A stretch of DNA of 64,000 bases from Rhodanobacter panaciterrae (GTDB lineage: Bacteria > Pseudomonadota > Gammaproteobacteria > Xanthomonadales > Rhodanobacteraceae). The notes under the pieces are model-generated. The model was not told where the DNA came from. It made no database searches and saw nothing but the letters and a program-made list of their open reading frames with translations. Both the position numbers and the translations under genes were made by a program. The stretch covers positions 1,302,001-1,366,000 of the forward strand of contig NZ_BMXT01000001.1 of the NCBI RefSeq assembly GCF_014651895.1. The letters run 5' to 3'. Below are positions 1-64,000 of the stretch, in pieces. How positions within the stretch are numbered: the stretch's first letter is position 1; every line of letters begins with the position of its first letter.

Positions 1-23
1 ATCAATTCGCGCAGGCGCTCGCC

Positions 24-185
24 ATGTTGTTCAAGGCCGGGTTTGTGGGTTCCTTCGCCGCGTGCTGGGCTGGTGCTTTGTTCGGCCGGTTGAGCGGACG
101 TGGTGTCCTTCTCTTCCTTCGCCGCCGCTGCCGCACATGGCGGCGTTTCTCGCGTGCGTATGACCGCACGGTTTGGGGGCAGTGA
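24..185 (+). CDS. Small basic membrane protein of the prophage (hypothetical)
   Basis: A 53-residue reading frame that is open back to the window edge, so the true start could lie further left; ATG 24 is the first visible one. The N-terminal third is hydrophobic (GFVGSFAACWAGALFG) and is followed by an Arg-rich stretch. Its stop (TGA 183-185) overlaps the ATG of the next small gene. This coupling fits the compact arrangement of the following prophage genes. No family is recognised; a one-segment inner-membrane protein is only an inference. Confidence 0.4.
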   Translation: MLFKAGFVGSFAACWAGALFGRLSGRGVLLFLRRRCRTWRRFSRAYDRTVWGQ

Positions 186-298
186 TGCAAATCGCACTTT
201 CACTTCTGGCCGTCTATGTGTTCTTCCTCGGCCTTCGCGAGTTCGGTCGGCAGGTGACACGCGTGGTCCTATGGATTGCGCACCGGGGCGAGCAATGA
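185..298 (+). CDS. 37-residue single-span membrane protein of the prophage
   Basis: A very short frame starting MQIALSLLAVYVFFLGLREF. The first 17 residues form one hydrophobic segment and are followed by a basic tail (RQVTRVVLW, then HRGEQ). It overlaps the preceding stop (TGATG) and the next start (ATGA at 295-298), so it sits in a translationally coupled chain. Filamentous phages carry several small single-span proteins (pVII, pIX, pXI types), but nothing here allows a precise assignment. The coupling on both sides is the main reason to believe it is real. Confidence 0.5.
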   Translation: MQIALSLLAVYVFFLGLREFGRQVTRVVLWIAHRGEQ

Positions 299-582
299 CT
301 GCACGCCATTCCACTACCGTCGAAGCCGATGCCGGAATGGTCTACGCCGAAGGCATGCGCAATGGCATTCGGACGGCTATCTCGATGATTGCCAAAGCGG
401 GCGGCGACGTTCCGCTTTCGCTGCGTCGTGAGCTCGTCAAATGGGACGCGCACTCGATCCATCGTGAGTGGCTGGTTAGCCAGGGCAGGCCGGTGCCGTT
501 CGCGCAATCCGAACAATCCTATTCCTTCATTCATCTGGCGCTGCAACGCGTCGGGTTGGAGTGTCCTCATGTCGATGGATGA
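295..582 (+). CDS. Hypothetical prophage protein, 95 aa
   Basis: The start at ATG 295 is chosen over the longer frame from 100 because it overlaps the stop of the previous gene as ATGA, as neighbouring genes do, and the longer N-terminus is low-complexity. The protein looks soluble: a helix-prone N-terminal half (EADAGMVYAEGMRNGIRTAI), then RRELVKWDAHSIHREWL. No signal peptide or membrane segment is seen. It lies upstream of the replication initiator, a position often used for small regulatory or replication accessory proteins. I do not recognise the family. Confidence 0.55.
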   Translation: MTARHSTTVEADAGMVYAEGMRNGIRTAISMIAKAGGDVPLSLRRELVKWDAHSIHREWLVSQGRPVPFAQSEQSYSFIHLALQRVGLECPHVDG

Positions 583-757
583 AACCTGCCCTGTGCAGAT
601 GGCCGAGACTAGCCAACTGCTCTCGCGCCTTCGTGCGCTCAGTGATCGCGCTGCTTTGAACGGTCAGCAAACGCTGCATTTCGTGTTGTCGATCACGGCG
701 GATTCGCTTGCCGACAACCTTGAAACAGCGTCCGATATGGCCGACTGCGATGGATAG
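569..757 (+). CDS. Hypothetical prophage protein, 62 aa
   Basis: A small soluble protein starting MSMDETCPVQMAETSQLLSR; ATG 575 is an alternative start two codons on. It overlaps the preceding gene by 14 bases and the following gene by 8. The middle is helix-prone (LSRLRALSDRAALNGQQTL) and the end is acidic. The longer open frame beginning at 389 is only a shadow of the upstream gene. The function is unknown; the operon position before the replication gene suggests an accessory role. Confidence 0.45.
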   Translation: MSMDETCPVQMAETSQLLSRLRALSDRAALNGQQTLHFVLSITADSLADNLETASDMADCDG

Positions 758-1019
758 GCTCTACCTCGGCAAGTACCCGCCGCCTGACTATCCGTGTCCC
801 GCCGCTGGGCCTGCCGGCATGGGCGTCGAACCGTTCGACCTGTACCCGTCCGGCCTCGCTGCGGCGGCGCAGTGCAACGACGAAGTTTTCTCACTGCTCG
901 ACGCTGCCGATACGCTGGCCGTGCGTCATACCCGGCTGTACTGGGCGATACGGAACCAGCAAGACGCCGCGATCAATGCACCTTTTGTCGATATCGCTCG
1001 GAGCAAATGGCATGGGTGA
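750..1019 (+). CDS. Hypothetical prophage protein, 89 aa
   Basis: Starts MDRLYLGKYPPPDYPCPAAG at ATG 750, overlapping the preceding stop (755-757). The N-terminal third is Pro- and Tyr-rich and the C-terminal part is helical and hydrophilic (DAADTLAVRHTRLYWAIRNQ). Its last codons overlap the start of the replication initiator (ATG 1012), suggesting coupled translation with Rep. No family is recognised. Confidence 0.5.
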   Translation: MDRLYLGKYPPPDYPCPAAGPAGMGVEPFDLYPSGLAAAAQCNDEVFSLLDAADTLAVRHTRLYWAIRNQQDAAINAPFVDIARSKWHG

Positions 1020-1839
1020 AATTTGCCAGTTCAACAGGGCAAACGCCTCCGCGGAGCGAAGCGACGCGGAGCCGTTTGCCCTGGGGTTTATCACTAATGC
1101 AACAAAGGATCGGGTAGATACTTTGCAGGCAGAAAAGCGGCCGCTTCGCGAGCGGTTGAAGATCAACCGGGAAGCCTCGCGCATCAAGCGGATGAAAACG
1201 TCAGTCGGCCATGCGGCACGGCTGTTGCATTTCGACGCGCACACTGAACGCAACGCGCAGCTGTGGAATAAGAAGTTCATCACCCTGACCTATGCGGACG
1301 TTGACGGTTGGCAAGCGGGCCACTTCGGCGCGTTTCGCAAGGCGATGAACCACTGGTGTCGCGAGCGTGGAATTCGGTTGCGCTATGTCTGGGTGGCTGA
1401 GCTACAGAAGCGCGGTGCACTTCATTACCACGTCGTGGTCTGGCTCCCGAAGGGTAAATACCTGCCGCACGCCGATGCGCAAGGCTGGTGGCCACATGGC
1501 ATGACGAACATCGTTACGGCGCAATCGCCAATCGGCTACATCACGAAGTACGCCAGCAAGACGACGGTAGAGCAGGCGATGGGCTACCCGCGCGGCGCGC
1601 GCATGTGCGGTCATGGTGGCTTGCAGCCCGAAGGTCGGCGGCACGTCCGCTACTGGCAAGCCCCGATGTGGGTTCGCGATGCGCTGACCGGCAAAGCGGA
1701 CATCCGCAAGGTTTCGGGCGGTTACATGGACAAATTCACGGGGGAGTTCCTGCCGTCTCCGTGGCGCGTGGTGGTAGGCGCTGGCGGGCAGGTTTGGGCA
1801 TATCGCATCGACGATCAACTACAGGAGCAAGCAGCATGA
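1012..1839 (+). CDS. Filamentous phage replication initiation protein (HUH endonuclease)
   Basis: This protein nicks the double-stranded replicative form at the phage origin to start rolling-circle replication. The HUH metal-binding motif is visible as ALHYHVVVWLP (His138 and His140 of the chosen 275-residue product). A candidate catalytic tyrosine motif follows in PIGYITKYASK (Tyr176 and Tyr180). ATG 1012 is preferred because a purine-rich GGAG lies about 8 bases upstream and it overlaps the preceding stop. The C-terminus overlaps the ssDNA-binding protein start. The arrangement is like that of inovirus pII/Rep genes in Xanthomonas and Stenotrophomonas phages (from general knowledge). Confidence 0.88.
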   Translation: MGEICQFNRANASAERSDAEPFALGFITNATKDRVDTLQAEKRPLRERLKINREASRIKRMKTSVGHAARLLHFDAHTERNAQLWNKKFITLTYADVDGWQAGHFGAFRKAMNHWCRERGIRLRYVWVAELQKRGALHYHVVVWLPKGKYLPHADAQGWWPHGMTNIVTAQSPIGYITKYASKTTVEQAMGYPRGARMCGHGGLQPEGRRHVRYWQAPMWVRDALTGKADIRKVSGGYMDKFTGEFLPSPWRVVVGAGGQVWAYRIDDQLQEQAA

Positions 1840-2111
1840 AAATTAATGTTCTCAACAAGGCCGTGGAGCCGTTCGAATCCACATGGGAAGGCGTTACTCG
1901 CCAGCGTATCAAGCAGTGGGCGGTGCTTGAAATCGACGGCCTGCCGACCGCCTTCCAGCTGACGCTCGATCCGGGCAAGCAGCTGTCTCCGGGCGAGTAC
2001 ACGCTGGCTCCGGAATCGTTCGCGGTCGCTAATGGCCGTCTGACCATGAGCCGGGCGGTGCTGGTGCCGTTGGCGCAGATCAAGCCGCAGCCGGTCGCGG
2101 CGCAGAAATAA
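1836..2111 (+). CDS. Phage single-stranded DNA-binding protein (gpV-like)
   Basis: A 91-residue protein that follows the replication initiator with ATGA overlap and a clear AGGAG Shine-Dalgarno at 1822-1826. It resembles helix-destabilising gV proteins: MKINVLNKAVEPFES, then KQWAVLEIDGLPTAFQLTL, then a core ending in LVPLAQIKP. Such proteins coat the newly made single strand and hold it for packaging instead of conversion to double-stranded DNA. Size, position and the beta-rich pattern support the call. No cysteine or other unusual feature is seen. Confidence 0.75.
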   Translation: MKINVLNKAVEPFESTWEGVTRQRIKQWAVLEIDGLPTAFQLTLDPGKQLSPGEYTLAPESFAVANGRLTMSRAVLVPLAQIKPQPVAAQK

Positions 2112-2144
2112 CAGCCGTCTAGACGGCTAAAAGGATTCGCCTCT

Positions 2145-2396
2145 ATGGCTATGTGCGTAACGCTCAACGTTGACGGAACCCTGACCCCTACGGGTCAGAC
2201 CGTCGGCGAGTGCACGGGTTACGTGCTGGTCAGTGGAAGCGAATACGGCGTGTATCAGGTGATGCAGGACGCCTTGACGGCTCCTACCTCTGATCAAGCG
2301 CTGGGTTGGTTCTTCGGGGCGTGGGGCTTGGTGATGATCATGTATCTGGCTGCACGCTGCGTGGGAGCCGTTGTTTCGATGTTCAACGACAAATGA
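2145..2396 (+). CDS. Putative minor coat protein, C-terminal membrane span
   Basis: An 83-residue protein with a polar N-terminal half carrying two cysteines (AMCVTLNVDG and GECTGYVLV), then one strongly hydrophobic segment (GWFFGAWGLVMIMYLAARCV) and a short basic/acidic tail. It lies directly before the major coat gene, where inoviruses usually encode minor capsid proteins such as pVII or pIX. That position and the single span are the only evidence for function, so the assignment is an inference. Confidence 0.55.
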   Translation: MAMCVTLNVDGTLTPTGQTVGECTGYVLVSGSEYGVYQVMQDALTAPTSDQALGWFFGAWGLVMIMYLAARCVGAVVSMFNDK

Positions 2397-2428
2397 CCAA
2401 TTCCGGTCGATCAACAAAGGGTGATTTT

Positions 2429-2647
2429 ATGAACAAGGCAAAGACCTTGAGTTTGGCTCTGCTGGCCTCGATGGCGGTGGTTTCGGTGAATGCGTCGGCG
2501 GCCATCGTCGGTGCGGACTTCTCCTCGATCCTGACGGGTCTGGACAGCAGCACGGCGATCACGGCGCTGGTTGGTGCCGGTGTGATCCTCGCTGGCGTCG
2601 GCTTCGCCAAGTGGGCGACCAAGAAGGTGGCGCGCTTCTTCGGTTGA
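2429..2647 (+). CDS. Major coat protein (pVIII-like)
   Basis: A 72-residue precursor. The first 24-25 residues form a signal peptide (MNKAKTLSLALLASM, ending near NASAA). The mature protein of about 47 residues is typical of class II inovirus coats: an amphipathic start (IVGADFSSILTGLDSS), a hydrophobic helix (ALVGAGVILAGVGFA) and a basic end (KWATKKVARFFG) that contacts the phage DNA. ATG 2429 has AAAGGG upstream. An intrinsic-terminator-like hairpin follows at 2660, as expected for the most highly expressed phage gene. Confidence 0.9.
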   Translation: MNKAKTLSLALLASMAVVSVNASAAIVGADFSSILTGLDSSTAITALVGAGVILAGVGFAKWATKKVARFFG

Positions 2648-2659
2648 TCGTGTGACACC

Positions 2660-2690
2660 AACGGGCGGGGATTCCTCGCCCGTTACTTCT
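2660..2690 (+). terminator. Terminator after the major coat gene
   Basis: AACGGGCG (2660-2667) pairs with CGCCCGTT (2677-2684), with an inner GG/CC, followed by the T-rich stretch ACTTCTTCT. It lies 13 bases after the coat stop and would stop most transcripts there, raising coat yield relative to downstream genes. It also argues that the next gene starts at ATG 2715 and not at GTG 2652. Confidence 0.7.
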
Positions 2691-2714
2691 TCTCCACCTG
2701 GGCGAATAGCGGAC

Positions 2715-3218
2715 ATGCCAGACCAACAACTTCCCCCCTGTGGTATCGGCGGTGCGTCTGTTTCGGGCGGTCCGTGCTCGGGCACGTACACGGCCAGTCA
2801 AGCCGGACAGGACGCGTTCTCGCAGATTGACAAGGCACCGGTGGTGTCCACGTTGCTCTCTGCGGGCGTTATCGTGGCGGGCGTGTTGTTCGTTTTGTTC
2901 ATGGTCCGCAAGGTGGCGGGCTTCTTCGGTGGCGCGCCTGTGTACGTCGGCGGCGAACCGGGAACGATGGAATACGACGATAACTTCTGGGCGGCGCGCG
3001 GTCGTGAGGCGAATGCATCGGTTCCGGACGTTGAGTTTTCGGACGACGTCAGCGAGGCGGATGCCGAAGATGATTCGCAGCTTGACTACGACGGCGACCA
3101 GCGTTTGCTCGATGCACCTGACCTTGAGGAAAAGCAGGGCGCTGACATGACCGATGAAGAGTATGACGCGATGGAATGGCGCGAAGAGTACCGACGCGAG
3201 CATGAGGGTGACGCATGA
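2715..3218 (+). CDS. Second coat-like membrane protein with long acidic tail
   Basis: A 167-residue protein. After a polar N-terminus with two cysteines (PPCGIGG, GGPCSGTY) comes a segment very like the major coat helix: FSQIDKAPVVSTLLSAG, then VIVAGVLFVLFMVRKVAGFF. The shared pattern AGVI..AGV...F...KVA.FFG suggests descent from a coat gene. Unlike pVIII it has no signal peptide, and the last 80 residues are strongly acidic (DDVSEADAEDDSQLDYDGD, MTDEEYDAMEWREEY). ATG 2715 is chosen because the GTG at 2652 lies upstream of the terminator stem. The role is unknown. Confidence 0.7.
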   Translation: MPDQQLPPCGIGGASVSGGPCSGTYTASQAGQDAFSQIDKAPVVSTLLSAGVIVAGVLFVLFMVRKVAGFFGGAPVYVGGEPGTMEYDDNFWAARGREANASVPDVEFSDDVSEADAEDDSQLDYDGDQRLLDAPDLEEKQGADMTDEEYDAMEWREEYRREHEGDA

Positions 3219-3292
3219 TCCTCGATCTGTTTTGCGGCTTCCTCGGTGCGCTCTGTGCATGGGCGGCGTGCAAGGGTCTTGATAATGATTAA
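3215..3292 (+). CDS. 25-residue hydrophobic peptide between coat-like and pIII-like genes
   Basis: A tiny frame, MILDLFCGFLGALCAWAACK followed by GLDND. It overlaps the previous stop as ATGA (3215-3218), and its own end overlaps the next ATG (3285). The hydrophobic core could span the membrane once. Double overlap with its neighbours is the main evidence. Inoviruses commonly have such minor coat peptides (pVII and pIX are about 30 residues), so it is a candidate for one of these. Confidence 0.5.
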   Translation: MILDLFCGFLGALCAWAACKGLDND

Positions 3293-4433
3293 GGCCGTCC
3301 TCCTTTCGCTTCTCGTGGCTCTGCTGGGCCTGTGTTACTCGGCTCCTTCGCGGGCTGCGGCATTTGGCGCTACTTATGCGCAAGCCATGTCCCAGTGTCA
3401 GGCGTGGACACTGGCGGAGCATTTTCCTTTCTCTGGCCCGTACACCGGCGAAGATTGTGTCGTCGTGTTCGGGACATACGTCGGTAAAATTGGCTGCTTG
3501 GCTAACGGTTCGTGCGGGACGACTACCTCTACGTTTGGCCAGTGGGGCTTCGACGGCGGCATTCCTCCGGACGCGTCTTGTCAAGCGGGCTCGTATCTCC
3601 CGAGCCCTACGACGCCTTTCAACTACTACAAAAAGTCGGGTGCGGCTTGCACGATTCCGCCTTCTGGGGGTACCTCTTGCGCGCTATCGCTACAACTTGG
3701 CGGCGATCATTCCGGTCAGCAAATGGTTATCGGAACCGTCTGCGAGGTAACGAATGGCGAGCCAGCCGAAGTACCTCCCGTGCAACCCGCACCAGTGGTG
3801 AACGCTGACGGCAGCAAGACTTACTGCGATGCCATCAGCGGCACGTGTGTCACGGCTAATCCAAGCTCGACCGGTGCGCCTGCCTCTTCATCGTCCAGCG
3901 CGAACCATTCCACCGATACGGCTAGCACTACCAAGAACCCAGCGACGTCCAGTAGCAGCACGACGACGAGCACAAGCACGACAACGACGACGGGTGATGG
4001 TACGGGTACGGGCGGCACGGGCAATTCCACGGGTGTTACGACGGGAATTTCTACGACGAAAACCGATAACCCCGCTTCGGCATCGTCTACTGCTTCGAAG
4101 TGCACGACCGGAGCCTGTGACGTGGGCAATGCGGACGGCATCATGGGCGACATGTACAGCGCCGGGACGGACACGCCGGCTAGCGTTTACGCCGATTTCA
4201 AAGCGCAGGTTTCCATTTCGCCGCTTATGTCCTCGGCGACGGGGTTCTTTAATGCGTCGGGTCTTGGCGGGTCGTGTCCGTCGTGGCATATCGCCGGGAA
4301 CAAATACTGGGGTATGGCGGGCTTTGACTTCGGCTTTTTCTGCGCAGACGGGATGCTAGCGCTGCTCACGTTGGCCGGTTATATGGTTCTTGCTTTGGGG
4401 GCGTTCCGTGCATTCTGCATCGCGATTTATTGA
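3285..4433 (+). CDS. pIII-like adsorption (attachment) protein
   Basis: A 382-residue protein with a Sec signal peptide (MIKAVLLSLLVALLGLCYSA), a cysteine-rich N-terminal domain (about residues 25-170), a long Ser/Thr/Gly linker (about residues 195-265) and a C-terminal domain ending in a membrane anchor (MLALLTLAGYMVLALGAFRA). This layout matches inovirus pIII proteins, which bind the host pilus and co-receptor at the virion tip and release the virion from the membrane. Sequence is usually poorly conserved, so the call rests on architecture and on its place before the pVI-like and Zot genes. Confidence 0.75.
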   Translation: MIKAVLLSLLVALLGLCYSAPSRAAAFGATYAQAMSQCQAWTLAEHFPFSGPYTGEDCVVVFGTYVGKIGCLANGSCGTTTSTFGQWGFDGGIPPDASCQAGSYLPSPTTPFNYYKKSGAACTIPPSGGTSCALSLQLGGDHSGQQMVIGTVCEVTNGEPAEVPPVQPAPVVNADGSKTYCDAISGTCVTANPSSTGAPASSSSSANHSTDTASTTKNPATSSSSTTTSTSTTTTTGDGTGTGGTGNSTGVTTGISTTKTDNPASASSTASKCTTGACDVGNADGIMGDMYSAGTDTPASVYADFKAQVSISPLMSSATGFFNASGLGGSCPSWHIAGNKYWGMAGFDFGFFCADGMLALLTLAGYMVLALGAFRAFCIAIY

Positions 4434-5112
4434 GTCCTTGCTCTTCGTAATCCTCCTTGCCTTGTTCGGGCTTGGCGCGATGACGTATGCGCCTACTGCT
4501 CGTGCAATCGGCACGATTCCGTCAGGGTGTTCCCTCGTGCAAGGCATTGTGGTCTGCGCTGACTCCGGCACCGGTTCGAACGGTGAGGGAACGATTCCTC
4601 CAGGCTGCTCCAGCGTGACGGGTGTCATCGTTTGCGGTGATGGCAACGTCGGCGGCTCGGGATCGGTCTGCGTGACGCAACAGGGCAGTACTAATCAATC
4701 CTGCCTGACCGGTATAGGCGGCTTCACGGCGGCGGCGCGTGGCAGGCTCGGTGTTGGCCTTGGCGTGGTCAAGGGCCTGCCCGCGCAGATCACTAGCAGC
4801 GGCTGGCTCTCACGGATCACGGGTTGGCTCGCCTATGCCTTCAACGTGTTTTTCGCGGCGATTGCGCAGTTCTTTAAAGACCTCGTGACGTACGTGCTTG
4901 CGGCGGTGCTGGGCCTTGTCGCGTTGGCGATCTCGTCGATCCCTGTGCCGGATTGGATTGCTAACAACTCGATGGGCAACCTGCTCGGACAGGCCGGGCC
5001 GATTGCCGGTTTCTTCATGGTGAAACTGCAAATTCCTGCCGCGTTGGTCCTAATCGGCGCGGGCTACGCCTTCCGCTTGATGCGCAAATTCCTGACTCTC
5101 TTCCAGTGGTGA
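4408..5112 (+). CDS. pVI-like minor coat protein (DUF2523-type)
   Basis: A hydrophobic protein of about 234 residues between the pIII-like gene and Zot, the place of gene VI. The N-terminus has a signal or membrane segment (LLFVILLALFGLGAMTYAP) and a Cys/Gly-rich region. Two or three further membrane spans follow (about residues 135-235), and the end KLQIPAALVLIGAGYAFRLM-RKFLTLFQW resembles DUF2523 proteins. It overlaps the upstream gene. The start is uncertain: GTG 4408 is favoured, TTG 4390 is possible. In related phages pVI caps the virion end with pIII. Confidence 0.7.
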   Translation: MHSASRFIESLLFVILLALFGLGAMTYAPTARAIGTIPSGCSLVQGIVVCADSGTGSNGEGTIPPGCSSVTGVIVCGDGNVGGSGSVCVTQQGSTNQSCLTGIGGFTAAARGRLGVGLGVVKGLPAQITSSGWLSRITGWLAYAFNVFFAAIAQFFKDLVTYVLAAVLGLVALAISSIPVPDWIANNSMGNLLGQAGPIAGFFMVKLQIPAALVLIGAGYAFRLMRKFLTLFQW

Positions 5113-5116
5113 TCCC

Positions 5117-6409
5117 GTGATTGTTTTCAACGAAGGAATCCCGCGCTCGGGCAAGTCCTACGACGTGATGAAGTTCCATATTCTTCCGGCGCTCACGGCA
5201 GGTCGGACGGTGTACGCAAGGCTTAACGGCTTGGATGAACCGGATAAGCGCCAGGCCATTGGCGACTATCTGAAGATGGACATGGCGACGCTCGATGAGC
5301 GTTTGGTGCACCTCAATAGTAAGGAAGTTCGCGGCAAGTTCCTTGCTGTTCAGAACAAAGAGGGCGACTGGAAAATCCCGCCACACTTGCAAGACTCGCT
5401 GTGTGTGATCGACGAGTGTCACGGTTTCTACGTCGCGTCCCGGGAGGCGATACAGCCAGCGATTGAAGAGTTCTTCGCATTGATTGGCCAGAACGGCGGT
5501 GACGTGGTGTTAATGACGCAGTTCTACAAGCGTCTCCACTCGTCGGTGCGTGGTCGTATTGAGCGTAAAAACACCTTTCAGAAACTTACCGCAGTGGGCA
5601 TGGATGGTAAGTACAACGTCACGCGTTATCACTCGCTTGCGCCTGAGAAGTTCGAAAAGATTGGCGTTGAAACCTTCACGTACGACAAGGCGATTTTCCC
5701 GCTTTACAGGGGTTACGCGCAGGGGTCAAAAAACGTCGCGGTCTACAAGGCGGGCGGGACAACGGTCTGGCGCAAAATCGGTAAGTACGCAATCTTCGTC
5801 GTTCCGCTGGTGATCTTCGCGATTTACCAGTTCACGTCGTTTTTCGGCCCGCACTCGGGCTTGGCGAAGCCTGTGCCTCCCGTTGCTACTTCGCACGCTG
5901 TGCAGACCACGACGCTCTCTACGGGCGAGGTTCTCCCGCACGCTGCGGCTCAGGTCGCGTCGGTGCAGCATCACGCCAAGATGGATCAGGGGCAGGCGTA
6001 CGTGTTCGACCTTGCTGATAAGGCACGCCCTCGGCTGGCCGGATTGGTTTCAATGCCAGGTCATGAGGCGCTCGGCGTGATCGAGTGGCGACAGGATCAG
6101 GGCGCAGTGCTTGACCGGCTTAATCTCGCGCAGATTCGCGAACTGGGTGTCACCGTCGAAGTTCACGGCTACGGTGTGAAGCTGATCGTGGGCAAGGATG
6201 CGATCGTCGTCACGGCATGGCCACTGGACGTGCCAGCAACGCCGCCTGCGGGCGATCAGGTGGCCTCGGTGGATCAGGGGCAGGGCAAGTCTGCTGCTGA
6301 CGCTGGCGATGGCACCAATTGGCACAAACGGGGCATTCCTGCGGAGTACACCCCTCCCGAGCTTGTACATGGGCCGGGGCCGTCGTCTTGGACGGGTCGC
6401 TCCAACTAG
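5117..6409 (+). CDS. zot: Zonular occludens toxin-like assembly ATPase (pI/Zot)
   Basis: A 430-residue protein with a P-loop near the start (GIPRSGKSY, residues 7-15), a Walker B-like VIDECH, and one membrane span (about residues 224-242, YAIFVVPLVIFAIYQF) followed by a periplasmic C-terminal part. pI/Zot proteins power extrusion of the phage through the inner membrane and contact the outer-membrane secretin. The start is GTG 5117, four bases after the previous stop. No separate secretin gene is seen nearby, so the phage probably uses a host secretin, as CTX-phi does. Confidence 0.9.
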   Translation: MIVFNEGIPRSGKSYDVMKFHILPALTAGRTVYARLNGLDEPDKRQAIGDYLKMDMATLDERLVHLNSKEVRGKFLAVQNKEGDWKIPPHLQDSLCVIDECHGFYVASREAIQPAIEEFFALIGQNGGDVVLMTQFYKRLHSSVRGRIERKNTFQKLTAVGMDGKYNVTRYHSLAPEKFEKIGVETFTYDKAIFPLYRGYAQGSKNVAVYKAGGTTVWRKIGKYAIFVVPLVIFAIYQFTSFFGPHSGLAKPVPPVATSHAVQTTTLSTGEVLPHAAAQVASVQHHAKMDQGQAYVFDLADKARPRLAGLVSMPGHEALGVIEWRQDQGAVLDRLNLAQIRELGVTVEVHGYGVKLIVGKDAIVVTAWPLDVPATPPAGDQVASVDQGQGKSAADAGDGTNWHKRGIPAEYTPPELVHGPGPSSWTGRSN

Positions 6410-6799
6410 GCGGCGTTGCTCTTTGGGCCGTAGGCCCGAGCCCGGGAGGGCGTCTCTAAGGGCAGCTGGGCAGTGTGGTCAGCGCGTGTTGCTAACCCTG
6501 CCCGCATGTCCACCGGTGGTCAGTCGTGTACAACCCTTCTCACGACAAACCCGCTTTTGATTGTTTCCGGTTTTCCCTCGAATTCTCCGATCGCGATGCC
6601 GGCATGCCCTCGATCGCGTGATTGTCTCTCTGCGTGAACACCCCTGCAGGGCGCGACAATCGGGCTCAAGGTGCTTGCACCTTGGGCAAAACCTATGGAG
6701 AAAACGGCCAGCCGATAGACCGCTTTTGACCGAGCGGTTTCCCGTCGGGAAATCGTGCCTGTATGCTCCCTGCAGGAAACTGGGCGGTTCGGGGGAATC
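6410..6799 (+). promoter_or_regulatory. Prophage non-coding region with palindromes, candidate origin and control region
   Basis: About 390 bases without a convincing gene follow Zot, where filamentous phages often keep origin and packaging hairpins. Seen directly: GGGCC-GTA-GGCCC (6425-6437), GCCC-GGGA-GGGC (6440-6451), CAAGGTGC-TT-GCACCTTG (6667-6684) and TTTCCCG-T-CGGGAAA (6738-6752). The last lies just upstream of a weak -10 (TATGCT, 6762-6767) before the gene at 6800 and could be an operator. Which hairpin, if any, is the nick site cannot be read from this sequence alone. Confidence 0.45.
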
Positions 6800-7105
6800 A
6801 TGCGAGCAGGAAGCTATTACGCGCTGGCCGCTGTGTTGGTGCTGGCTACGGTGCCGATGTATCGCTACATCTTCCAGCGGTCACGCGAACTGGAAAGGCC
6901 GTTGCCTCGCGCAGTCCAGGTGTCGGACGTATCGCCGTTGCGCGATCTGCCGGCACGTATTGTTGAGCCATCCCGTATGCCGCTGCTGCCAGGTGAGTCG
7001 TGTATGGGCGGCGTGGTCGTCCTCGTCAGCGGCACCACGTACACGAACGCTGTTGACGGTTCGGGGCATGCGGTGCGCTGTGAGGCCGGTTTTGTGCTGC
7101 GCTAG
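6800..7105 (+). CDS. Membrane-anchored hypothetical prophage protein, 101 aa
   Basis: Starts MRAGSYYALAAVLVLATVPM with a purine-rich GGGGGAA Shine-Dalgarno. One N-terminal hydrophobic segment would anchor or export the protein. The rest is hydrophilic with two cysteines (GESCMGGVVVLVSG and AVRCEAGFVL) that could form a disulfide in the periplasm. It stands alone after the non-coding region and converges with the gene on the other strand, overlapping its end by four bases. The family is not recognised; immunity or superinfection exclusion would be a guess. Confidence 0.55.
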   Translation: MRAGSYYALAAVLVLATVPMYRYIFQRSRELERPLPRAVQVSDVSPLRDLPARIVEPSRMPLLPGESCMGGVVVLVSGTTYTNAVDGSGHAVRCEAGFVLR

Positions 7106-7344
7106 GTCGGATTGCTACCGTTCGCTGCTGCGGTCAGTCGCAATTGGTCGGGTGTGATTCGCTCGCCGCGTGGGCCTGTCAGAACCTTTCCCCGTATCCG
7201 CCAGCCCGCCCAAGGTCCGGTGAGGTCATACCTGCATTGCACTCTGTCCTGTAACGCTTGGGCGATTTCTCGAACGGTGACGGTCCATCCGCTCGGTGCC
7301 TGAAGTACCTGTTTTTTGCGGTCAAACTTCCATGAGAATTCCAT
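7102..7344 (-). CDS. Small prophage protein, possible regulator (DUF3653-like)
   Basis: An 80-residue protein starting MEFSWKFDRKKQVLQAPSGW, with an AGGAG Shine-Dalgarno six bases before ATG 7344. The basic, compact sequence includes a helix (TVREIAQALQDRV) and the motif GPWAGWRIRGKVLTGPRGE, which reminds me of the DUF3653 phage family, though I cannot confirm this. It is the only sizeable gene read against the others, next to the attachment site. A repressor or control role is plausible by position alone. Confidence 0.55.
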   Translation of the reverse strand: MEFSWKFDRKKQVLQAPSGWTVTVREIAQALQDRVQCRYDLTGPWAGWRIRGKVLTGPRGERITPDQLRLTAAANGSNPT

Positions 7345-7420
7345 TGCGGCTCCTGTGCTGCTTAAGGAGACCGGCAACGATCATGCCAACGACGATCAGG
7401 CCAATAACGCAAGTTGACAT
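7322..7420 (-). CDS. 32-residue hydrophobic peptide starting inside the dif site
   Basis: On the minus strand a short frame begins at an ATG (7420-7418) lying within the dif arm and reads MSTCVIGLIVVGMIVAGLLK, then a basic tail, ending 22 bases into the next gene. The hydrophobic pattern is that of a single membrane span. In the circular phage form the upstream DNA, and therefore the promoter, would differ from that in the integrated form. With no clear ribosome site seen it remains tentative. Confidence 0.3.
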   Translation of the reverse strand: MSTCVIGLIVVGMIVAGLLKQHRSRNGILMEV

Positions 7421-7439
7421 AATATACATTATGCGCAAT
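7412..7439 (-). other. dif/Xer recombination site (prophage attachment site)
   Basis: The 21 bases at 7417-7437 match the reverse complement of the E. coli dif core without mismatch, including both inner arm halves TAA/TTA and the central TATACA (7423-7428). The XerD-side arm is 7412-7422 and the XerC-side arm 7429-7439. It marks the chromosome dimer resolution site and therefore the terminus region. It is also the exact junction between phage genes (left) and host genes (right). A second copy is expected at the other prophage end, outside the window. Confidence 0.92.
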
Positions 7440-7489
7440 TAAAGATTGACCACCACAGCCAGCGCCGACTGCCAAACCAACGCTCCTGC

Positions 7490-8500
7490 TCAACGGCCGA
7501 AGATGATTTCCTTGCCTTCGTGGTCGCGGTCCCAGCCGCGCAGCTGGTCGCGGATGTGCGCGATGCGCTGACGGCCAAGTGCGTTGCGCTCTTCATCGAG
7601 GACGTGACCGTCCAACAGTTCGGCCAGACGCTGTGCAGTGGGCAGCATCGCATCCCATGCATCCAGTGCCGGCAGTGGGCCAGGCAAGGTCATGAAGAAG
7701 CTCACTCCGGGCGTGTGCAGCGCGTCCAGTCGAGCCAGATCGAAGTTGCCCGGTTTGAGCATGTTGGCCACGCTGAAGATCGGGCCAAGTTCGCGCTTGC
7801 CGTCGAGCAGGCGGTGATAGATGCCCATATCGCCGAATTCGAGGCCAGCTTTCTCGGCGGCTACCACGAGATCCGGGCCATTGAAGTGCCCTCCTTCGCG
7901 CGCCACCACGAACAGCGTGACGATGCGCTCCACCGGTAGTTGACTCGGTCGGCGGCCGAGATCCGAGCGCGGCGGTACTTTCTCTGTCACTGGCGCGGCT
8001 GCGGGAGCCGTTGGCGCAGCAGCGGGCGGTGTTGTAGCGGTAGTAGTCGCCGGAGGTATCCGTTCAGCGGAACTGGGTGCGCGCAGTGCATCCACGATGG
8101 AGGCAGCATGACCGGCCAGAGTGGAGTGCCCCGAGGCAGCCGGCTTTGGCGTAGCCGCACTACGTTCACCCGAAAGTGTCGCCCCGAGTCGTTCGAGTTC
8201 CTCGCGCAGACCGACTTCCAGCTCGCCCTGCTCCGGTTGCGTGATGTCCATGTGTTGGCTGCCGTGTCCTGGCCGGTCGAGTGCACTGAATACCGGATCG
8301 TCAGCCAGGCTCGGTTCGCCCAGCGTCGGCTCACGGCGTTCGCCGGTGTGCTCGCTGGGGGCGGGACGGCGCTTGCCCTGCTCCTTCTTAGGCTGACCAA
8401 ACAGCCAGATCAGCGCCAGCACGATCAGGCCGACAATCAGCAGCGGAATGCCGACAGCGGGGTTCCAGGCGAAAGCGAGCACGGGTTGCAGCGTCATCAT
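7490..8500 (-). CDS. zipA: Cell division protein ZipA
   Basis: ZipA tethers FtsZ to the inner membrane and stabilises the early division ring. The 336-residue product has one N-terminal membrane span (about residues 12-35, IPLLIVGLIVLALIWLFG), a long Pro/Ala/Glu-rich linker, and a C-terminal FtsZ-binding domain (about residues 190-330; VERIVTLFVVAREGGHFNG, FDLARLDALHTPGVSFFMTL). It follows smc by only 7 bases and is probably co-transcribed with it. In many relatives ligA comes next; here the dif site and prophage intervene. Confidence 0.93.
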   Translation of the reverse strand: MMTLQPVLAFAWNPAVGIPLLIVGLIVLALIWLFGQPKKEQGKRRPAPSEHTGERREPTLGEPSLADDPVFSALDRPGHGSQHMDITQPEQGELEVGLREELERLGATLSGERSAATPKPAASGHSTLAGHAASIVDALRAPSSAERIPPATTTATTPPAAAPTAPAAAPVTEKVPPRSDLGRRPSQLPVERIVTLFVVAREGGHFNGPDLVVAAEKAGLEFGDMGIYHRLLDGKRELGPIFSVANMLKPGNFDLARLDALHTPGVSFFMTLPGPLPALDAWDAMLPTAQRLAELLDGHVLDEERNALGRQRIAHIRDQLRGWDRDHEGKEIIFGR

Positions 8501-8507
8501 GGGTTCC

Positions 8508-11500
8508 TCAGGCAGCGCCTGCGAGTTTAGCCGCTTCGGCCAGATCCACCTGTACCAGTCGCGACACGCCCGGCTCGCGCATGGTCACGCCGCACAGTTG
8601 GGTAGCCGCTTCCATCGTGGCCTTGTTGTGGCTGATGAAGATGAATTGCACCTTCTCGCTCATTTCGCGAACGAGACTGGAGAAGCGGCCGACGTTCGCC
8701 TCGTCCAGCGGCGCGTCCACCTCGTCGAGCAGACAGAACGGCGCGGGATTGAGGCCGAAGATCGCAAACACCAAGGCCACGGCCGTCAACGCCTTCTCGC
8801 CGCCGGACAACAAGGTGATATTGGAGACACGTTTGCCCGGCGGGCGCGCCATGATCGACACGCCGGTATTGAGCAGGTCATCGCCAGTCAGTTCGAGGTA
8901 GGCGTGGCCACCGCCGAACAGGCGCGGGAACAGTTCCTGCACACCGGCGTTGACCTTGTCGAAGGTTTCCTTGAAACGCTGGCGCGTCTCGCGATCGATC
9001 TTCTTGATCGCGCCTTCCAGTGTTTCCATCGCGCTGACCAGATCGGCGAGCTGGTTGTCGAGATAAGTCTTGCGCTCGCTCTGCTCAGCGTGCTCCTGGA
9101 TCGCGGCGAGGTTAACCGGCTCCAGTCGCACGATCTTCTGACCGAGGTCGGTGAGATGCTGGCGCCACTGGTTGGCGTCGATGTCCTCGGCCAGTTCGGC
9201 CAGCAGGGTTTCCAATTCGAGGCCGGAAGCGATGATCGCCTGGGCCAGCTGCTCGGCGCGCAGATGCAGCGCCTGCGCAGCGAGGCGTTTCTGGGACAGG
9301 CTCTCGCGCAGCGTGGACAGACCCTGCTCCGCCAGATGGCGTTGCTGTTCCAGCTTGCGGAATTCGAGGTCGCAGTCTTCCAGCGCGCGGCGTGCTTCGA
9401 CCAGCTGCTTGTCGACCAGCAGGCGTTGGTCGAGATAGGTCTGCCGCTCGGCCTCGAGTTCGGCGATCGGATCGGAACCGGCCGCGAGCTGCTCGGTGAT
9501 TTCCGTGCGGCGCGATTCGATCTGACGCAACTGGCTGTCCATGCGGCCTAGCGCCTGTTCCAGCGAAGCCAGCGACGAGCGTTTGGATTCCAGTGCCAGA
9601 GCCAGCGAGTGTGACTGGTCGGCCGCTTCGCGCGCATTCATGCGCGCTTCCTCGCGCGCTTCCAGCAAGACGCGACGCTCGTTTTCAAGCTCGCGGCGCT
9701 GGTCTTCCAGGTCGCCCATCAGGCCGACCGATTCATCCAGCCGTGCGCGAGCCTCACGGGTCTGACTCTGCAGTTCATCGAGCTGGGTGGCCAGATCGTT
9801 CAACTCGCCGGTGACTTTCTCGGCGCGGGCGCGAGCGGTTTCCAGCTTGCCGCGATGGCTCTGCAGCTGGCCGGCCAGCTCGGACTGGCGACGATGCGCG
9901 GCATACAGCTCACGCTGGGCGTCGTCGCGGGCACGCTCGGCCTCGAACTTGCTGGTGCGCAAGGTATCCAGTCGTTCGCTGGATTCCTCCAGTTGCGCTT
10001 CCAAGGTGGCGATCTGTTCGGCCAGCAAGCGGATCTCGCGCTCACGCGCCAGCACGCCGACCTGGCTGCCTTGCGCACGACGCACGCGTGCCCAGCCTGG
10101 ACCCAGCCATTCACCGTTGCGCGTGATCACTGACTGGTACGGTGCCAGTGCGGAAAGCGAAGCCACGCGTTGATGCGCGTCGTCGAGCGATTCGGCAGTC
10201 AGAACATGGCCGAGAATCGCCAGCGCCGCGGCGGGTCCGCGCACATGCGCGGCCAGCGTGCCGGCGGTGTTCGCACCGCCATCGGCGGCATCGAGCAACG
10301 CGACGTCGGCGTTCTCGAGCGCATGGAATTCGGTGGCCAATGCATGCGAGCCATCGACCAGCACGCTATCGATGAAGCCACTCAACGCGCTTTCCACCGC
10401 GGTTTCCCAGCCGGCCTCGACCTGCAGCGATTCGCCGAGACGGCGCGACTTGTCCAGCCCGAGTCGGCTCAGCCAGCCGCTGGCGGCGCTTTCCTCCTGA
10501 CCAAGCGCGGCGTGCTGCAGTGCTTCCAGCGAGGCCTGGCGACCACGCGCGGTCTGCAATTGCTGGCGTGCCTCGTTCAGCGCCGACTGCACCTGACGCT
10601 CATCTTCCTGCACTTTCTCGTGGCTGGATTTGTGCTGGTCGAGCAGGCTGCCGAGCGTTTCGACGCGCTCGCGCTGGGTGTCGTGCTCGCCGTGCAACTG
10701 CTCGCCAGCGGCATCCAGCGCAGCCACGTCGGTGGCTTTCTGCTCGGTTTCCAGCGCCTCGCGACGGCGGGAGAGGTCGATGCCTTGGCGATCTAGGTAG
10801 TTGAGCTTGGTGCGCTCCACTTCGGCCGCGCGGTTGGATTCACCGGCGTTGCGGGTGTGGCTGTCCCAGCGCTGCTGCCAGTCGGCCAGTTTGGCCTCGG
10901 TGCTGCGCTGTGTCTCGGCGGTGTCGTCCTGCATCTGTTGCAGAGCTTCGAGTTTCGGTTCGCCTTCGGCCAGCGCCATGCGCAGCGTTTCGATCTGCCC
11001 GCTGTCGGTGGCGATGTGCGCGGCCAGCTCGGCATGTTCGCGCTCAGCGTCGCCATGGGCGCGCTGCAACCGATCGGCATTTTCGCGGTTATGCCGAACC
11101 TGCTGCTCGACTCGGGCGATCTCGGCGCCGACCTTGTAAACGTCGCCCTGCACCGAATTCAGATGCTCACTGGCGTCGGTATGGCGCTCACGCACGTTTT
11201 CCAGCTGCGCCTCGATCTGGCGCTGGCCGGCCAGCTGTTTCTCGATCTCGATCTCGGCGGCGGACAGGCTCGCGCCTTCGCCGTCGTGCTGGCTTTTCAG
11301 GCCGCGGTATTCCAGTGCACGCAGCTCAGCTTCCTTGCGCGTCTGCTCTTCCTTCAGTGCCTTCCAGCGCTCGGCGGCACGTGCCTGGCGGTTGAGGTGT
11401 TCGAGTTGCTTGTCGACCTCGTCGCGCACATCGCGCACGCGGTCGAGGTTTTCGCGGGTGGCCTTGATGCGGCTCTCGGTTTCCTTGCGGCGCTCCTTGT

Positions 11501-12017
11501 ACTTGGAGATGCCGGCGGCCTCCTCCAGATGCATGCGCAGCTCTTCCGGATGCGCGTCGATGATCTGGCTGATCATGCCCTGCTCGATGATCGAGTAGCT
11601 GCGCGGGCCCAGCCCGGTGCCGAGGAACAGGTCGGTGATGTCGCGGCGGCGGCAACGTGCGCCATTGAGGTAATACGCGGACTGGCCGTCGCGGGTGACC
11701 TGGCGTTTCACCGATATCTCGGCGTACTGGCCGTACTCGCCCTGGATCGAGCCATCGGCGTTGTCGAAGATCAGCTCGACCGTGGCCTGCCCCACCGGTT
11801 TGCGCGAATTGGAGCCGGAGAAGATCACGTCGGTCAGCGAATCGCCGCGCAGGCGACTGGCCGCGCTCTCGCCCATCACCCAACGGATCGCGTCGATGAT
11901 GTTGGATTTGCCGCAGCCGTTTGGGCCGACCACGCCGATCATGTTGCTCGGCAGATGCAGGGTGGTCGGGTCCACGAAGGACTTGAAACCGGCGAGTTTG
12001 ATCGTGCTCAGGCGCAT
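8508..12017 (-). CDS. smc: Chromosome condensation ATPase SMC
   Basis: SMC dimers extrude or tether DNA loops to organise and segregate the chromosome. The 1169-residue protein has the Walker A GPNGCGKSN (residues 31-39), two long coiled-coil halves, a hinge near residues 510-650, and the C-terminal head with LLSGGEKALTAVAL and Walker B CLLDEVDAPLDE. Length and order are normal for the family. It lies directly upstream of zipA. The upstream gap contains a large dyad that may be its operator or promoter region. No scpA or scpB is in this window. Confidence 0.97.
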   Translation of the reverse strand: MRLSTIKLAGFKSFVDPTTLHLPSNMIGVVGPNGCGKSNIIDAIRWVMGESAASRLRGDSLTDVIFSGSNSRKPVGQATVELIFDNADGSIQGEYGQYAEISVKRQVTRDGQSAYYLNGARCRRRDITDLFLGTGLGPRSYSIIEQGMISQIIDAHPEELRMHLEEAAGISKYKERRKETESRIKATRENLDRVRDVRDEVDKQLEHLNRQARAAERWKALKEEQTRKEAELRALEYRGLKSQHDGEGASLSAAEIEIEKQLAGQRQIEAQLENVRERHTDASEHLNSVQGDVYKVGAEIARVEQQVRHNRENADRLQRAHGDAEREHAELAAHIATDSGQIETLRMALAEGEPKLEALQQMQDDTAETQRSTEAKLADWQQRWDSHTRNAGESNRAAEVERTKLNYLDRQGIDLSRRREALETEQKATDVAALDAAGEQLHGEHDTQRERVETLGSLLDQHKSSHEKVQEDERQVQSALNEARQQLQTARGRQASLEALQHAALGQEESAASGWLSRLGLDKSRRLGESLQVEAGWETAVESALSGFIDSVLVDGSHALATEFHALENADVALLDAADGGANTAGTLAAHVRGPAAALAILGHVLTAESLDDAHQRVASLSALAPYQSVITRNGEWLGPGWARVRRAQGSQVGVLAREREIRLLAEQIATLEAQLEESSERLDTLRTSKFEAERARDDAQRELYAAHRRQSELAGQLQSHRGKLETARARAEKVTGELNDLATQLDELQSQTREARARLDESVGLMGDLEDQRRELENERRVLLEAREEARMNAREAADQSHSLALALESKRSSLASLEQALGRMDSQLRQIESRRTEITEQLAAGSDPIAELEAERQTYLDQRLLVDKQLVEARRALEDCDLEFRKLEQQRHLAEQGLSTLRESLSQKRLAAQALHLRAEQLAQAIIASGLELETLLAELAEDIDANQWRQHLTDLGQKIVRLEPVNLAAIQEHAEQSERKTYLDNQLADLVSAMETLEGAIKKIDRETRQRFKETFDKVNAGVQELFPRLFGGGHAYLELTGDDLLNTGVSIMARPPGKRVSNITLLSGGEKALTAVALVFAIFGLNPAPFCLLDEVDAPLDEANVGRFSSLVREMSEKVQFIFISHNKATMEAATQLCGVTMREPGVSRLVQVDLAEAAKLAGAA

Positions 12018-12100
12018 GCGGTCATCAGTAGGTCAGTCAGGTAACGCCCGCTGCTCGGGCGACAGGGCACTGTGCCAAACGCAGGGCGGCGCTGCAATGT

Positions 12101-12134
12101 GGTTAAACATGAAGTTTCACTTCAATAGTTAACC
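12101..12134. promoter_or_regulatory. Long imperfect dyad upstream of smc
   Basis: Within an AT-rich gap of 138 bases between bolA and smc, GGTTAA (12101-12106) and TGAAGT (12110-12115) are mirrored by ACTTCA (12119-12124) and TTAACC (12129-12134), giving two nested inverted repeats. The lack of a T-run and the distance of about 80 bases from the smc start favour a protein-binding site for smc-zipA over a terminator. The regulator is unknown. Confidence 0.4.
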
Positions 12135-12155
12135 ATAAATATATGTTATTAATTG

Positions 12156-12419
12156 TTATTTATCTTGAACGGCGTCGATCGACAGCGCATGGATGCCGTT
12201 ATCCATCAGCCCGTCGAGCGCCGCATAGACCATCCGGTGGCGCTTGATCGGCGGCTGGCCGGCAAACGCGGCACTGACGATCCGTACATGGAAGTGGCCC
12301 TTGTCCTCCCCCGCATGGCCAGCGTGCTTGTGGCCTTCGTCCAGCACTTCCAGCTCAGTCGGGGCGAAAGCGGCCTGCAGGCGTTCGCGGATTTGCTCAA
12401 TGACGGGTTGCCCGGTCAT
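12156..12419 (-). CDS. bolA: BolA family protein
   Basis: An 87-residue protein with the BolA fold: an N-terminal helix (PVIEQIRERLQAAFAPTELE), HKHAGHAG, then GHFHVRIVSAAFAGQ and the conserved HRMVYAALDGLMDNGIHALS. BolA proteins partner with monothiol glutaredoxins in iron-sulfur sensing or delivery, and E. coli BolA also affects cell shape under stress. The His residues in the loop are candidates for cluster binding. It follows the YciI gene by 13 bases and probably belongs to the same transcript. Confidence 0.9.
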   Translation of the reverse strand: MTGQPVIEQIRERLQAAFAPTELEVLDEGHKHAGHAGEDKGHFHVRIVSAAFAGQPPIKRHRMVYAALDGLMDNGIHALSIDAVQDK

Positions 12420-12432
12420 CGCTGTGTCCGCA

Positions 12433-12732
12433 TCACGGCAGCACTTTGCGGAACGGCTTGACCACGGTTTCGCGATACACGCCGGCAGCGATATAGGGAT
12501 CGGCAGCAGCCCAGCCTTCCGCCTCGGCCAGCGAGGCGAACTCAGCCACGATCAGGCTGCCAGTGAAACCGGCCGGGCCTGGATCTTCCGCATCGATCGC
12601 CGGAAATGGACCAGCCAGCAGCATGCGTCCCGCGTCCTGCAGCTGCTGCAAACGAGCCAGATGCGCCGGCCGCACGGACTTGCGCGCCTCCAGCGAATTC
12701 GCGTTGTCGGTGCCGATGATCGCGTACCACAT
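12433..12732 (-). CDS. YciI family protein
   Basis: A 99-residue protein of the YciI ferredoxin-like fold: [46 protein letters not shown] and [18 protein letters not shown]. The conserved His in RPAHL and Asp in ADPY form the putative active site of this family, whose substrates are mostly unknown. It lies 3 bases after lysS and 13 before bolA on the same strand, so it is probably co-expressed with them. Confidence 0.85.
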
Positions 12733-12735
12733 GGT

Positions 12736-14253
12736 TCAAGCCTCCGGGCGCATATAGGGGAACAGCAACACGTCGCGGATCGACGCCGAATCGGTCAGCA
12801 GCATCACCAGCCGGTCGATGCCGATGCCAAGGCCGCCGGTAGGCGGCAGGCCCACTTCCAGCGCCCGAATGTAGTCGGCGTCGAAGTGCATCGCCTCGTC
12901 GTCGCCGGCGTCCTTCGCGTCGACCTGGGCCTGAAAACGTGCGGCCTGATCTTCCGGATCGTTCAACTCGGAGAAGCCATTCGCGATCTCCTTGCCGTTG
13001 ACGAACAGCTCGAAGCGGTCGGTGATGCCCTTGTCGGTATCGCTCTCGCGCGCCAGCGGCGATACCTCGACCGGATGCTGAGTGATGAAAGTCGGCTGGA
13101 CCAGGGTGTGTTCGACCGTCTTCTCGAAGATTTCCAGCAGCAGCTTGCCCCAGCCGTAACCGGGCTTGACCTGCGCACCGAGCCGCCTGGCGTGCGCCGC
13201 CATCGCCTCACGATCGCGCAATTCTTCGCGGCGGATCTCCGGATTCAGCTCCAGCACCGCGTCTTCCATGCTCCAGCGACGGAACGCCGGGCCGACATCG
13301 ATATCGGCGCCGTCCCAATGCAACTGGGTGCTGCCGATCACTGCCTTCGCCGTATCGCGGATCACGCCTTCGGTGAGATCCATGATCTCGGTATAGGTGG
13401 CGTAAGCCTGGTACAGCTCCAGCATGGTGAACTCGGGGTTGTGCCGGGTCGACACGCCCTCGTTGCGGAAGTTGCGGTTGATTTCGTAGACGCGGTCGAA
13501 GCCACCAACGACGAGGCGCTTGAGGTAAAGCTCCGGCGCCACGCGCAGATACAGATCCATGTCCAGTGCGTTGTGATGCGTCACGAACGGCCGCGCGGTG
13601 GCACCGCCGGGGATGATGTGCATCATCGGCGTCTCCACTTCCATGAAGCGACGGCTCGGCGCCTCCAGCCACTGGCGCATGAAGCCGATGATCTTCGAGC
13701 GCTGCATGAAGGTGCGCCGCGCCTCTTCGGTAACGATCAGGTCGACGTAACGCTGGCGATAACGCTGCTCCACGTCGGCCAAGCCATGGAACTTGTCCGG
13801 CAATGGACGCAGGCTCTTGGTCAGCAAACGCAGGTTATCAACGCGCACCGACAGCTCACCGGTCTTGGTGCGCATCAGCACGCCTTCGGCGCCCACGATG
13901 TCGCCCACGTCCCAGCCCTTGAACGCCTCGTAGGTTTCGCCCAGCGTGCCTTGGTGGATGAACAGCTGGATGCGTCCGCTGAAATCCTGCAATTGCACGA
14001 AGCTGACCTTGCCCTGCACGCGCTTGAGCACGATGCGGCCAGCCATCTTCACGCGACGTGCCGCGGCATCGATCACCTCGGCCGTCTGCATGTCCTTGTC
14101 GGCGAACTCGGCTTGCAGGTCACCAGCGAAGCTGTCGACCTTGAAGTCGTTCGGGAACGCGATGCCCTGTCCTCGCAGCGCCGTCAGTTTCTCGCGACGC
14201 TCGGCGATCAGCTTGTTTTCGTCGATGGGCAGGGTGTCGACCGATTCACTCAT
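12736..14253 (-). CDS. lysS: Lysyl-tRNA synthetase, class II
   Basis: Charges tRNA-Lys with lysine. The 505-residue protein has the N-terminal OB-fold anticodon-binding domain (about residues 60-170, [20 protein letters not shown]) and the class II core: motif 1 near [10 protein letters not shown], motif 2 [18 protein letters not shown], and motif 3 [17 protein letters not shown]. The length is that of bacterial class II LysRS. It heads a compact leftward group with the YciI and bolA genes. Its neighbour prfB is next to lysS in many gammaproteobacteria. Confidence 0.97.
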
Positions 14254-14358
14254 GGGGATTCCGTTACAGCCGGCGCTCGAGCCGAGCGGCGGACGTTTCT
14301 CTGTTTAGGATTTGGGTTGCAAACAACGCGGGAGGTTTCTTCGGAACGGCGCCGCCCG

Positions 14359-14676
14359 TCAATCGTCCTTGTGAAACACATGCTTGACAGCGTGTCGGGT
14401 CGCATTCCAGCCATCGCGCGCGCCGTGTCCGACGGCGATACCGGCCTTCTTCGCACCGTGCCCGATGCCGAGGCCGGCCTCCTTCCCGGCATGCCCGACC
14501 TTGACGGCGACGTGCTTGGTCGCGTGGCCGACATCGCGGGCGCCGTTGGCGACGCCGTGGCCGACGGCCTTGGCGTCCTGCTTGACACCTGAGCTCTCCT
14601 GAGCGCCAGTCGTGCCGTTGAACGCCGCAAGTGCGGCGAATGCGACAAGGATTCCGCAGATCTTCTTGCTGTTCAT
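14359..14676 (-). CDS. Secreted Gly/His/Lys-rich protein of 11-residue repeats
   Basis: A 105-residue protein with a signal peptide (about residues 1-25, MNSKKICGILVAFAALAAF) and then six back-to-back 11-residue units from residue 38 to 103. Five begin (V/I)GH(G/A), for example VGHGVANGARD, VGHATKHVAVK, VGHAGKEAGLG, IGHGAKKAGIA and VGHGARDGWNA; the sixth, TRHAVKHVFHK, is divergent. Such hendecads recall LEA-type desiccation proteins, while the His content could bind metal. Both are inferences. It lies between lysS and prfB on the same strand. No family is assigned. Confidence 0.75.
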   Translation of the reverse strand: MNSKKICGILVAFAALAAFNGTTGAQESSGVKQDAKAVGHGVANGARDVGHATKHVAVKVGHAGKEAGLGIGHGAKKAGIAVGHGARDGWNATRHAVKHVFHKDD

Positions 14677-14722
14677 GCTGTGGCTCCTGGCAGGTGATCG
14701 GGCCGATTCAACGGATCAATTC

Positions 14723-15848
14723 TCACGCATCGATGCGTTTCGAACCCGCTTCGAGGCCGGATTTCAGGCTGGCTTCGATGAACTCGTCGAGGTCGCCATC
14801 CAGCACCTTCTGCGTATCGGTGCGTTCGATGCCGGTGCGCAGATCCTTAATGCGACTCTGGTCGAGCACATAGTTGCGGATCTGGCTGCCCCAGCCGATG
14901 TCGGACTTGGTCGCTTCCAGCGCATCGCGCTCGACGTTGCGCTTCTGCACTTCCAGCTCGTACAGCTTGGCGGCCAGCATCTTCATCGCGGTGTCGCGGT
15001 TCGCGTGCTGGCTGCGGCCGGTCTGGCAGGCCACGACGGTATTGGTCGGGATGTGCGTGATACGCACCGCCGATTCGGTCTTGTTGACGTGCTGGCCACC
15101 GGCACCCGACGAACGGTACACATCGGTGCGCAGGTCGGCCGGATTGATCTCGATGTCGATATCGTCATCGACTTCCGGTGACACGAATACGGAGGTGAAG
15201 CTGGTATGCCGGCGGTTGTCCGAATCGAACGGGCTCTTGCGCACCAGCCGGTGCACGCCGATCTCGGTCTTCAGCCAGCCATAGGCATAGTCGCCTTCGA
15301 CACGGAATGTGGCCGACTTGATGCCAGCCACTTCGCCGCCGCTGACTTCCATCAGCTCGGTCTTCCAGCCACGCGACTCGCACCAGCGCAGGTACATGCG
15401 CAGCAGCATCTCGGCCCAGTCCTGCGCCTCGGTGCCACCGGCACCGGCCTGGATGTCGACGAATGCATTGGTCGCATCCATCTTGCCGGAGAACATGCGC
15501 TGGAACTCCAGCTTGCCTACCTGCGCCTCAAGCTTCGCCAGATCGCTGATCACCGAGTTGGCGGTGTCCTCGTCGTCATCGGCGACAGCCATCTCCAGCA
15601 GGTCGCTGGCGTCGGTCAGACCCGCGGTCAGCGTGTCGATGCCATTGACGATGGTATGCAGGCGGGCGCGCTCGCGCCCCAGCTCCTGCGCGCGTGCCGG
15701 ATCGTCCCAGACGTTCGGGTTCTCCAGCTCGCGACTTACTTCTTCCAGACGTTCGCTTTTTGTAGCGTAGTCAAAGATACCCCCTAAGCGACTCGACACG
15801 GCCCCGGAGGTCCGCGATCTGCGCGAGGATCGGATTGATTTCGATCAT
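14723..15848 (-). CDS. prfB: Peptide chain release factor 2 (programmed +1 frameshift)
   Basis: RF2 ends translation at UGA and UAA. The gene is in two frames: ATG 15848 opens 25 codons ([20 protein letters not shown], then LRGYL) and meets TGA at codon 26 (15773-15771). After a +1 shift it continues with [12 protein letters not shown] to 14723, giving about 374 residues. The stop-recognition SPF ([11 protein letters not shown]) and catalytic GGQ ([12 protein letters not shown]) motifs are present. The shift site has CTT-TGA-C with AGGGGG just before it, as in E. coli, so RF2 level would control its own synthesis. Confidence 0.95.
15770..15785 (-). promoter_or_regulatory. prfB programmed frameshift site
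   Basis: Read on the minus strand, AGGGGG (15785-15780) precedes TAT CTT TGA C. The Shine-Dalgarno-like run three bases before the CTT slip codon and the in-frame TGA at codon 26 are the standard elements. Low RF2 slows termination at this UGA and lets the ribosome slip +1, producing full-length RF2. Confidence 0.93.
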
Positions 15849-15916
15849 GGTTCGGCCAATAAAGTTGCTGGCGTCGCAAAACGCCGTCGATAAAGCGCTA
15901 CAGGATAGCAAACAGG

Positions 15917-17599
15917 TCAAGCCAGTGCCTGACTGTGCACCCCGCGCACCGCCCGTCCCGATGGATCAACTGCACTGGCGAAGGCTGGATCCCATGCTAG
16001 CGCCGCGGGCGAGGAGCAGGCGATCGACTTGCCGCCCGGCACGGTGGCCGCGCAGGCCTCACCCGGAAAATGCTGCTCGAAGATGCGCCGGTAGAAATAC
16101 GCCTCCTTCGTCGCCGGCATGTTGAACGGATAGCGTGCCGCGGCCGCAGCGAATTCGCGATCGCTGATCGCTTGCTCGGCATGTGCTTTCAAGCCGTCGA
16201 TCCAGCCATAGCCGACGCCATCGCTGAACTGTTCCTTCTGCCGCCACAGGATCGAATCCGGCAGCGCGCCTTCGAACGCCTCGCGCAGCACCGCTTTCTC
16301 GATCCGGCCCTGCCCGGCCATCTTGTGCAGCGCATCCAGGCCCATCGCCACATCGATGAACTCCAGATCGAGGAACGGCACGCGCGCCTCCACGCCCCAG
16401 GCCATCATCGCCTTGTTCGCACGCAGGCAGTCGTAGCTGTGCAGCGCGTCCAGCTTGCGCACGGTTTCTTCGTGGAACGCTTCGGCCGATGGCGCCTTGT
16501 GGAAGTACAGATAACCACCGAACAACTCGTCCGAGCCTTCGCCGGACAGCACCATCTTCACTCCCATCGCCTTGATCCGCCGTGCCAGCAGGTACATCGG
16601 CGTGGCGGCGCGGATGGTGGTGACGTCGTAGGTTTCGATGTGCCGGATCACCTCCGGCAGCGCGTCCAGGCCTTCCCAGAACGTGTAGACGAAGCCGTGA
16701 TGCACGGTGCCCAGCGCATCGGCGGCGATCTGCGCGGCGGCCAGATCCGGCGAGCCATCCAGTCCGATCGCGAACGAATGCAACCGCGGCCACCAGGCCT
16801 CAGTGCGATCGCCCTCCTCGATGCGATGCCGCGCGAACTGCGCGGCACATGCAGCCACCAGCGAGGAATCCAGCCCACCAGAAAGCAGCACGCCGTAAGG
16901 GACATCCGTCATCAGCTGCCGATGTACGGCCTGCTCGAACGCCTTGCGCAAAGCCGGCGCCGCGACATCGTGGCCTTGCGTTTGCGCGTAGTCGCGCCAT
17001 GGCCGGTGGTAGTAGCGGCGCAGCTCGCCATCGGCGCTGTCATACACATGCCCGGGCGGAAACGGCGACACGTCCGCGCATACGCCGACCAGCGCCTTCA
17101 TTTCCGAGGCCACGCACAGGCGACCTTGCGCATCGTGTCCCCAGTACAGCGGGCAGACCCCGATCGGGTCGCGGGCGATCACGTAGCGTTGAGCCTCACC
17201 ATCCCACAAGGCAAACGCGAAGATGCCGTTGAGCTTGCCGACAAGATCAGCGAGGGAGCCGTCTGCACCCAGTTCGCGATACAGTGCATTGATCACCTCG
17301 CAATCCGAGCCGGTGGTGAAGTCATAGCTGCTGGCTTCACGCAGCTCGCGGTGGTTGTAGATTTCGCCATTCACCGCCAGCGCGAGTGCACCGTCGCGCG
17401 AACGCAGCGGTTGCGCACCGCTGGCCGGGTCGACGATGGCCAGACGCTCGTGCACCAGGATCACGCCGGCGTCGACGAACACCCCGCTCCAGTCCGGCCC
17501 GCGATGGCGCTGGTGCTGCGACAATTCCAGCGCCTGCCGGCGCAGTGCGGCGAGATCGTCGCCCGGCTGCAGGTCGAACATTCCGAAGATCGAACACAT
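15917..17599 (-). CDS. asnB: Glutamine-hydrolysing asparagine synthetase B
   Basis: Makes asparagine from aspartate, ATP and glutamine. ATG 17599 is chosen instead of the GTG one codon earlier because it places the catalytic cysteine second (MCSIFGMF), as the N-terminal glutaminase needs; GAGGGGAAG upstream is the ribosome site. The glutaminase domain (about residues 1-190, RHRGPDWSG, NGEIYNHRELR) is followed by the synthetase domain with the PP-loop LLSGGLDSSLVAA and VLSGEGSDELFGGY. The 560-residue length is normal. The upstream Asn-rich leader and terminator indicate control by asparagine supply. Confidence 0.96.
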   Translation of the reverse strand: MCSIFGMFDLQPGDDLAALRRQALELSQHQRHRGPDWSGVFVDAGVILVHERLAIVDPASGAQPLRSRDGALALAVNGEIYNHRELREASSYDFTTGSDCEVINALYRELGADGSLADLVGKLNGIFAFALWDGEAQRYVIARDPIGVCPLYWGHDAQGRLCVASEMKALVGVCADVSPFPPGHVYDSADGELRRYYHRPWRDYAQTQGHDVAAPALRKAFEQAVHRQLMTDVPYGVLLSGGLDSSLVAACAAQFARHRIEEGDRTEAWWPRLHSFAIGLDGSPDLAAAQIAADALGTVHHGFVYTFWEGLDALPEVIRHIETYDVTTIRAATPMYLLARRIKAMGVKMVLSGEGSDELFGGYLYFHKAPSAEAFHEETVRKLDALHSYDCLRANKAMMAWGVEARVPFLDLEFIDVAMGLDALHKMAGQGRIEKAVLREAFEGALPDSILWRQKEQFSDGVGYGWIDGLKAHAEQAISDREFAAAAARYPFNMPATKEAYFYRRIFEQHFPGEACAATVPGGKSIACSSPAALAWDPAFASAVDPSGRAVRGVHSQALA

Positions 17600-17643
17600 C
17601 ACACTTCCCCTCGTCGTTGATGAAAAACCGTGGTGCAGAAACG

Positions 17644-17673
17644 AAAAAAGGCCCGCTCTAGGCGGGCCTTTTT
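17644..17673 (-). terminator. asnB leader terminator (attenuator)
   Basis: Reading leftward, AAAAAGGCCCGC (17673-17662) and GCGGGCC (17656-17650) form a strong stem followed by six T (17649-17644), 45 bases before the asnB start. The 5' arm GGCCCGCC (17668-17661) is also exactly complementary to GGCGGGCC (17714-17707) inside the leader ORF, giving a competing antiterminator. It could also stop rightward transcripts, as the stem is flanked by A and T runs on both sides. Confidence 0.88.
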
Positions 17674-17697
17674 CGCGTATGTATTGGAAACTTGAAG

Positions 17698-17820
17698 CTA
17701 CGCGTCGGCCCGCCAGAAGTTGGCGTTATTGTTCGCGCGATTATTGTTGTTGCCGGCCAGGACGAAGCTCCGCGCGAAAGGCGCGGCGAGGTTCTGGAAG
17801 CTAGTGGCAATGGAATGCAT
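17698..17820 (-). CDS. Asparagine-rich leader peptide controlling asnB
   Basis: A 40-codon frame on the minus strand beginning MHSIATSFQNL and carrying the run GNNNNRANNNANF just before its end (FWRADA, stop TAG 17700-17698). Eight Asn codons fall within twelve positions. The next codons TGG CGG GCC contain GGCGGGCC, which can pair with the 5' arm of the terminator at 17644-17673. Stalling at Asn codons would leave that segment free and allow read-through into asnB, whereas a ribosome reaching the stop would cover it. No strong Shine-Dalgarno precedes the ATG, so the exact start is less certain than the function. Confidence 0.82.
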   Translation of the reverse strand: MHSIATSFQNLAAPFARSFVLAGNNNNRANNNANFWRADA

Positions 17821-17895
17821 GGGCCAACTTGAACAGATCAGCGGGACGAAGGCAAGTGCATGGGCACGTGCCGACGGTGCCGATGAGCCAGCGTT

Positions 17896-18270
17896 CTAGG
17901 CTGTCTGCTTTTCAGCTATCCAGTGCGTGGCTTCGGTCAGCTCGGCACCGTGGAACAGGCGAACCTGTGCAGGTACGGCAAAACTAAACGCCGTCGCAGC
18001 GGTGCGCAGCCAACCCACGTCAGTGACCAGGGCGATACGTTCCCAACTGCTGAAATGGCGCATGCCCAGCTTGGCGTCGTCCCACATCGCGCCGGGGTCG
18101 AAGCCCGTGAAATCCTCGGCGGTGACATACAGCAGCCGCAGTTTGCGGTTGAGCGCGAACGCCGCCTCGACATCCGGCACGATGATGTTTTCGTAGTCGG
18201 CAGCGGTGACCTGGCCGTGGGCGCGGAAACCCAGCGTACCGGCAGGCAATCCTTCGATCTGTGCGATCAC
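17896..18270 (-). CDS. SpoIIAA-like (STAS/SEC14-fold) protein
   Basis: A 124-residue soluble protein resembling the SpoIIAA-like family: MIAQIEGLPAGTLGFRAHGQ, VTAADYENIIVPDVEAAF, LRLLYVTAEDFTGFDPGAMW and WERIALVTDVGWL. Members share the fold of anti-sigma factor antagonists and lipid-binding SEC14 domains. No partner anti-sigma gene is nearby, so the role is open. It is upstream of the asnB leader on the same strand. The leader terminator could also end its transcripts. Confidence 0.72.
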   Translation of the reverse strand: MIAQIEGLPAGTLGFRAHGQVTAADYENIIVPDVEAAFALNRKLRLLYVTAEDFTGFDPGAMWDDAKLGMRHFSSWERIALVTDVGWLRTAATAFSFAVPAQVRLFHGAELTEATHWIAEKQTA

Positions 18271-18344
18271 GAGCGTTCTCCATGGGCAGGGTTGTCGCCA
18301 GCTTGGATCAGGCCACGTGAAAAACGTGCAAGTGAAACACCTGG

Positions 18345-18395
18345 AATCCCTTCCCTCACTTGCGGGGGAAGGTGCCGCAGGCGGAAGGGGGCGCT
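18345..18395. repeat. REP-like intergenic hairpin element
   Basis: Between recJ and the SpoIIAA-like gene lies the Pu/Py-rich stretch CCCTTCCCTCACTTGCGGGG followed by GAAGGTGCCGCAGGCGGAAG. CCTTCCC pairs imperfectly with GGGGGAAGG. Similar short palindromes with TTGCGGG loops are frequent between genes in Xanthomonadaceae (general knowledge). A genome-wide copy count would confirm it; only this copy is visible here. Confidence 0.4.
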
Positions 18396-18397
18396 CT

Positions 18398-20110
18398 TCA
18401 GGCGGGTTCGATATGCCGCAACAACAGGCGTGGTGTTTCGCGCCCCTGCCAGTCGTTGATGGTCAACTCGTAGGCGGCGCGCAGGTACGGCGGCGGTGGC
18501 TGGCCCTGATACGCATTGAACATCACTGCGTCATGCACGCTGCCGTCGCGCGGGTCACGCAGCTGTAAGCGCAGGTGCCGTTCGCTCATCACTTTCCAGC
18601 TGGCGCATTCGAACAGGTTGTCGAACAGCGGCTCGGGGAACGCCTGCCCCCACGGCCCGGCATGGCGCAGTTGCCGGGCCAGCGCCAGTGAAGCGGCACC
18701 CGGTGGCAATTCGCCGTCGGTATACAGCACAGCCTGCAACCGCTCGGCGTCGAGCAACTCGCGCGCGATCGCGTCGAATGCTGCCGCGAAACGCGGATAG
18801 TCGCAGGTCTTCAGGCTTAGTCCGGCCGCCATCGCGTGGCCGCCGAAGCGTTCGATCAAACCGGGGTGGCGTGCATCGATCGCTGCCAGCGCATCGCGGA
18901 TATGGAAGCCGGCAATCGAGCGCGCCGAGCCGCGCAGGTTGTCGGTGTCGTCCTCGCTGGCCGGAGCGAACGCGATCACCGGGCGATGCAGGCGATCCTT
19001 CAGCTTGGACGCGACCAGGCCGACGATGCCGGCATGCCATGACGGCTCGTACAGCGCCACGCCGATCGCGTCGATGTCGGTCATGCCGACCACCATCTGC
19101 TCGGCCTCGGCCACCATCGACGCCTGCAGGTCGCGGCGCTCCAGGTTGATCGCGCTGAGCTGCTCGGCATAACGGCGAGCCTGTGCCACGTCGTCGGTGA
19201 GCAGACATTCGACGCCGAGGCGCATGTCTTCCAATCGACCAGCGGCATTCAGACGTGGACCGACGGTGAAGCCGAGATCGCTGGAGCACAGCGTCGCCAC
19301 GCTGCGCTTGCCGGACTCGACCAGCGCGCTGATGCCGACACAGGCCCGGCCGCTGCGGATGCGTTGCAGCCCAGCCTCGACCAGTACGCGGTTGTTGAAA
19401 TCCAGCGGCACCAGGTCGGCCACCGTACCCAGTGCAACCAGGTCGAGCAGCACCGACAGATCCGGCTTTGCACCATTGAACGCACCCTGCTCATGCAAGC
19501 GCGCACGCAGGGCCAGCAGCAGATAGAACATCACGCCCACGCCGGCCAGCATCTTGCTCGGAAACGGATCGCCGAGCAGATTCGGATTGACCATCGCATC
19601 GCACGCCGGCAACTGCTCGCCCGGCAGATGATGGTCGGTCACGATCACGCGGATGCCACGTGCTTTTGCCGCGGCCACGCCGGCCACGCTGGCCACGCCG
19701 TTGTCGACGGTGACAATCAGCTGTGGCGTCGGCTGCAGTGATGCGACCAGCGCAGGACTCAGCCCATAGCCATGCACGAAACGATTGGGGATGGCATAGC
19801 TCACCCGCTTCGCACCAAGCAGGCGCAGGCCACGCACGGCCACCGCGGTGCCGGTGGCGCCGTCACAGTCGTAATCGCCCGCGATCAGGATGCTCCAGTC
19901 GTCACGAATTGCTTCAACCAGCAAATCGACGGCCTGTGTCATGCCACCCAGCAACTGCGGCGACAGCATCCGGGCCAGTCGGTGTTCTACCTCCGCTGGA
20001 GTCAGCACACCGCGGGCAGCGTAGATCTGTTGCAAGACCGGATGCACCGAGTCGGGCCAGCCACTGGGCAAGCCGTTGCTCGCGCGTCGACGCAACTGCA
20101 ACCTGCTCAA
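18398..20110 (-). CDS. recJ: Single-stranded-DNA exonuclease RecJ
   Basis: A 5'-3' ssDNA exonuclease acting in recombination and mismatch repair. The start is placed at TTG 20110, overlapping the rpfE stop as TTGA, which gives 570 residues as is usual; the longer open frame upstream is the rpfE shadow. Motifs include the DHH-type metal site GDYDCDGATGTA, VTVDNG, VTDHHLPG, and the C-terminal DHHA1 region with RSIAGFHIRDAL and RFGGHAMAAGLSL. It is read together with rpfE. Confidence 0.95.
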   Translation of the reverse strand: MSRLQLRRRASNGLPSGWPDSVHPVLQQIYAARGVLTPAEVEHRLARMLSPQLLGGMTQAVDLLVEAIRDDWSILIAGDYDCDGATGTAVAVRGLRLLGAKRVSYAIPNRFVHGYGLSPALVASLQPTPQLIVTVDNGVASVAGVAAAKARGIRVIVTDHHLPGEQLPACDAMVNPNLLGDPFPSKMLAGVGVMFYLLLALRARLHEQGAFNGAKPDLSVLLDLVALGTVADLVPLDFNNRVLVEAGLQRIRSGRACVGISALVESGKRSVATLCSSDLGFTVGPRLNAAGRLEDMRLGVECLLTDDVAQARRYAEQLSAINLERRDLQASMVAEAEQMVVGMTDIDAIGVALYEPSWHAGIVGLVASKLKDRLHRPVIAFAPASEDDTDNLRGSARSIAGFHIRDALAAIDARHPGLIERFGGHAMAAGLSLKTCDYPRFAAAFDAIARELLDAERLQAVLYTDGELPPGAASLALARQLRHAGPWGQAFPEPLFDNLFECASWKVMSERHLRLQLRDPRDGSVHDAVMFNAYQGQPPPPYLRAAYELTINDWQGRETPRLLLRHIEPA

Positions 20111-21030
20111 CGCCCCGCCCCACGCCAGATGCGCCAGCGATGCCACGGCTTGCGCTGCCAGCGCTCGGCGCTGGCGAAATGCAGCACGACCGACTGACGA
20201 CCGAGAAGCGACTGCAACGTCGGCCACCAGTGCGATGCGATCTCGCTTGCCGGCAGATCCTGCAGGTCGATCAGCCAACCTGAGCTTGCAGCAGCCACGG
20301 TTTCTGGCGCGCGTGCCTGCTGTGCCATATCGACACGTCGGGCCAGCGCGCACAGCAGCAGGTCGTCGCTGATCACGCCATGCAGAGAGCTTTTCAGCGG
20401 GTCCGGCAGGCTGCCACCACCCCACAGCCACAGGCTGTTGACCGGTGCCAGACCTTGTGTGCGCCGCTGCGCATTCACTGGATGCTGGTGCAGCAGCACC
20501 TGAACCTCGTTGAGCAGCACGCGCCAGCGTCGCCCTTCCGCGCCTTGCGGCAGGTGCTGCGAAAGGTCTTCGCCGAGCGCCTGCTCAGGCGCCGCGAAAC
20601 TGGGCAGCGCGGTGTCGACAGGCAACTTCAGATGCCAGCGATCCGGCGTCGAAATTTTCAGTTGCAGGCCAGCTTCGTCGAATACCGATATCAGCGGCTC
20701 GGCCAAGGCTTGCGCATCATCCATGCTCAACTGCAACTGGCCGCAGGCCAGCAGCCGTACACCGTTCATGTCGGGCTGCACCCAGGCCGGATCAGCCGAC
20801 AACCAGGTGGCATCGGCCGCATCGCCAGCGAGAAATTCGCGGGTGATCGCCGCTGCGGGCAAGCTGGCATCGATGCCCGGGAAGTAGTCGCTGAGGCCGC
20901 CCAGGTAGCCTACATGGCCATCGCTCAACCGGTCAGCGCGAACCAACCAATCGCGCAATGGATGATCCGGCTCGAAATGCGCCAGCGCAGGCAGCCACAG
21001 TTGCAATGATTGCTCCGGCTTCGCGCTCAC
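20107..21030 (-). CDS. rpfE: RpfE-like regulatory/phosphoglycerate mutase-related protein
   Basis: A 307-residue cytoplasmic protein with the conserved stretch LNEVQVLLHQHPVNAQR and APVNSLWLWGGGSLPDP typical of the family annotated as RpfE or cofactor-independent phosphoglycerate mutase-like in Xanthomonadaceae. In Xanthomonas rpfE lies beside recJ in the rpf region and affects extracellular enzymes; its biochemical role is not established to my knowledge. Here it overlaps recJ by four bases and follows yheS by nine. No DSF genes (rpfF, rpfC, rpfG) are present in the window. Confidence 0.72.
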   Translation of the reverse strand: MSAKPEQSLQLWLPALAHFEPDHPLRDWLVRADRLSDGHVGYLGGLSDYFPGIDASLPAAAITREFLAGDAADATWLSADPAWVQPDMNGVRLLACGQLQLSMDDAQALAEPLISVFDEAGLQLKISTPDRWHLKLPVDTALPSFAAPEQALGEDLSQHLPQGAEGRRWRVLLNEVQVLLHQHPVNAQRRTQGLAPVNSLWLWGGGSLPDPLKSSLHGVISDDLLLCALARRVDMAQQARAPETVAAASSGWLIDLQDLPASEIASHWWPTLQSLLGRQSVVLHFASAERWQRKPWHRWRIWRGAGR

Positions 21031-21039
21031 CGCCGTCTC

Positions 21040-22959
<1,920 letters not shown>

Positions 22960-23164
22960 GAAAAGCCGTATCCAAACCGGGCGGGCAATCGCTCGCAGCC
23001 GCCCATGATAGCGGTGATGGCGCTATTCTCGACGAACCAGCTGGTTATGCCCACGCGGTGGTCGAATGCCGAACCCATCGCAATCGGCACAAACCGGCAT
23101 GGCGTAGCATAAGCAGTTCTGCTACAACGACGCCGCATACAGCCTTGTATGGAGAGGGGGAGCC

Positions 23165-23521
23165 ATGGTCAAGTTCACACGCAGTTTGCCGATCATCGTC
23201 ATGCTGGCCGCTACTGCCGGTTTTGCTGCGCCACAGGCGGCCCAGGCAACTCAGCACGGGGACAATCTGCTGATTCACCGCGTGCAGCAGGAAAACGGCA
23301 TGAACCTGCCCAGTCGCGGCATGAGCATGAGCCAGGTTGAGCGCAAGTACGGCGCGCCGCAACGCAAGCTGTCGCCACGCGGTGGCGATACCAAGAAGCA
23401 CCCGCAGATCAACCGCTGGGAGTACTCGAACTTCATCGTGTACTTCGAGCATGAGCACGTGATCCATTCCGTGCTCAACACGCCGGCGGGCAACAATACC
23501 AATCCGGCTGCCGTCAACTGA
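23165..23521 (+). CDS. Secreted SmpA/OmlA-like small protein
   Basis: A 118-residue exported protein with a signal peptide (MVKFTRSLPIIVMLAATAGF, cleavage near QAA or ATQ) and a small domain resembling the BamE/SmpA/OmlA fold: GMSMSQVERKYGAP and WEYSNFIVYFEHEHVIHSVL. There is no lipobox cysteine, so it is probably periplasmic. GGAGAGGG lies just upstream of the ATG. It is divergent from yheS and ends in a strong terminator, so it is a single-gene unit. The function is unknown. Confidence 0.72.
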   Translation: MVKFTRSLPIIVMLAATAGFAAPQAAQATQHGDNLLIHRVQQENGMNLPSRGMSMSQVERKYGAPQRKLSPRGGDTKKHPQINRWEYSNFIVYFEHEHVIHSVLNTPAGNNTNPAAVN

Positions 23522-23536
23522 CCCTAGCTTTCGACG

Positions 23537-23566
23537 ACGCGGCCCGTGGCAACACGGGCCGCGTTT
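23537..23566 (+). terminator. Intrinsic terminator
   Basis: ACGCGGCCCGTG (23537-23548) and CACGGGCCGCGT (23553-23564) form a 12-bp stem with a GCAA loop followed by TTTT. It closes the small SmpA-like gene before aguA. Confidence 0.88.
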
Positions 23567-23647
23567 TAGTGTGCGCGCCAGTCACGTCGTACAATTTGCA
23601 GTCGGCACCCTACTTGGTGCCCTCTTCCATTGCATGAGATCCCTCGC

Positions 23648-24697
23648 ATGACCGACCCCTCCTTGCGCCTGCCGGCGGAATGGGAACCGCAGGCCGCGGT
23701 ACTGATTGCCTGGCCGCATGCCGATACCGACTGGGCTGAGCGCCTGGCCGCGGTGGAAACCACCTATGTGGCGCTGGCGGCAGCGGTCACCCGCTTTCAG
23801 CCACTGATCGTTGTTGTCGCCGACGGCGAACTGCAAGCCCATGTCGAAACCCTGCTGCGCAACACCAAAGTCGACCTCGCCCGCATCCGCTTCGTCGAAC
23901 TGCCGTACGACGACACCTGGCTGCGTGATTCCGGCCCGATCACGCTGAAAGCCGGCGATGCCAGCTTCCAGCTCACCGACTTCCGCTTCACCGGCTGGGG
24001 CGGCAAGTTCGGCGCCGAGCAGGACGACGCGCTGATCGCCGGGCTGGTCGACGCCGGCGTGTTCGGCCATGCCGCGCACAAGCGCATCGACTGGGCGCTG
24101 GAAGGCGGCGGCATCGAGAGCGATGGCGCGGGCACTGTGCTCACCACCTGGCGCTGCCTGGTGCAGCGTCACCCCGAGCAGTCGCGCGAGGAAATGAGCG
24201 CGATCCTGCGTGACAGCCTGCACGCCGCACGCGTGCTGTGGCTGGATTACGGCTATCTCGAAGGCGACGACACCGACGCGCATATCGACACCCTGGCGCG
24301 CTTCGCGCCAGGCGAGCGCATCGTGTTCCAGGCCTGCGACGACATCAGCGACCCGCATCACGACGAACTGCAGCGGATGGGCGTCGAACTGGCCGCCTTG
24401 CGCACCGTCGATGGCCGCCCATACGAGCTATACCCACTACCGTGGGCGAAGCCGATCCTTGATAAAAGCGGCCTCGACGAAGGCCGCAGGCTCGCCGCCT
24501 CCTATGCGAACTACCTGATCGTCAACGGTGCCGTGCTGGTGCCGGCCTATGACGACCCGGCCGATGACGAGGCCGCACGCATCATCGGCACCGCCCATCC
24601 GGGCCGCGAGATCGTGCAGGTGCAATGCCGCCCGCTGATCTGGCAGAACGGCAGCCTGCACTGCATCACCATGCAGTTGCCGGCTGGTCTGGCCTGA
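23648..24697 (+). CDS. aguA: Agmatine deiminase
   Basis: Converts agmatine to N-carbamoylputrescine and ammonia, the first of two steps from agmatine to putrescine. The start ATG 23648 (MTDPSLRLPAEWEPQAAVL) is preferred to a TTG six codons earlier. Family features of the guanidino-modifying fold include WPHADTDW, PYDDTWLRDSGP, LEGGGIESDGAGT, and the catalytic Cys in QNGSLHCITMQLP near the end. The 349-residue length is normal. aguB follows 66 bases later, so the two steps are encoded together. Confidence 0.93.
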   Translation: MTDPSLRLPAEWEPQAAVLIAWPHADTDWAERLAAVETTYVALAAAVTRFQPLIVVVADGELQAHVETLLRNTKVDLARIRFVELPYDDTWLRDSGPITLKAGDASFQLTDFRFTGWGGKFGAEQDDALIAGLVDAGVFGHAAHKRIDWALEGGGIESDGAGTVLTTWRCLVQRHPEQSREEMSAILRDSLHAARVLWLDYGYLEGDDTDAHIDTLARFAPGERIVFQACDDISDPHHDELQRMGVELAALRTVDGRPYELYPLPWAKPILDKSGLDEGRRLAASYANYLIVNGAVLVPAYDDPADDEAARIIGTAHPGREIVQVQCRPLIWQNGSLHCITMQLPAGLA

Positions 24698-24763
24698 GTT
24701 TTCTCGGCATCCGCTAAACTCCGCCGGTTGCCAGTACGAACAGCCAAGTCAGGATCGAAGCCG

Positions 24764-25654
24764 ATGACCCGCAAGACCCTCAAGGTCGCCCTGCTGCAGG
24801 AAACCGACCGCGGCAGCCGCAACGCCAACCTCGACGCGATCGAGGCCGGCCTGCGTGAAGCTGCCGCCGCCGGCGTCGAGCTGGTGTTGCTGCAGGAGCT
24901 GCACAACGGCCCGTATTTCTGCCAGCACGAATCGGTCGAGATCTTCGACCAGGCCGAGACGATCCCCGGCCCCGGCACCGCGCGCATCGGCAAGCTGGCC
25001 GAGGAGCTGAAGCTGGTGGTGGTCGCCTCGCTGTTCGAGAAGCGCGCTACCGGGCTGTATCACAACACGGCGGTGGTGTTCGATCGCTCGGCCGCGATCG
25101 CCGGCAAGTACCGCAAGATGCACATCCCGGACGATCCGGCGTTCTACGAGAAGTTCTACTTCACGCCGGGCGATCTCGGTTTCGAGCCGATCGACACTTC
25201 GGTTGGCCGGCTCGGTGTGCTGGTGTGCTGGGATCAGTGGTATCCGGAAGCCGCGCGCCTGATGGCGCTGGCCGGCGCCGAACTGCTGCTCTACCCTACC
25301 GCGATCGGCTGGGACCCGAACGATGTGCAGGCCGAGAAGGATCGCCAGCGCGACGCATGGATCACGGTGCAACGCGGCCACGCGGTAGCCAACGGGCTGC
25401 CGCTGCTGTCGTGCAACCGCACAGGCTACGAAGCCGATCCCTCTGCTGTCGGTGCCGGCATCCAGTTCTGGGGTTCCAGTTTCGTCGCCGGTCCGCAGGG
25501 TGAGTTCCTTGCACAAGCCGGCACCGATGGTCGCGAGCTGTTGCTGGCCGAGATCGACCTGGCGCGCAGCGAGCACGTGCGGCGGATCTGGCCGTTCCTG
25601 CGCGATCGCCGCATCGACGCGTATGCCGACCTGCTCCGGCGTTTTCGTGACTGA
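24764..25654 (+). CDS. aguB: N-carbamoylputrescine amidase
   Basis: Hydrolyses N-carbamoylputrescine to putrescine, CO2 and ammonia. A 296-residue nitrilase-superfamily protein with the catalytic triad visible: Glu in LVLLQELHNGPYF, Lys in KYRKMHIPDDP, and Cys in GVLVCWDQWYPE. ATG 24764 (MTRKTLKVALLQET) is chosen over an upstream in-frame start because the family begins just before the first strand. It directly follows aguA, which supplies its substrate. Confidence 0.94.
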   Translation: MTRKTLKVALLQETDRGSRNANLDAIEAGLREAAAAGVELVLLQELHNGPYFCQHESVEIFDQAETIPGPGTARIGKLAEELKLVVVASLFEKRATGLYHNTAVVFDRSAAIAGKYRKMHIPDDPAFYEKFYFTPGDLGFEPIDTSVGRLGVLVCWDQWYPEAARLMALAGAELLLYPTAIGWDPNDVQAEKDRQRDAWITVQRGHAVANGLPLLSCNRTGYEADPSAVGAGIQFWGSSFVAGPQGEFLAQAGTDGRELLLAEIDLARSEHVRRIWPFLRDRRIDAYADLLRRFRD

Positions 25655-25735
25655 AGTCGCGCACTCGTGCGGCTTGTTCCGCATGGCGGGCGTCCCCATG
25701 CTTGGATTTCCCCTTGAGACCGGCCTGCTGATCGC

Positions 25736-26968
25736 ATGAGTGTTCCCGAAACCGACCTTGTCCTGTTGCCTGCCCTGCAGGGCCAGCCGATCGAACGCGT
25801 GCAGCGTGACGGCGTGGAATATGTGGTGCTGGGCACCGCGCATGTCTCGCGCAGCAGCGTGGACGCGGTCGAGGCGCTGCTCGCGCATGAGCATTTCGAT
25901 GCGGTGGCGGTGGAACTTTGCGACAGCCGCGCGCAGAGCATGCGCGATCCGGAAGCGTTCAAGCAGATGGACCTGTTCAAGGTGATCCGCCAGGGCAAGG
26001 CCGGCATGGTCGCCGCCAGCCTGGTGCTGTCGACGTTCCAGAAACGCCTGGCCGATCAGTCCGGCATCCAGCCCGGTGCCGAGATGAAGGCGGCGATGGA
26101 TGGCGCCGATCAGCGCGGCCTGCCGCTGTGGTTGATCGATCGCGAGGTCGGCACCACGCTCAAGCGCGCCTGGCATAGCGTCGGCTTTCTGCAGCGTTTC
26201 GGCCTGCTCGGCGGCTTGCTGGCCAGCGTGTTCGAGCGCGAAGAGATCGAACAGGGCGAGATCGAGAAACTCAAGCAAGGCGACTTGCTGGAAAGCGCGT
26301 TCAGCGAATTCGCCAGCGAATCGCAGCCGTTGTATCAAAGCCTGATCAGCGAGCGCGACGCGTTCATGGCCGCACGCCTGCGCGAGGACGCGATGCGTTC
26401 GGCGACCAGCGAGCCACGCCGCGTGCTGGTGGTGATCGGTGCCGGCCACCTCAAGGGCTTGTGCGAACTGCTGCGCACACAGCAGGATGATCCGGCCACC
26501 AAGGTCGCCGAACTGGCCGCCACGCCGCCCAAGGCACGCTGGCCGAAATGGCTGGCCGCGGCCGTGGTGCTGCTGGTGTTTGCCGCCATTGCCTTCGCCT
26601 TTCATCGCAATGCCGCGTTGGGCACCCAAGCACTGATGTCATGGGTGCTGTTCACTGGCGGCTTCGCTGCGCTCGGCGCGCTGGCCGCCGGCGGTCATCC
26701 GCTCAGCATTCTCGCCGCCTTCATCGCCGCACCGATCAAACCGTTTCGTCCCGGCATTCCCGCTGGTGGCATCAGTGCGATGGCCGAAGCCTGGGTGCGT
26801 CGCCCGCGCGTGGTCGACTTCGACACCTTGCGCGACGACATCGTGCACTGGAGCGGCTGGTGGAAGAACCGCGTCGCGCGCACCCTGCTGAACTTCTTCC
26901 TAGTCAGCGTGGGCACGATCATCGGCGAGTACAGCGCGGGCATCCACATCTTCAAGAGCCTGCTCTGA
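25736..26968 (+). CDS. TraB/PrgY-family membrane protein
   Basis: A 410-residue protein of the TraB family. The N-terminal domain has the family motifs VVLGTAHVSRSSV and AVAVELCDSRAQS, a later Glu/His region, and VVIGAGHLKGL. Four or so membrane segments lie in the C-terminal third (about residues 265-410). Relatives include E. faecalis PrgY/TraB, which limit peptide pheromone activity, and Tiki-type proteases in animals; a metal-dependent peptidase fold has been proposed for them. The bacterial function outside plasmids is mostly unknown. It may be co-transcribed with aguAB, 81 bases upstream. Confidence 0.82.
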   Translation: MSVPETDLVLLPALQGQPIERVQRDGVEYVVLGTAHVSRSSVDAVEALLAHEHFDAVAVELCDSRAQSMRDPEAFKQMDLFKVIRQGKAGMVAASLVLSTFQKRLADQSGIQPGAEMKAAMDGADQRGLPLWLIDREVGTTLKRAWHSVGFLQRFGLLGGLLASVFEREEIEQGEIEKLKQGDLLESAFSEFASESQPLYQSLISERDAFMAARLREDAMRSATSEPRRVLVVIGAGHLKGLCELLRTQQDDPATKVAELAATPPKARWPKWLAAAVVLLVFAAIAFAFHRNAALGTQALMSWVLFTGGFAALGALAAGGHPLSILAAFIAAPIKPFRPGIPAGGISAMAEAWVRRPRVVDFDTLRDDIVHWSGWWKNRVARTLLNFFLVSVGTIIGEYSAGIHIFKSLL

Positions 26969-27053
26969 CCCACACAGCGCGCTGAGCGAGCTCGGCGTGC
27001 ATGCTACGATTCGCGCCGCCTGCAGCCCTGTCTGCAGGATGCTTCAACATCCA

Positions 27054-27140
27054 GCCCGGATGGCGAAACTGGTATACGCAAGGGACTTAAAATCCCTCGG
27101 CCGCAAGGCTATGCGGGTTCGACCCCCGCTCCGGGCACCA
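27054..27140 (+). tRNA. tRNA-Leu (UAA)
   Basis: An 87-base class II tRNA with CCA encoded. The acceptor GCCCGGA pairs with TCCGGGC, the anticodon stem is AGGGA/TCCCT with loop CTTAAAA (anticodon TAA at 27088-27090), a long variable arm follows, and the T arm is GCGGGTTCGACCCCCGC. It stands alone on the plus strand. Confidence 0.97.
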
Positions 27141-27200
27141 AGCACCAAGCGTTACGCCGAGCGCGTTTCGCCAAGAGCAGAATCTTTCCACTGCACATGC

Positions 27201-27230
27201 AAAAAGTGCGACGGACAAAGCCGTCGCACT
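27201..27230 (-). terminator. Intrinsic terminator of the HU-like gene
   Basis: GTGCGACGG (27206-27214) and CCGTCGCAC (27221-27229) form a 9-bp stem. Read leftward it is followed by TTTTT (27205-27201), so it ends the HU-like transcript 38 bases after its stop. Confidence 0.85.
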
Positions 27231-27266
27231 CTGATGACATACTCTCGTTGGAGTGGGTCAGAACTA

Positions 27267-27653
27267 TCAGGCTGCAGCGTCCTTCAGCTTCTTCAGCGGA
27301 CGGATCTTGACCTTGACCGACGCCGGCTTGGCGGCGAACCACTGCTCTTCCTTGGTGAACGGATTGATGCCCTTGCGCTTCGGCTTGGCCGGCACGCTGA
27401 CAGCGGAAATCTTCAGCAGGCCAGGCAGCATGAAGGAACCGGAGCCCTTCTTGTGCACCGATCCAGCGACAGCGCCTTCCAGCGCGGCCATTACAGCGCG
27501 CACGTCCTTCGCAACGACACCGCTCGCCTCGACGATATGCGCTACCAGTCCGGACTTGCTCAAGGCTTCCTTGATCGGCTTGGGAGCGGCAGGTGCGGCC
27601 TTCGCCTTGGGTGCTGCTTTGTTCTTGACTGCTGCCTTCTGCGTCTTTGCCAT
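27267..27653 (-). CDS. HU-family DNA-binding protein with Ala/Lys-rich N-terminus
   Basis: A 128-residue nucleoid-associated protein. An Ala/Lys/Pro-rich basic leader (residues 2-26, MAKTQKAAVKNKAAPKAKAA) precedes the HU fold: IKEALSKSGLVAHIVEASG, VMAALEGAVAGSVHKKGSG, and the DNA-binding arm region KRKGINPFTKEEQWFAAKPA. ATG 27653 is chosen because the HU homology and the basic leader begin there; the longer frame to 28016 overlaps the EAL remnant. Such extended HU variants occur in Xanthomonadaceae. The leader may bind DNA or be a modification target, which is inference. Confidence 0.85.
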   Translation of the reverse strand: MAKTQKAAVKNKAAPKAKAAPAAPKPIKEALSKSGLVAHIVEASGVVAKDVRAVMAALEGAVAGSVHKKGSGSFMLPGLLKISAVSVPAKPKRKGINPFTKEEQWFAAKPASVKVKIRPLKKLKDAAA

Positions 27654-27822
27654 GGATTTCCCCGTCGTCAATGATTGATGGAATGTTTGGATGCCTCGCG
27701 GCAGGTTGAATGTAGGGGATTTTTGCGGCGTCGCCAACGGCTTCGAGCAATAAAACGTGCTTTTTTCCCGCAAAAACCGCAAAACGTGATCAATCGAAGC
27801 CCGTTGTGGCTGTTCCAGGACT

Positions 27823-28250
27823 GGTAAGGGCTCGGTGTGGATTTTGGCGAGCGCATTTCGGCCAATGTCGGCCCATGACAAATCACCCACCCGCAATTCG
27901 TGCAGCACACCGAGGCGCAAGTCGCCAGCGCTGGCATCGATCCGTCCCAATTGACTCTGGAGTTGACCGAAAGCGCCATGCTCGCTGATTTCGATGTGGC
28001 GATGCAGACGCAGCACAGACTGTCGACGATCGGATTTCGACTGGCGCTGGATGGTTTCGGCACCGGCTATTCATCGCTGGCTTATCTGCAGCAATTGCCA
28101 TTGGATGAACTGAAAATCGACCAGGCATTCATCAGTGCGCTGCAACCTCCGTCGCCGATCCACTGGTTGGCCTCATCGTCGATGTCGGCCGTCGTCTGGG
28201 CATGACCACCATTGCTGAAGGCGCGAGACCTGGCAGCAGAAGGTCATGCT
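27823..28250 (+). pseudogene. Decayed EAL-domain (c-di-GMP phosphodiesterase) gene
   Basis: Pieces of an EAL domain lie in order but in broken frames: QDW-stop-GLGVDFGE and ERISANVGP, then a TGA (27876-27878) where Arg is expected, then QITHPQFVQH, LTLELTESAMLADFD, GFGTGYSSLAYLQQLPLDEL and KIDQAFI. A frame change near 28150 leads to VDVGRRLGMTTIAEG and another to ETWQQ. The usual DDFGTGYSS is LDGFGTGYSS, so a catalytic Asp is changed. No start, GGDEF partner or N-terminal domain remains. Clearly non-functional. Confidence 0.88.
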
Positions 28251-28432
28251 AGACAGGCCGCTGACCGTAACCGATTTCCAAAGGCGATTAACCGTGCATG
28301 CTGCGACCAGCCATTCGGTGAAGGCAGCCGCCAGCTCTGACGCTCAAGCCCCAGCCGTCGAGTAGTTCAACAAATTTGGCGACGTCTGGACTGCGCATTG
28401 AGCTGCACATGCGTGGGCCAATTTCAGGCAAC

Positions 28433-28460
28433 AAAAAAACCCGCCTCAGGCGGGTTTTTT
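28433..28460 (-). terminator. Terminator after the tRNA cluster
   Basis: CCCGCC (28440-28445) and GGCGGG (28449-28454) with a TCA loop are flanked by a run of seven A and a run of six T. It ends the leftward pgsA-tRNA transcript just after tRNA-Cys and could act in both directions. Confidence 0.88.
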
Positions 28461-28487
28461 GGGGCTGGGTCGCAGCCTGTTACGCAA

Positions 28488-28561
28488 TGGAGGCCTAGGT
28501 CGGAATCGAACCGGCGTACGCGGCTTTGCAGGCCGCTGCATGACCACTCTGCCACCAGGCC
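28488..28561 (-). tRNA. tRNA-Cys (GCA)
   Basis: A 74-base tRNA on the minus strand with encoded CCA. The acceptor GGCCTGG pairs with CTAGGCC (one G-U pair), the anticodon loop contains GCA (CTGCAAA context), and the T arm is CCGGTTCGATTCCGA-like. It lies after two tRNA-Gly genes, as cysT follows glyW in E. coli. Confidence 0.95.
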
Positions 28562-28643
28562 ATTGCTTGATGCATCGCGATCATGATGATCGCAGGTGCT
28601 TTTAAAAAACAAAACCCCGGTGGGCCGAGGCTTTGCTGAAATC

Positions 28644-28719
<76 letters not shown>

Positions 28720-28863
28720 ATCTGAGCGGCGAATGATAACAGAACGATGACGGTTGTGAATAGCCGTGACCGCCTTTTATCGATCCGATTCGCCGCCCGC
28801 GCGAATCGCGCCCAAGCACTGAAACGACAAAGCCCCGAACAGGTCAGGGCTTTGCAGAAAAAC

Positions 28864-28939
<76 letters not shown>

Positions 28940-29011
28940 ATTGGAGCCGCGCATTCTAATACGTGAATGCAGATCGTCAAGCCCGTATCGATCACACCGG
29001 CATCATGGCAT

Positions 29012-29626
29012 TCACGCATCGTCATTTCCGCTGGATGGTTGTGACGGCGTATCACCGCGCAGGATCGGCCATGCCGCACGCAGGTAGTACAGGCCGGACC
29101 AGATCGTGAGCACGCCGGCAATCACCAGCAAGGCCTCGCCGATGTGGTACAGGCGCAGCGCCGTGGCTTCCTTCTCGTGCTGCACGATCAACACCACCAG
29201 CGCGACCATCTGCATCACAGTCTTGAGCTTGCCGACGAAGGCGACCTTGACCGCGGCACGCATGCCGATTTCGGCCATCCATTCGCGCAACGCCGACACG
29301 CTGATTTCGCGCCCCACGATCACCGCAGCAGTCACCGCCATCACCACACCAGACCAGCCGTTGCTGTGATGGGACTCGACCAGCAGGAACAGCGTCACCG
29401 CCACCATCAACTTGTCGGCAACCGGATCGAGAAACGCGCCGAACGCCGAAGTGAGATTCATCCGCCGTGCCAGGTAACCGTCCAGCCAGTCGGTGAACGC
29501 CGCCAGCACGAACACGATCGCCGCGGTGATGTTGTGGCCCGGGAACGGCAGATAGAACGCCACCACCATGACTGGCAGCAGCGCGACGCGAAACAAAGTC
29601 AGCCAGGTCGGCAGGTTGATACGCAT
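29012..29626 (-). CDS. pgsA: CDP-diacylglycerol-glycerol-3-phosphate 3-phosphatidyltransferase
   Basis: Makes phosphatidylglycerophosphate, the committed step to phosphatidylglycerol and cardiolipin. A 204-residue inner-membrane enzyme with several spans and the CDP-alcohol transferase motif visible as DWLDGYLARRMNLTSAFGAF-LDPVADK. ATG 29626 (MRINLPTWLTLFRVALLP) is chosen because it matches the family N-terminus and has GGAA upstream. It follows uvrC and precedes tRNA-Gly and tRNA-Cys, the same order as uvrC-pgsA-glyW-cysT in E. coli. Confidence 0.94.
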   Translation of the reverse strand: MRINLPTWLTLFRVALLPVMVVAFYLPFPGHNITAAIVFVLAAFTDWLDGYLARRMNLTSAFGAFLDPVADKLMVAVTLFLLVESHHSNGWSGVVMAVTAAVIVGREISVSALREWMAEIGMRAAVKVAFVGKLKTVMQMVALVVLIVQHEKEATALRLYHIGEALLVIAGVLTIWSGLYYLRAAWPILRGDTPSQPSSGNDDA

Positions 29627-29698
29627 GATTTGTTCCAGTGATTTGTCGCAGTTTCGCACGTCATCGCGTCACTGCCGAGTAACGGCGGGCGCCTATGC

Positions 29699-31525
29699 TC
29701 AGCCGTGCAGGCTGGCATAGATGCGTTCAGCCAGGCCGCGATCGATACCCTTGACCTGCATCAGCTCCTCGATGCCAGCGCTCTCCACGCCCTGCATGCC
29801 ACCAAACGCCTTGAGCAACGCCGAGCGCCGGCGTGCGCCGATACCGGGCACATCTTCCAGTACGCTGCGCTCACGCGCCTTTTCGCGACGCTTGCGATGA
29901 CCGCTGATCGCGAAGCGATGAGCTTCGTCGCGCACGGCGGCAACCAGATGCAAGGCTGGCGATGATGAACCGGGATGCAGTTCGTGTCCGGAGTCTGCAA
30001 GCACCAGCGTTTCCTCGCCGGCCCGCCGACCCGGTCCCTTCGCCACGCCAACCACCTCGATGCCGCTGACGCCAAGTTCCTTCAAAACGTCCAGCGCCTG
30101 CGCCACCTGCCCGCTGCCGCCGTCGATCAGCAGGACGTCCGGGCACACGCCCTCGCCTTCCGCCACCTTGCGGAAGCGGCGGGCCAGCGCCTGATGCATC
30201 GCGGCGTAGTCGTCACCGGGCGTGATGCCGGCGATATTGAAGCGCCGGTAATGCGACTTCTCCGGCCCTTCCGGCCCGAACACCACGCACGAAGCAACCG
30301 TCAGCTCACCCATGGTGTGACTGATATCGAAACATTCGATCCGTCGTGGCGGCGCCGCCAGCTCCAGCACTTTCTGCAGATCATCGAAGCGCGTGCCCAA
30401 GGTCTGCCGGCTGGCCAGGCGGGCGGTCAGCGAGGCCTGTGCATTGCGCTCGGCCATCTGCAGGAATTGCGCGCGATCGCCGCGCACGCTGGACTTCAAT
30501 TCCACCGCGCGACCGGCATGCTCGGTCAGCAACTCGGCCAGGATCTGCTGGTCGACCAGGGTCTCACCGAGGATCAGCTCGCGCGGCACCGGCCGGTCCA
30601 AGTAGTACTGCGCGATGAACTGGGTCAGCACGTCGGCGGGTTCAGCGTCCAGCGGCAGCCGTGGGAAGAAGTCGCGCGTGCCGAGGCTGATGCCGTTGCG
30701 GAAGAACAGCACGCTGATGCAGGCCATGCCCGCTTCGATGCGGCAGGCGATCACATCCATGTCGGCGCTGGCACCGTGCACGTGATGCTGCGCCTGCAAC
30801 TGGCGCAGGGCGGCGACCTGATCGCGCAGTTTGGCCGCGCGCTCGAACTGCAGCGCCTTGCTGGCCTGCTCCATTGCCTTGGCCAGCTCGTCGATCACGG
30901 CATTGCTGCGCCCTTCGAGAAACATCTCGGCATGACGCACATCACTGCGGTAATCGTCGATGCTGATCAACTGCACACACGGCGCGGTGCAACGGCCGAT
31001 CTGGTGTTGCAGGCACGGCCGCGAGCGGTTGCGGAAATAGCTGTCCTCGCACTGGCGCACCTTGAACAGCTTCTGCATCAGGCTGAGGCTTTCGCGCACC
31101 GCATAGGTGCTTGGATACGGCCCGAAGTAGCGCCCCGGCAGGTTCTTCGCGCCGCGATGGAATGCCAGTCGCGGATAGTCCTCACCACCGGACAGGTAGA
31201 TGTACGGATAGCTTTTGTCGTCGCGCAGCAGGATGTTGTAGCGCGGTTTCAGCGACTTGATCAGCTGCGATTCCAGCAGCAGCGCCTCGCCCTCGGTGCG
31301 CGTCACGGTAATCTCGACGCGAGCGATCTGCGCCACCATCGCGGCGATGCGCGGCTCCATCCGCGGCTTCAGGAAATAGCTGCCGACGCGCTTCTTGAGG
31401 TTGCCGGCCTTGCCCACGTACAGCAGATCGCCGGCGGCGTCGAAATGACGATAGACCCCGGGCGAGGACGTTAGCGTGCTGACGAAGGCCTTGCCGTCGA
31501 AGGGTGGCGGTTGCGCGGGCTGCAT
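29699..31525 (-). CDS. uvrC: Excinuclease ABC subunit C
   Basis: Makes the two incisions around a DNA lesion in nucleotide-excision repair with UvrB. The 608-residue protein has the N-terminal GIY-YIG nuclease (GVYRHFDAAGDLLYVGKAGN), a cysteine-rich region (CEDSYFRNRSRPCLQHQIGR), the UVR helix pair binding UvrB (about residue 200), the RNase H-like second nuclease (ECFDISHTMGE, DVLLIDGGSGQ), and C-terminal helix-hairpin-helices (LEDVPGIGARRRSALLKAFG). The length is typical. It follows kdsB by 46 bases. Confidence 0.96.
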   Translation of the reverse strand: MQPAQPPPFDGKAFVSTLTSSPGVYRHFDAAGDLLYVGKAGNLKKRVGSYFLKPRMEPRIAAMVAQIARVEITVTRTEGEALLLESQLIKSLKPRYNILLRDDKSYPYIYLSGGEDYPRLAFHRGAKNLPGRYFGPYPSTYAVRESLSLMQKLFKVRQCEDSYFRNRSRPCLQHQIGRCTAPCVQLISIDDYRSDVRHAEMFLEGRSNAVIDELAKAMEQASKALQFERAAKLRDQVAALRQLQAQHHVHGASADMDVIACRIEAGMACISVLFFRNGISLGTRDFFPRLPLDAEPADVLTQFIAQYYLDRPVPRELILGETLVDQQILAELLTEHAGRAVELKSSVRGDRAQFLQMAERNAQASLTARLASRQTLGTRFDDLQKVLELAAPPRRIECFDISHTMGELTVASCVVFGPEGPEKSHYRRFNIAGITPGDDYAAMHQALARRFRKVAEGEGVCPDVLLIDGGSGQVAQALDVLKELGVSGIEVVGVAKGPGRRAGEETLVLADSGHELHPGSSSPALHLVAAVRDEAHRFAISGHRKRREKARERSVLEDVPGIGARRRSALLKAFGGMQGVESAGIEELMQVKGIDRGLAERIYASLHG

Positions 31526-31571
31526 GGATGGATTCTAGCGGTGCGGATGAGTCTCCGACCGATGTGGAGGC

Positions 31572-32351
31572 TCAATGCTGCGTGCGCAACCACTGCTCGG
31601 CGCGTTCGAGATCGGCCAGCGTGTCGATGCCGGGCGGAAACGGCTCGGGGGTCAGCCGCACGGCAATCGCATGGCCGTGTTCCAGCACGCGCAACTGCTC
31701 CAGCGATTCGGTCTGTTCCAGCGGCGTGCGCGGCAGGCGGGTATAGCGATCCAGAAATCCGGCTCGATAGGCGTAGATGCCGATATGCCGCAGAAACGGC
31801 GAGCCAGACGGCAATGTCTGCCGATCGACGGCAAACGCATCGCGCGCCCATGGCAACGGTGCCCGGCTGAAGTACAGCGCCCGCCCGCTGACGGTGCGCA
31901 CCAGTTTCACCACGTTCGGATCGAACAACTCTTCGGCATCGATGATCGGCGTGGCCAGGGTCGCCATCGGCGCATCGTCGCCGGCCAGCGCCTGCGCCAC
32001 GGCACGAATGCCGGCGGCTGGCGCAAACGGTTCGTCGCCCTGCAGGTTCACCACGATGCTGTTATCGGCCCAGCCATAGTGCGCTGCGCATTCGGCCAGG
32101 CGGTCGCTGCCCGAGGCGTGGTCGCTGCGGGTCATGCAGATTTGCACCCCTGCTAGCCCGGCCAGTGCATCGGCGATGCGCTGGTCGTCCACCGCCACTA
32201 CCACTTGGCTCGCGCCGGCCTGCAATGCGCGTTGCGCCACCCGCACCACCATCGGCACACCGTCGATCTCGCGCAACGGCTTCGCCGGCAGGCGAGTCGA
32301 GCCGTAACGGGCAGGAATGGCGACGATGAATGGGGGCACAGCGTTGGACAT
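31572..32351 (-). CDS. kdsB: CMP-KDO synthetase
   Basis: 3-deoxy-manno-octulosonate cytidylyltransferase, which activates KDO for lipopolysaccharide inner-core synthesis. A 259-residue protein with the nucleotide-binding start [43 protein letters not shown] and RHIGIYAYR. The start ATG 32351 begins just before the first strand; the longer open frame upstream is an aroA shadow. It lies between aroA and uvrC on the same strand, in a long leftward run that begins with serC. Confidence 0.95.
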
Positions 32352-32413
32352 GGATAATCCTTCAACCAGGCGACAAGCGTGACCGCAACGATACATGCAC
32401 CCGCGCGGGCAGG

Positions 32414-33721
32414 TCAGCCCACATCCTGTAACGCGAAGCCGCAGCCATTGGCCAGTTCGAGAAAACCGGGAAACGAGGTGGCGACGTGGCTGCAGTCGTT
32501 GATCCGTACCGGACCGCTCGCGACCAGCCCGGCCACCGCGAAGCTCATCGCAATGCGATGGTCGAGATGGCTTTCCACGCTGCCGACACCGAGCTTGCCG
32601 CCGTGGATGATCGCGCCGTCCGCGGTTTCCTCGATCGGTGCACCGAGCACGCGCAGACCAGAAGCCATCGTCGCGATGCGATCGGATTCCTTGACCCGCA
32701 ATTCGGCGGCGCCGCGAATGACCGTGCTGCCGCTGGCGACGGCGGCGGCAATGAACAGCGCCGGAAACTCGTCGATCATGTCGGGCACCAGCGCCTCGGG
32801 CAGCTCGACGCCATGCAGCGGTGCGTGGCGCACCAGCAGATCGCCGACCGGTTCGCCGCCACTTTCGCGTTGGTGCTCGATCGTGATGTCCGCGCCCATC
32901 AATCGCAGCGCATGCAACAGTCCCGTGCGGCGCGGATTCAGGCCGACCGCCGGCAGGTGCAGCTCGGAGCCCGGCACGATGCTGGCGGCGACCAGGAAGA
33001 AGGCCGCCGAAGAGAAATCGGCGGGCACGTCCACATCGGTGGCGTGCAAGGTATGGCCGCCTTGCAGCTTCGCGCGGCCCGGTTCGAACGTAATCGGCCA
33101 ACCGAATGCGGCCAGCATGCGTTCGGTGTAGTCGCGGGTCGGGTGCGGCTCGAGGATCTCGGTGTCGCCAATGCCGTACAGGCCGGCTAGCAACAGGGCG
33201 GACTTCACCTGCGCACTGGCGACCGGCAGTTCGTAACGGATGCCGTGCAGCGGCTGTCCACCGTGCACTCGCAGCGGCGGCAGACCGTCATGTGTGTCGA
33301 TGCGCGCACCCATCAAGGTCAGCGGATCGGTCACACGCCGCATCGGCCGCTTCGATAGCGAGGCGTCACCGATCAGCGTGCTGTCGAACGCCTGCCCGGC
33401 CAACAAGCCAGTCAGCAGGCGCATGCCCGTGCCAGCATTGCCGCAATCCAATGGTGACGATGAACCACACAGGCCATGCAGGCCGACACCATGTACCACG
33501 CGCTCGCCTGCTGATGATGTATCGATGCGTACGCCGAGCTGTGCCAGCACGGCGGCCGTGGCGCGGGTGTCCTCGCCTTCGAGGAAGCCGCGGATGCGCG
33601 ACTCTCCTTCGGCGATTGCAGCCAGCATCAGGGCGCGATGCGAAACCGACTTGTCGCCGGGCACGCGCACGCTGCCGCGCAGAGGCTGGCCCGGTCGGCT
33701 GCTCCAGTCGAGACGATTCAA
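32414..33721 (-). CDS. aroA: EPSP synthase (3-phosphoshikimate 1-carboxyvinyltransferase)
   Basis: Joins shikimate-3-phosphate and phosphoenolpyruvate in chorismate synthesis. The start is placed at TTG 33721 ([20 protein letters not shown]), preceded by GGAGG at a normal distance and lying just after the pheA stop. This gives 435 residues; the longer open frame overlaps pheA. Motifs: [54 protein letters not shown] and [11 protein letters not shown]. The aromatic-pathway genes pheA and aroA are adjacent, which helps coordinate flux around chorismate. Confidence 0.94.
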
Positions 33722-33740
33722 TCCATTGCCTCCATGCGGC

Positions 33741-34829
33741 TCAAGGCAACGCGACCGGGTAGGAACCCAGCACGCGTATCGTCGCCGACGACTCACCGAT
33801 GTCATGCACGGCGGCCTGCAACGCCTCGCCGTCGATATGGCCGGAGACGTCGATGAAGAACGCGTACTGCCACTTGCCGGTATGCGCCGGCCGCGACTCG
33901 ATCCGGTTCAGGCTGATGCCGTGCTTGGCGAACGGGCTGAGCACGTCGTACAGCGCGCCGGGCTTGTCGTTGACGGTGATCAGCAGCGAGGTGCGATCGT
34001 TGCCCGACGGTGGAAACAGCGAACGGCCGATCACCAGGAAGCGGGTGGTGTTGTCGGCGCGATCCTCGATGCCCTGTGCCACGGTCTTGAGGCCGTAAAT
34101 CTTGCCGGCGGTTTCGCCAGCAATCGCCGCGGCGTCATCGGCATGCCGGGCCAGCCGCGCAGCCTCGGCATTGCTGCCGACCGCGATGCATTCGACGCCC
34201 GGCAGATTGATGCGCAGCCAGGTCTTGCACTGTTGCAGCGACTGCGCATGCGCGTACACCCGCTTGACGTCTTCCAGCTTGCCGGCCTGCGAATGCAGGC
34301 ACTGGTGCACGCGCAACTCCACTTCGCCGCAGATGGTGGCTTCGGAGGTGAGGAACATGTCCAAGGTGACCTGAATCATGCCCTGCCCGGAGTTCTCTAC
34401 CGGGACTACGCCGAAATCCGCGTGGCCGGCGGCAACTTCCTGGAACACTTCCTCGATGCTGCCCAGCGGCAGGCCGTAAGCCGCGTGGCCGAAATGCTTG
34501 CGTACGGCCTGCTCGCTGAACGTGCCCTCCGGCCCGAGAAAGCCGATCTTCAGTGGATCTTCCTGTGCCAGGCACGACGACATGATCTCGCGGAACAGGC
34601 GCACCATCTCGGTATCGGAAAGCGGGCCGCTATTGCGATCCACCACCATGCGCAGCACATGGGCTTCGCGTTCGGGGCGGTAATAGTCGATAGCCGAAAG
34701 CCCGGTACCCTTCACCTTCGCGACCGTCTGCGCATGGTTCGCGCGCTCGGAAATCAGCTGCTGGATCTGCCGGTCGATGCTGTCGATACGCTCGCGCATC
34801 TCGCTCAACGGTGTTTTTTCGTCGGTCAT
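33741..34829 (-). CDS. pheA: Bifunctional chorismate mutase/prephenate dehydratase
   Basis: Converts chorismate to prephenate and then phenylpyruvate for phenylalanine synthesis. The 362-residue protein has an N-terminal AroQ mutase helix bundle (about residues 1-90, MRERIDSIDRQIQQLISERA), the prephenate dehydratase domain (about 95-275, GFLGPEGTFSEQAV, FGVVPVENSGQGMI, TTRFLVIGR), and a C-terminal ACT domain (about 280-360, NDKPGALYDVLSPFAKHGIS, LNRIESRPAHTGKWQYAFF) that senses phenylalanine. Between serC and aroA, as in many proteobacteria. No Phe-rich leader is visible upstream. Confidence 0.96.
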   Translation of the reverse strand: MTDEKTPLSEMRERIDSIDRQIQQLISERANHAQTVAKVKGTGLSAIDYYRPEREAHVLRMVVDRNSGPLSDTEMVRLFREIMSSCLAQEDPLKIGFLGPEGTFSEQAVRKHFGHAAYGLPLGSIEEVFQEVAAGHADFGVVPVENSGQGMIQVTLDMFLTSEATICGEVELRVHQCLHSQAGKLEDVKRVYAHAQSLQQCKTWLRINLPGVECIAVGSNAEAARLARHADDAAAIAGETAGKIYGLKTVAQGIEDRADNTTRFLVIGRSLFPPSGNDRTSLLITVNDKPGALYDVLSPFAKHGISLNRIESRPAHTGKWQYAFFIDVSGHIDGEALQAAVHDIGESSATIRVLGSYPVALP

Positions 34830-34903
34830 GCTTTAGCCGCCTGGAAGTAAAGAAGTCCAAATGATGGACAGGCATCATGCCCGAGGATAGCCTCCTTGGC
34901 CAA

Positions 34904-35989
34904 TCAGCCGTGACGCTGGGCAAAGTCCTGCATGAATGCTGTCAGCACCTTCACGGCTTCCAGCGACACCGCGTTGTACAGCGAGGCACGCATACCTCCC
35001 ACCGCCTTGTGACCTTTCAGCGCAAGCAGACCCGCGGCTTCGGACTCCTTCAGGAACGCCGTATCCAGCGCGGCATCGTGCAGGGTAAATGGCACGTTCA
35101 TGCGTGAACGCGCAGACGGCTCGACCGGGCTGCGGTAATAACCACCCGACCCGTCGATGGCCTGATACAACAGCTCGGCCTTGGCGCGATTGCGCTCGCC
35201 GATCACCGCAATGCCACCCTGCTCCTGCAGCCACTGGAAGGTCAGCCCAGCCAGATACCAGCCCCAGGTATTGGGCGTGTTGAGCATCGAATCGTTCGCC
35301 GCGTGCTCGGCGTAGCGGAAGATCTTCGCCATCGGCCGACCAGCCCGCTGCAGCAGATCGCGGCGGATGATCATCAGCACCAAGCCGGAGGGGCCGATGT
35401 TCTTCTGCGCTCCAGCGTAGATCAGCCCGAAGCGCGAGACATCCAGCGGTTCGGACAAGATGTTCGAGGACATGTCCGCCACCAGCGGCACCGCATCCAC
35501 ATCGGGAATGTTGTGGAATTCCACGCCGTGGATCGTCTCGTTCGGCGTGTAATGCACATAGGCGGCCTGCGGATCGAGTTGCCAGCTTTCTCGTGCCGGC
35601 AGCTTCAGATAGTGATCGGCCTCACCGCTGGCGGCCACGTTCACTCGCACATAAGTCGCCGCCTCGCTGACCGCCTTTGCGCTCCAGTGGCCGCTGACGA
35701 TGTAGTCAGCGCTGTCGCCGGCACCGGCCAGATTCATCGGGATCTGCGCGAAGTGCTGGGTTGCGCCGCCTTGCAGGAACAGCACGGCGTAATCGGCGGG
35801 AATCGCCAGCAGCGCGCGCAGATCGGCTTCGGCCTGTGCGGCCATCTCGATGAAGCGCTTGCCGCGATGGGACTGCTCCATCACCGAGGCGCCGCTACCG
35901 TTCCAATCCAGCATCTCGCGCTGGGCGCGTTCAAGTACCGCCTGTGGCAAGGCTGCCGGACCGGCGCTGAAATTCCAGACTCTGCTCAC
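34904..35989 (-). CDS. serC: Phosphoserine aminotransferase
   Basis: A PLP enzyme making 3-phosphoserine for serine synthesis, and also acting in pyridoxine synthesis. The 361-residue protein begins MSRVWNFSAGPAALPQAVLE and has ASVMEQSHRGKRF, VADMSSNILSEPLDV and the PLP lysine in IYAGAQKNIGPSG, ending KALTAFMQDFAQRHG-like. It heads the leftward serC-pheA-aroA-kdsB run and is divergent from the LysM lipoprotein gene. Confidence 0.96.
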   Translation of the reverse strand: MSRVWNFSAGPAALPQAVLERAQREMLDWNGSGASVMEQSHRGKRFIEMAAQAEADLRALLAIPADYAVLFLQGGATQHFAQIPMNLAGAGDSADYIVSGHWSAKAVSEAATYVRVNVAASGEADHYLKLPARESWQLDPQAAYVHYTPNETIHGVEFHNIPDVDAVPLVADMSSNILSEPLDVSRFGLIYAGAQKNIGPSGLVLMIIRRDLLQRAGRPMAKIFRYAEHAANDSMLNTPNTWGWYLAGLTFQWLQEQGGIAVIGERNRAKAELLYQAIDGSGGYYRSPVEPSARSRMNVPFTLHDAALDTAFLKESEAAGLLALKGHKAVGGMRASLYNAVSLEAVKVLTAFMQDFAQRHG

Positions 35990-36117
35990 GTGCGCTTGCG
36001 TCCCGTCGAGGTGTTTCGCGCATTATGGCGCGGCGCAGCATGAAGCGGTCAACTTCGAGCTTTCGATGTTGACTTCCGGTCACTTGCGTAGGCTCGATGC
36101 GGTCGCGTCCGGAAACT

Positions 36118-36146
36118 TTGGCAGTGGCCAAACCCGCCGTTACACT
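36118..36146 (+). promoter_or_regulatory. Promoter of the LysM/TPR lipoprotein gene
   Basis: TTGGCA (36118-36123), a 17-base spacer and TACACT (36141-36146) fit a sigma-70 promoter 50 bases before the ATG. It is the best match in the gap between serC and this gene. Confidence 0.6.
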
Positions 36147-36195
36147 GGTGGAACGGTCTGGCAAGCAGGTCGTGGGCAATCATCATCAGGGGCGT

Positions 36196-37107
36196 ATGAC
36201 ATTGGCAACGCAGTCTCGTTTCGTCGGATCGTGGCTCAGACAAGCCATGCTCGTGGCCGTCCCGTTGAGCTTGCTGGGCGTAGCAGGTTGCGCTCAGGTC
36301 AATGCACTCAAATCGAAGGTCAATGGAAATTCGACCACCACGAGCGTGACGACGGTTACCCAGCCGCAGACCAGGCCGACACAACCATTCACTGCAATCG
36401 TTCACGAGCTTCAGCTCGGCCACTACAGCGACGGCGAGCAGGATCTGCGGCAGTATCTGACACAGCATCCAGGCGACCACCCGGCACAAGCCATGCTGCG
36501 CCAACTCACGGTCGACCCCAAACAGTCGCTCGGCTCCCGTTCGCGCTCCTATGTGGTGCAGGCTGGCGACTCATACAGCACCCTGGCGGCCCGCTATCTG
36601 GGCGACCCCGGATCATTCCTGATCCTGGCGCGCTATAACGGATCGACCAACCCATCCGTGTTGCGCACTGGCGAAACGATACATCTGCCTGTGTCCAGTT
36701 CCGGACCCGGCAACACCACCGATCCGGCGGCATCCACTGGCGACATGTCACTTTCATCCGGGGACAGCGCTCCCGTGGCCGAATTGCCGACCGCAAAGGC
36801 ACAGCGATTGCAGAGGGAGAGCCTGACCCTGCTCGATCAAGGACAGAATGATCAAGCCCTTACGCGGCTCGGCGAGGCCCTGTCCATCGAACCCAGGCTG
36901 AAACCCGCCGGACCACAAGCCGCCGCGCTGCGCGATCAGTTGCTGGGTTCCTACCACGAGCGCGCGATCGTGCTGTATCGCGATCAGCAACTGGATCAGG
37001 CCATCGCGTTATGGGATCGCGTGCTGGCGATCAACCCGAATTACGAGCCGGCGGTCATCTATCGGGCGCGGGCGCTCGAGCTCAAGCATCGGCTGAAACA
37101 GATTTGA
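36196..37107 (+). CDS. LysM- and TPR-containing lipoprotein
   Basis: A 303-residue lipoprotein: the signal peptide ends with the lipobox LLGVAGC (Cys at about residue 31). A Ser/Thr-rich stretch and a TPR-like region (about residues 55-110, LQLGHYSDGEQDLRQYL) follow. A LysM domain lies at about residues 115-165 (YVVQAGDSYSTLAARYLGDP, LRTGETIHLP) and binds peptidoglycan. C-terminal TPRs follow (ALTRLGEALSIEPR, QLDQAIALWDRVLAINPNYE). The start ATG 36196 has CAGGGG upstream. It converges with the kinase gene; envelope monitoring for that kinase is only a guess. Confidence 0.82.
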   Translation: MTLATQSRFVGSWLRQAMLVAVPLSLLGVAGCAQVNALKSKVNGNSTTTSVTTVTQPQTRPTQPFTAIVHELQLGHYSDGEQDLRQYLTQHPGDHPAQAMLRQLTVDPKQSLGSRSRSYVVQAGDSYSTLAARYLGDPGSFLILARYNGSTNPSVLRTGETIHLPVSSSGPGNTTDPAASTGDMSLSSGDSAPVAELPTAKAQRLQRESLTLLDQGQNDQALTRLGEALSIEPRLKPAGPQAAALRDQLLGSYHERAIVLYRDQQLDQAIALWDRVLAINPNYEPAVIYRARALELKHRLKQI

Positions 37108-37167
37108 ACTTTGCCGCGGATCGGGCCCGCCCTGTCACCCGGCACGCTGGATGAAAAATGGCATATC

Positions 37168-38871
37168 TCAGGTCGGTTCTTCATCAACCACGGCGGGTCT
37201 GATCATTTGCGTCGGTTGTGCGACATCGTCTGCGGCGACACGAGGGGATCGTTGTTCCGCAATATGGTGCCGCGTCTGCAGTGCGCCATTCATCAAGTTG
37301 AAAGCACTGAACAGTCGACCCAGCTCGTCCCTGCGTTCAAGGCGGATGCGGTAGCGAAAATCTCCCTGCGCAACCCGGACCAAGGCATCGCCGAGCATGT
37401 CCAGCAACGCCAGTGGTCGCCTGAACAGCCAGTAGGCGGCACCGACCAGGGCAACGAGCGTCAGCACGAGCACGGCAACGATGACCCACAAGGTCGTCTT
37501 CTGCGCCGCGCGCAGAGGCTCGTTGCTGATGCCAAGGCGTAGTTCACCGACGGTCTTGGTCTGGTAACTGATAGGTACGTCGAACAGCAGCATCTCGTCG
37601 TGACGCGTGCCGTCCACAACCTCACTGCTGTAGCTTTCGATGCCGTCCGATGACGACAGGTGTTTCTGCACGGTCGAAGCAGCCAATTTCTGCCCGATCT
37701 CCGCCTGATGCGTGCTGGCAATGATGTCGCCATGCCGGTCGGCAATGGCGAGATAGTGGATCTGCTGATTGCGTGCGACATCTTCCACCAGCGCGCGGGT
37801 GGCGGCGTGATCGCCAAGCAGCAGGTTCTCCGCCGATTCGCTGGCGACCATGCGTCCCAATGAGCTGCCAAAATCCAGTGCCAGACCGGTGACAGCAGCG
37901 TTCTGCTTGGCATGAATGGCTGCCAGACCCAGCAGCAAGACAAGGCACAGTGTGGCTCCCAGCACACCAGCCCAGCGCAATCGCAGCGAGATGATGCGGT
38001 TGGCCAAGGGCCTTTCATGCAATCGTTCATACTCGCGACGTGCTAGGCGCAGATCGTCGATGACTTCGGCACCGCGCTGGTAGCGTGCCTGTACGGTGGG
38101 AGCAAGCAAGGCATGCACGATGTCGGTCAGCATCGGCGGCGTGGCGGGATCATGTGGTTCGACTGAAGGGAGTGGCGAACGTTGCCGCTCCCTGATCAGG
38201 CGTCGCACGTCACTGGTTTCCGACCAGGGCAATTTGCCGGTGATCAGCCAGTAAAGCACCACACCCAGCGAAAACAGGTCACTTCGTGCATCGGCGGCCT
38301 CACCGCGCAAACGCTCCAGGGCCATGTACGCCGGCGTTCCACCAATCTCCCGACGCTCACCACCGTCGATATCGTGCATACCGCGACGATCGGCAATGCC
38401 GAAGTCGCTGATCTTGGCGGAGTGCAAGCCCTCGGCCAGCATGATGTTTTCCGGCTTGATGTCATGATGGATGACACCTTGCGCGTGGGCATAATCGAGT
38501 GCCGCGGCGATCTGGCTGGCCAGCTCGATGACCACCGGCAGAGGTGGCAATCCCTCGCTGGCGATTCGGCTGGCAAGCGTCTCGCCGGAGAGGCGCTCCA
38601 TGGCGATGTACGAGCGGCCGTCATCGGTCTCGCCCGCATCGAAAATCGTGACGATGTGGGGGTGGGTCAAATTGCCCGCCGCGCGGGCTTCGACCAGGAA
38701 CCGTTGCCTGTAGTCGGGATCGGAGGCCACTTCCCGGTGCAGGCACTTGATGGCCACCTGGCGTTCGATGCCGGGATCGAAGCCGGCATAGACGACAGCC
38801 ATCGCTCCTTCACCGAGGATGCCCTCGATGCGATAGCGACCAAGGGTTTTCGGCCAGGCACGCCCGCTCAT
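37168..38871 (-). CDS. Membrane Ser/Thr protein kinase with periplasmic sensor and HAMP
   Basis: A 567-residue protein. The Hanks-type kinase domain (about residues 12-285) shows the Gly loop GEGAMAVVY, Lys42 (VAIK), catalytic-loop HHDIKPEN (Asp137; the usual HRD Arg is His), and DFG (156-158). The APE motif is replaced by ALE (GTPAYMALERL). One membrane span (about 300-320) leads to a periplasmic domain of about 140 residues (IHYLAIADRHGDIIASTH) resembling Cache/PAS sensors, a second span (461-483) and a HAMP domain (484-535). FHA genes lie directly upstream on the same strand. Confidence 0.9.
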   Translation of the reverse strand: MSGRAWPKTLGRYRIEGILGEGAMAVVYAGFDPGIERQVAIKCLHREVASDPDYRQRFLVEARAAGNLTHPHIVTIFDAGETDDGRSYIAMERLSGETLASRIASEGLPPLPVVIELASQIAAALDYAHAQGVIHHDIKPENIMLAEGLHSAKISDFGIADRRGMHDIDGGERREIGGTPAYMALERLRGEAADARSDLFSLGVVLYWLITGKLPWSETSDVRRLIRERQRSPLPSVEPHDPATPPMLTDIVHALLAPTVQARYQRGAEVIDDLRLARREYERLHERPLANRIISLRLRWAGVLGATLCLVLLLGLAAIHAKQNAAVTGLALDFGSSLGRMVASESAENLLLGDHAATRALVEDVARNQQIHYLAIADRHGDIIASTHQAEIGQKLAASTVQKHLSSSDGIESYSSEVVDGTRHDEMLLFDVPISYQTKTVGELRLGISNEPLRAAQKTTLWVIVAVLVLTLVALVGAAYWLFRRPLALLDMLGDALVRVAQGDFRYRIRLERRDELGRLFSAFNLMNGALQTRHHIAEQRSPRVAADDVAQPTQMIRPAVVDEEPT

Positions 38872-38881
38872 CGAAGTGACA

Positions 38882-39406
38882 TCAGAAAAGCCACCAGGCC
38901 CACGCAGCCACGCCGGCCAGCACGATCAGCCCGAGCGCAAGGAGAACAGCGCGCCGTGGGCCGGCGGAGCCGTGATCGCGGGTCAGGAACACCAGCTCGG
39001 CATCCCCGAAGCGGATGTGATCGCCGTGCCTGAGCGTTGCCTGGTGAATCCGCTTGTCATTCACGAACGTGCCATTGGTCGACAACGTGTTCATGATGAT
39101 GCAGCGCCCTTGCTGATTCGTGATCCAGGCATGTGAGGAGGAGACGCTCGGGCCACTGACAACAATATCGTTGCTGGCGAGCCGGCCGATCGTCTGACGG
39201 CCCGGATGAATGGAAAACCGTCGTCCTCCGAGCTCCGGACTGATGCTCTCCAGAACCGGTTTGTGCACGCTGGGCCGTTCTTCGGGTGCCTTGTGTGCCT
39301 CGGACGCGAATTGACGCAAATCCTCTTGACTGAAGAATCGCGTCCCCTGCGGGCCGGAGGAACGCCGTCCGGGTGTGGCAGGCAAGATCGGGCGTGGGGT
39401 ATCCAT
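38882..39406 (-). CDS. FHA-domain protein with C-terminal membrane anchor
   Basis: A 174-residue protein. The forkhead-associated domain lies at about residues 65-145 (FSIHPGRQTIGRLASNDIVV, SVSSSHAWITNQQG, STNGTFVNDKRI), with the Arg, Ser and Asn residues that read phosphothreonine. A single span (AVLLALGLIVLAGVAAWAWW) ends the protein, so the FHA domain faces the cytoplasm. ATG 39406 (MDTPRPILPATPG) is chosen over longer frames. It lies 10 bases before the kinase gene, strongly suggesting that it binds the kinase or its substrates. Confidence 0.88.
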   Translation of the reverse strand: MDTPRPILPATPGRRSSGPQGTRFFSQEDLRQFASEAHKAPEERPSVHKPVLESISPELGGRRFSIHPGRQTIGRLASNDIVVSGPSVSSSHAWITNQQGRCIIMNTLSTNGTFVNDKRIHQATLRHGDHIRFGDAELVFLTRDHGSAGPRRAVLLALGLIVLAGVAAWAWWLF

Positions 39407-39530
39407 GGGGCGCTTCAGGCATCGTATCTGCCGGCATTGTAGCCGACCGCATGGCGGGTTCCGGCCGTGCATCACAAATCGTGAGAGCAATGGTCCCGAG
39501 TCCCGGGGGTCTGTCGCGCCACCGGCAGAC

Positions 39531-40298
39531 TCAGAAACGGATCAGCAACACCAGTGCGATACCCAGCGCCAGCACGGCGGCGGTAACGATCAGCCACCAC
39601 ACTTCGCCCGTTGGGCCAGCGGCCTCTTCGGGCAGGTGTGTCGGCAGCGGTTCCGCCATCACGATCTCGGGTTCGGGTTCCATGCCAGGTGCCTCGACCA
39701 CGAAACGATGCATGGCCACGCCGATCTGATCGTCGGGCAGCAGCGCCACCCGCTGCACGGCAACACCATTGACGCGCAGCGGGTGACGTTCGGATGGCTG
39801 GGTCGCTTCAAGCCGCAACTGACCGCCGTCCCAAAAAAGGCGCATTGCGGTGACGTCACCTTGCGGCAGCTCCAGTGCGCAACGGCCTTGCGGTCCGAGC
39901 TCCAGACTGTCCTGCAGCGACAACACCCGCCCGGACAATGGCCCGGCCACGGCGCGCAATGCCACCGTGCAGCGCCCCTGCTCCGGCACGCTCAGCGGCG
40001 GACGCAGGGCCGGATCCTGATCGGCACGCAGCAGCATGCGGCAGTCGCCGACGCTGACCACGTCGCCGGCACGCAGCAAGGCACGTTCGCGTACCGGCCG
40101 CGCATTGACGTAGATGCGGTCGGCCGACGGCAACACCTGCAGCACCCAGCCGCGACGATCCTGCTGGATGCGCAGGTGCTGGGGCGCTGCCTGGCTGGCC
40201 GCCAGCACGAGGTCATTGTCGGGCGCGCTGCCAATACGCAATTGCGCCTGCGTCCAGTGGAAATCCTCACGGGCCGCATTGGGAAATTCGATACGCAT
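39531..40298 (-). CDS. Double FHA-like protein with C-terminal membrane anchor
   Basis: A 255-residue protein with two FHA-like halves: residues 1-95 (AQLRIGSAPDNDLVLAASQ, PQHLRIQQDRRGW, IYVNARPVRERALLRAGDVV) and 105-205 (SLELGPQGRCALELP, LRVNGVAVQRVALLPDDQIG). The first keeps the GSxxxNDLV and VNxxP patterns; the second is more divergent and may not bind phosphopeptide. A terminal span (VWWLIVTAAVLALGIALVLL) anchors it. It is read toward the second FHA and kinase genes, probably as one transcript despite a 124-base gap. Confidence 0.8.
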   Translation of the reverse strand: MRIEFPNAAREDFHWTQAQLRIGSAPDNDLVLAASQAAPQHLRIQQDRRGWVLQVLPSADRIYVNARPVRERALLRAGDVVSVGDCRMLLRADQDPALRPPLSVPEQGRCTVALRAVAGPLSGRVLSLQDSLELGPQGRCALELPQGDVTAMRLFWDGGQLRLEATQPSERHPLRVNGVAVQRVALLPDDQIGVAMHRFVVEAPGMEPEPEIVMAEPLPTHLPEEAAGPTGEVWWLIVTAAVLALGIALVLLIRF

Positions 40299-40378
40299 GG
40301 ATCAACCGCCGGAAAGACCGCGAAACTCTAGCATGCAGCCGCATGGCATTAAGATGGGTTCTTCCCACGGAGCCCGCC

Positions 40379-40654
40379 ATGCCCAAGATCGATATCCACC
40401 GTCCGCATCAACTGTCGATCGCCGAGGCTCGTGCGGTGGTCGACCAGGTGGCCGCGCGCATGCACGAAAAGCTGGGCATGGAGGGACAGTGGCAAGGTGA
40501 CACATTGCGCTTTTCGCGGCCCGGGGTGACCGGCACGATCGCCGTCAGCAGCGATGCCATCCAGGTCCATGCGGAACTGGGCCTGATGCTGTCGCCATTG
40601 AAGGGCATGGTCGAGCAGGAGATCCGGCGCAAGCTGGATGAGCATTTCGCCTGA
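40379..40654 (+). CDS. Polyhydroxyalkanoate-system family protein
   Basis: A 91-residue protein of the PHA granule-region family (PHA_gran_rgn): MPKIDIHRPHQLSIAEARAV, VVDQVAARMHEKLGM and VHAELGLMLSPLKGMVEQEI. The family was named from PHA loci, but members without PHA genes nearby are common in Xanthomonadaceae and the molecular function is unclear. It is divergent from the FHA genes and stands before infA. Confidence 0.8.
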   Translation: MPKIDIHRPHQLSIAEARAVVDQVAARMHEKLGMEGQWQGDTLRFSRPGVTGTIAVSSDAIQVHAELGLMLSPLKGMVEQEIRRKLDEHFA

Positions 40655-40761
40655 TCCGGATGGATCAGGGCATTCCTTGATGTTTCTTTAACCAAATCCC
40701 TATTCGTGGCATAATCGTCGGCTTACGCAGCCATGACGGCTGCGCGTGAACCCCGGAACAC

Positions 40762-40980
40762 ATGGCCAAAGACGACGTCATCGAAATGGAAGGCACGGTC
40801 CAGGAGACCTTGCCCAACACCATGTTTCGTGTGCAATTGGAAAATGGGCACGTGATCATCGCCCACATTTCCGGCCGCATGCGCAAGCACTACATCCGCA
40901 TCCTCACCGGCGACAAGGTCAAGATCGAAATGACCCCGTACGACCTGAGCAAGGGACGCATCACGTACCGCATGAAGTAA
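40762..40980 (+). CDS. infA: Translation initiation factor IF-1
   Basis: A 72-residue OB-fold protein that binds the ribosomal A site during initiation. The sequence is the canonical bacterial IF-1 ([60 protein letters not shown]). A likely promoter (TTAACC, 16 bases, CATAAT ending near 40715) lies about 47 bases upstream. infA next to clpA and clpS is a common gammaproteobacterial arrangement. A terminator at 41056 closes the gene. Confidence 0.98.
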
Positions 40981-41055
40981 CCCTGCGGTCACGCCGTGGC
41001 TGTCGCGCCAGCGCGCAGCGATCCGGTAACGGGATAGTGGTGTCTTATTGATGCA

Positions 41056-41080
41056 AAAGGCGGCGCAATGCGCCGCCTTT
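41056..41080. terminator. Terminator between infA and clpA (convergent)
   Basis: AAAGGCGGCGC and GCGCCGCCTTT form a strong stem around AAT (41067-41069). A and T flanks suit both the rightward infA and leftward clpA transcripts. Confidence 0.82.
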
Positions 41081-41120
41081 GCTTTGTCCTGCGTTTGGCC
41101 ATCGAGGCCGGTCGGTGTGT

Positions 41121-43394
41121 TTACCCAACCACCACCGGCAGCTTTTCAGCTGCTTCGCAATCGACCTTCAGCTCGCCGTCGCGCACGCTCAGGCGCACCA
41201 CGCCGCCCTCGGCCAGCTTGCCGAACAGCAGTTCGTCGGCCAACGCACGCTTCACCTTCTCCTGGATCACTCGTGCCATCGGCCGTGCACCCATCTGCGG
41301 ATCGAAGCCATGCTCGGCCAGCCAGCGGCGGGCATCGGCGTCCACGTCCAGGCTTACGTGCTTGTCGGTCAACTGGCTTTCCAGTTCGATCAGGAACTTG
41401 TCGACCACGCGCAGGATGTGCTCGAAGTCGAGCGCGCTGAACTGGATGACCGCGTCCAGCCGGTTGCGGAACTCCGGCGTGAAGATGCGGCGGATCACTT
41501 CCATCGCATCCGACTCGTGCTTCTGCTCGACGAAGCCCATGCTGCGCCGCGCGGCGATCGCTGCGCCCGCGTTGGTGGTCATCACCACCACCACGTTCTT
41601 GAAGTTCGCTTCGCGACCGTTGGTATCGGTCAGCACGCCGCGATCCATCACCTGCAGTAGGATGTTGAACACATCCGGATGCGCCTTCTCGATCTCGTCC
41701 AGCAGCAGCACCGCATGCGGATGCTTGGTCACCGCCTCGGTCAGCAGGCCACCCTGGTCGAAACCGACATAGCCCGGAGGTGCGCCGACCAGCCGCGACA
41801 CCGAATGCCCTTCCATGTACTCGGACATGTCGAAACGGATCATCTCGATGCCCAGCTGCATGGCGAGCTGCTTGGTCACTTCGGTCTTGCCGACACCTGT
41901 CGGACCTGCAAGCAGGAAGCAGCCGATCGGCTTGGACGGATCGGCCAGGCCCGAGCGGGCCATCTTGATCGACGCAGCCAGCGCCTCGATCGCAGGATCC
42001 TGGCCAAACACCACCATCTTGAGGTTGCGTTCCAAGTTGCGCAGCACGTCGCGATCCGACGCCGAGACCTGCTTGGCCGGGATCCGCGCCATCTTGGCGA
42101 TGATGTACTCGACCTCGCTCACATCGACCTTGCCGGTGCGCTGATCCAGCGGCAGCAGCCGTTGTCGCGCGCCCGCCTCGTCGATCACGTCGATCGCCTT
42201 GTCCGGCAGCAGCCGATCGGGAATGTGCTTCACAGACAGGTCCACCGCAGCCTTCAGCGCCTCGTTGGTATACGCCACATGGTGGTGTTCCTCGAAGCGC
42301 GAACGCAGGCCCTTGAGGATCTCGATGCTGTCGGCCACGGTCGGCTCGACCACGTCGATCTTCTGGAAGCGACGGGCCAGCGCGCGGTCCTTCTCGAACA
42401 CGCCACGATATTCCTGGAACGTAGTCGAACCGATGCAGCGCAGCTCGCCGGAAGCCAGCATCGGCTTGATCAGGTTGCTGGCGTCCATGGTGCCACCCGA
42501 CGCCGAACCGGCACCGATGATGGTGTGGATCTCGTCGATGAACAGGATCGCGCCAGGCTGCTTCTTCAGTTGGGCGATCACGCCCTTCAGGCGTTTCTCG
42601 AAATCGCCACGGTACTTGGTGCCGGCCACCAGAGCGCCGAGATCCAGCGACCAGATCGTGGCGCTTTCCAGCACCTCCGGCACCTCGCCATCGACGATGC
42701 GCTTGGCCAGACCTTCGGCCAGTGCGGTCTTGCCCACGCCGGCTTCGCCGACATACAGCGGGTTGTTCTTGCGCCGGCGGCACAGCACCTGGATCGTGCG
42801 CTCGATCTCGTCGGCGCGCCCGATCAGCGGGTCGATCTTGCCTTCCAGCGCCAGTTCGTTGAGGTTGCTGGCGAACTCGTGCAGCGGATTGCCCTTCGGC
42901 TCGCCGCCCTCCTCGCCTTCGCGCTCGCCGCCACCGGACACGCCGGCCGCCGGCTCGTCGCCGATCTTGGCGATGCCGTGCGAAATGTAATTGACCACGT
43001 CGAGCCGGGTGATTTCCTGCTGGTGCATGAAATACACCGCGTGCGAATCCTTCTCGCCGAAGATCGCCACCAGCACGTTCGCGCCGGTGACCTCTTTCCG
43101 TCCCGAGGACTGCACGTGGTACACGGCACGCTGCAACACGCGCTGGAAACCCAGCGTCGGCTGCGTGTCGCGCTCATCGCCGTGCGGCAATACCGGCACG
43201 GTTTCGCTGATGATGCGCGTCAGTTCGCTCGACAGTCGTGGCAGATCCACGCCGCAGGCGCGCAGAGCGCCCAGTGCCGACTGGTTCTCAGTCAGCGCCA
43301 GCAGCAGGTGCTCCACCGTCATGAATTCATGGCGTTGTTCGCGGGCCTGCTTGTAGCAATGGCCGATGGTGACTTCCAGATCCTTGCTGAACAT
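41121..43394 (-). CDS. clpA: ATP-dependent Clp protease ATP-binding subunit ClpA
   Basis: A hexameric unfoldase feeding ClpP; with ClpS it degrades N-end-rule substrates. The 757-residue protein has the N-domain (MFSKDLEVTIGHCYKQAREQ), AAA+ module 1 (Walker A GEAGVGKTAL, VLFIDEIHTIIGAG-like) and module 2 (GPTGVGKTEV, VLLLDEIEKAHPDVF), and the C-terminal domain with FRNRLDAVIQF. The acidic Gly-rich linker EREGEEGGEPKGN follows the N-domain. It follows clpS on the same strand with a 66-base gap. Confidence 0.97.
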   Translation of the reverse strand: MFSKDLEVTIGHCYKQAREQRHEFMTVEHLLLALTENQSALGALRACGVDLPRLSSELTRIISETVPVLPHGDERDTQPTLGFQRVLQRAVYHVQSSGRKEVTGANVLVAIFGEKDSHAVYFMHQQEITRLDVVNYISHGIAKIGDEPAAGVSGGGEREGEEGGEPKGNPLHEFASNLNELALEGKIDPLIGRADEIERTIQVLCRRRKNNPLYVGEAGVGKTALAEGLAKRIVDGEVPEVLESATIWSLDLGALVAGTKYRGDFEKRLKGVIAQLKKQPGAILFIDEIHTIIGAGSASGGTMDASNLIKPMLASGELRCIGSTTFQEYRGVFEKDRALARRFQKIDVVEPTVADSIEILKGLRSRFEEHHHVAYTNEALKAAVDLSVKHIPDRLLPDKAIDVIDEAGARQRLLPLDQRTGKVDVSEVEYIIAKMARIPAKQVSASDRDVLRNLERNLKMVVFGQDPAIEALAASIKMARSGLADPSKPIGCFLLAGPTGVGKTEVTKQLAMQLGIEMIRFDMSEYMEGHSVSRLVGAPPGYVGFDQGGLLTEAVTKHPHAVLLLDEIEKAHPDVFNILLQVMDRGVLTDTNGREANFKNVVVVMTTNAGAAIAARRSMGFVEQKHESDAMEVIRRIFTPEFRNRLDAVIQFSALDFEHILRVVDKFLIELESQLTDKHVSLDVDADARRWLAEHGFDPQMGARPMARVIQEKVKRALADELLFGKLAEGGVVRLSVRDGELKVDCEAAEKLPVVVG

Positions 43395-43460
43395 TCGGAT
43401 CGTCTCCGCTTGAAAAGTTGAGCGGCCTTCAGCGCCGCGATGAGCACAAAATGGGGTCGC

Positions 43461-43787
43461 TCAGAGCTTTTCCATAGTGCACAACAACGGGTGCTGATGG
43501 GAACGTGAATATTCGTTGACGTGGGTTACCTTGGTTTCAGCCACCTCGCGAGTGAATACACCACATACGCCCTTGCCACGGGTATGTACATGCAGCATCA
43601 CCTGTACCGCCTGCTCCTGGTCCAGGTTGAAAAAGCCGCGCAACACCTCGACCACGAAATCCATCGGGGTGAAGTCGTCATTCAGCAGCAGCACCTGGAA
43701 CAGTGGCGGTCGCGCCACCTCGGGTTTGGCGGTTTCCAGCGCCAGACCGCGGCCGCTGTCGTGCTCATGTTCGGATTCGTGGGCCAT
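43461..43787 (-). CDS. clpS: ClpS adaptor protein
   Basis: A 108-residue adaptor that delivers N-end-rule substrates to ClpAP. After an acidic, flexible N-terminus come the conserved core motifs [40 protein letters not shown] and AETKV. Asp and His residues in NDDFTPMDF and MLHVHTRG form the N-degron pocket in the family. It stands directly upstream of clpA and is divergent from nudJ. Confidence 0.97.
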
Positions 43788-43909
43788 GGTTTCTTGGGGT
43801 GTGATCTCTGATACGAAGTATACGCCGCGCTGGATAAGTAGCTCTTTGCAGCGACCGTCTGCATAGGTAATGGCACAATGGCGGCTTTTCCAGCCCCTTG
43901 CCGTTCCCC

Positions 43910-44395
43910 ATGGTCGATTCCGTCCCCACTGCCGAGATCTGGCGCCCGCACGTCACCGTTGCCTGCGTGGTGGCTGACGGCGACCGTTACTTGATGGTGG
44001 AAGAAGAAGTAAACGGTCGGCTCGCCTACAACCAGCCTGCCGGCCATCTGGACGACGGCGAAAGCCTGGTTGCGGCCGCCTTGCGCGAGACGCTGGAGGA
44101 AACCGGCTGGACGGTGGAACTACAGCACCTGATCGGCGTGCACCAGTGGCGTAGCACCGAGCATGGTGACGCGGTCGTGCGTTTCAGCTTCGCCGCCCGT
44201 GCGGTCAGCCATGATCCGGATCGCCCGCTGGATACCGACATCCGCCGCGCGCTGTGGCTGACCCGTGCCGAAATCGCCGCACTGGGTGATCGCCTGCGCA
44301 GCCCGATGGTGCTGCTGAGCATCGACGCGTGGCTGGCAGGCCAGCGCCTGCCGCTGGACATGCTGAGTTATCTACCTGAAGGCGATCCGACGTGA
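43910..44395 (+). CDS. nudJ: NUDIX hydrolase, NudJ-like
   Basis: A 161-residue NUDIX protein with a complete box ([20 protein letters not shown], then TGW). ATG 43910 ([20 protein letters not shown]) is preferred to an in-frame TTG four codons upstream. NudJ of E. coli hydrolyses nucleoside di- and triphosphates and thiamin pyrimidine pyrophosphate. The assignment rests on the same gene order, nudJ-mnmA-hflD, and on the PHVTVACVV and YNQPAGHL context. It overlaps mnmA by four bases. Confidence 0.88.
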
Positions 44396-45540
44396 AGGTG
44401 ATGCTGGGCATCTCCGGTGGCGTCGACTCCTCGGTCGCGGCCCTGCTGCTGCAACAGGCCGGTCATCAGGTCGAAGGCCTGTTCATGCAGAACTGGGAAG
44501 AAGACGACCGCTCTGGCCCCTGCACCACCGACGCCGACCGTAAGGACGCCGTGGCCGTGTGCGGACGACTCGGCATCCCGTTCCATGCGCGCAACTTTGC
44601 CGCCGCCTACTGGGACGGTGTGTTCGAGCATTTCCTCGCCGAATACCGCGTCGGACGCACACCGAACCCCGATGTGCTGTGCAACCGCGAGATCAAGTTC
44701 AAGACCTTCCTGGACGAAGCGCATGCGCTGGGCGCCGAGAAGATCGCCACCGGTCACTATGCCCGCGTCGATTTTCACGAGGGCCAGCACCGCTTGCTGC
44801 GCGCGGTCGATACGGCGAAGGATCAGAGCTACTTCCTGCACGCGCTGGGCCAGCAGCAGCTCGCCGCCACGCTGTTTCCGCTGGGCGAGATCGAGAAGCC
44901 CCGCGTGCGCGAGCTGGCCCGTGAGGCGGCGTTGCCGACGCACGCGAAGAAGGACTCCACCGGCATCTGCTTCATCGGCGAGCGCGATTTCCGCAGCTTT
45001 CTGGCCCAGTACATCCCGGCCCGACCCGGCGAGATGCGCACGCCCGACGGCGAGCTGATCGGCGAGCACCAGGGTGTGATGTATTACACCCTGGGCCAGC
45101 GCAACGGGCTGGGCATCGGCGGCCGTCACGGCGCCAGCGGCGAGGCATGGTACGTGGTCGGCAAGGATGTGGCCGCGAACGTGCTGTACATCGCGCAAGG
45201 CGGCGAGAACCACTGGCTGTATTCACAGCGACTGCAGACGGAAACGCCGACCTGGGTCGCCGATGCAGCGCCGGCTGCCCGCTTTCGCTGTACCGCCCGC
45301 ACCCGCTATCGCCAGCTCGACCAGGCCTGCATCGTCGACGTGCACGACGACGGCCTTGAGGTACGCTTCGACGAACCGCAGCGCGCAGTCACCCCGGGGC
45401 AGTCGGTGGTCTTCTACGATGGCGAGGTCTGTCTCGGCGGCGCGGTGATCGCTGCCACCGATGCGCCCTACGGTGGCCTGCTGCCGGCCTTCACTCCTTC
45501 CCCCACGTCCCCTGCAAGAGAATCGCAACCCCGTGTTTGA
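44392..45540 (+). CDS. mnmA: tRNA-specific 2-thiouridylase MnmA
   Basis: Adds sulfur to uridine 34 of tRNA-Lys, -Glu and -Gln. The start is GTG 44392, overlapping the nudJ stop (GTGA). The 382-residue protein has the PP-loop [12 protein letters not shown], the catalytic cysteines in [12 protein letters not shown] and [21 protein letters not shown], and [11 protein letters not shown]. The C-terminal beta-barrel ends in a short Pro/Ser-rich extension. It stands between nudJ and hflD as in E. coli. Confidence 0.96.
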
Positions 45541-45550
45541 AACTTTTTCC

Positions 45551-46174
45551 ATGAACGAAGAGCGCGTGCTTGCCCTCGCCGGCCTGTTCCAGGCCTGTGC
45601 GTTGGCGCAACAGCTGGCCAACGAAGGCCGCTGCGACGACGGTGCGATGGAGGCCAGCGTGGCCAGCGTGTTCCGCATCGATGCGCCCTCGGTGGTCGGC
45701 GTGTACGGCAATATCTCGAACGTACGGATCGGCCTGCGCAACCTGATCGCTCAACTCGATGAAAGCGACCGCGACATGTCGGTCACCCGCATGGTGGTGA
45801 CCGTGATGCGACTGGAGCGCAGTCTGACCGGTCGCCCCGAGCTGCTGAACAAATTGCAGCAAGGCATCGTCGCCGCCCAGCGGCAGGTCGAGCACTTCGG
45901 CCAGGACTCCACGCAGGTCGTCAGCCGGCTGGCCGAGCTGTACGCCTCCACCCTGTCCACCTTGAAGCCGCGGGTGATGGTCAGCGGCAATCCGCAGCAG
46001 CTGCAACTGCCGGTCGTGGTGGAAAAGGTGCGCGCCAATCTGCTCGCCGCCGTGCGCTCGGCGGTGCTCTGGCGGCAGGTCGGCGGGCGCCAGTGGCAGC
46101 TGCTGCTGTACCGGCGCCAGTGCAGCATGCTGGCGCGCGGGTTGCTGACCGGGGCGACGCTGGACAACCGCTGA
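45551..46174 (+). CDS. hflD: HflD, high-frequency lysogenization protein homologue
   Basis: A 207-residue protein similar to E. coli HflD, which binds lambda CII and sits at the inner membrane. Conserved parts: LALAGLFQACALAQQLANEG, VYGNISNVRIGLRNLIAQL, RQVEHFGQ, and the end VEKVRANLLAAVRSAVLWRQ-VGG. ATG 45551 is chosen; an in-frame GTG at 45533 overlapping mnmA is possible. In E. coli the order is mnmA-hflD-purB; purB is not here, as a terminator and a convergent porin gene follow. The physiological role is not settled. Confidence 0.9.
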   Translation: MNEERVLALAGLFQACALAQQLANEGRCDDGAMEASVASVFRIDAPSVVGVYGNISNVRIGLRNLIAQLDESDRDMSVTRMVVTVMRLERSLTGRPELLNKLQQGIVAAQRQVEHFGQDSTQVVSRLAELYASTLSTLKPRVMVSGNPQQLQLPVVVEKVRANLLAAVRSAVLWRQVGGRQWQLLLYRRQCSMLARGLLTGATLDNR

Positions 46175-46202
46175 CGGCAGCCGTCCACGATGCCTGAAAA
46201 GC

Positions 46203-46229
46203 AAACGGCGGGCATAAGCCCGCCGTTTT
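46203..46229 (+). terminator. hflD terminator
   Basis: AAACGGCGGGC (46203-46213), loop ATAA and GCCCGCCGTTTT (46218-46229). It lies 29 bases after the hflD stop. A near copy of this hairpin and its flank recurs at 46401-46428. Confidence 0.85.
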
Positions 46230-46400
46230 CCGTCCATGGGTGACACTCCCTTGCGATAATCTTGATCACTGCCGCTTCGACCACTGCTGCAGCTGCAGTG
46301 TGCAGCGGTCGTGTGACAGTTTCTGAACGACGATTTGACGCTTGGATGAATCCAGCCGCATCGCGACGCACGCCGCTGGCTCAGTGGAACGCAACAAAGC

Positions 46401-46428
46401 AAACGGCGGGCATAAGCCCGCCGTTTTT
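46401..46428 (-). terminator. Porin-side terminator, copy of the hflD terminator
   Basis: The same stem AAACGGCGGGC/GCCCGCCGTTT and ATAA loop as at 46203-46229, followed on the plus side by TTTTT and on the minus side by TTTGCTTTG. It lies 39 bases after the stop of the leftward porin gene and can act for that gene. Confidence 0.78.
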
Positions 46429-46466
46429 CCATCCTTGGATCGAACTCCCTTCGATAACCGGTCGGC

Positions 46467-47837
46467 TTAGTAGCTCAGGATGCCCCAGAAGCCGATTTCG
46501 TTGGTCTTGTAGGTGAACGGGCTGCCCACCGGACCTTCGAGCTTGTCGTATTTCCAGGCCAGCGCCAGACGCAGGTTCTTCAGCACGTCGTAAGAGACGC
46601 CCGCGTTGTAGTAGGTGTCCTTGAGCTGCTTGTAGACGCCGTTCACGCCGGAGTACTTGTAGTTGACGCTGTCGTAGCGGGCGAACAAACCCCACTGCGG
46701 CATGAAGGTCCAGTCACCAAAGACCGAGTAGCCGTCAGCCTTGTCCTTGATCGCCGTCGGTGCCGGCACGGCGCCCTGATACTTCAGGACGTCATCCCAG
46801 TTATGCGCGGTGAAATACTCGCCACCGAAGCCAAAGCTATCGTTGCGGAAAGCGATCAATGCATCACCACGCGTGGCATCGCGCGTCGGCTGACCGTTCT
46901 GCACGTCCTTGGCGCGCTTGCCGTCGTAACCACCGAGCGCGATGACCATTTCCTGGATCGGCTGGTAACCGATGCGGGCTTCGACGTCCATGCCATTGGA
47001 GCGCGTCGGGTTCTTGTAACCGCCGCCGTTGACCAAGGAAACCTGGTAGTTGATCGCGTTGTCGCCGGTGGTGGCGCCCATCGCATGGACACCCCAATCC
47101 GACGAGTTGCCGAACGAGCCGATGCCGGTGGGAGCAGCGCCGACCGTGCCGCGACCGCCATCAATCGAGCGATCGGTGATCGTGTTCTCGAGGAAGCGAT
47201 AGCCGTACCACTTCTCGACATACGGGATCCACGGCATGTCGGCCGCACCGAAGCGCACAGCGAAGAGATCGTCGAACTTGCCCTGCAGGTAAGCCTTCTT
47301 GACGAACAACTGGGTCTCGGAATCGGCAGACACGTAGTTGAAGTCGGTGGTCAGGTTGGCCGACCAGATGTCGTTGAACTTGTGGTCGACGGAGAGGTAG
47401 AAGCGCTTCACGTCATAGCCGACGCCATTGACCGAGCCATGACCGTCTTTCTTGACGGAGGAGCCGGTACCGGTCTGCTCTTTGTGGCTGACATCGGTCA
47501 TGTCGAAGAACATGGTGCCGCTGACCTTGGTGTTGCTGACCAGCTTGTCGATGCTGCTGACCTTGGTATCGCTGACAGCCTGTGCCTTCTGCACCGTTTC
47601 CACGGCCTGGCCGGTGGACACATTGATGTCGGACTGCGCGTCGGTGCGCTGTTCCAGCGAATCCACCTTGGCCTGCAATGCAGCCAGCTGCGCTTTCAGC
47701 AGCTCGATTTCAGCGTTGCTGGTGGCCTGGGTGGTGGTTGTCGTCTTCTGCTTCTGCTTTGCCGGCGCCGCGGCGACCGTGAAACTGGTAACGCCCAGGC
47801 TGGCAGCAATCGCCACCGCAATCAGTTTGGAACGCAT
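46467..47837 (-). CDS. OprP/OprO-type phosphate-selective porin
   Basis: A 456-residue outer-membrane porin: signal peptide (MRSKLIAVAIAASLGVTSFT, cut near VAAAP), a Lys/Thr-rich stretch, a coiled coil (IELLKAQLAALQAKVDSLEQ) and a 16-strand-type barrel with alternating aromatic strands (GYDVKRFYLSVDHKFNDIWS, FAVRFGAADMPWIPYVEKWY, GWYLAG-like repeats absent) ending in the aromatic FWGILSY. OprP relatives take up phosphate or polyphosphate under starvation. A Pho box about 115 bases upstream and the nearby pst operon support that role. Confidence 0.9.
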   Translation of the reverse strand: MRSKLIAVAIAASLGVTSFTVAAAPAKQKQKTTTTTQATSNAEIELLKAQLAALQAKVDSLEQRTDAQSDINVSTGQAVETVQKAQAVSDTKVSSIDKLVSNTKVSGTMFFDMTDVSHKEQTGTGSSVKKDGHGSVNGVGYDVKRFYLSVDHKFNDIWSANLTTDFNYVSADSETQLFVKKAYLQGKFDDLFAVRFGAADMPWIPYVEKWYGYRFLENTITDRSIDGGRGTVGAAPTGIGSFGNSSDWGVHAMGATTGDNAINYQVSLVNGGGYKNPTRSNGMDVEARIGYQPIQEMVIALGGYDGKRAKDVQNGQPTRDATRGDALIAFRNDSFGFGGEYFTAHNWDDVLKYQGAVPAPTAIKDKADGYSVFGDWTFMPQWGLFARYDSVNYKYSGVNGVYKQLKDTYYNAGVSYDVLKNLRLALAWKYDKLEGPVGSPFTYKTNEIGFWGILSY

Positions 47838-47950
47838 GTCATTCTCCGCAAGTTGGTGGGAAACATCTCAACCGCCCCCTCGATCCGATGGCCGGCTAGC
47901 GATTAGTTAACAAGTGTGCCGACGCATTTTTACGGTTGGATGCACGTTTG

Positions 47951-47968
47951 ATGACACATTCAAGACAG
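47951..47968 (-). promoter_or_regulatory. Pho box upstream of the porin gene
   Basis: Read on the minus strand: CTGTCTT-GAAT-GTGTCAT (47968-47951). Each half differs from the PhoB half-site CTGTCAT at one position and the spacing is the standard four bases. It lies about 115 bases before the porin start and is the best PhoB site in the window. Confidence 0.72.
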
Positions 47969-48022
47969 CCTGTCGGCGCGGGCGCGCCTCATGTCACGCG
48001 GGGCGGCTGATATGCTTCACCG

Positions 48023-48682
48023 ATGGAAATACTGAGCAACAGCACCGCATCGCGCATGGCCGAGCGGTTTCGCGGCTTCCTGCCGGTGGTGGTCGACGTG
48101 GAAACCGGCGGCTTCGATGCCGAACATGACGCCCTCCTGGAAATCGCCGCGGTACCGCTGACGATCGGTGCGGATGGCTTTCTGTGCCTGCAGCCGACGG
48201 TGTCGACACATGTGGAGCCGTTCCCCGGCGCGAACCTCGATCCGCGTTCGCTGGAGATCACCGGCATCGACCCGACCAACCCGCTGCGCGGCGCGCTGGC
48301 CGAACGGCTGGCTCTGGATCACATCTTTCATGTGGTGCGCGAGGCCGTGCGCGAGGCTGGCTGCCAGCGGGCGATCCTGGTCGGCCACAACGCGGCGTTC
48401 GATCTGGGCTTTCTCAACCAGGCGGTGCGCCGCTGCGGACACAAGCGCAATCCGTTTCATCCCTTCAGCTGCTTCGATACAGTCAGCCTGGGCGGCCTCG
48501 CCTATGGCCAGACCGTCCTGAGCAAGGCCGTACTGGCGGCGGGCCTGTCGTTCAACAGTCGCGAGGCCCATTCAGCGGTGTACGACGCCGAACGCACCGC
48601 CGAGCTGTTCTGCAAGATAGTCAATCGCTGGCGCCAGTTCGAACTGCTCGAACAGGCGCAGCTAGGGCTGGATGCCGCCTGA
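48023..48682 (+). CDS. rnt: Ribonuclease T
   Basis: A DEDDh 3'-5' exoribonuclease that trims the ends of tRNA and other stable RNAs. The 219-residue protein shows Exo [20 protein letters not shown], Exo [16 protein letters not shown] and Exo [17 protein letters not shown], plus [19 protein letters not shown]. The length matches E. coli RNase T. It is divergent from the porin and ends at a modest terminator before the pst operon. Confidence 0.94.
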
Positions 48683-48704
48683 AACCGCCGTCGTACGCGG
48701 TTTT
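48682..48704 (+). terminator. Probable rnt terminator
   Basis: AAACCGC (48682-48688) and GCGGTTT (48697-48703) around an eight-base loop, followed by one more T. It begins at the last base of rnt. The short T-run makes it moderate. Confidence 0.55.
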
Positions 48705-48746
48705 CGGGTCAATGACGGTGTGGTTTCAGCAGCAACTTGTGACAGT

Positions 48747-48763
48747 CTGTCGCTCACTGTCAT
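48747..48763 (+). promoter_or_regulatory. Pho-box-like site before pstS
   Basis: CTGTCGC (48747-48753) and CTGTCAT (48757-48763), separated by three bases where four are usual, about 87 bases before pstS. The same region contains the inverted repeat TGACAGT/ACTGTCA. PhoB control of pst is universal in relatives, so a site here is expected, but this match is imperfect. Confidence 0.5.
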
Positions 48764-48849
48764 CTGGTTGAAACATTCATTACATCCAATGGCAACACCA
48801 AGGGCCTGAAATGGCGGGGTCTCATCCGACATCCCTTCAAGGAGCTACC

Positions 48850-49884
48850 GTGTTGACCTCACGCAAATCCCCCATTCGATTCGCCGCTGTCGCCGCGATC
48901 GCCGTGGCTTCGACCTTCGGCATGGCCGCGCAGGCCACCGATATCACTGGCGCCGGCTCCAGCTTCGTCTACCCGGTCATGTCCAAATGGTCGGCCGCGT
49001 ATGCCGAGAAGACCGGCAACCATCTCAACTATCAGTCGGTCGGCTCCGGCGCCGGCATCGCGCAGATCAAGGAAGGCACCATCGACTTCGGCGCTTCCGA
49101 TGCACCGATGAAGGCGGAAGACCTGCAGAAGTTCGGTCTGGGCCAGTTCCCGATCGTGGTCGGCGGCATCGTGCCGGTGGTCAACATCGACGGTGTGCAG
49201 GCCGATCAGGTCAAGCTGGACGGCGTTACCCTCGCCGACATCTTCCTGGGCAAGATCACCAACTGGAACGACCCGAAGATCGCTGCGCTGAACGCCGGCC
49301 TGACCCTGCCGGCCGGCAAGATCACCGTGGTGCATCGTTCGGACGGTTCGGGTACCTCGTTCAACTTCACCAACTACCTGTCCAAGGTCAATCCGGAGTG
49401 GGCCAGCAAGGTCAAGTTCGGTACCGCGGTGGAATGGCCGACCGGCGTGGGCGGCAAGGGCAATGAAGGCGTCTCGCAGTACGTTCGCCAGATCAAGGGT
49501 TCGATCGGTTACGTCGAATACGCCTATGCGGTGAAGAACAAGCTCGCCTGGGTCGATCTGAAGAATGCCAGCGGCAACTACATGAAGCCCAGCGCCGCTG
49601 CCTTCGCTGCCGCTGCGGCCACGGCCGATTGGGCCAGTGCCAAGGACTTCAACCTGATCATGACCAATGCACCGGGCGCGCAGGCGTGGCCGATCACCGC
49701 CACCACCTGGATGATCATGTACAAGTCGCCGAAGAACGCCGGCAACAGCAAGGTCGCCTTCGATTTCTTCAAGTACTCGCTGGAGAACGGCCAGCAGGCT
49801 GCCAGCGAACTCGACTACGTACCGCTGCCGGCCGCACTGGTCAGCAAGATCGAGGCGTACTGGGCTTCCGAATACAAGCATTGA
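48850..49884 (+). CDS. pstS: Phosphate ABC transporter substrate-binding protein PstS
   Basis: A periplasmic phosphate-binding protein. The start is GTG 48850 with AAGGAG 8 bases upstream, giving 344 residues and a signal peptide (LTSRKSPIRFAAVAAIAVAS, cut near AAQA). Phosphate-site motifs are present: TGAGSSFVYPVMSKW, QSVGSGAGIAQI, DFGASDAPM, and VVHRSDGSGTSFNF. It heads pstSCAB-phoU. A strong hairpin between pstS and pstC probably lets pstS be made in excess. Confidence 0.96.
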   Translation: MLTSRKSPIRFAAVAAIAVASTFGMAAQATDITGAGSSFVYPVMSKWSAAYAEKTGNHLNYQSVGSGAGIAQIKEGTIDFGASDAPMKAEDLQKFGLGQFPIVVGGIVPVVNIDGVQADQVKLDGVTLADIFLGKITNWNDPKIAALNAGLTLPAGKITVVHRSDGSGTSFNFTNYLSKVNPEWASKVKFGTAVEWPTGVGGKGNEGVSQYVRQIKGSIGYVEYAYAVKNKLAWVDLKNASGNYMKPSAAAFAAAAATADWASAKDFNLIMTNAPGAQAWPITATTWMIMYKSPKNAGNSKVAFDFFKYSLENGQQAASELDYVPLPAALVSKIEAYWASEYKH

Positions 49885-49891
49885 TGACATG

Positions 49892-49940
49892 ACTTCCGCT
49901 CCCTCGCCGGTCCAGCCGACGAGGGAGCGGAAGTTTTATT
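49892..49940 (+). terminator. Partial terminator between pstS and pstC
   Basis: ACTTCCGCTCCCTCG (49892-49906) and CGAGGGAGCGGAAGT (49920-49934) form a perfect 15-bp stem followed by TTTATT. Placed inside the operon, it would reduce read-through to pstCAB and may protect the pstS mRNA 3' end. Confidence 0.85.
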
Positions 49941-49958
49941 CCGCATACATGGATTGCC

Positions 49959-50975
49959 ATGCCAGCCAACCAAGCAGCCTTGCCCACCGACATTCTGGAG
50001 CAACGCAGCCATCGTGACGCCCGCCACGAGCGGCTGTTTCGCTGGTTGTTGAAAGGCTGTGCGCTGATCGTGCTGGCGGCCCTGCTCGGCGCCGCAGGCG
50101 CCACCTTGTGGGGTGGTCGCGAAGCGTTCAGCACGTTTGGCTGGCACTTCCTGGTCAGCTCCGCATGGGATCCGGGCAACGATGTCTACGGCGCGCTGGT
50201 GCCGGTGTACGGCACGATCGCCACCTCGTTCATCGCGCTGCTGATCGCCGTGCCGGTCAGTTTCGGCATCGCCGTCTATCTCTCCGAAGTGGCACCCACC
50301 TGGCTGCGTACACCGGTCGCCTCGGCGATCGAACTGCTCGCCGGTATCCCCTCGATCATCTACGGCATGTGGGGCCTGTTCGTCTTCGCCCCGTTCTTCG
50401 CCAACCATATCAAGCCGTGGCTGACCAACAACCTCGGCAACAAACCCGATGACGGCAAGCTGTCATGGGTCGCCGAACACGTGCCGTTCGTCGGCAAGCT
50501 GTTCGGCAGCGACTATCCGTTCGGTGCCAGCATCCTGGTTGCCGGCATCGTGCTGGCAATCATGATCATCCCGTTCATCTCCTCGGTGATGCGCGAGGTG
50601 TTCCAGACCGTGCCGACCCGCTTGAAGGAGTCAGCCTATGCGCTCGGCTCCAGCACCTGGGAAGTGTCGTGGGACATCGTGCTGCCCTACACCCGCTCCG
50701 CGGTGATCGGCGGCATCTTCCTCGGCCTCGGGCGCGCACTGGGCGAGACGATGGCGGTGACCTTCGTGCTCGGCAATGCGATGCAGCTGTCGGCCTCGCT
50801 GCTCGATCCGGGCACCTCGATCGCCTCGACCATCGCCAACCAGTTCAGTGAAGCCTCCGGCCTGCAGAAGTCCTCGCTGATGGCGCTGGCGTTCCTGCTG
50901 TTCGTGGTCACCTTCATCGTGTTGCTGATCGCGCGGCTGATGCTGCGCCAGCTCGCCCGCAAGGAGGGTCGCTGA
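49959..50975 (+). CDS. pstC: Phosphate ABC transporter permease PstC
   Basis: One of two membrane subunits of the Pst transporter. The 338-residue protein has about six to seven spans, the BPD permease loop (KESAYALGSSTWEVSWDIVL, then GGIFLGLGRALGETMAVTFV), and the extra periplasmic loop containing NNLGNKPDDGKLSWVAEHV. It begins with a polar N-terminus (MPANQAALPTDILEQRSHRD). It overlaps pstA by one base. Confidence 0.95.
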   Translation: MPANQAALPTDILEQRSHRDARHERLFRWLLKGCALIVLAALLGAAGATLWGGREAFSTFGWHFLVSSAWDPGNDVYGALVPVYGTIATSFIALLIAVPVSFGIAVYLSEVAPTWLRTPVASAIELLAGIPSIIYGMWGLFVFAPFFANHIKPWLTNNLGNKPDDGKLSWVAEHVPFVGKLFGSDYPFGASILVAGIVLAIMIIPFISSVMREVFQTVPTRLKESAYALGSSTWEVSWDIVLPYTRSAVIGGIFLGLGRALGETMAVTFVLGNAMQLSASLLDPGTSIASTIANQFSEASGLQKSSLMALAFLLFVVTFIVLLIARLMLRQLARKEGR

Positions 50976-51841
50976 TGAGCTCGCCCTATCTGCGCCGCCG
51001 CATCACCAACGCGCTGGCGATGGTGCTGAGCACGCTGGCCACCCTGGTCGGTCTGGCCTTCCTCGCCTGGATCCTGTGGGAAACCCTGCGCCAGGGCATC
51101 AGCGCGCTCGACCTCAAGCTGTTCACCAAGATCACCGCCTATGGCGAGGACGGCGGCCTGGCCAACGCGATGGTCGGCAGCCTGATCATCAACTTCATCG
51201 GCATCGCGATCGCCACGCCGATCGGCGTACTCGCCGGCACCTGGCTGGCCGAATACGCCGATCGCACCAAGCTGGGCGAATCGATCCGTTTCCTCAACGA
51301 CATCCTGCTGTCGGCACCGTCGATCGTGATGGGCCTGTTCGTCTACACCATCATCGTGCTGCCGACGACCGTGCTGACCCACGGCTCGACCACGTTCTCC
51401 GGCTTCGCCGGTGGTGTGGCGCTGGCGCTGATCGCCCTGCCCGTCATCGTGCGTACCACCGACGAGATGCTGCGACTGGTGCCGTCCACGCTGCGCGAAG
51501 CGGCGCTGTCGCTCGGCGTGCCGCAGTGGAAGCTGACCTTGCAGATCCTGATCCGCGCGGCGCGTTCAGGCATCATCACCGGCGTGCTGCTGGCGCTGGC
51601 ACGCATCAGCGGCGAGACCGCGCCGCTGCTGTTCACCGCGTTCGGCAACAACTACATGGCGATCAATCCGATCGAGAAGATGTCCAGCCTGCCGCAGATC
51701 ATCTACCAGTACGCCAACGATCCGGGCGATTCGATGCACGCGCTGGCCTGGGCCGGTGCGTTCGTTGTCACCATGTTCGTGCTGCTGCTCAGCCTCGGTT
51801 CCCGCCTGATCCTTTCCCGCACCAAGGTGTCCCATGACTGA
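50975..51841 (+). CDS. pstA: Phosphate ABC transporter permease PstA
   Basis: The second membrane subunit. The 288-residue protein has six predicted spans and the permease coupling motif [20 protein letters not shown], followed by [21 protein letters not shown]-terminal spans [20 protein letters not shown]. It overlaps pstC (TGATG) and pstB (8 bases), so the three are translated together. Confidence 0.95.
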
Positions 51842-52643
51842 TTCCGCCCTCGCCACGAATCCGGCGTCCGCGGTGGCCACCTCGGCTGTCGCACCCAAAC
51901 TCACCGTGCGCGACCTGCACTTCTACTACAACGGTTTCCATGCGCTGAAAGGCATCAACATGGATATCCCGGAGAAGAAGGTCACCGCGATCATCGGCCC
52001 GTCCGGTTGCGGCAAGTCGACCCTGTTGCGCATCTTCAACCGCATCTATGCGATCTATCCGAAGCTGGAGGCCAAAGGCGAGGTCGTGCTGGATGGCGAC
52101 AACATCCTCGACCCCAGCTATTCGATGAACCGCCTGCGCAGCAAGGTCGGCATGGTGTTCCAGAAGCCGGTGCCGTTCCCGATGACGATCTTCGAGAACG
52201 TCGCCTATGGCATCCGCCATCACGAGAAACTGTCGAAGTCGGACATGGAAGCCCGCGTCGAGCAGGCGCTGCGCAGCGCCGCGTTGTGGGACGAGGTGAA
52301 GGACAAGCTCAAGCAGAACGCGCTCGGCCTTTCCGGCGGTCAGCAACAACGCCTGTGCATCGCCCGCGCGATCGCGCTGAAACCCGAAGTCTTGCTGCTG
52401 GACGAGCCTACCTCGGCGCTCGACCCGATCGCCACCGGCCGCATCGAGCAGCTCGTGGAAGAGCTGAAAAGCGAATTCACCATCGTCATCGTCACCCACA
52501 ACATGCAGCAGGCGGCGCGCTGTTCCGACCTCACGGCGTTCATGTACATGGGCGAACTGATCGAGTTCGACCAGACCGAGAAGATTTTCACCAAGCCGGG
52601 CAAGAAGCAGACCGAGGATTACATCACCGGTCGATTTGGCTGA
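51834..52643 (+). CDS. pstB: Phosphate ABC transporter ATPase PstB
   Basis: The ATPase subunit of the Pst importer. The 269-residue protein has the Walker [15 protein letters not shown], the Pst-type [20 protein letters not shown], the signature [16 protein letters not shown], the Walker [14 protein letters not shown] and the switch His in VTHNMQQA. It overlaps pstA and precedes phoU by 17 bases. With PhoU it also signals phosphate status to the PhoR kinase; phoR and phoB are not in this window. Confidence 0.97.
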
Positions 52644-52660
52644 TCACACAGGACAACACC

Positions 52661-53392
52661 ATGAGCACCGGCACCGACCACATCATCAAGAGTTACGACA
52701 GCGAATTGACCCGGCTCACCGGCGAGATCGTGCGCATGGGCGAGCTGTCGGTGAGCCAGCTGGAAGCGGCGATCGACGTACTCGAACGCCGCGACGAGCG
52801 CGCTGCCCAACGCGTGGTTGGCAACGACGACGCGATCGACCAGCTGGAGCAGGAAATCGGTCACGACGTGGTGCGCCTGCTGGCGCTGCGTGCGCCGATG
52901 GCCGGCGACCTGCGCAACGTGTATGCCGCGCTGCGCATCGCCTCGGATATCGAGCGCATCGGCGACTACGCCGCCAACGTGGCGAAGCGTTCGATTCCGT
53001 TGTCGATGGTGGCTCCGGTGGCACCGGTCGGTGGATTGCGCCATCTGGCCGAGCTGGCCGCCGATGAAGTGCGCGACGTGCTGCTGGCCTATCGCGACCG
53101 CGATGCCGACGCGGCCTATCTGGTATGGAAAAACGACGTGGTGCTGGATGAGGCCTACACCGGCTACTTCCGCCAGCTGCTCACCTACATGATGGAAGAC
53201 CCGCGCAACATCACGCCGTGCACGCATCTGCTGTTCATGGCCAAGAACATCGAGCGGATCGGCGATCACGCCACCAACATTGCCGAGAACGTGTGGTTCC
53301 AGGTCACCGGCGAGCAGTTGAACAAGCAGCGCAGCAAGGGCGATTTCACCTCCAGCCCGGAAATGACCAAGCTGGGCGACAAGCCTGAGTGA
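52661..53392 (+). CDS. phoU: Phosphate signalling protein PhoU
   Basis: A 243-residue protein of two three-helix PhoU repeats, each with the metal-binding motif: residues near DIERIGDYAANVAKR and NIERIGDHATNIAEN. It links Pst transport state to the PhoR/PhoB system and represses the Pho regulon when phosphate is high. ATG 52661 (MSTGTDHIIKSYDSELTRLT) is preceded by AGGACAA. It is the last gene of the pst operon and converges with gdx. Confidence 0.95.
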   Translation: MSTGTDHIIKSYDSELTRLTGEIVRMGELSVSQLEAAIDVLERRDERAAQRVVGNDDAIDQLEQEIGHDVVRLLALRAPMAGDLRNVYAALRIASDIERIGDYAANVAKRSIPLSMVAPVAPVGGLRHLAELAADEVRDVLLAYRDRDADAAYLVWKNDVVLDEAYTGYFRQLLTYMMEDPRNITPCTHLLFMAKNIERIGDHATNIAENVWFQVTGEQLNKQRSKGDFTSSPEMTKLGDKPE

Positions 53393-53434
53393 GCTTTTGC
53401 GGGAGCCCGTGGACGGATTCCCGCAGAAAGGCAC

Positions 53435-53752
53435 TCACGTTGCGGTGAGCTTGAGCCCGACGATGCCAATCACGATCAGCGCGACGCACAGCAACCGCGG
53501 CAGCGTCGCGGGATCGCCGAACAGCACGATGCCAAGCGCCACCGCACCGACCGCACCAATGCCGGTCCAGATCGCGTAAGCCGTGCCGATCGGCAGCGTC
53601 TTCACCGCCATCGCCAGCAATACGATGCTGATCACCATTGCTGTCACTGTGCCGACGGTCGGCCACAACCGGGCAAAGCCTTCGGTGTATTTGAGGCCGA
53701 TCGCCCAGATCACTTCGAACAGGCCGGCCAGCAGCAGATAGATCCACGCCAT
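53435..53752 (-). CDS. gdx: Guanidinium exporter (SugE/Gdx, SMR family)
   Basis: A 105-residue small multidrug resistance-family protein with four spans. The Gdx subtype is recognised by [20 protein letters not shown], the charged [11 protein letters not shown] and [20 protein letters not shown]; the central Glu in span 1 (GLFEVIW) binds guanidinium and protons. ATG 53752 has AGGAG upstream (53764-53760). Two ACGR-loop hairpins directly before it form a guanidine-II riboswitch, which supports guanidinium export over general drug resistance. Confidence 0.94.
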
Positions 53753-53773
53753 GTTGGCGCTCCTCTGTGTGTG

Positions 53774-53819
53774 GCAGGGCCGTCCCCGCGATGGAAAGTA
53801 CGCGCGGGGTCGTCCCCGC
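53774..53819 (-). ncRNA. Guanidine-II (mini-ykkC) riboswitch
   Basis: Read on the minus strand, two similar 16-base hairpins occur: GCGGGG-ACGA-CCCCGC (53819-53804) and GCGGGG-ACGG-CCCTGC (53789-53774), separated by 14 bases. Twin stems with ACGR tetraloops are the defining feature of this riboswitch class. The second lies 9 bases before the AGGAG ribosome site of gdx, so guanidine binding should expose that site and raise translation. Confidence 0.92.
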
Positions 53820-53836
53820 ACCAGCGCAAGCCGCCG

Positions 53837-54106
53837 TTATGGCAGCTCGAGGGTTTCGCGACGACGCTTGATGCCACGCACCATGCCGTAGCCGCCGATC
53901 AGCAGCCACGCCACCTGCATGATGAAAGACGCCAGATTGAAACTGCCGAAGCAGAGCGACAGCATCATCCCGATCGCGCCGAGAATATTCATCAGCTGAT
54001 AGGTCAGGCTGCTGCCTTGCAGCTTGCGTTCCTGCAGCAGGAAAAATGCCAGCAGCACCAGCGCCACGCCGATATAGCCGGCCCAGTCGTACCAGAACAG
54101 GTTCAT
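53837..54106 (-). CDS. Small membrane protein (CBU_0592-like), hypothetical
   Basis: An 89-residue inner-membrane protein with three hydrophobic segments: MNLFWYDWAGYIGVALVLLA, LTYQLMNILGAIGMMLSLCF, and FIMQVAWLLIGGYGMVRGI, ending in a basic tail. It resembles the small CBU_0592 family of unknown function. It overlaps the rlmB stop as ATGA and is therefore coupled to rlmB translation. The longer open frame upstream is a shadow of rlmB. Confidence 0.75.
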   Translation of the reverse strand: MNLFWYDWAGYIGVALVLLAFFLLQERKLQGSSLTYQLMNILGAIGMMLSLCFGSFNLASFIMQVAWLLIGGYGMVRGIKRRRETLELP

Positions 54107-54849
54107 CGCTTCGCACTCCGCTGCCGCAAGGCCTCGAACAGCACCACGCCGGTGGCGACCGAGACGTTGAGGCTCTCCATCGTGCCCGGCATCGGGATCT
54201 TCGCCACGAAATCGCACAGCTCGCGGGTCAACCGACGAATGCCCTCGCCTTCGCCGCCCAGCACGATGGCCACGGGTCCCTTGAAGTCGACGCCATAAAC
54301 CGAGGTGTCGGTGTCGCCGGCCAGGCCGGTGATCCACACGCCGGCATCCTTCAATTCGCGCAGCGTGCGCGCGAGGTTGGTCACCGCAATCAGCGGCACC
54401 CGATCGGCGCCGCCAGCCGAGGCGCGCCGCACGACAGGCGTCAGACCCACGGCGCGATCCTTCGGCACGATCACCGCGGTGACTTTCGCCGCCGCCGCAC
54501 TGCGCAGGCAGGCGCCGAGATTATGTGGATCGGTGACGCCATCCAGCACCAGCACCAGTGTGTTGCTGCCGTCGCGCTCCATCAGCGCCGCCAGGTCGTT
54601 CTCATGCGCCATCGGCGGTGCTTCGTAAAGCGCCGCCACGCCCTGATGACGCGCCTCGCCGGCAAGCTTGTCGAGCTGCTCGCGTGGACGATGATTCACC
54701 GTGATCTTCAGCGCCTTCGCACGCTCGGCCAGTTCCAACACCCGCGCATTGCGCTGACCCTGCTCGACCACCAGCTCACGCACTCGCTCGGCGTCGTTGC
54801 TCAGCGCACCTTCGACGGGATTGATGCCGACGATCCAACTCTCACTCAT
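54103..54849 (-). CDS. rlmB: 23S rRNA 2'-O-ribose methyltransferase RlmB
   Basis: Methylates G2251 of 23S rRNA. The 248-residue SPOUT enzyme has an N-terminal substrate-binding domain (WIVGINPVEGALSNDAERV) and the knotted catalytic domain with LVLDGVTDPHNLGACLRSAA, IVPKDRAVGLTPVVRRASAG, AIVLGGEGEGIRRL and PMPGTMESLNVSVATGVVLF. It overlaps rnr by four bases; the rnr-rlmB pair is conserved in gammaproteobacteria. Confidence 0.96.
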   Translation of the reverse strand: MSESWIVGINPVEGALSNDAERVRELVVEQGQRNARVLELAERAKALKITVNHRPREQLDKLAGEARHQGVAALYEAPPMAHENDLAALMERDGSNTLVLVLDGVTDPHNLGACLRSAAAAKVTAVIVPKDRAVGLTPVVRRASAGGADRVPLIAVTNLARTLRELKDAGVWITGLAGDTDTSVYGVDFKGPVAIVLGGEGEGIRRLTRELCDFVAKIPMPGTMESLNVSVATGVVLFEALRQRSAKR

Positions 54850-57554
54850 GGCTTGCCTTTCGGTTTCGGTTTGCGTCCGCTGCGCTTCTTGCCGCCGCTT
54901 GCGGGTGTCGATGCTGGTGCCGCTTTCGCAGTTGGGCCTTGACCCTGCCGCTTGCCACGACTCGGCTGGCCCTGCGCCGACTTGGTTGGTGCTGGTGCCG
55001 ACGAGCGACGCGGACGGTTGCCATCATCATGCGATGCGTAAGCACGCGAACGAGGCGGCGGATTATCACTCAATACGGGCACTTCTGGCGCCGCGGCATC
55101 GCGTCGACCGAAGGCACGACCGATCGCCTTGGCCGCCCGACCGAACATGCTTTGTGCCTTGACTGGAGCAGCAGCTTTCTTCGGCAACGAGTAACGCTCA
55201 CCACTGGCCGCATAGTCGTAAGCCTTGCCGCTGCCTGTCGGCGGTGTCACCGGCGTGCGCGGCGACACCAGCCGGAAGTCGATCTTGCGATCCTCCAGGC
55301 TGGCGCGCAGCACCTGGATGCGCACGTGGTCACCGAGACGGAACTGCGCGCCGGTGCGCTCGCCCTTCAGCAGTTTGCGGGTTGCATCGAAGTGGTAGTA
55401 GTCGTTGACGAGCTGGCTGATATGCACCAGACCGGACACCTTCGATTCGTCCAGCTCCACGAACAGCCCGAACGAGGTAACACCAGTCACCACGCCCTCG
55501 AACTCGCTGCCAATGTGCTTTTCCATCCACGCACACTTGAAGCGCTCATCCACATCGCGCTCGGCCTCTTCGGCACGGCGTTCGCGCTGCGAACAATGGA
55601 TCGCCATCGCCGACATCTCGGCCGGGCTATAGGTGTAGTCGGCCGGCTTGCCGTTGGTCAACGCGTAGCGGATCGCACGATGTACCAGCAGATCCGGGTA
55701 ACGACGGATCGGCGAGGTGAAATGCGCATACGCCGGCAACGCCAAGCCGAAGTGGCCGCGGTTGTCCGGCTGGTAGGCCGCCATGCTCTGCGAGCGCAGC
55801 AGCACGTTCTGGATCAGCTCGCGCTCGGGGCGGTCATGCACCATGCGCAGGATTTCGGAGAAGTCGGCCGGCGTGACGTCTTCCACTGGCGGCATGCGCA
55901 ACTTGAACTCGCGCAAGAACTGCTGCAGGTCTTCGTATTTTTCGGCCGGCGGTGGCTCATGCGCGCGGAACAGCGCGGGAATTTTCTTCTTCTCCAGGAA
56001 CAGCGCCGCCTGCACGTTGGCGGCGATCATGCATTCCTCGATCAGCTTGTGCGCGTCGTTGCGCTCGGTGGCGCCCATCGACTCCACGCTGCCGGTCTGG
56101 TCGAGGCGGAATTTCACTTCCGGTGTCTCGAAGTCGATCGCGCCTCGGCGCTTGCGCTGCTGCGCCATCGCCTTGTACAGCGCGTGCAGGTTTTCCAGCT
56201 GCGGCAGCACGTCGGCGACTTCATGGCGCGCGTCAGCATCATTGAGACCAACTACCTGCCACACCTTGTCGTAGGTGAGCCGCGCATGCGACAGCATCAC
56301 CGCGTCATAGAACTTCGACTTGGTCACGTTGCCTTCGGCATCGACCAGCATGTCGCAGACCATGCACATCCGCTCGACTTTCGGCATCAGCGAGCAGATG
56401 CCGTTGGACAGCGTTTCCGGCAGCATCGGCACCACGAAACCGGGGAAGTAGGTCGAGGTGCTGCGCTCGTAGGCTTCGCGATCCAGCGCGTTGCCGACCT
56501 GCACGTAATGCGACACGTCGGCGATCGCCACGATCAGCCGCCAGCCACCACCACGCTTCGGCTCGGCATACACCGCGTCATCGAAGTCACGTGCATCGAC
56601 GCCATCGATCGTCACCAGCGGCAGCATGCGGATATCGGTACGACCTTCGCGCTCGGCCGCGGTCACCACTGATTCCACCTGCGCTGCATCGCGCAGCACT
56701 TCGGGCGGCCACTCGTGCGGCAGGTCGTGGCTGGCAATCGCCATCTCCACCACCAGCGACGGCTGCAGCCGTTCGCCCAGCACCGCGCGAATCTCGCCCA
56801 TAGGACCACGATGCGGTGTCGGTGGGTCGGTGATCTCGACCACCACGATCTGACCAGAAGTGGCGCCCTGCTCCTGACCCGGCTTGATCATCACGTCCTG
56901 GTTCAGGCGACGATCGTCCGGCGCCACCAGGGTCACGCCGTTCTCGATCACCACCCGGCCGACCAACCGCGACGAACGCCGTTCCAGCACTTCGGCAATC
57001 GCGCCCTGCTTGCGGCCACGACGATCGATGCCGACCACACTGGCCAGCACCCGATCACCATGCATGACAGTGCGCATCTGCTGCGGCGACAGGTACAGAT
57101 CGTCACCACCTTCGTCCGGGCGCAGGAAGCCGTAGCCTTCGGCATTGGCCAGCACCCGACCGGCAATCAGGTCGAGTTTCTGCGTCGGCGCATAACCGCC
57201 GCGACGGCCCAGCAGCAGCTGGCCGTCGCGCACCATCGCACCGAGCCGCTTGCGCAGCGCGTCGAGGTCGTCTTCTTCGTGAATTTCCAGCGCCTCGGCG
57301 ATGCGTGCCTCGGTCAGCAGTTCGCCGCGCTGTTCAAGCAGGGCGAGGATCGCCTCGCGGCTGGGGATCGGGCGCGCATAACGCTGCGCCTCGCGATCGG
57401 CATGGGGGTCACGCACGGCGCCTGCGGCAGCCTTGTTGCGTCGTGGTCCGGTGGAAGCGCCGGCGCGCGATTTCTGGCCAGCGGATTTCGCCGGGCCTTT
57501 ACCTGCAGATGAGCCCGGACCGTTGCCGGACTGCGAGGGAGTTTTTCTGGTCAC
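54846..57554 (-). CDS. rnr: Ribonuclease R
   Basis: A 3'-5' exoribonuclease able to degrade structured RNA. The start is set at GTG 57554 (VTRKTPSQSGNGPG) because AAGGA lies seven bases upstream; another GTG 13 codons earlier lacks one. About 902 residues: a basic low-complexity N-terminus, a helix-turn-helix (SREAILALLEQRGELLTEAR), cold-shock domains, the RNB catalytic domain (TIDGVDARDFDDAVYAE, FTSPIRRYPDLLVHRAIRY), an S1 domain (FEGVVTGVTSFGLFVEL) and a Lys/Arg-rich tail of about 130 residues. Confidence 0.95.
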   Translation of the reverse strand: MTRKTPSQSGNGPGSSAGKGPAKSAGQKSRAGASTGPRRNKAAAGAVRDPHADREAQRYARPIPSREAILALLEQRGELLTEARIAEALEIHEEDDLDALRKRLGAMVRDGQLLLGRRGGYAPTQKLDLIAGRVLANAEGYGFLRPDEGGDDLYLSPQQMRTVMHGDRVLASVVGIDRRGRKQGAIAEVLERRSSRLVGRVVIENGVTLVAPDDRRLNQDVMIKPGQEQGATSGQIVVVEITDPPTPHRGPMGEIRAVLGERLQPSLVVEMAIASHDLPHEWPPEVLRDAAQVESVVTAAEREGRTDIRMLPLVTIDGVDARDFDDAVYAEPKRGGGWRLIVAIADVSHYVQVGNALDREAYERSTSTYFPGFVVPMLPETLSNGICSLMPKVERMCMVCDMLVDAEGNVTKSKFYDAVMLSHARLTYDKVWQVVGLNDADARHEVADVLPQLENLHALYKAMAQQRKRRGAIDFETPEVKFRLDQTGSVESMGATERNDAHKLIEECMIAANVQAALFLEKKKIPALFRAHEPPPAEKYEDLQQFLREFKLRMPPVEDVTPADFSEILRMVHDRPERELIQNVLLRSQSMAAYQPDNRGHFGLALPAYAHFTSPIRRYPDLLVHRAIRYALTNGKPADYTYSPAEMSAMAIHCSQRERRAEEAERDVDERFKCAWMEKHIGSEFEGVVTGVTSFGLFVELDESKVSGLVHISQLVNDYYHFDATRKLLKGERTGAQFRLGDHVRIQVLRASLEDRKIDFRLVSPRTPVTPPTGSGKAYDYAASGERYSLPKKAAAPVKAQSMFGRAAKAIGRAFGRRDAAAPEVPVLSDNPPPRSRAYASHDDGNRPRRSSAPAPTKSAQGQPSRGKRQGQGPTAKAAPASTPASGGKKRSGRKPKPKGKP

Positions 57555-57635
57555 TAAATATCCTTGTGGTGTGCGCGGCGCGGAGAATGACACGACGCGA
57601 TGATTGGGTGTGAAAGAACGGAATATGAAAAAGAG

Positions 57636-57664
57636 TTGACAAGCTACCGACAGATGCCTAAATT
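57636..57664 (+). promoter_or_regulatory. Promoter of tRNA-Leu (CAG)
   Basis: A consensus TTGACA (57636-57641), 17-base spacer, and TAAATT (57659-57664), 38 bases before the tRNA. A GC-rich stretch follows the -10, as in stringently controlled stable-RNA promoters. Confidence 0.85.
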
Positions 57665-57701
57665 ACGCGGCTCACGCAGCTCGCAGAGCGGTGTGACACC
57701 T

Positions 57702-57788
57702 GCCCAGGTGGCGGAATTGGTAGACGCACTAGCTTCAGGTGCTAGCGGGGGCAACTCCGTGGAGGTTCGAGTCCTCTCCTGGGCACCA
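57702..57788 (+). tRNA. tRNA-Leu (CAG)
   Basis: An 87-base class II tRNA with encoded CCA. Acceptor GCCCAGG/CCTGGGC, anticodon stem CTAGC/GCTAG with loop TTCAGGT (anticodon CAG), a long variable arm, and T arm GAGGTTCGAGTCCTC. Confidence 0.97.
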
Positions 57789-57795
57789 ATTGTAA

Positions 57796-57830
57796 ACGAA
57801 GGCCGCCTCTCAAGGCGGCTTTCGTCTTTT
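57796..57830 (+). terminator. tRNA-Leu terminator
   Basis: ACGAAGGCCGCCT (57796-57808), loop CTCA, and AGGCGGCTTTCGT (57813-57825), a 13-bp stem with one G-U pair, then CTTTT. It ends the tRNA transcript and faces the leftward VOC gene. Confidence 0.85.
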
Positions 57831-57875
57831 CTGGGTTCAGGTAACGCGGACTGCAAGATCGCGTCGACCAACGCA

Positions 57876-58286
57876 TCAGGTAGCTGGCGGTCCCTTCAGC
57901 TCGATCATGTTGCCCTGCGGGTCATACACGTAGATCGACGGCCCCTCGCCCTGCGCGCCATAGCGCGAACCCAGCTCGCCGATGCGCACGTCATGTGCCT
58001 TCAAATGCGCGAGGATCGCTGCCTCGTCGTAATCCTCCACGCGCAAGCACAGGTGATCCATGTTGTGGCCCTCGCTGCCCGGTGCAGCGCCGCCGTGACG
58101 ACCAAGCTTGCTGTCGACCGGCACCAGATCGATCAGCGAACTGCCCGCGCGCAGCTGCACTAGCCCGATCTCGTTCTGCCGGCGTTCCTCACGACAACCC
58201 AGCACGTCGCAATAGAAACGCTGCATGGCGTCGATGTTTATGACACGCAACACCACGTGGTCGATTTCAGCGATGCGGATCATCAT
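57876..58286 (-). CDS. VOC (glyoxalase/dioxygenase) family protein
   Basis: A 136-residue single-domain vicinal-oxygen-chelate protein: IAEIDHVVLRVINIDAMQRF, YCDVLGCREE, GSSLIDLVPVDSKLG, NMDHLCLRVEDYDEAAILAH, and SIYVYDPQGNMIELKG. Metal-ligand candidates are His in EIDHVVL, His in MDHLCL and Glu in MIELKG. Members include glyoxalase I, fosfomycin-resistance and ring-cleaving enzymes; the substrate here cannot be told. The start could be either of two adjacent ATG codons. It is divergent from gcvP. Confidence 0.85.
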   Translation of the reverse strand: MMIRIAEIDHVVLRVINIDAMQRFYCDVLGCREERRQNEIGLVQLRAGSSLIDLVPVDSKLGRHGGAAPGSEGHNMDHLCLRVEDYDEAAILAHLKAHDVRIGELGSRYGAQGEGPSIYVYDPQGNMIELKGPPAT

Positions 58287-58342
58287 GACGTGCTCAGTGC
58301 TCCGGGTGGGTTACCAAGCATAAACCGTACGGATTCGGGTGA

Positions 58343-58371
58343 TCGTCACTGGTCGGCGGCGCCTGTATAAT
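58343..58371 (+). promoter_or_regulatory. Promoter of the glycine riboswitch-gcvP transcript
   Basis: A perfect TATAAT -10 (58366-58371) with a weak -35 TCGTCA (58343-58348) at 17 bases. Transcription would start near 58378, just before the first glycine aptamer. Confidence 0.7.
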
Positions 58372-58382
58372 CAGCGCGGTAA

Positions 58383-58575
58383 CGCTTGGTGGGAGAAGCG
58401 GATGGCTCTGCAAAGGGCACTCCGCTGCCGAAGACGCAACGCCCGTAATCGCTCAGGCCCCACACCATCACGCGTAAACACTCTGGAGAGAGCGGTTGAA
58501 TCCGCCGCCGAAGGGGCACGAAGCGCAGCCGCGTTTCCAAACTCTCAGGCAAAAGGACAGAGGGGCGCCCCACGT
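58383..58575 (+). ncRNA. Tandem glycine riboswitch
   Basis: Two glycine aptamers lie head to tail. Aptamer 1: GGGAGAAGCGG (from 58391), CTGCCGAAGACGCAA, and CTCAGGC (58452-58458). Aptamer 2: CTGGAGAGAGCGG (from 58482), CGCCGAAGGGGCA, and CTCTCAGGCAAAAGGACAGA (from 58542). These are the conserved cores of the class. In most bacteria the riboswitch turns on glycine-cleavage genes when glycine is high; gcvP follows 47 bases later. The expression platform may be the hairpins between 58575 and 58620 and was not resolved. Confidence 0.93.
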
Positions 58576-58621
58576 GCGGCACGCACGTCCGGCCTTTATC
58601 GGCCATTTCCGGACGCCCGTC

Positions 58622-61492
<2,871 letters not shown>

Positions 61493-61515
61493 GCCGCGGC
61501 GTCACTCACCGAAAG

Positions 61516-61541
61516 AAAAGGCCCCGCATGCGGGGCCTTTT
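61516..61541. terminator. Bidirectional terminator between gcvP and the GGDEF gene
   Basis: AAAAGGCCCCGCA/TGCGGGGCCTTTT is a perfect 26-base palindrome with A and T flanks, able to end both convergent transcripts. Confidence 0.9.
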
Positions 61542-61545
61542 CTTT

Positions 61546-62484
61546 TCATCTCGCAACGATGCAATTCCGCCCCCGCTGCTTGGCCTCATACAGCCGCTTG
61601 TCCACCGTATCGATGAACGGCAGCAGCTCGTCGTCGTGGCCGGGAATCACGGTGCCCACGCCGAGGCTGATCGTCAGCACGGGACTGATCGAGGATCGTT
61701 CGTGCGGGATCTGCTCGCCCAGGATCAGCTCGCGGCAGCGCTCGGCCAGCATGCGCGCAGCGGCCTCGTCGGTTTCCGGCAGCACCAGCACGAATTCCTC
61801 GCCGCCGAAGCGGGCCAGCAGGTCGCGCGCTCGCGTCGCCGCTGAAGTCAGCATCCGGGCCACGCGCTTCAGACAGATGTCGCCTTCAAGGTGACCGTAG
61901 CAATCGTTGTACTGCTTGAAATAATCGATATCCAGCATGATCAGCGACAACGGCTGCCGGTTGCGTCGCGCATTGCTCCATTCAAGTTCCATCAGCGCGT
62001 CGAAACGGCGCCGATTGGCGACGCCGGTCAGGCCATCACGAAACGAAAGCTCCTCCAGCTCCTTCTGCAGGGTGATCAGCTGATGCTCGGTGCGCTTGCG
62101 CTCGCTGATGTCGAACATGAAGCCGATCAGCGAATTCACCGTGCCGTCCGCGTTGCGCACTACATGCACCACATCGCGAATCCACACGTAACGGCCGTCG
62201 TGGGTCAGCGCGCGGTAGTCGGCCTCGTGATCCACGCCTGCCTGCGATTGCGCCACGCAGAAATTCACCACCCACTCGCGATCCTCCGGATGCATGCGGC
62301 TGGCCCAGTCGCCCACGGTCACCCAGCTCGCCGGGGTCCAGCCTAGCAACGCCTCGATCTGCGGCCCGATGTAGGCGAACTGCATGGTGCCCCAGTCGAT
62401 CTTCCACGGAATCGCCTTGGTCGACTCCAGCAAGGTCTTGTAGACCGCGCTGTCAGGTTCCAGCTTGTTTTGAATATCGACCAT
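61546..62484 (-). CDS. PAS-GGDEF diguanylate cyclase
   Basis: A 312-residue cytoplasmic protein. A PAS/PAC sensor (about residues 15-135; IGPQIEALLGWTPASWVTVG, MHPEDRE, NSLIGFMFDISERKRTEH) precedes a short helix (QLITLQKELEELSFRDGLTG) and a GGDEF domain. The active site is GGEEF, compatible with c-di-GMP synthesis, and RARD five residues before it fits the inhibitory I-site (RxxD). No membrane span is seen, so the signal is cytosolic, perhaps a cofactor bound by PAS. Confidence 0.93.
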   Translation of the reverse strand: MVDIQNKLEPDSAVYKTLLESTKAIPWKIDWGTMQFAYIGPQIEALLGWTPASWVTVGDWASRMHPEDREWVVNFCVAQSQAGVDHEADYRALTHDGRYVWIRDVVHVVRNADGTVNSLIGFMFDISERKRTEHQLITLQKELEELSFRDGLTGVANRRRFDALMELEWSNARRNRQPLSLIMLDIDYFKQYNDCYGHLEGDICLKRVARMLTSAATRARDLLARFGGEEFVLVLPETDEAAARMLAERCRELILGEQIPHERSSISPVLTISLGVGTVIPGHDDELLPFIDTVDKRLYEAKQRGRNCIVAR

Positions 62485-62564
62485 CGCTTTCGGGCTCGAT
62501 TGGTGAAGTGCAGCGGGGCACGCCTGAGATCATATCGCTGTGCCCGGAAGCACAGCCGGCTGCT

Positions 62565-62600
62565 GAAAAAGGAAACCCCGCAGTTGCGGGGCTTCCTTGG
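62565..62600 (-). terminator. Terminator of the aminopeptidase gene
   Basis: AAGGAA-CCCCGCA and TGCGGGG-TTCCTT pair with one mismatch around GT. Read leftward the stem is followed by TTTTT (62569-62565), 20 bases after the stop. Confidence 0.8.
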
Positions 62601-62619
62601 GTCAAACCGCAGCCAGGGA

Positions 62620-64000
62620 TCAGCCGCCGTTCTTCGCCAGCCAGGCGTCGATCGCCGGCAGCCGCTCGTTGCGCACCATCATGCGGTAGTTGATGTTGGC
62701 GATCACCGTGTCGGCAGCACGGCGCGAGCCGGCGGCGATATGCGCGTCGGCGAAGGCCTTGATCTTGCCAACCATCGCCGGATCGTTCGAGCTGCCACCC
62801 AGGCCCGGGTAGTAACGGCTGCTCGAGGTCGAATCGACCAGCTTGTCCACCTGGGCGCGGTGCGCCAGCGCGAAGTCGAACGCCATGTCCGGATGCTGGA
62901 ACCCGACGATGCTGATCATGCCGGCACTGTTGGTGGCGCCCGGCTCATCGGTGAGCGCCATGTCCAGTGCGCGCTGGGCCAGCGCATCGTCTTCGGCGAC
63001 GGCCAGCAACGCGTACAGCCGGTCCTTGATCAGCGGGGTCGTCTCGGCCTTCGCCATGGCATGCAGCTTGTCCCAGGTCGCTGCGTCGGCATGCCGTGCC
63101 ACCACCGCAAGAATGGTCTTGCGCAAGACGGCAGGCATCGCTTTCGGATCGCTATCCTGTGCCGCGTAACGGCGCTGTGCCTCGTTGATCACCGCGGTAT
63201 CGCCGAGATCAGCCAGCACACCGATCAGTTGCGTGCGCAGGATCGCGATCGGATCACTCTCGCCCGCCTTGGCTTCCCAGCCGATACGTGCGAACACCGG
63301 CTGCAACTGCTTCCGTGCAAACGCATCGAAGCGTGCCTGCCGCGCCTTGTCGCCGCGGTAGTACTGATGCAGGCCGGAGAAGCTGTCGGCGATGTCGCCC
63401 CAGATCTGCGGATCGGCGTCGGCCGGCGTAGCCTGGGCCAGGTCCAGATAACTCGACGCCGGCTCCAGCCCGGCCATGCCCAGCGCCCAGGTGTCACCCA
63501 TCAGGCCCATCTGGTCGATCGGCGCCAGCTTGGCGAAGTCGCCCTTGATCGCCGCGAACTGTGCCGGCGAATACAACGTACGGTAATAGCCGCTCTGGCC
63601 GGCATTGACCAGCACCGGGCCGCAGCCGGGTACCGACAGCGTGGCCGAGCCGTCCACCACAGTGCGTGCCGGCTCGCCGCCGACGCTCTGTGCGATCACC
63701 GGCACATGCCACTTCAGCGGGGTCTTGTTCGGGCGGTCCTTGGTGAACTCGCCCTGGGTCAGCTTCAGCGTGGTCTTGCCACCGCTGCACGCGGACGCTT
63801 CCACGCGGATCAGCGGCACGCCCGGCTGCAGCGTGAAGTCATGCGCGATCTGGGTGATCGGCTTGCCTGCCGCAGCCTGCACTTCGCGCCACAAATCGTC
63901 GGAGGTGGTGTTGCTGTACGCGTGCGCCTTGATGTAGTTGCGCACACCGGCGCGCCAGGTATCCGGGCCGACGTAGGCCTCCAGCATGCGGATCACCGCC
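62620..64000 (-). CDS. M1-family aminopeptidase, C-terminal part (gene runs off the window)
   Basis: The visible 460 residues are the C-terminal portion of an M1 (gluzincin) aminopeptidase. They start inside the conserved VIRMLEAYVGPDTWRAGVRN and continue with SDDLWREVQAAAGKPI, the beta-sandwich domain (PLIRVEASACSGGKTTLKLT), and the ERAP1-like helical C-terminal domain of alpha repeats. The zinc-binding HExxH motif should lie further upstream, beyond base 64000. Secretion and exact specificity cannot be judged without the N-terminus. Confidence 0.92.
   Translation of the reverse strand, partial: AVIRMLEAYVGPDTWRAGVRNYIKAHAYSNTTSDDLWREVQAAAGKPITQIAHDFTLQPGVPLIRVEASACSGGKTTLKLTQGEFTKDRPNKTPLKWHVPVIAQSVGGEPARTVVDGSATLSVPGCGPVLVNAGQSGYYRTLYSPAQFAAIKGDFAKLAPIDQMGLMGDTWALGMAGLEPASSYLDLAQATPADADPQIWGDIADSFSGLHQYYRGDKARQARFDAFARKQLQPVFARIGWEAKAGESDPIAILRTQLIGVLADLGDTAVINEAQRRYAAQDSDPKAMPAVLRKTILAVVARHADAATWDKLHAMAKAETTPLIKDRLYALLAVAEDDALAQRALDMALTDEPGATNSAGMISIVGFQHPDMAFDFALAHRAQVDKLVDSTSSSRYYPGLGGSSNDPAMVGKIKAFADAHIAAGSRRAADTVIANINYRMMVRNERLPAIDAWLAKNGG

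Follow-up and report, generated by a model that had tools for sequence, protein, structure and literature searches.

An asparagine-codon leader and a probable transcription attenuator upstream of asnB in Rhodanobacter panaciterrae and related Lysobacterales

The stretch of Rhodanobacter panaciterrae DNA analysed here (64,000 nucleotides in all, referred to below as the window) raises the question of what a short open reading frame crowded with asparagine codons is doing immediately upstream of asnB, the gene of a glutamine-hydrolysing asparagine synthase. The classical amino-acid attenuators of proteobacteria are those of the trp, his, leu, ilv, thr and phe leaders; the initial annotation of the present locus had added a further one by analogy, reading it as a classical leader-peptide attenuator of asnB operated by Asn codons, and this reading is supported by conservation among relatives, by covariation and by the geometry of ribosome and RNA in silico. 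The elements on which it is built, namely the ORF, its Asn run, the terminator and the pairing that excludes it, together with the way these are conserved and covary, the ribosome geometry and the promoter pattern, are drawn from the sequence and its comparison (Table 1); as judged from these, asnB is very probably preceded by an asparagine-responsive, ribosome-mediated transcription attenuator.

Table 1. Features of the asnB leader region, all on the minus strand; positions are those of the window.
Feature	Position	Strand	Sequence or description	Details
asnB, glutamine-hydrolysing asparagine synthase	15917..17599	-	regulated gene (proposed)	NF006949 and TIGR01536 over cut-off
Intrinsic terminator	17644..17674	-	GAAAAAGGCCCGC-CTAGA-GCGGGCCTTTTTT	13-bp stem, 5-nt loop, T6
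Helix A1, 3' strand	17661..17668	-	GGCCCGCC; terminator 5' arm core and first loop base
Helix A2, 3' strand (putative)	17674..17679	-	TACGCG; last base shared with foot of terminator stem	MFE folds
Leader peptide ORF asnL	17698..17820	-	MHSIATSFQNLAAPFARSFVLAGNNNNRANNNANFWRADA*	40 codons
Helix A2, 5' strand (putative)	17699..17704	-	CGCGTA; includes two bases of the stop codon	MFE folds
Helix A1, 5' strand	17707..17714	-	GGCGGGCC; inside the ORF, codons W-R-A	pairing counts in 98 leaders
Control codons	17719..17751	-	NNNNRANNNAN	8 Asn codons, 3 of them AAT
Predicted -10	17827..17832	-	TCAAGT	17-nt spacer; TGT at 17835-17833; ends 6 nt before ATG
Predicted -35	17850..17855	-	TTGCCT	TTG position conserved

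The leader ORF and its occurrence upstream of asnB

The ORF, for which the name asnL is proposed here, had been described as having 40 codons on the minus strand with eight Asn codons in twelve positions; coordinates and letters proved right, and the eight codons are in fact packed into 11 consecutive ones. Asn makes up 2.3% of the codons of 39 window genes, and the binomial chance of finding at least eight in 12 codons is 3.5e-11; at least seven occur in five of the 103,011 stop-free 12-codon stretches contained in the six frames of the window. The Asn-rich character of the leader is confirmed and lies far beyond chance. Moreover the leaders make more use of AAT, which is the less frequent Asn codon in window genes: it accounts for 291 of their 627 Asn codons, vs 98 of 399 in the 39 window genes; here, as for the comparison of leader and GatB given below, the Fisher test is reduced to counts because related genomes are not independent.

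The product of asnB matches the asparagine synthase B model NF006949 with 849 bits (cut-off 499) and is the single match to asparagine synthase B in its own genome. Its start is the ATG at 17599, the GTG at 17602 being also possible, and the 44 bases counted between terminator and gene agree with the earlier placing of the start 45 bases past the terminator. Just 5' of a biosynthetic gene there is, as in a leader attenuator, a short ORF in which codons for the product amino acid are clustered.

Conservation of this arrangement was assessed in two sets of genomes, which partly overlap, some genomes being common to both. The first consists of the best 80 of 466 AsnB relatives retrieved by a genome scan (Rhodanobacter, Dyella, Frateuria, Dokdonella and others); three (L029, L039 and L071) were left out as they lie at contig ends, leaving 77 named relatives with enough upstream DNA. 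An Asn-rich ORF and a terminator within 400 nt of asnB are found in 76 of these 77 members of the best 80 of 466, the poorest leader being that of L076, with 3 Asn; in the remaining one, L061, the leader ends 441 nt upstream, displaced by a repeat array, so that a leader is present in 77 of 77. The array occupies positions 2560-3000 of L061, just before asnB and after the terminator, with units containing GGATGGCCGGTA...CAGGAGCA; similar repeats precede asnB in L136.

The second set is a sample of 299 genomes of the order, in 138 of which AsnB is matched at 76% identity or better: 65 in family f1, which is that of the window and, by the named loci, of Rhodanobacter, 70 in f2, presumably Xanthomonadaceae, and 3 in f3. 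All 138 of these orthologues carry the Asn ORF and the terminator, their best 12 leader codons holding from 3 to 8 Asn (at least 5 in 121, just 3 in 5). The Asn-rich ORF is thus conserved upstream of asnB in Lysobacterales; a lack of the Asn run or of its pairing in close relatives, which the initial annotation had named as the outcome that would tell against it, did not occur. Among AsnB genes of the order that are more divergent, at 60-71% identity, the same pipeline found leader and terminator in 1 of 26, namely in L191 of family f8, with the leader MFAIYNTINTTNNRLLRSAGSF; the 25 without it include all five f10 genes as well as L192, L198, L201 and L203 of f1 and L195 and L197 of f2. In the last six AsnB has 64-66% identity, and it is as if in these f1 and f2 genomes gene and upstream region had been replaced together.

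A covariance model of the element was built from 56 rows; in the Rhodanobacter panaciterrae genome it scores 100.4 bits at the asnL locus and 29 bits at the next site, the former value not being independent because the window is itself one of the rows. Homologues outside the order were sought with covariance model R1, to which 261 of the 369 class genomes have a match at E <= 0.01: of the best-match loci inspected, only four from the order, the window included, hold an Asn leader, and the others look like generic GC-rich terminators. Likewise, no leader-like ORF was found in the 23 genomes inspected of the 39 in the class that lie outside the order and have an AsnB match; two of the 23 pass the loosest rule (at least 3 Asn in 12 codons plus a terminator), yet what passes there is in each case the tail of a reading frame some 150 codons long, and arm pairing scores 8.5 in one and 12 in the other.

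Exclusive pairing of terminator and leader

The terminator-like hairpin with six T that had been reported between ORF and asnB is present at 17674-17644, and the exact pairing claimed between a strand inside the ORF and the 5' arm of the terminator is also borne out, the two strands of helix A1 being exact reverse complements. Against this, a simple terminator scan of positions 17500-18400 did not list the asnB leader hairpin; its rules want T residues after the stem, and here the T run lies inside it.

For the pairing statistics 112 leaders were merged to 98 unique ones, L061 being left out of the structural sets. Over these 98 leaders the strand lying at -16 to -10 from the stop-codon end pairs with the terminator 5' arm in 634 of 686 cells (92.4%), while slid-partner controls reach 25-53%. 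The mean pairing of segment 2 with the arm is 22.20 for cognate, 20.83 for non-cognate and 14.65 for shuffled combinations; the cognate mean is reached by none of 2000 permutations, with a narrow margin, the highest permuted value being 21.92. In the 56-row alignment the A1 antiterminator is 89.1% paired and has two-sided changes at three of its eight pairs (GC/UA/CG; GC/AU; CG/UA); neither the covariation score nor the percentage paired is reached by any of 500 shuffles, while the number of pairs with two-sided changes and the count of further pair types are not unusual, being reached by 288 and 459 of 500 shuffles, respectively. The terminator, over the same number of leaders, is paired in 99.4% of cells and has two-sided changes at five of nine pairs. 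The covarying antiterminator and terminator whose conservation across relatives had been put forward as a check are therefore found, two-sided pair changes included: a terminator lies between ORF and gene, and an antiterminator that overlaps the ORF excludes it and covaries. Some variation exists; in part of f2 the antiterminator is longer, GGCCGATGCGGGT coming out as the best run in three of the 18 unique leaders from f2, and an ungapped A1 score below 15 (a threshold chosen here) is seen in 16 of 138 leaders, 12 of which belong to genus g9, where the A1 helix carries a mismatch.

The isolated fold of 17735-17657 contains, in addition to A1, the pairing CGCGUA:UACGCG (17704-17699 with 17679-17674) and has a z-score of -3.79, which points to a second antiterminator helix, A2, that would involve part of the leader stop codon. 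In isolated antiterminator MFE folds all 98 unique leaders have at least five A1 pairs, and 97 of the 98 at least four pairs in the stop region, the A2 figure coming from per-sequence folds, which lie outside the cognate/non-cognate control; counting A2 by alignment columns was dropped, as its register differs between genera. The z-score is below -2 against mononucleotide shuffles in 60 of 98 leaders, so that, taken as a whole, the fold does not stand out in all of them.

The same comparison bears on what is being conserved. The ORF might encode a small Asn-rich peptide acting as a protein or in trans, the terminator being incidental; it is indeed kept in place in 138 of 138 orthologues, and trans-acting attenuator peptides exist, peTrpL being one according to PMC7298713. 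Such a function is nonetheless very improbable, since the peptide varies greatly in sequence, and in length from 16 to 45 codons, everywhere except in the Asn block and the pairing codons, and since one conserved codon is either CGG or TGG, changing Arg to Trp while the RNA pair persists as C-G or U-G, which is what selection on the RNA would produce.

Promoter pattern, ribosome position and proposed mechanism

Upstream of the leader ORFs the alignment has TTGC followed, after about 17 nt, by hexamers resembling TCTAGT or TCAAGT, often preceded by TG and ending 6-7 nt before the ATG. In every one of the 138 order orthologues a TTG lies 34-38 nt 5' of an in-frame ATG or GTG at which the leader begins (at offset 35 in 71, at 36 in 48, at 37 in 13 and at 38 in 6) and is extended to TTGC in 136; in eight other offset bands it occurs in 12 to 60 of 138, with the maximum at 49-53, and at random positions in 228 of 4900. 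Within the offset-35 group (46 rows) T is found at -7 in 41, T at -15 in 36 and G at -14 in 37. A simple promoter scan of 17500-18400 returned, on the other hand, no sigma-70 site; its rules demand A as the second base of the -10 element. With a promoter-like pattern held at an almost constant distance, +1 is likely to be the A of the leader ATG; asnL thus begins at the predicted transcript start, a coincidence which suggests that transcription begins on the ATG or right beside it and would yield a leaderless mRNA. SD-like 4-mers occur within 12 nt of the leader start in 8 of 95 leaders.

A still less likely reading than the peptide, that the hairpin merely terminates an upstream ORF (17896-18270, on the same strand, ending 75 bp before the leader ATG) and that the Asn ORF is fortuitous, is hard to reconcile with the fact that three families have the ORF, the promoter pattern and both antiterminator and terminator together upstream of asnB, and with the covariation of the terminator arm with a strand inside the ORF.

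The geometry was evaluated with the ribosome edge set 13 nt past the first base of the A site. With this footprint, A1 is left free when the A site stands on 5.4 of the 6.4 Asn codons per leader (means); about one per leader, and two of the eight in asnL, are too near the antiterminator strand to spare A1, and therefore stalls on the earlier ones should be those that count. In folds of the emerging RNA the antiterminator can form in 137 of 138 leaders when the ribosome is halted on the first Asn codon, and all 138 give the terminator when it stands on the stop codon, the latter almost directly because the covered RNA is left out. The proposal that a stalled ribosome frees the antiterminator strand and that one at the stop codon covers it is thus reproduced in silico, a ribosome on the control codons sparing the antiterminator and one at the stop masking it. 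In the full-transcript MFE the terminator is favoured in 109 of 138 leaders despite a ribosome stalled at the first Asn codon; since equilibrium favours it, antitermination must be kinetic, taking place before the 3' arm is made.

When the ribosome is omitted altogether, 106 of 138 folds have an early antiterminator, yet 132 of 138 complete transcripts end up in the terminator fold. The trp leader has a strong sequestering 1:2 hairpin; a strong protective hairpin of this kind was not seen in most of the 138 folds computed without ribosome, so that untranslated transcripts might read through. The early antiterminator in 106 of 138 folds could also be taken to mean that the switch answers not to charged Asn-tRNA but to some other factor, such as an RNA-binding protein, a small molecule or the general rate of translation on a leaderless mRNA. 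This is about as improbable as an upstream terminator: what the leader peptide conserves is its Asn run, the regulated gene makes asparagine, and the leader has no Rfam match at the gathering threshold. The possibility of a T-box or of another Rfam element in the leader was discarded on the basis of a cmscan of the whole window at that threshold, which gave 7 matches, none of them a T-box.

For attenuation by charged Asn-tRNA, we infer the start site, the co-transcriptional stalling and the response to asparagine as follows. RNA polymerase would begin on the A of the leader ATG or right beside it, and a ribosome would load on the leaderless mRNA and trail the polymerase. With Asn-tRNA(Asn) charged, the ribosome would pass the Asn codons and reach the stop codon, where it would cover the ORF strands of both A1 and A2, allowing the terminator hairpin to form and transcription to end before asnB. 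With asparagine in short supply, it would stall on the first Asn codons; A1 (GGCGGGCC:GGCCCGCC) and A2 (CGCGUA:UACGCG) would form once the 5' arm of the terminator has emerged and would hold that arm, and the polymerase would read into asnB.

Asparagine supply and relation to known systems

AsnRS is present in the genome of the window (624 bits, cut-off 342.6), in which neither GatB nor AsnA gave a match, and Asn-tRNA should there depend on free asparagine. In the order sample AsnRS is found in 270 of 299 genomes at E <= 1e-100 and GatB is matched in 58, in 54 of them over the cut-off; all 138 genomes with the leader have AsnRS and none has a GatB match, while GatB is present in 6 of the 19 AsnRS genomes of f1-f3 that lie outside the leader set. 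In the leader genomes Asn-tRNA should therefore come from free asparagine alone, and the combination of AsnRS without GatB provides a rationale for Asn codons as reporters of asparagine supply. The pattern of leader, AsnRS and GatB may be partly explained by shared descent. All six f1 genomes with a GatB match (G012, G031, G053, G150, G267 and G289) are without a leader-bearing AsnB orthologue, which suggests an alternation of the free-asparagine and transamidation routes.

With the classical attenuators the asnB leader shares a short ORF carrying a run of codons for the amino acid produced, a terminator and an antiterminator that exclude each other, and an antiterminator strand near the leader stop; it differs from them in being devoted to asparagine, in the absence of a strong 1:2 hairpin from most folds and in its predicted leaderless start. 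T-box riboswitches specific for Asn, known from Firmicutes, also sense Asn-tRNA charging upstream of asparagine genes, as the asnB element would; they do so by direct binding of the uncharged tRNA and have no leader peptide, whereas the asnB element uses one, and the window has no T-box match. A closer parallel for the start is the trpL transcript of Sinorhizobium meliloti, which according to PMC7298713 begins with the leader ATG and may be a leaderless mRNA; the start at the leader ATG (predicted in the present case) and the attenuation of a biosynthetic gene are common to both, whereas trpL is concerned with Trp, belongs to another bacterial class and encodes a 14-aa peptide for which the same source reports a role in trans. 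Mycobacterial polycysteine leaderless sORFs that control downstream genes (Canestrari et al. 2020, as cited in PMC9031893) also combine a leaderless short ORF, again a prediction for asnL, with contiguous codons for one amino acid; they differ in using cysteine and in occurring in Actinobacteria, and the asnB leader has a conserved intrinsic terminator, while PMC1262725, an earlier survey, found no conserved hairpins that could be terminators at the mycobacterial system.

In the open-access literature searched, no title or abstract deals with an Asn leader or an asnB attenuator. Words that start with 'asn' or with the stem of asparagine do not occur in the main text of a survey of premature terminators (PMC2965389), of one on leader genes and reinitiation (PMC4833913) or of the actinobacterial RNA-element survey PMC1262725, and in two open-access papers where 'Asn codons' or 'asparagine codons' stand beside 'leader peptide', the passages concerned belong to other contexts. 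The logic of the system is classical and of textbook kind; what sets it apart are the specificity for Asn, for which the open-access literature searched offered no precedent, the probable leaderless start and the stop-codon helix.

It is likely, though with less assurance than attaches to attenuation itself, that the locus represents an undescribed class of attenuator: specific for Asn, spread through the Lysobacterales, leaderless, provided with an antiterminator at the stop codon, and acting as the main control of the sole synthetic route to Asn-tRNA in lineages devoid of GatCAB. If so, it would sense the Asn-tRNA supply of the whole cell, and asparagine would join the amino acids sensed by leader-peptide attenuation; the predicted leaderless start would offer a natural case of leaderless initiation coupled to attenuation in a gammaproteobacterium. 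Spread as it is over two well-sampled families and a third small one, the element should be annotatable in many genomes.

Other features of the window may be recorded briefly. After asnB lies prfB (RF2), in two minus-strand segments at 15771-15920 and 14723-15799; its start region reads AGGGGGTATCTTTGAC, with TGA at 15773-15771, which we take to be the signature of a programmed +1 frameshift. Over the Rfam gathering scores are a Guanidine-II riboswitch at 53775-53821 (minus strand, 40.8 bits) and a glycine riboswitch aptamer at 58473-58570 (plus strand, 66.3 bits). Finally, two tRNA-Gly(GCC) genes on the minus strand, at 28644-28719 and 28864-28939, lie 144 nt apart, have equal Rfam scores and adjoin a tRNA-Cys gene.
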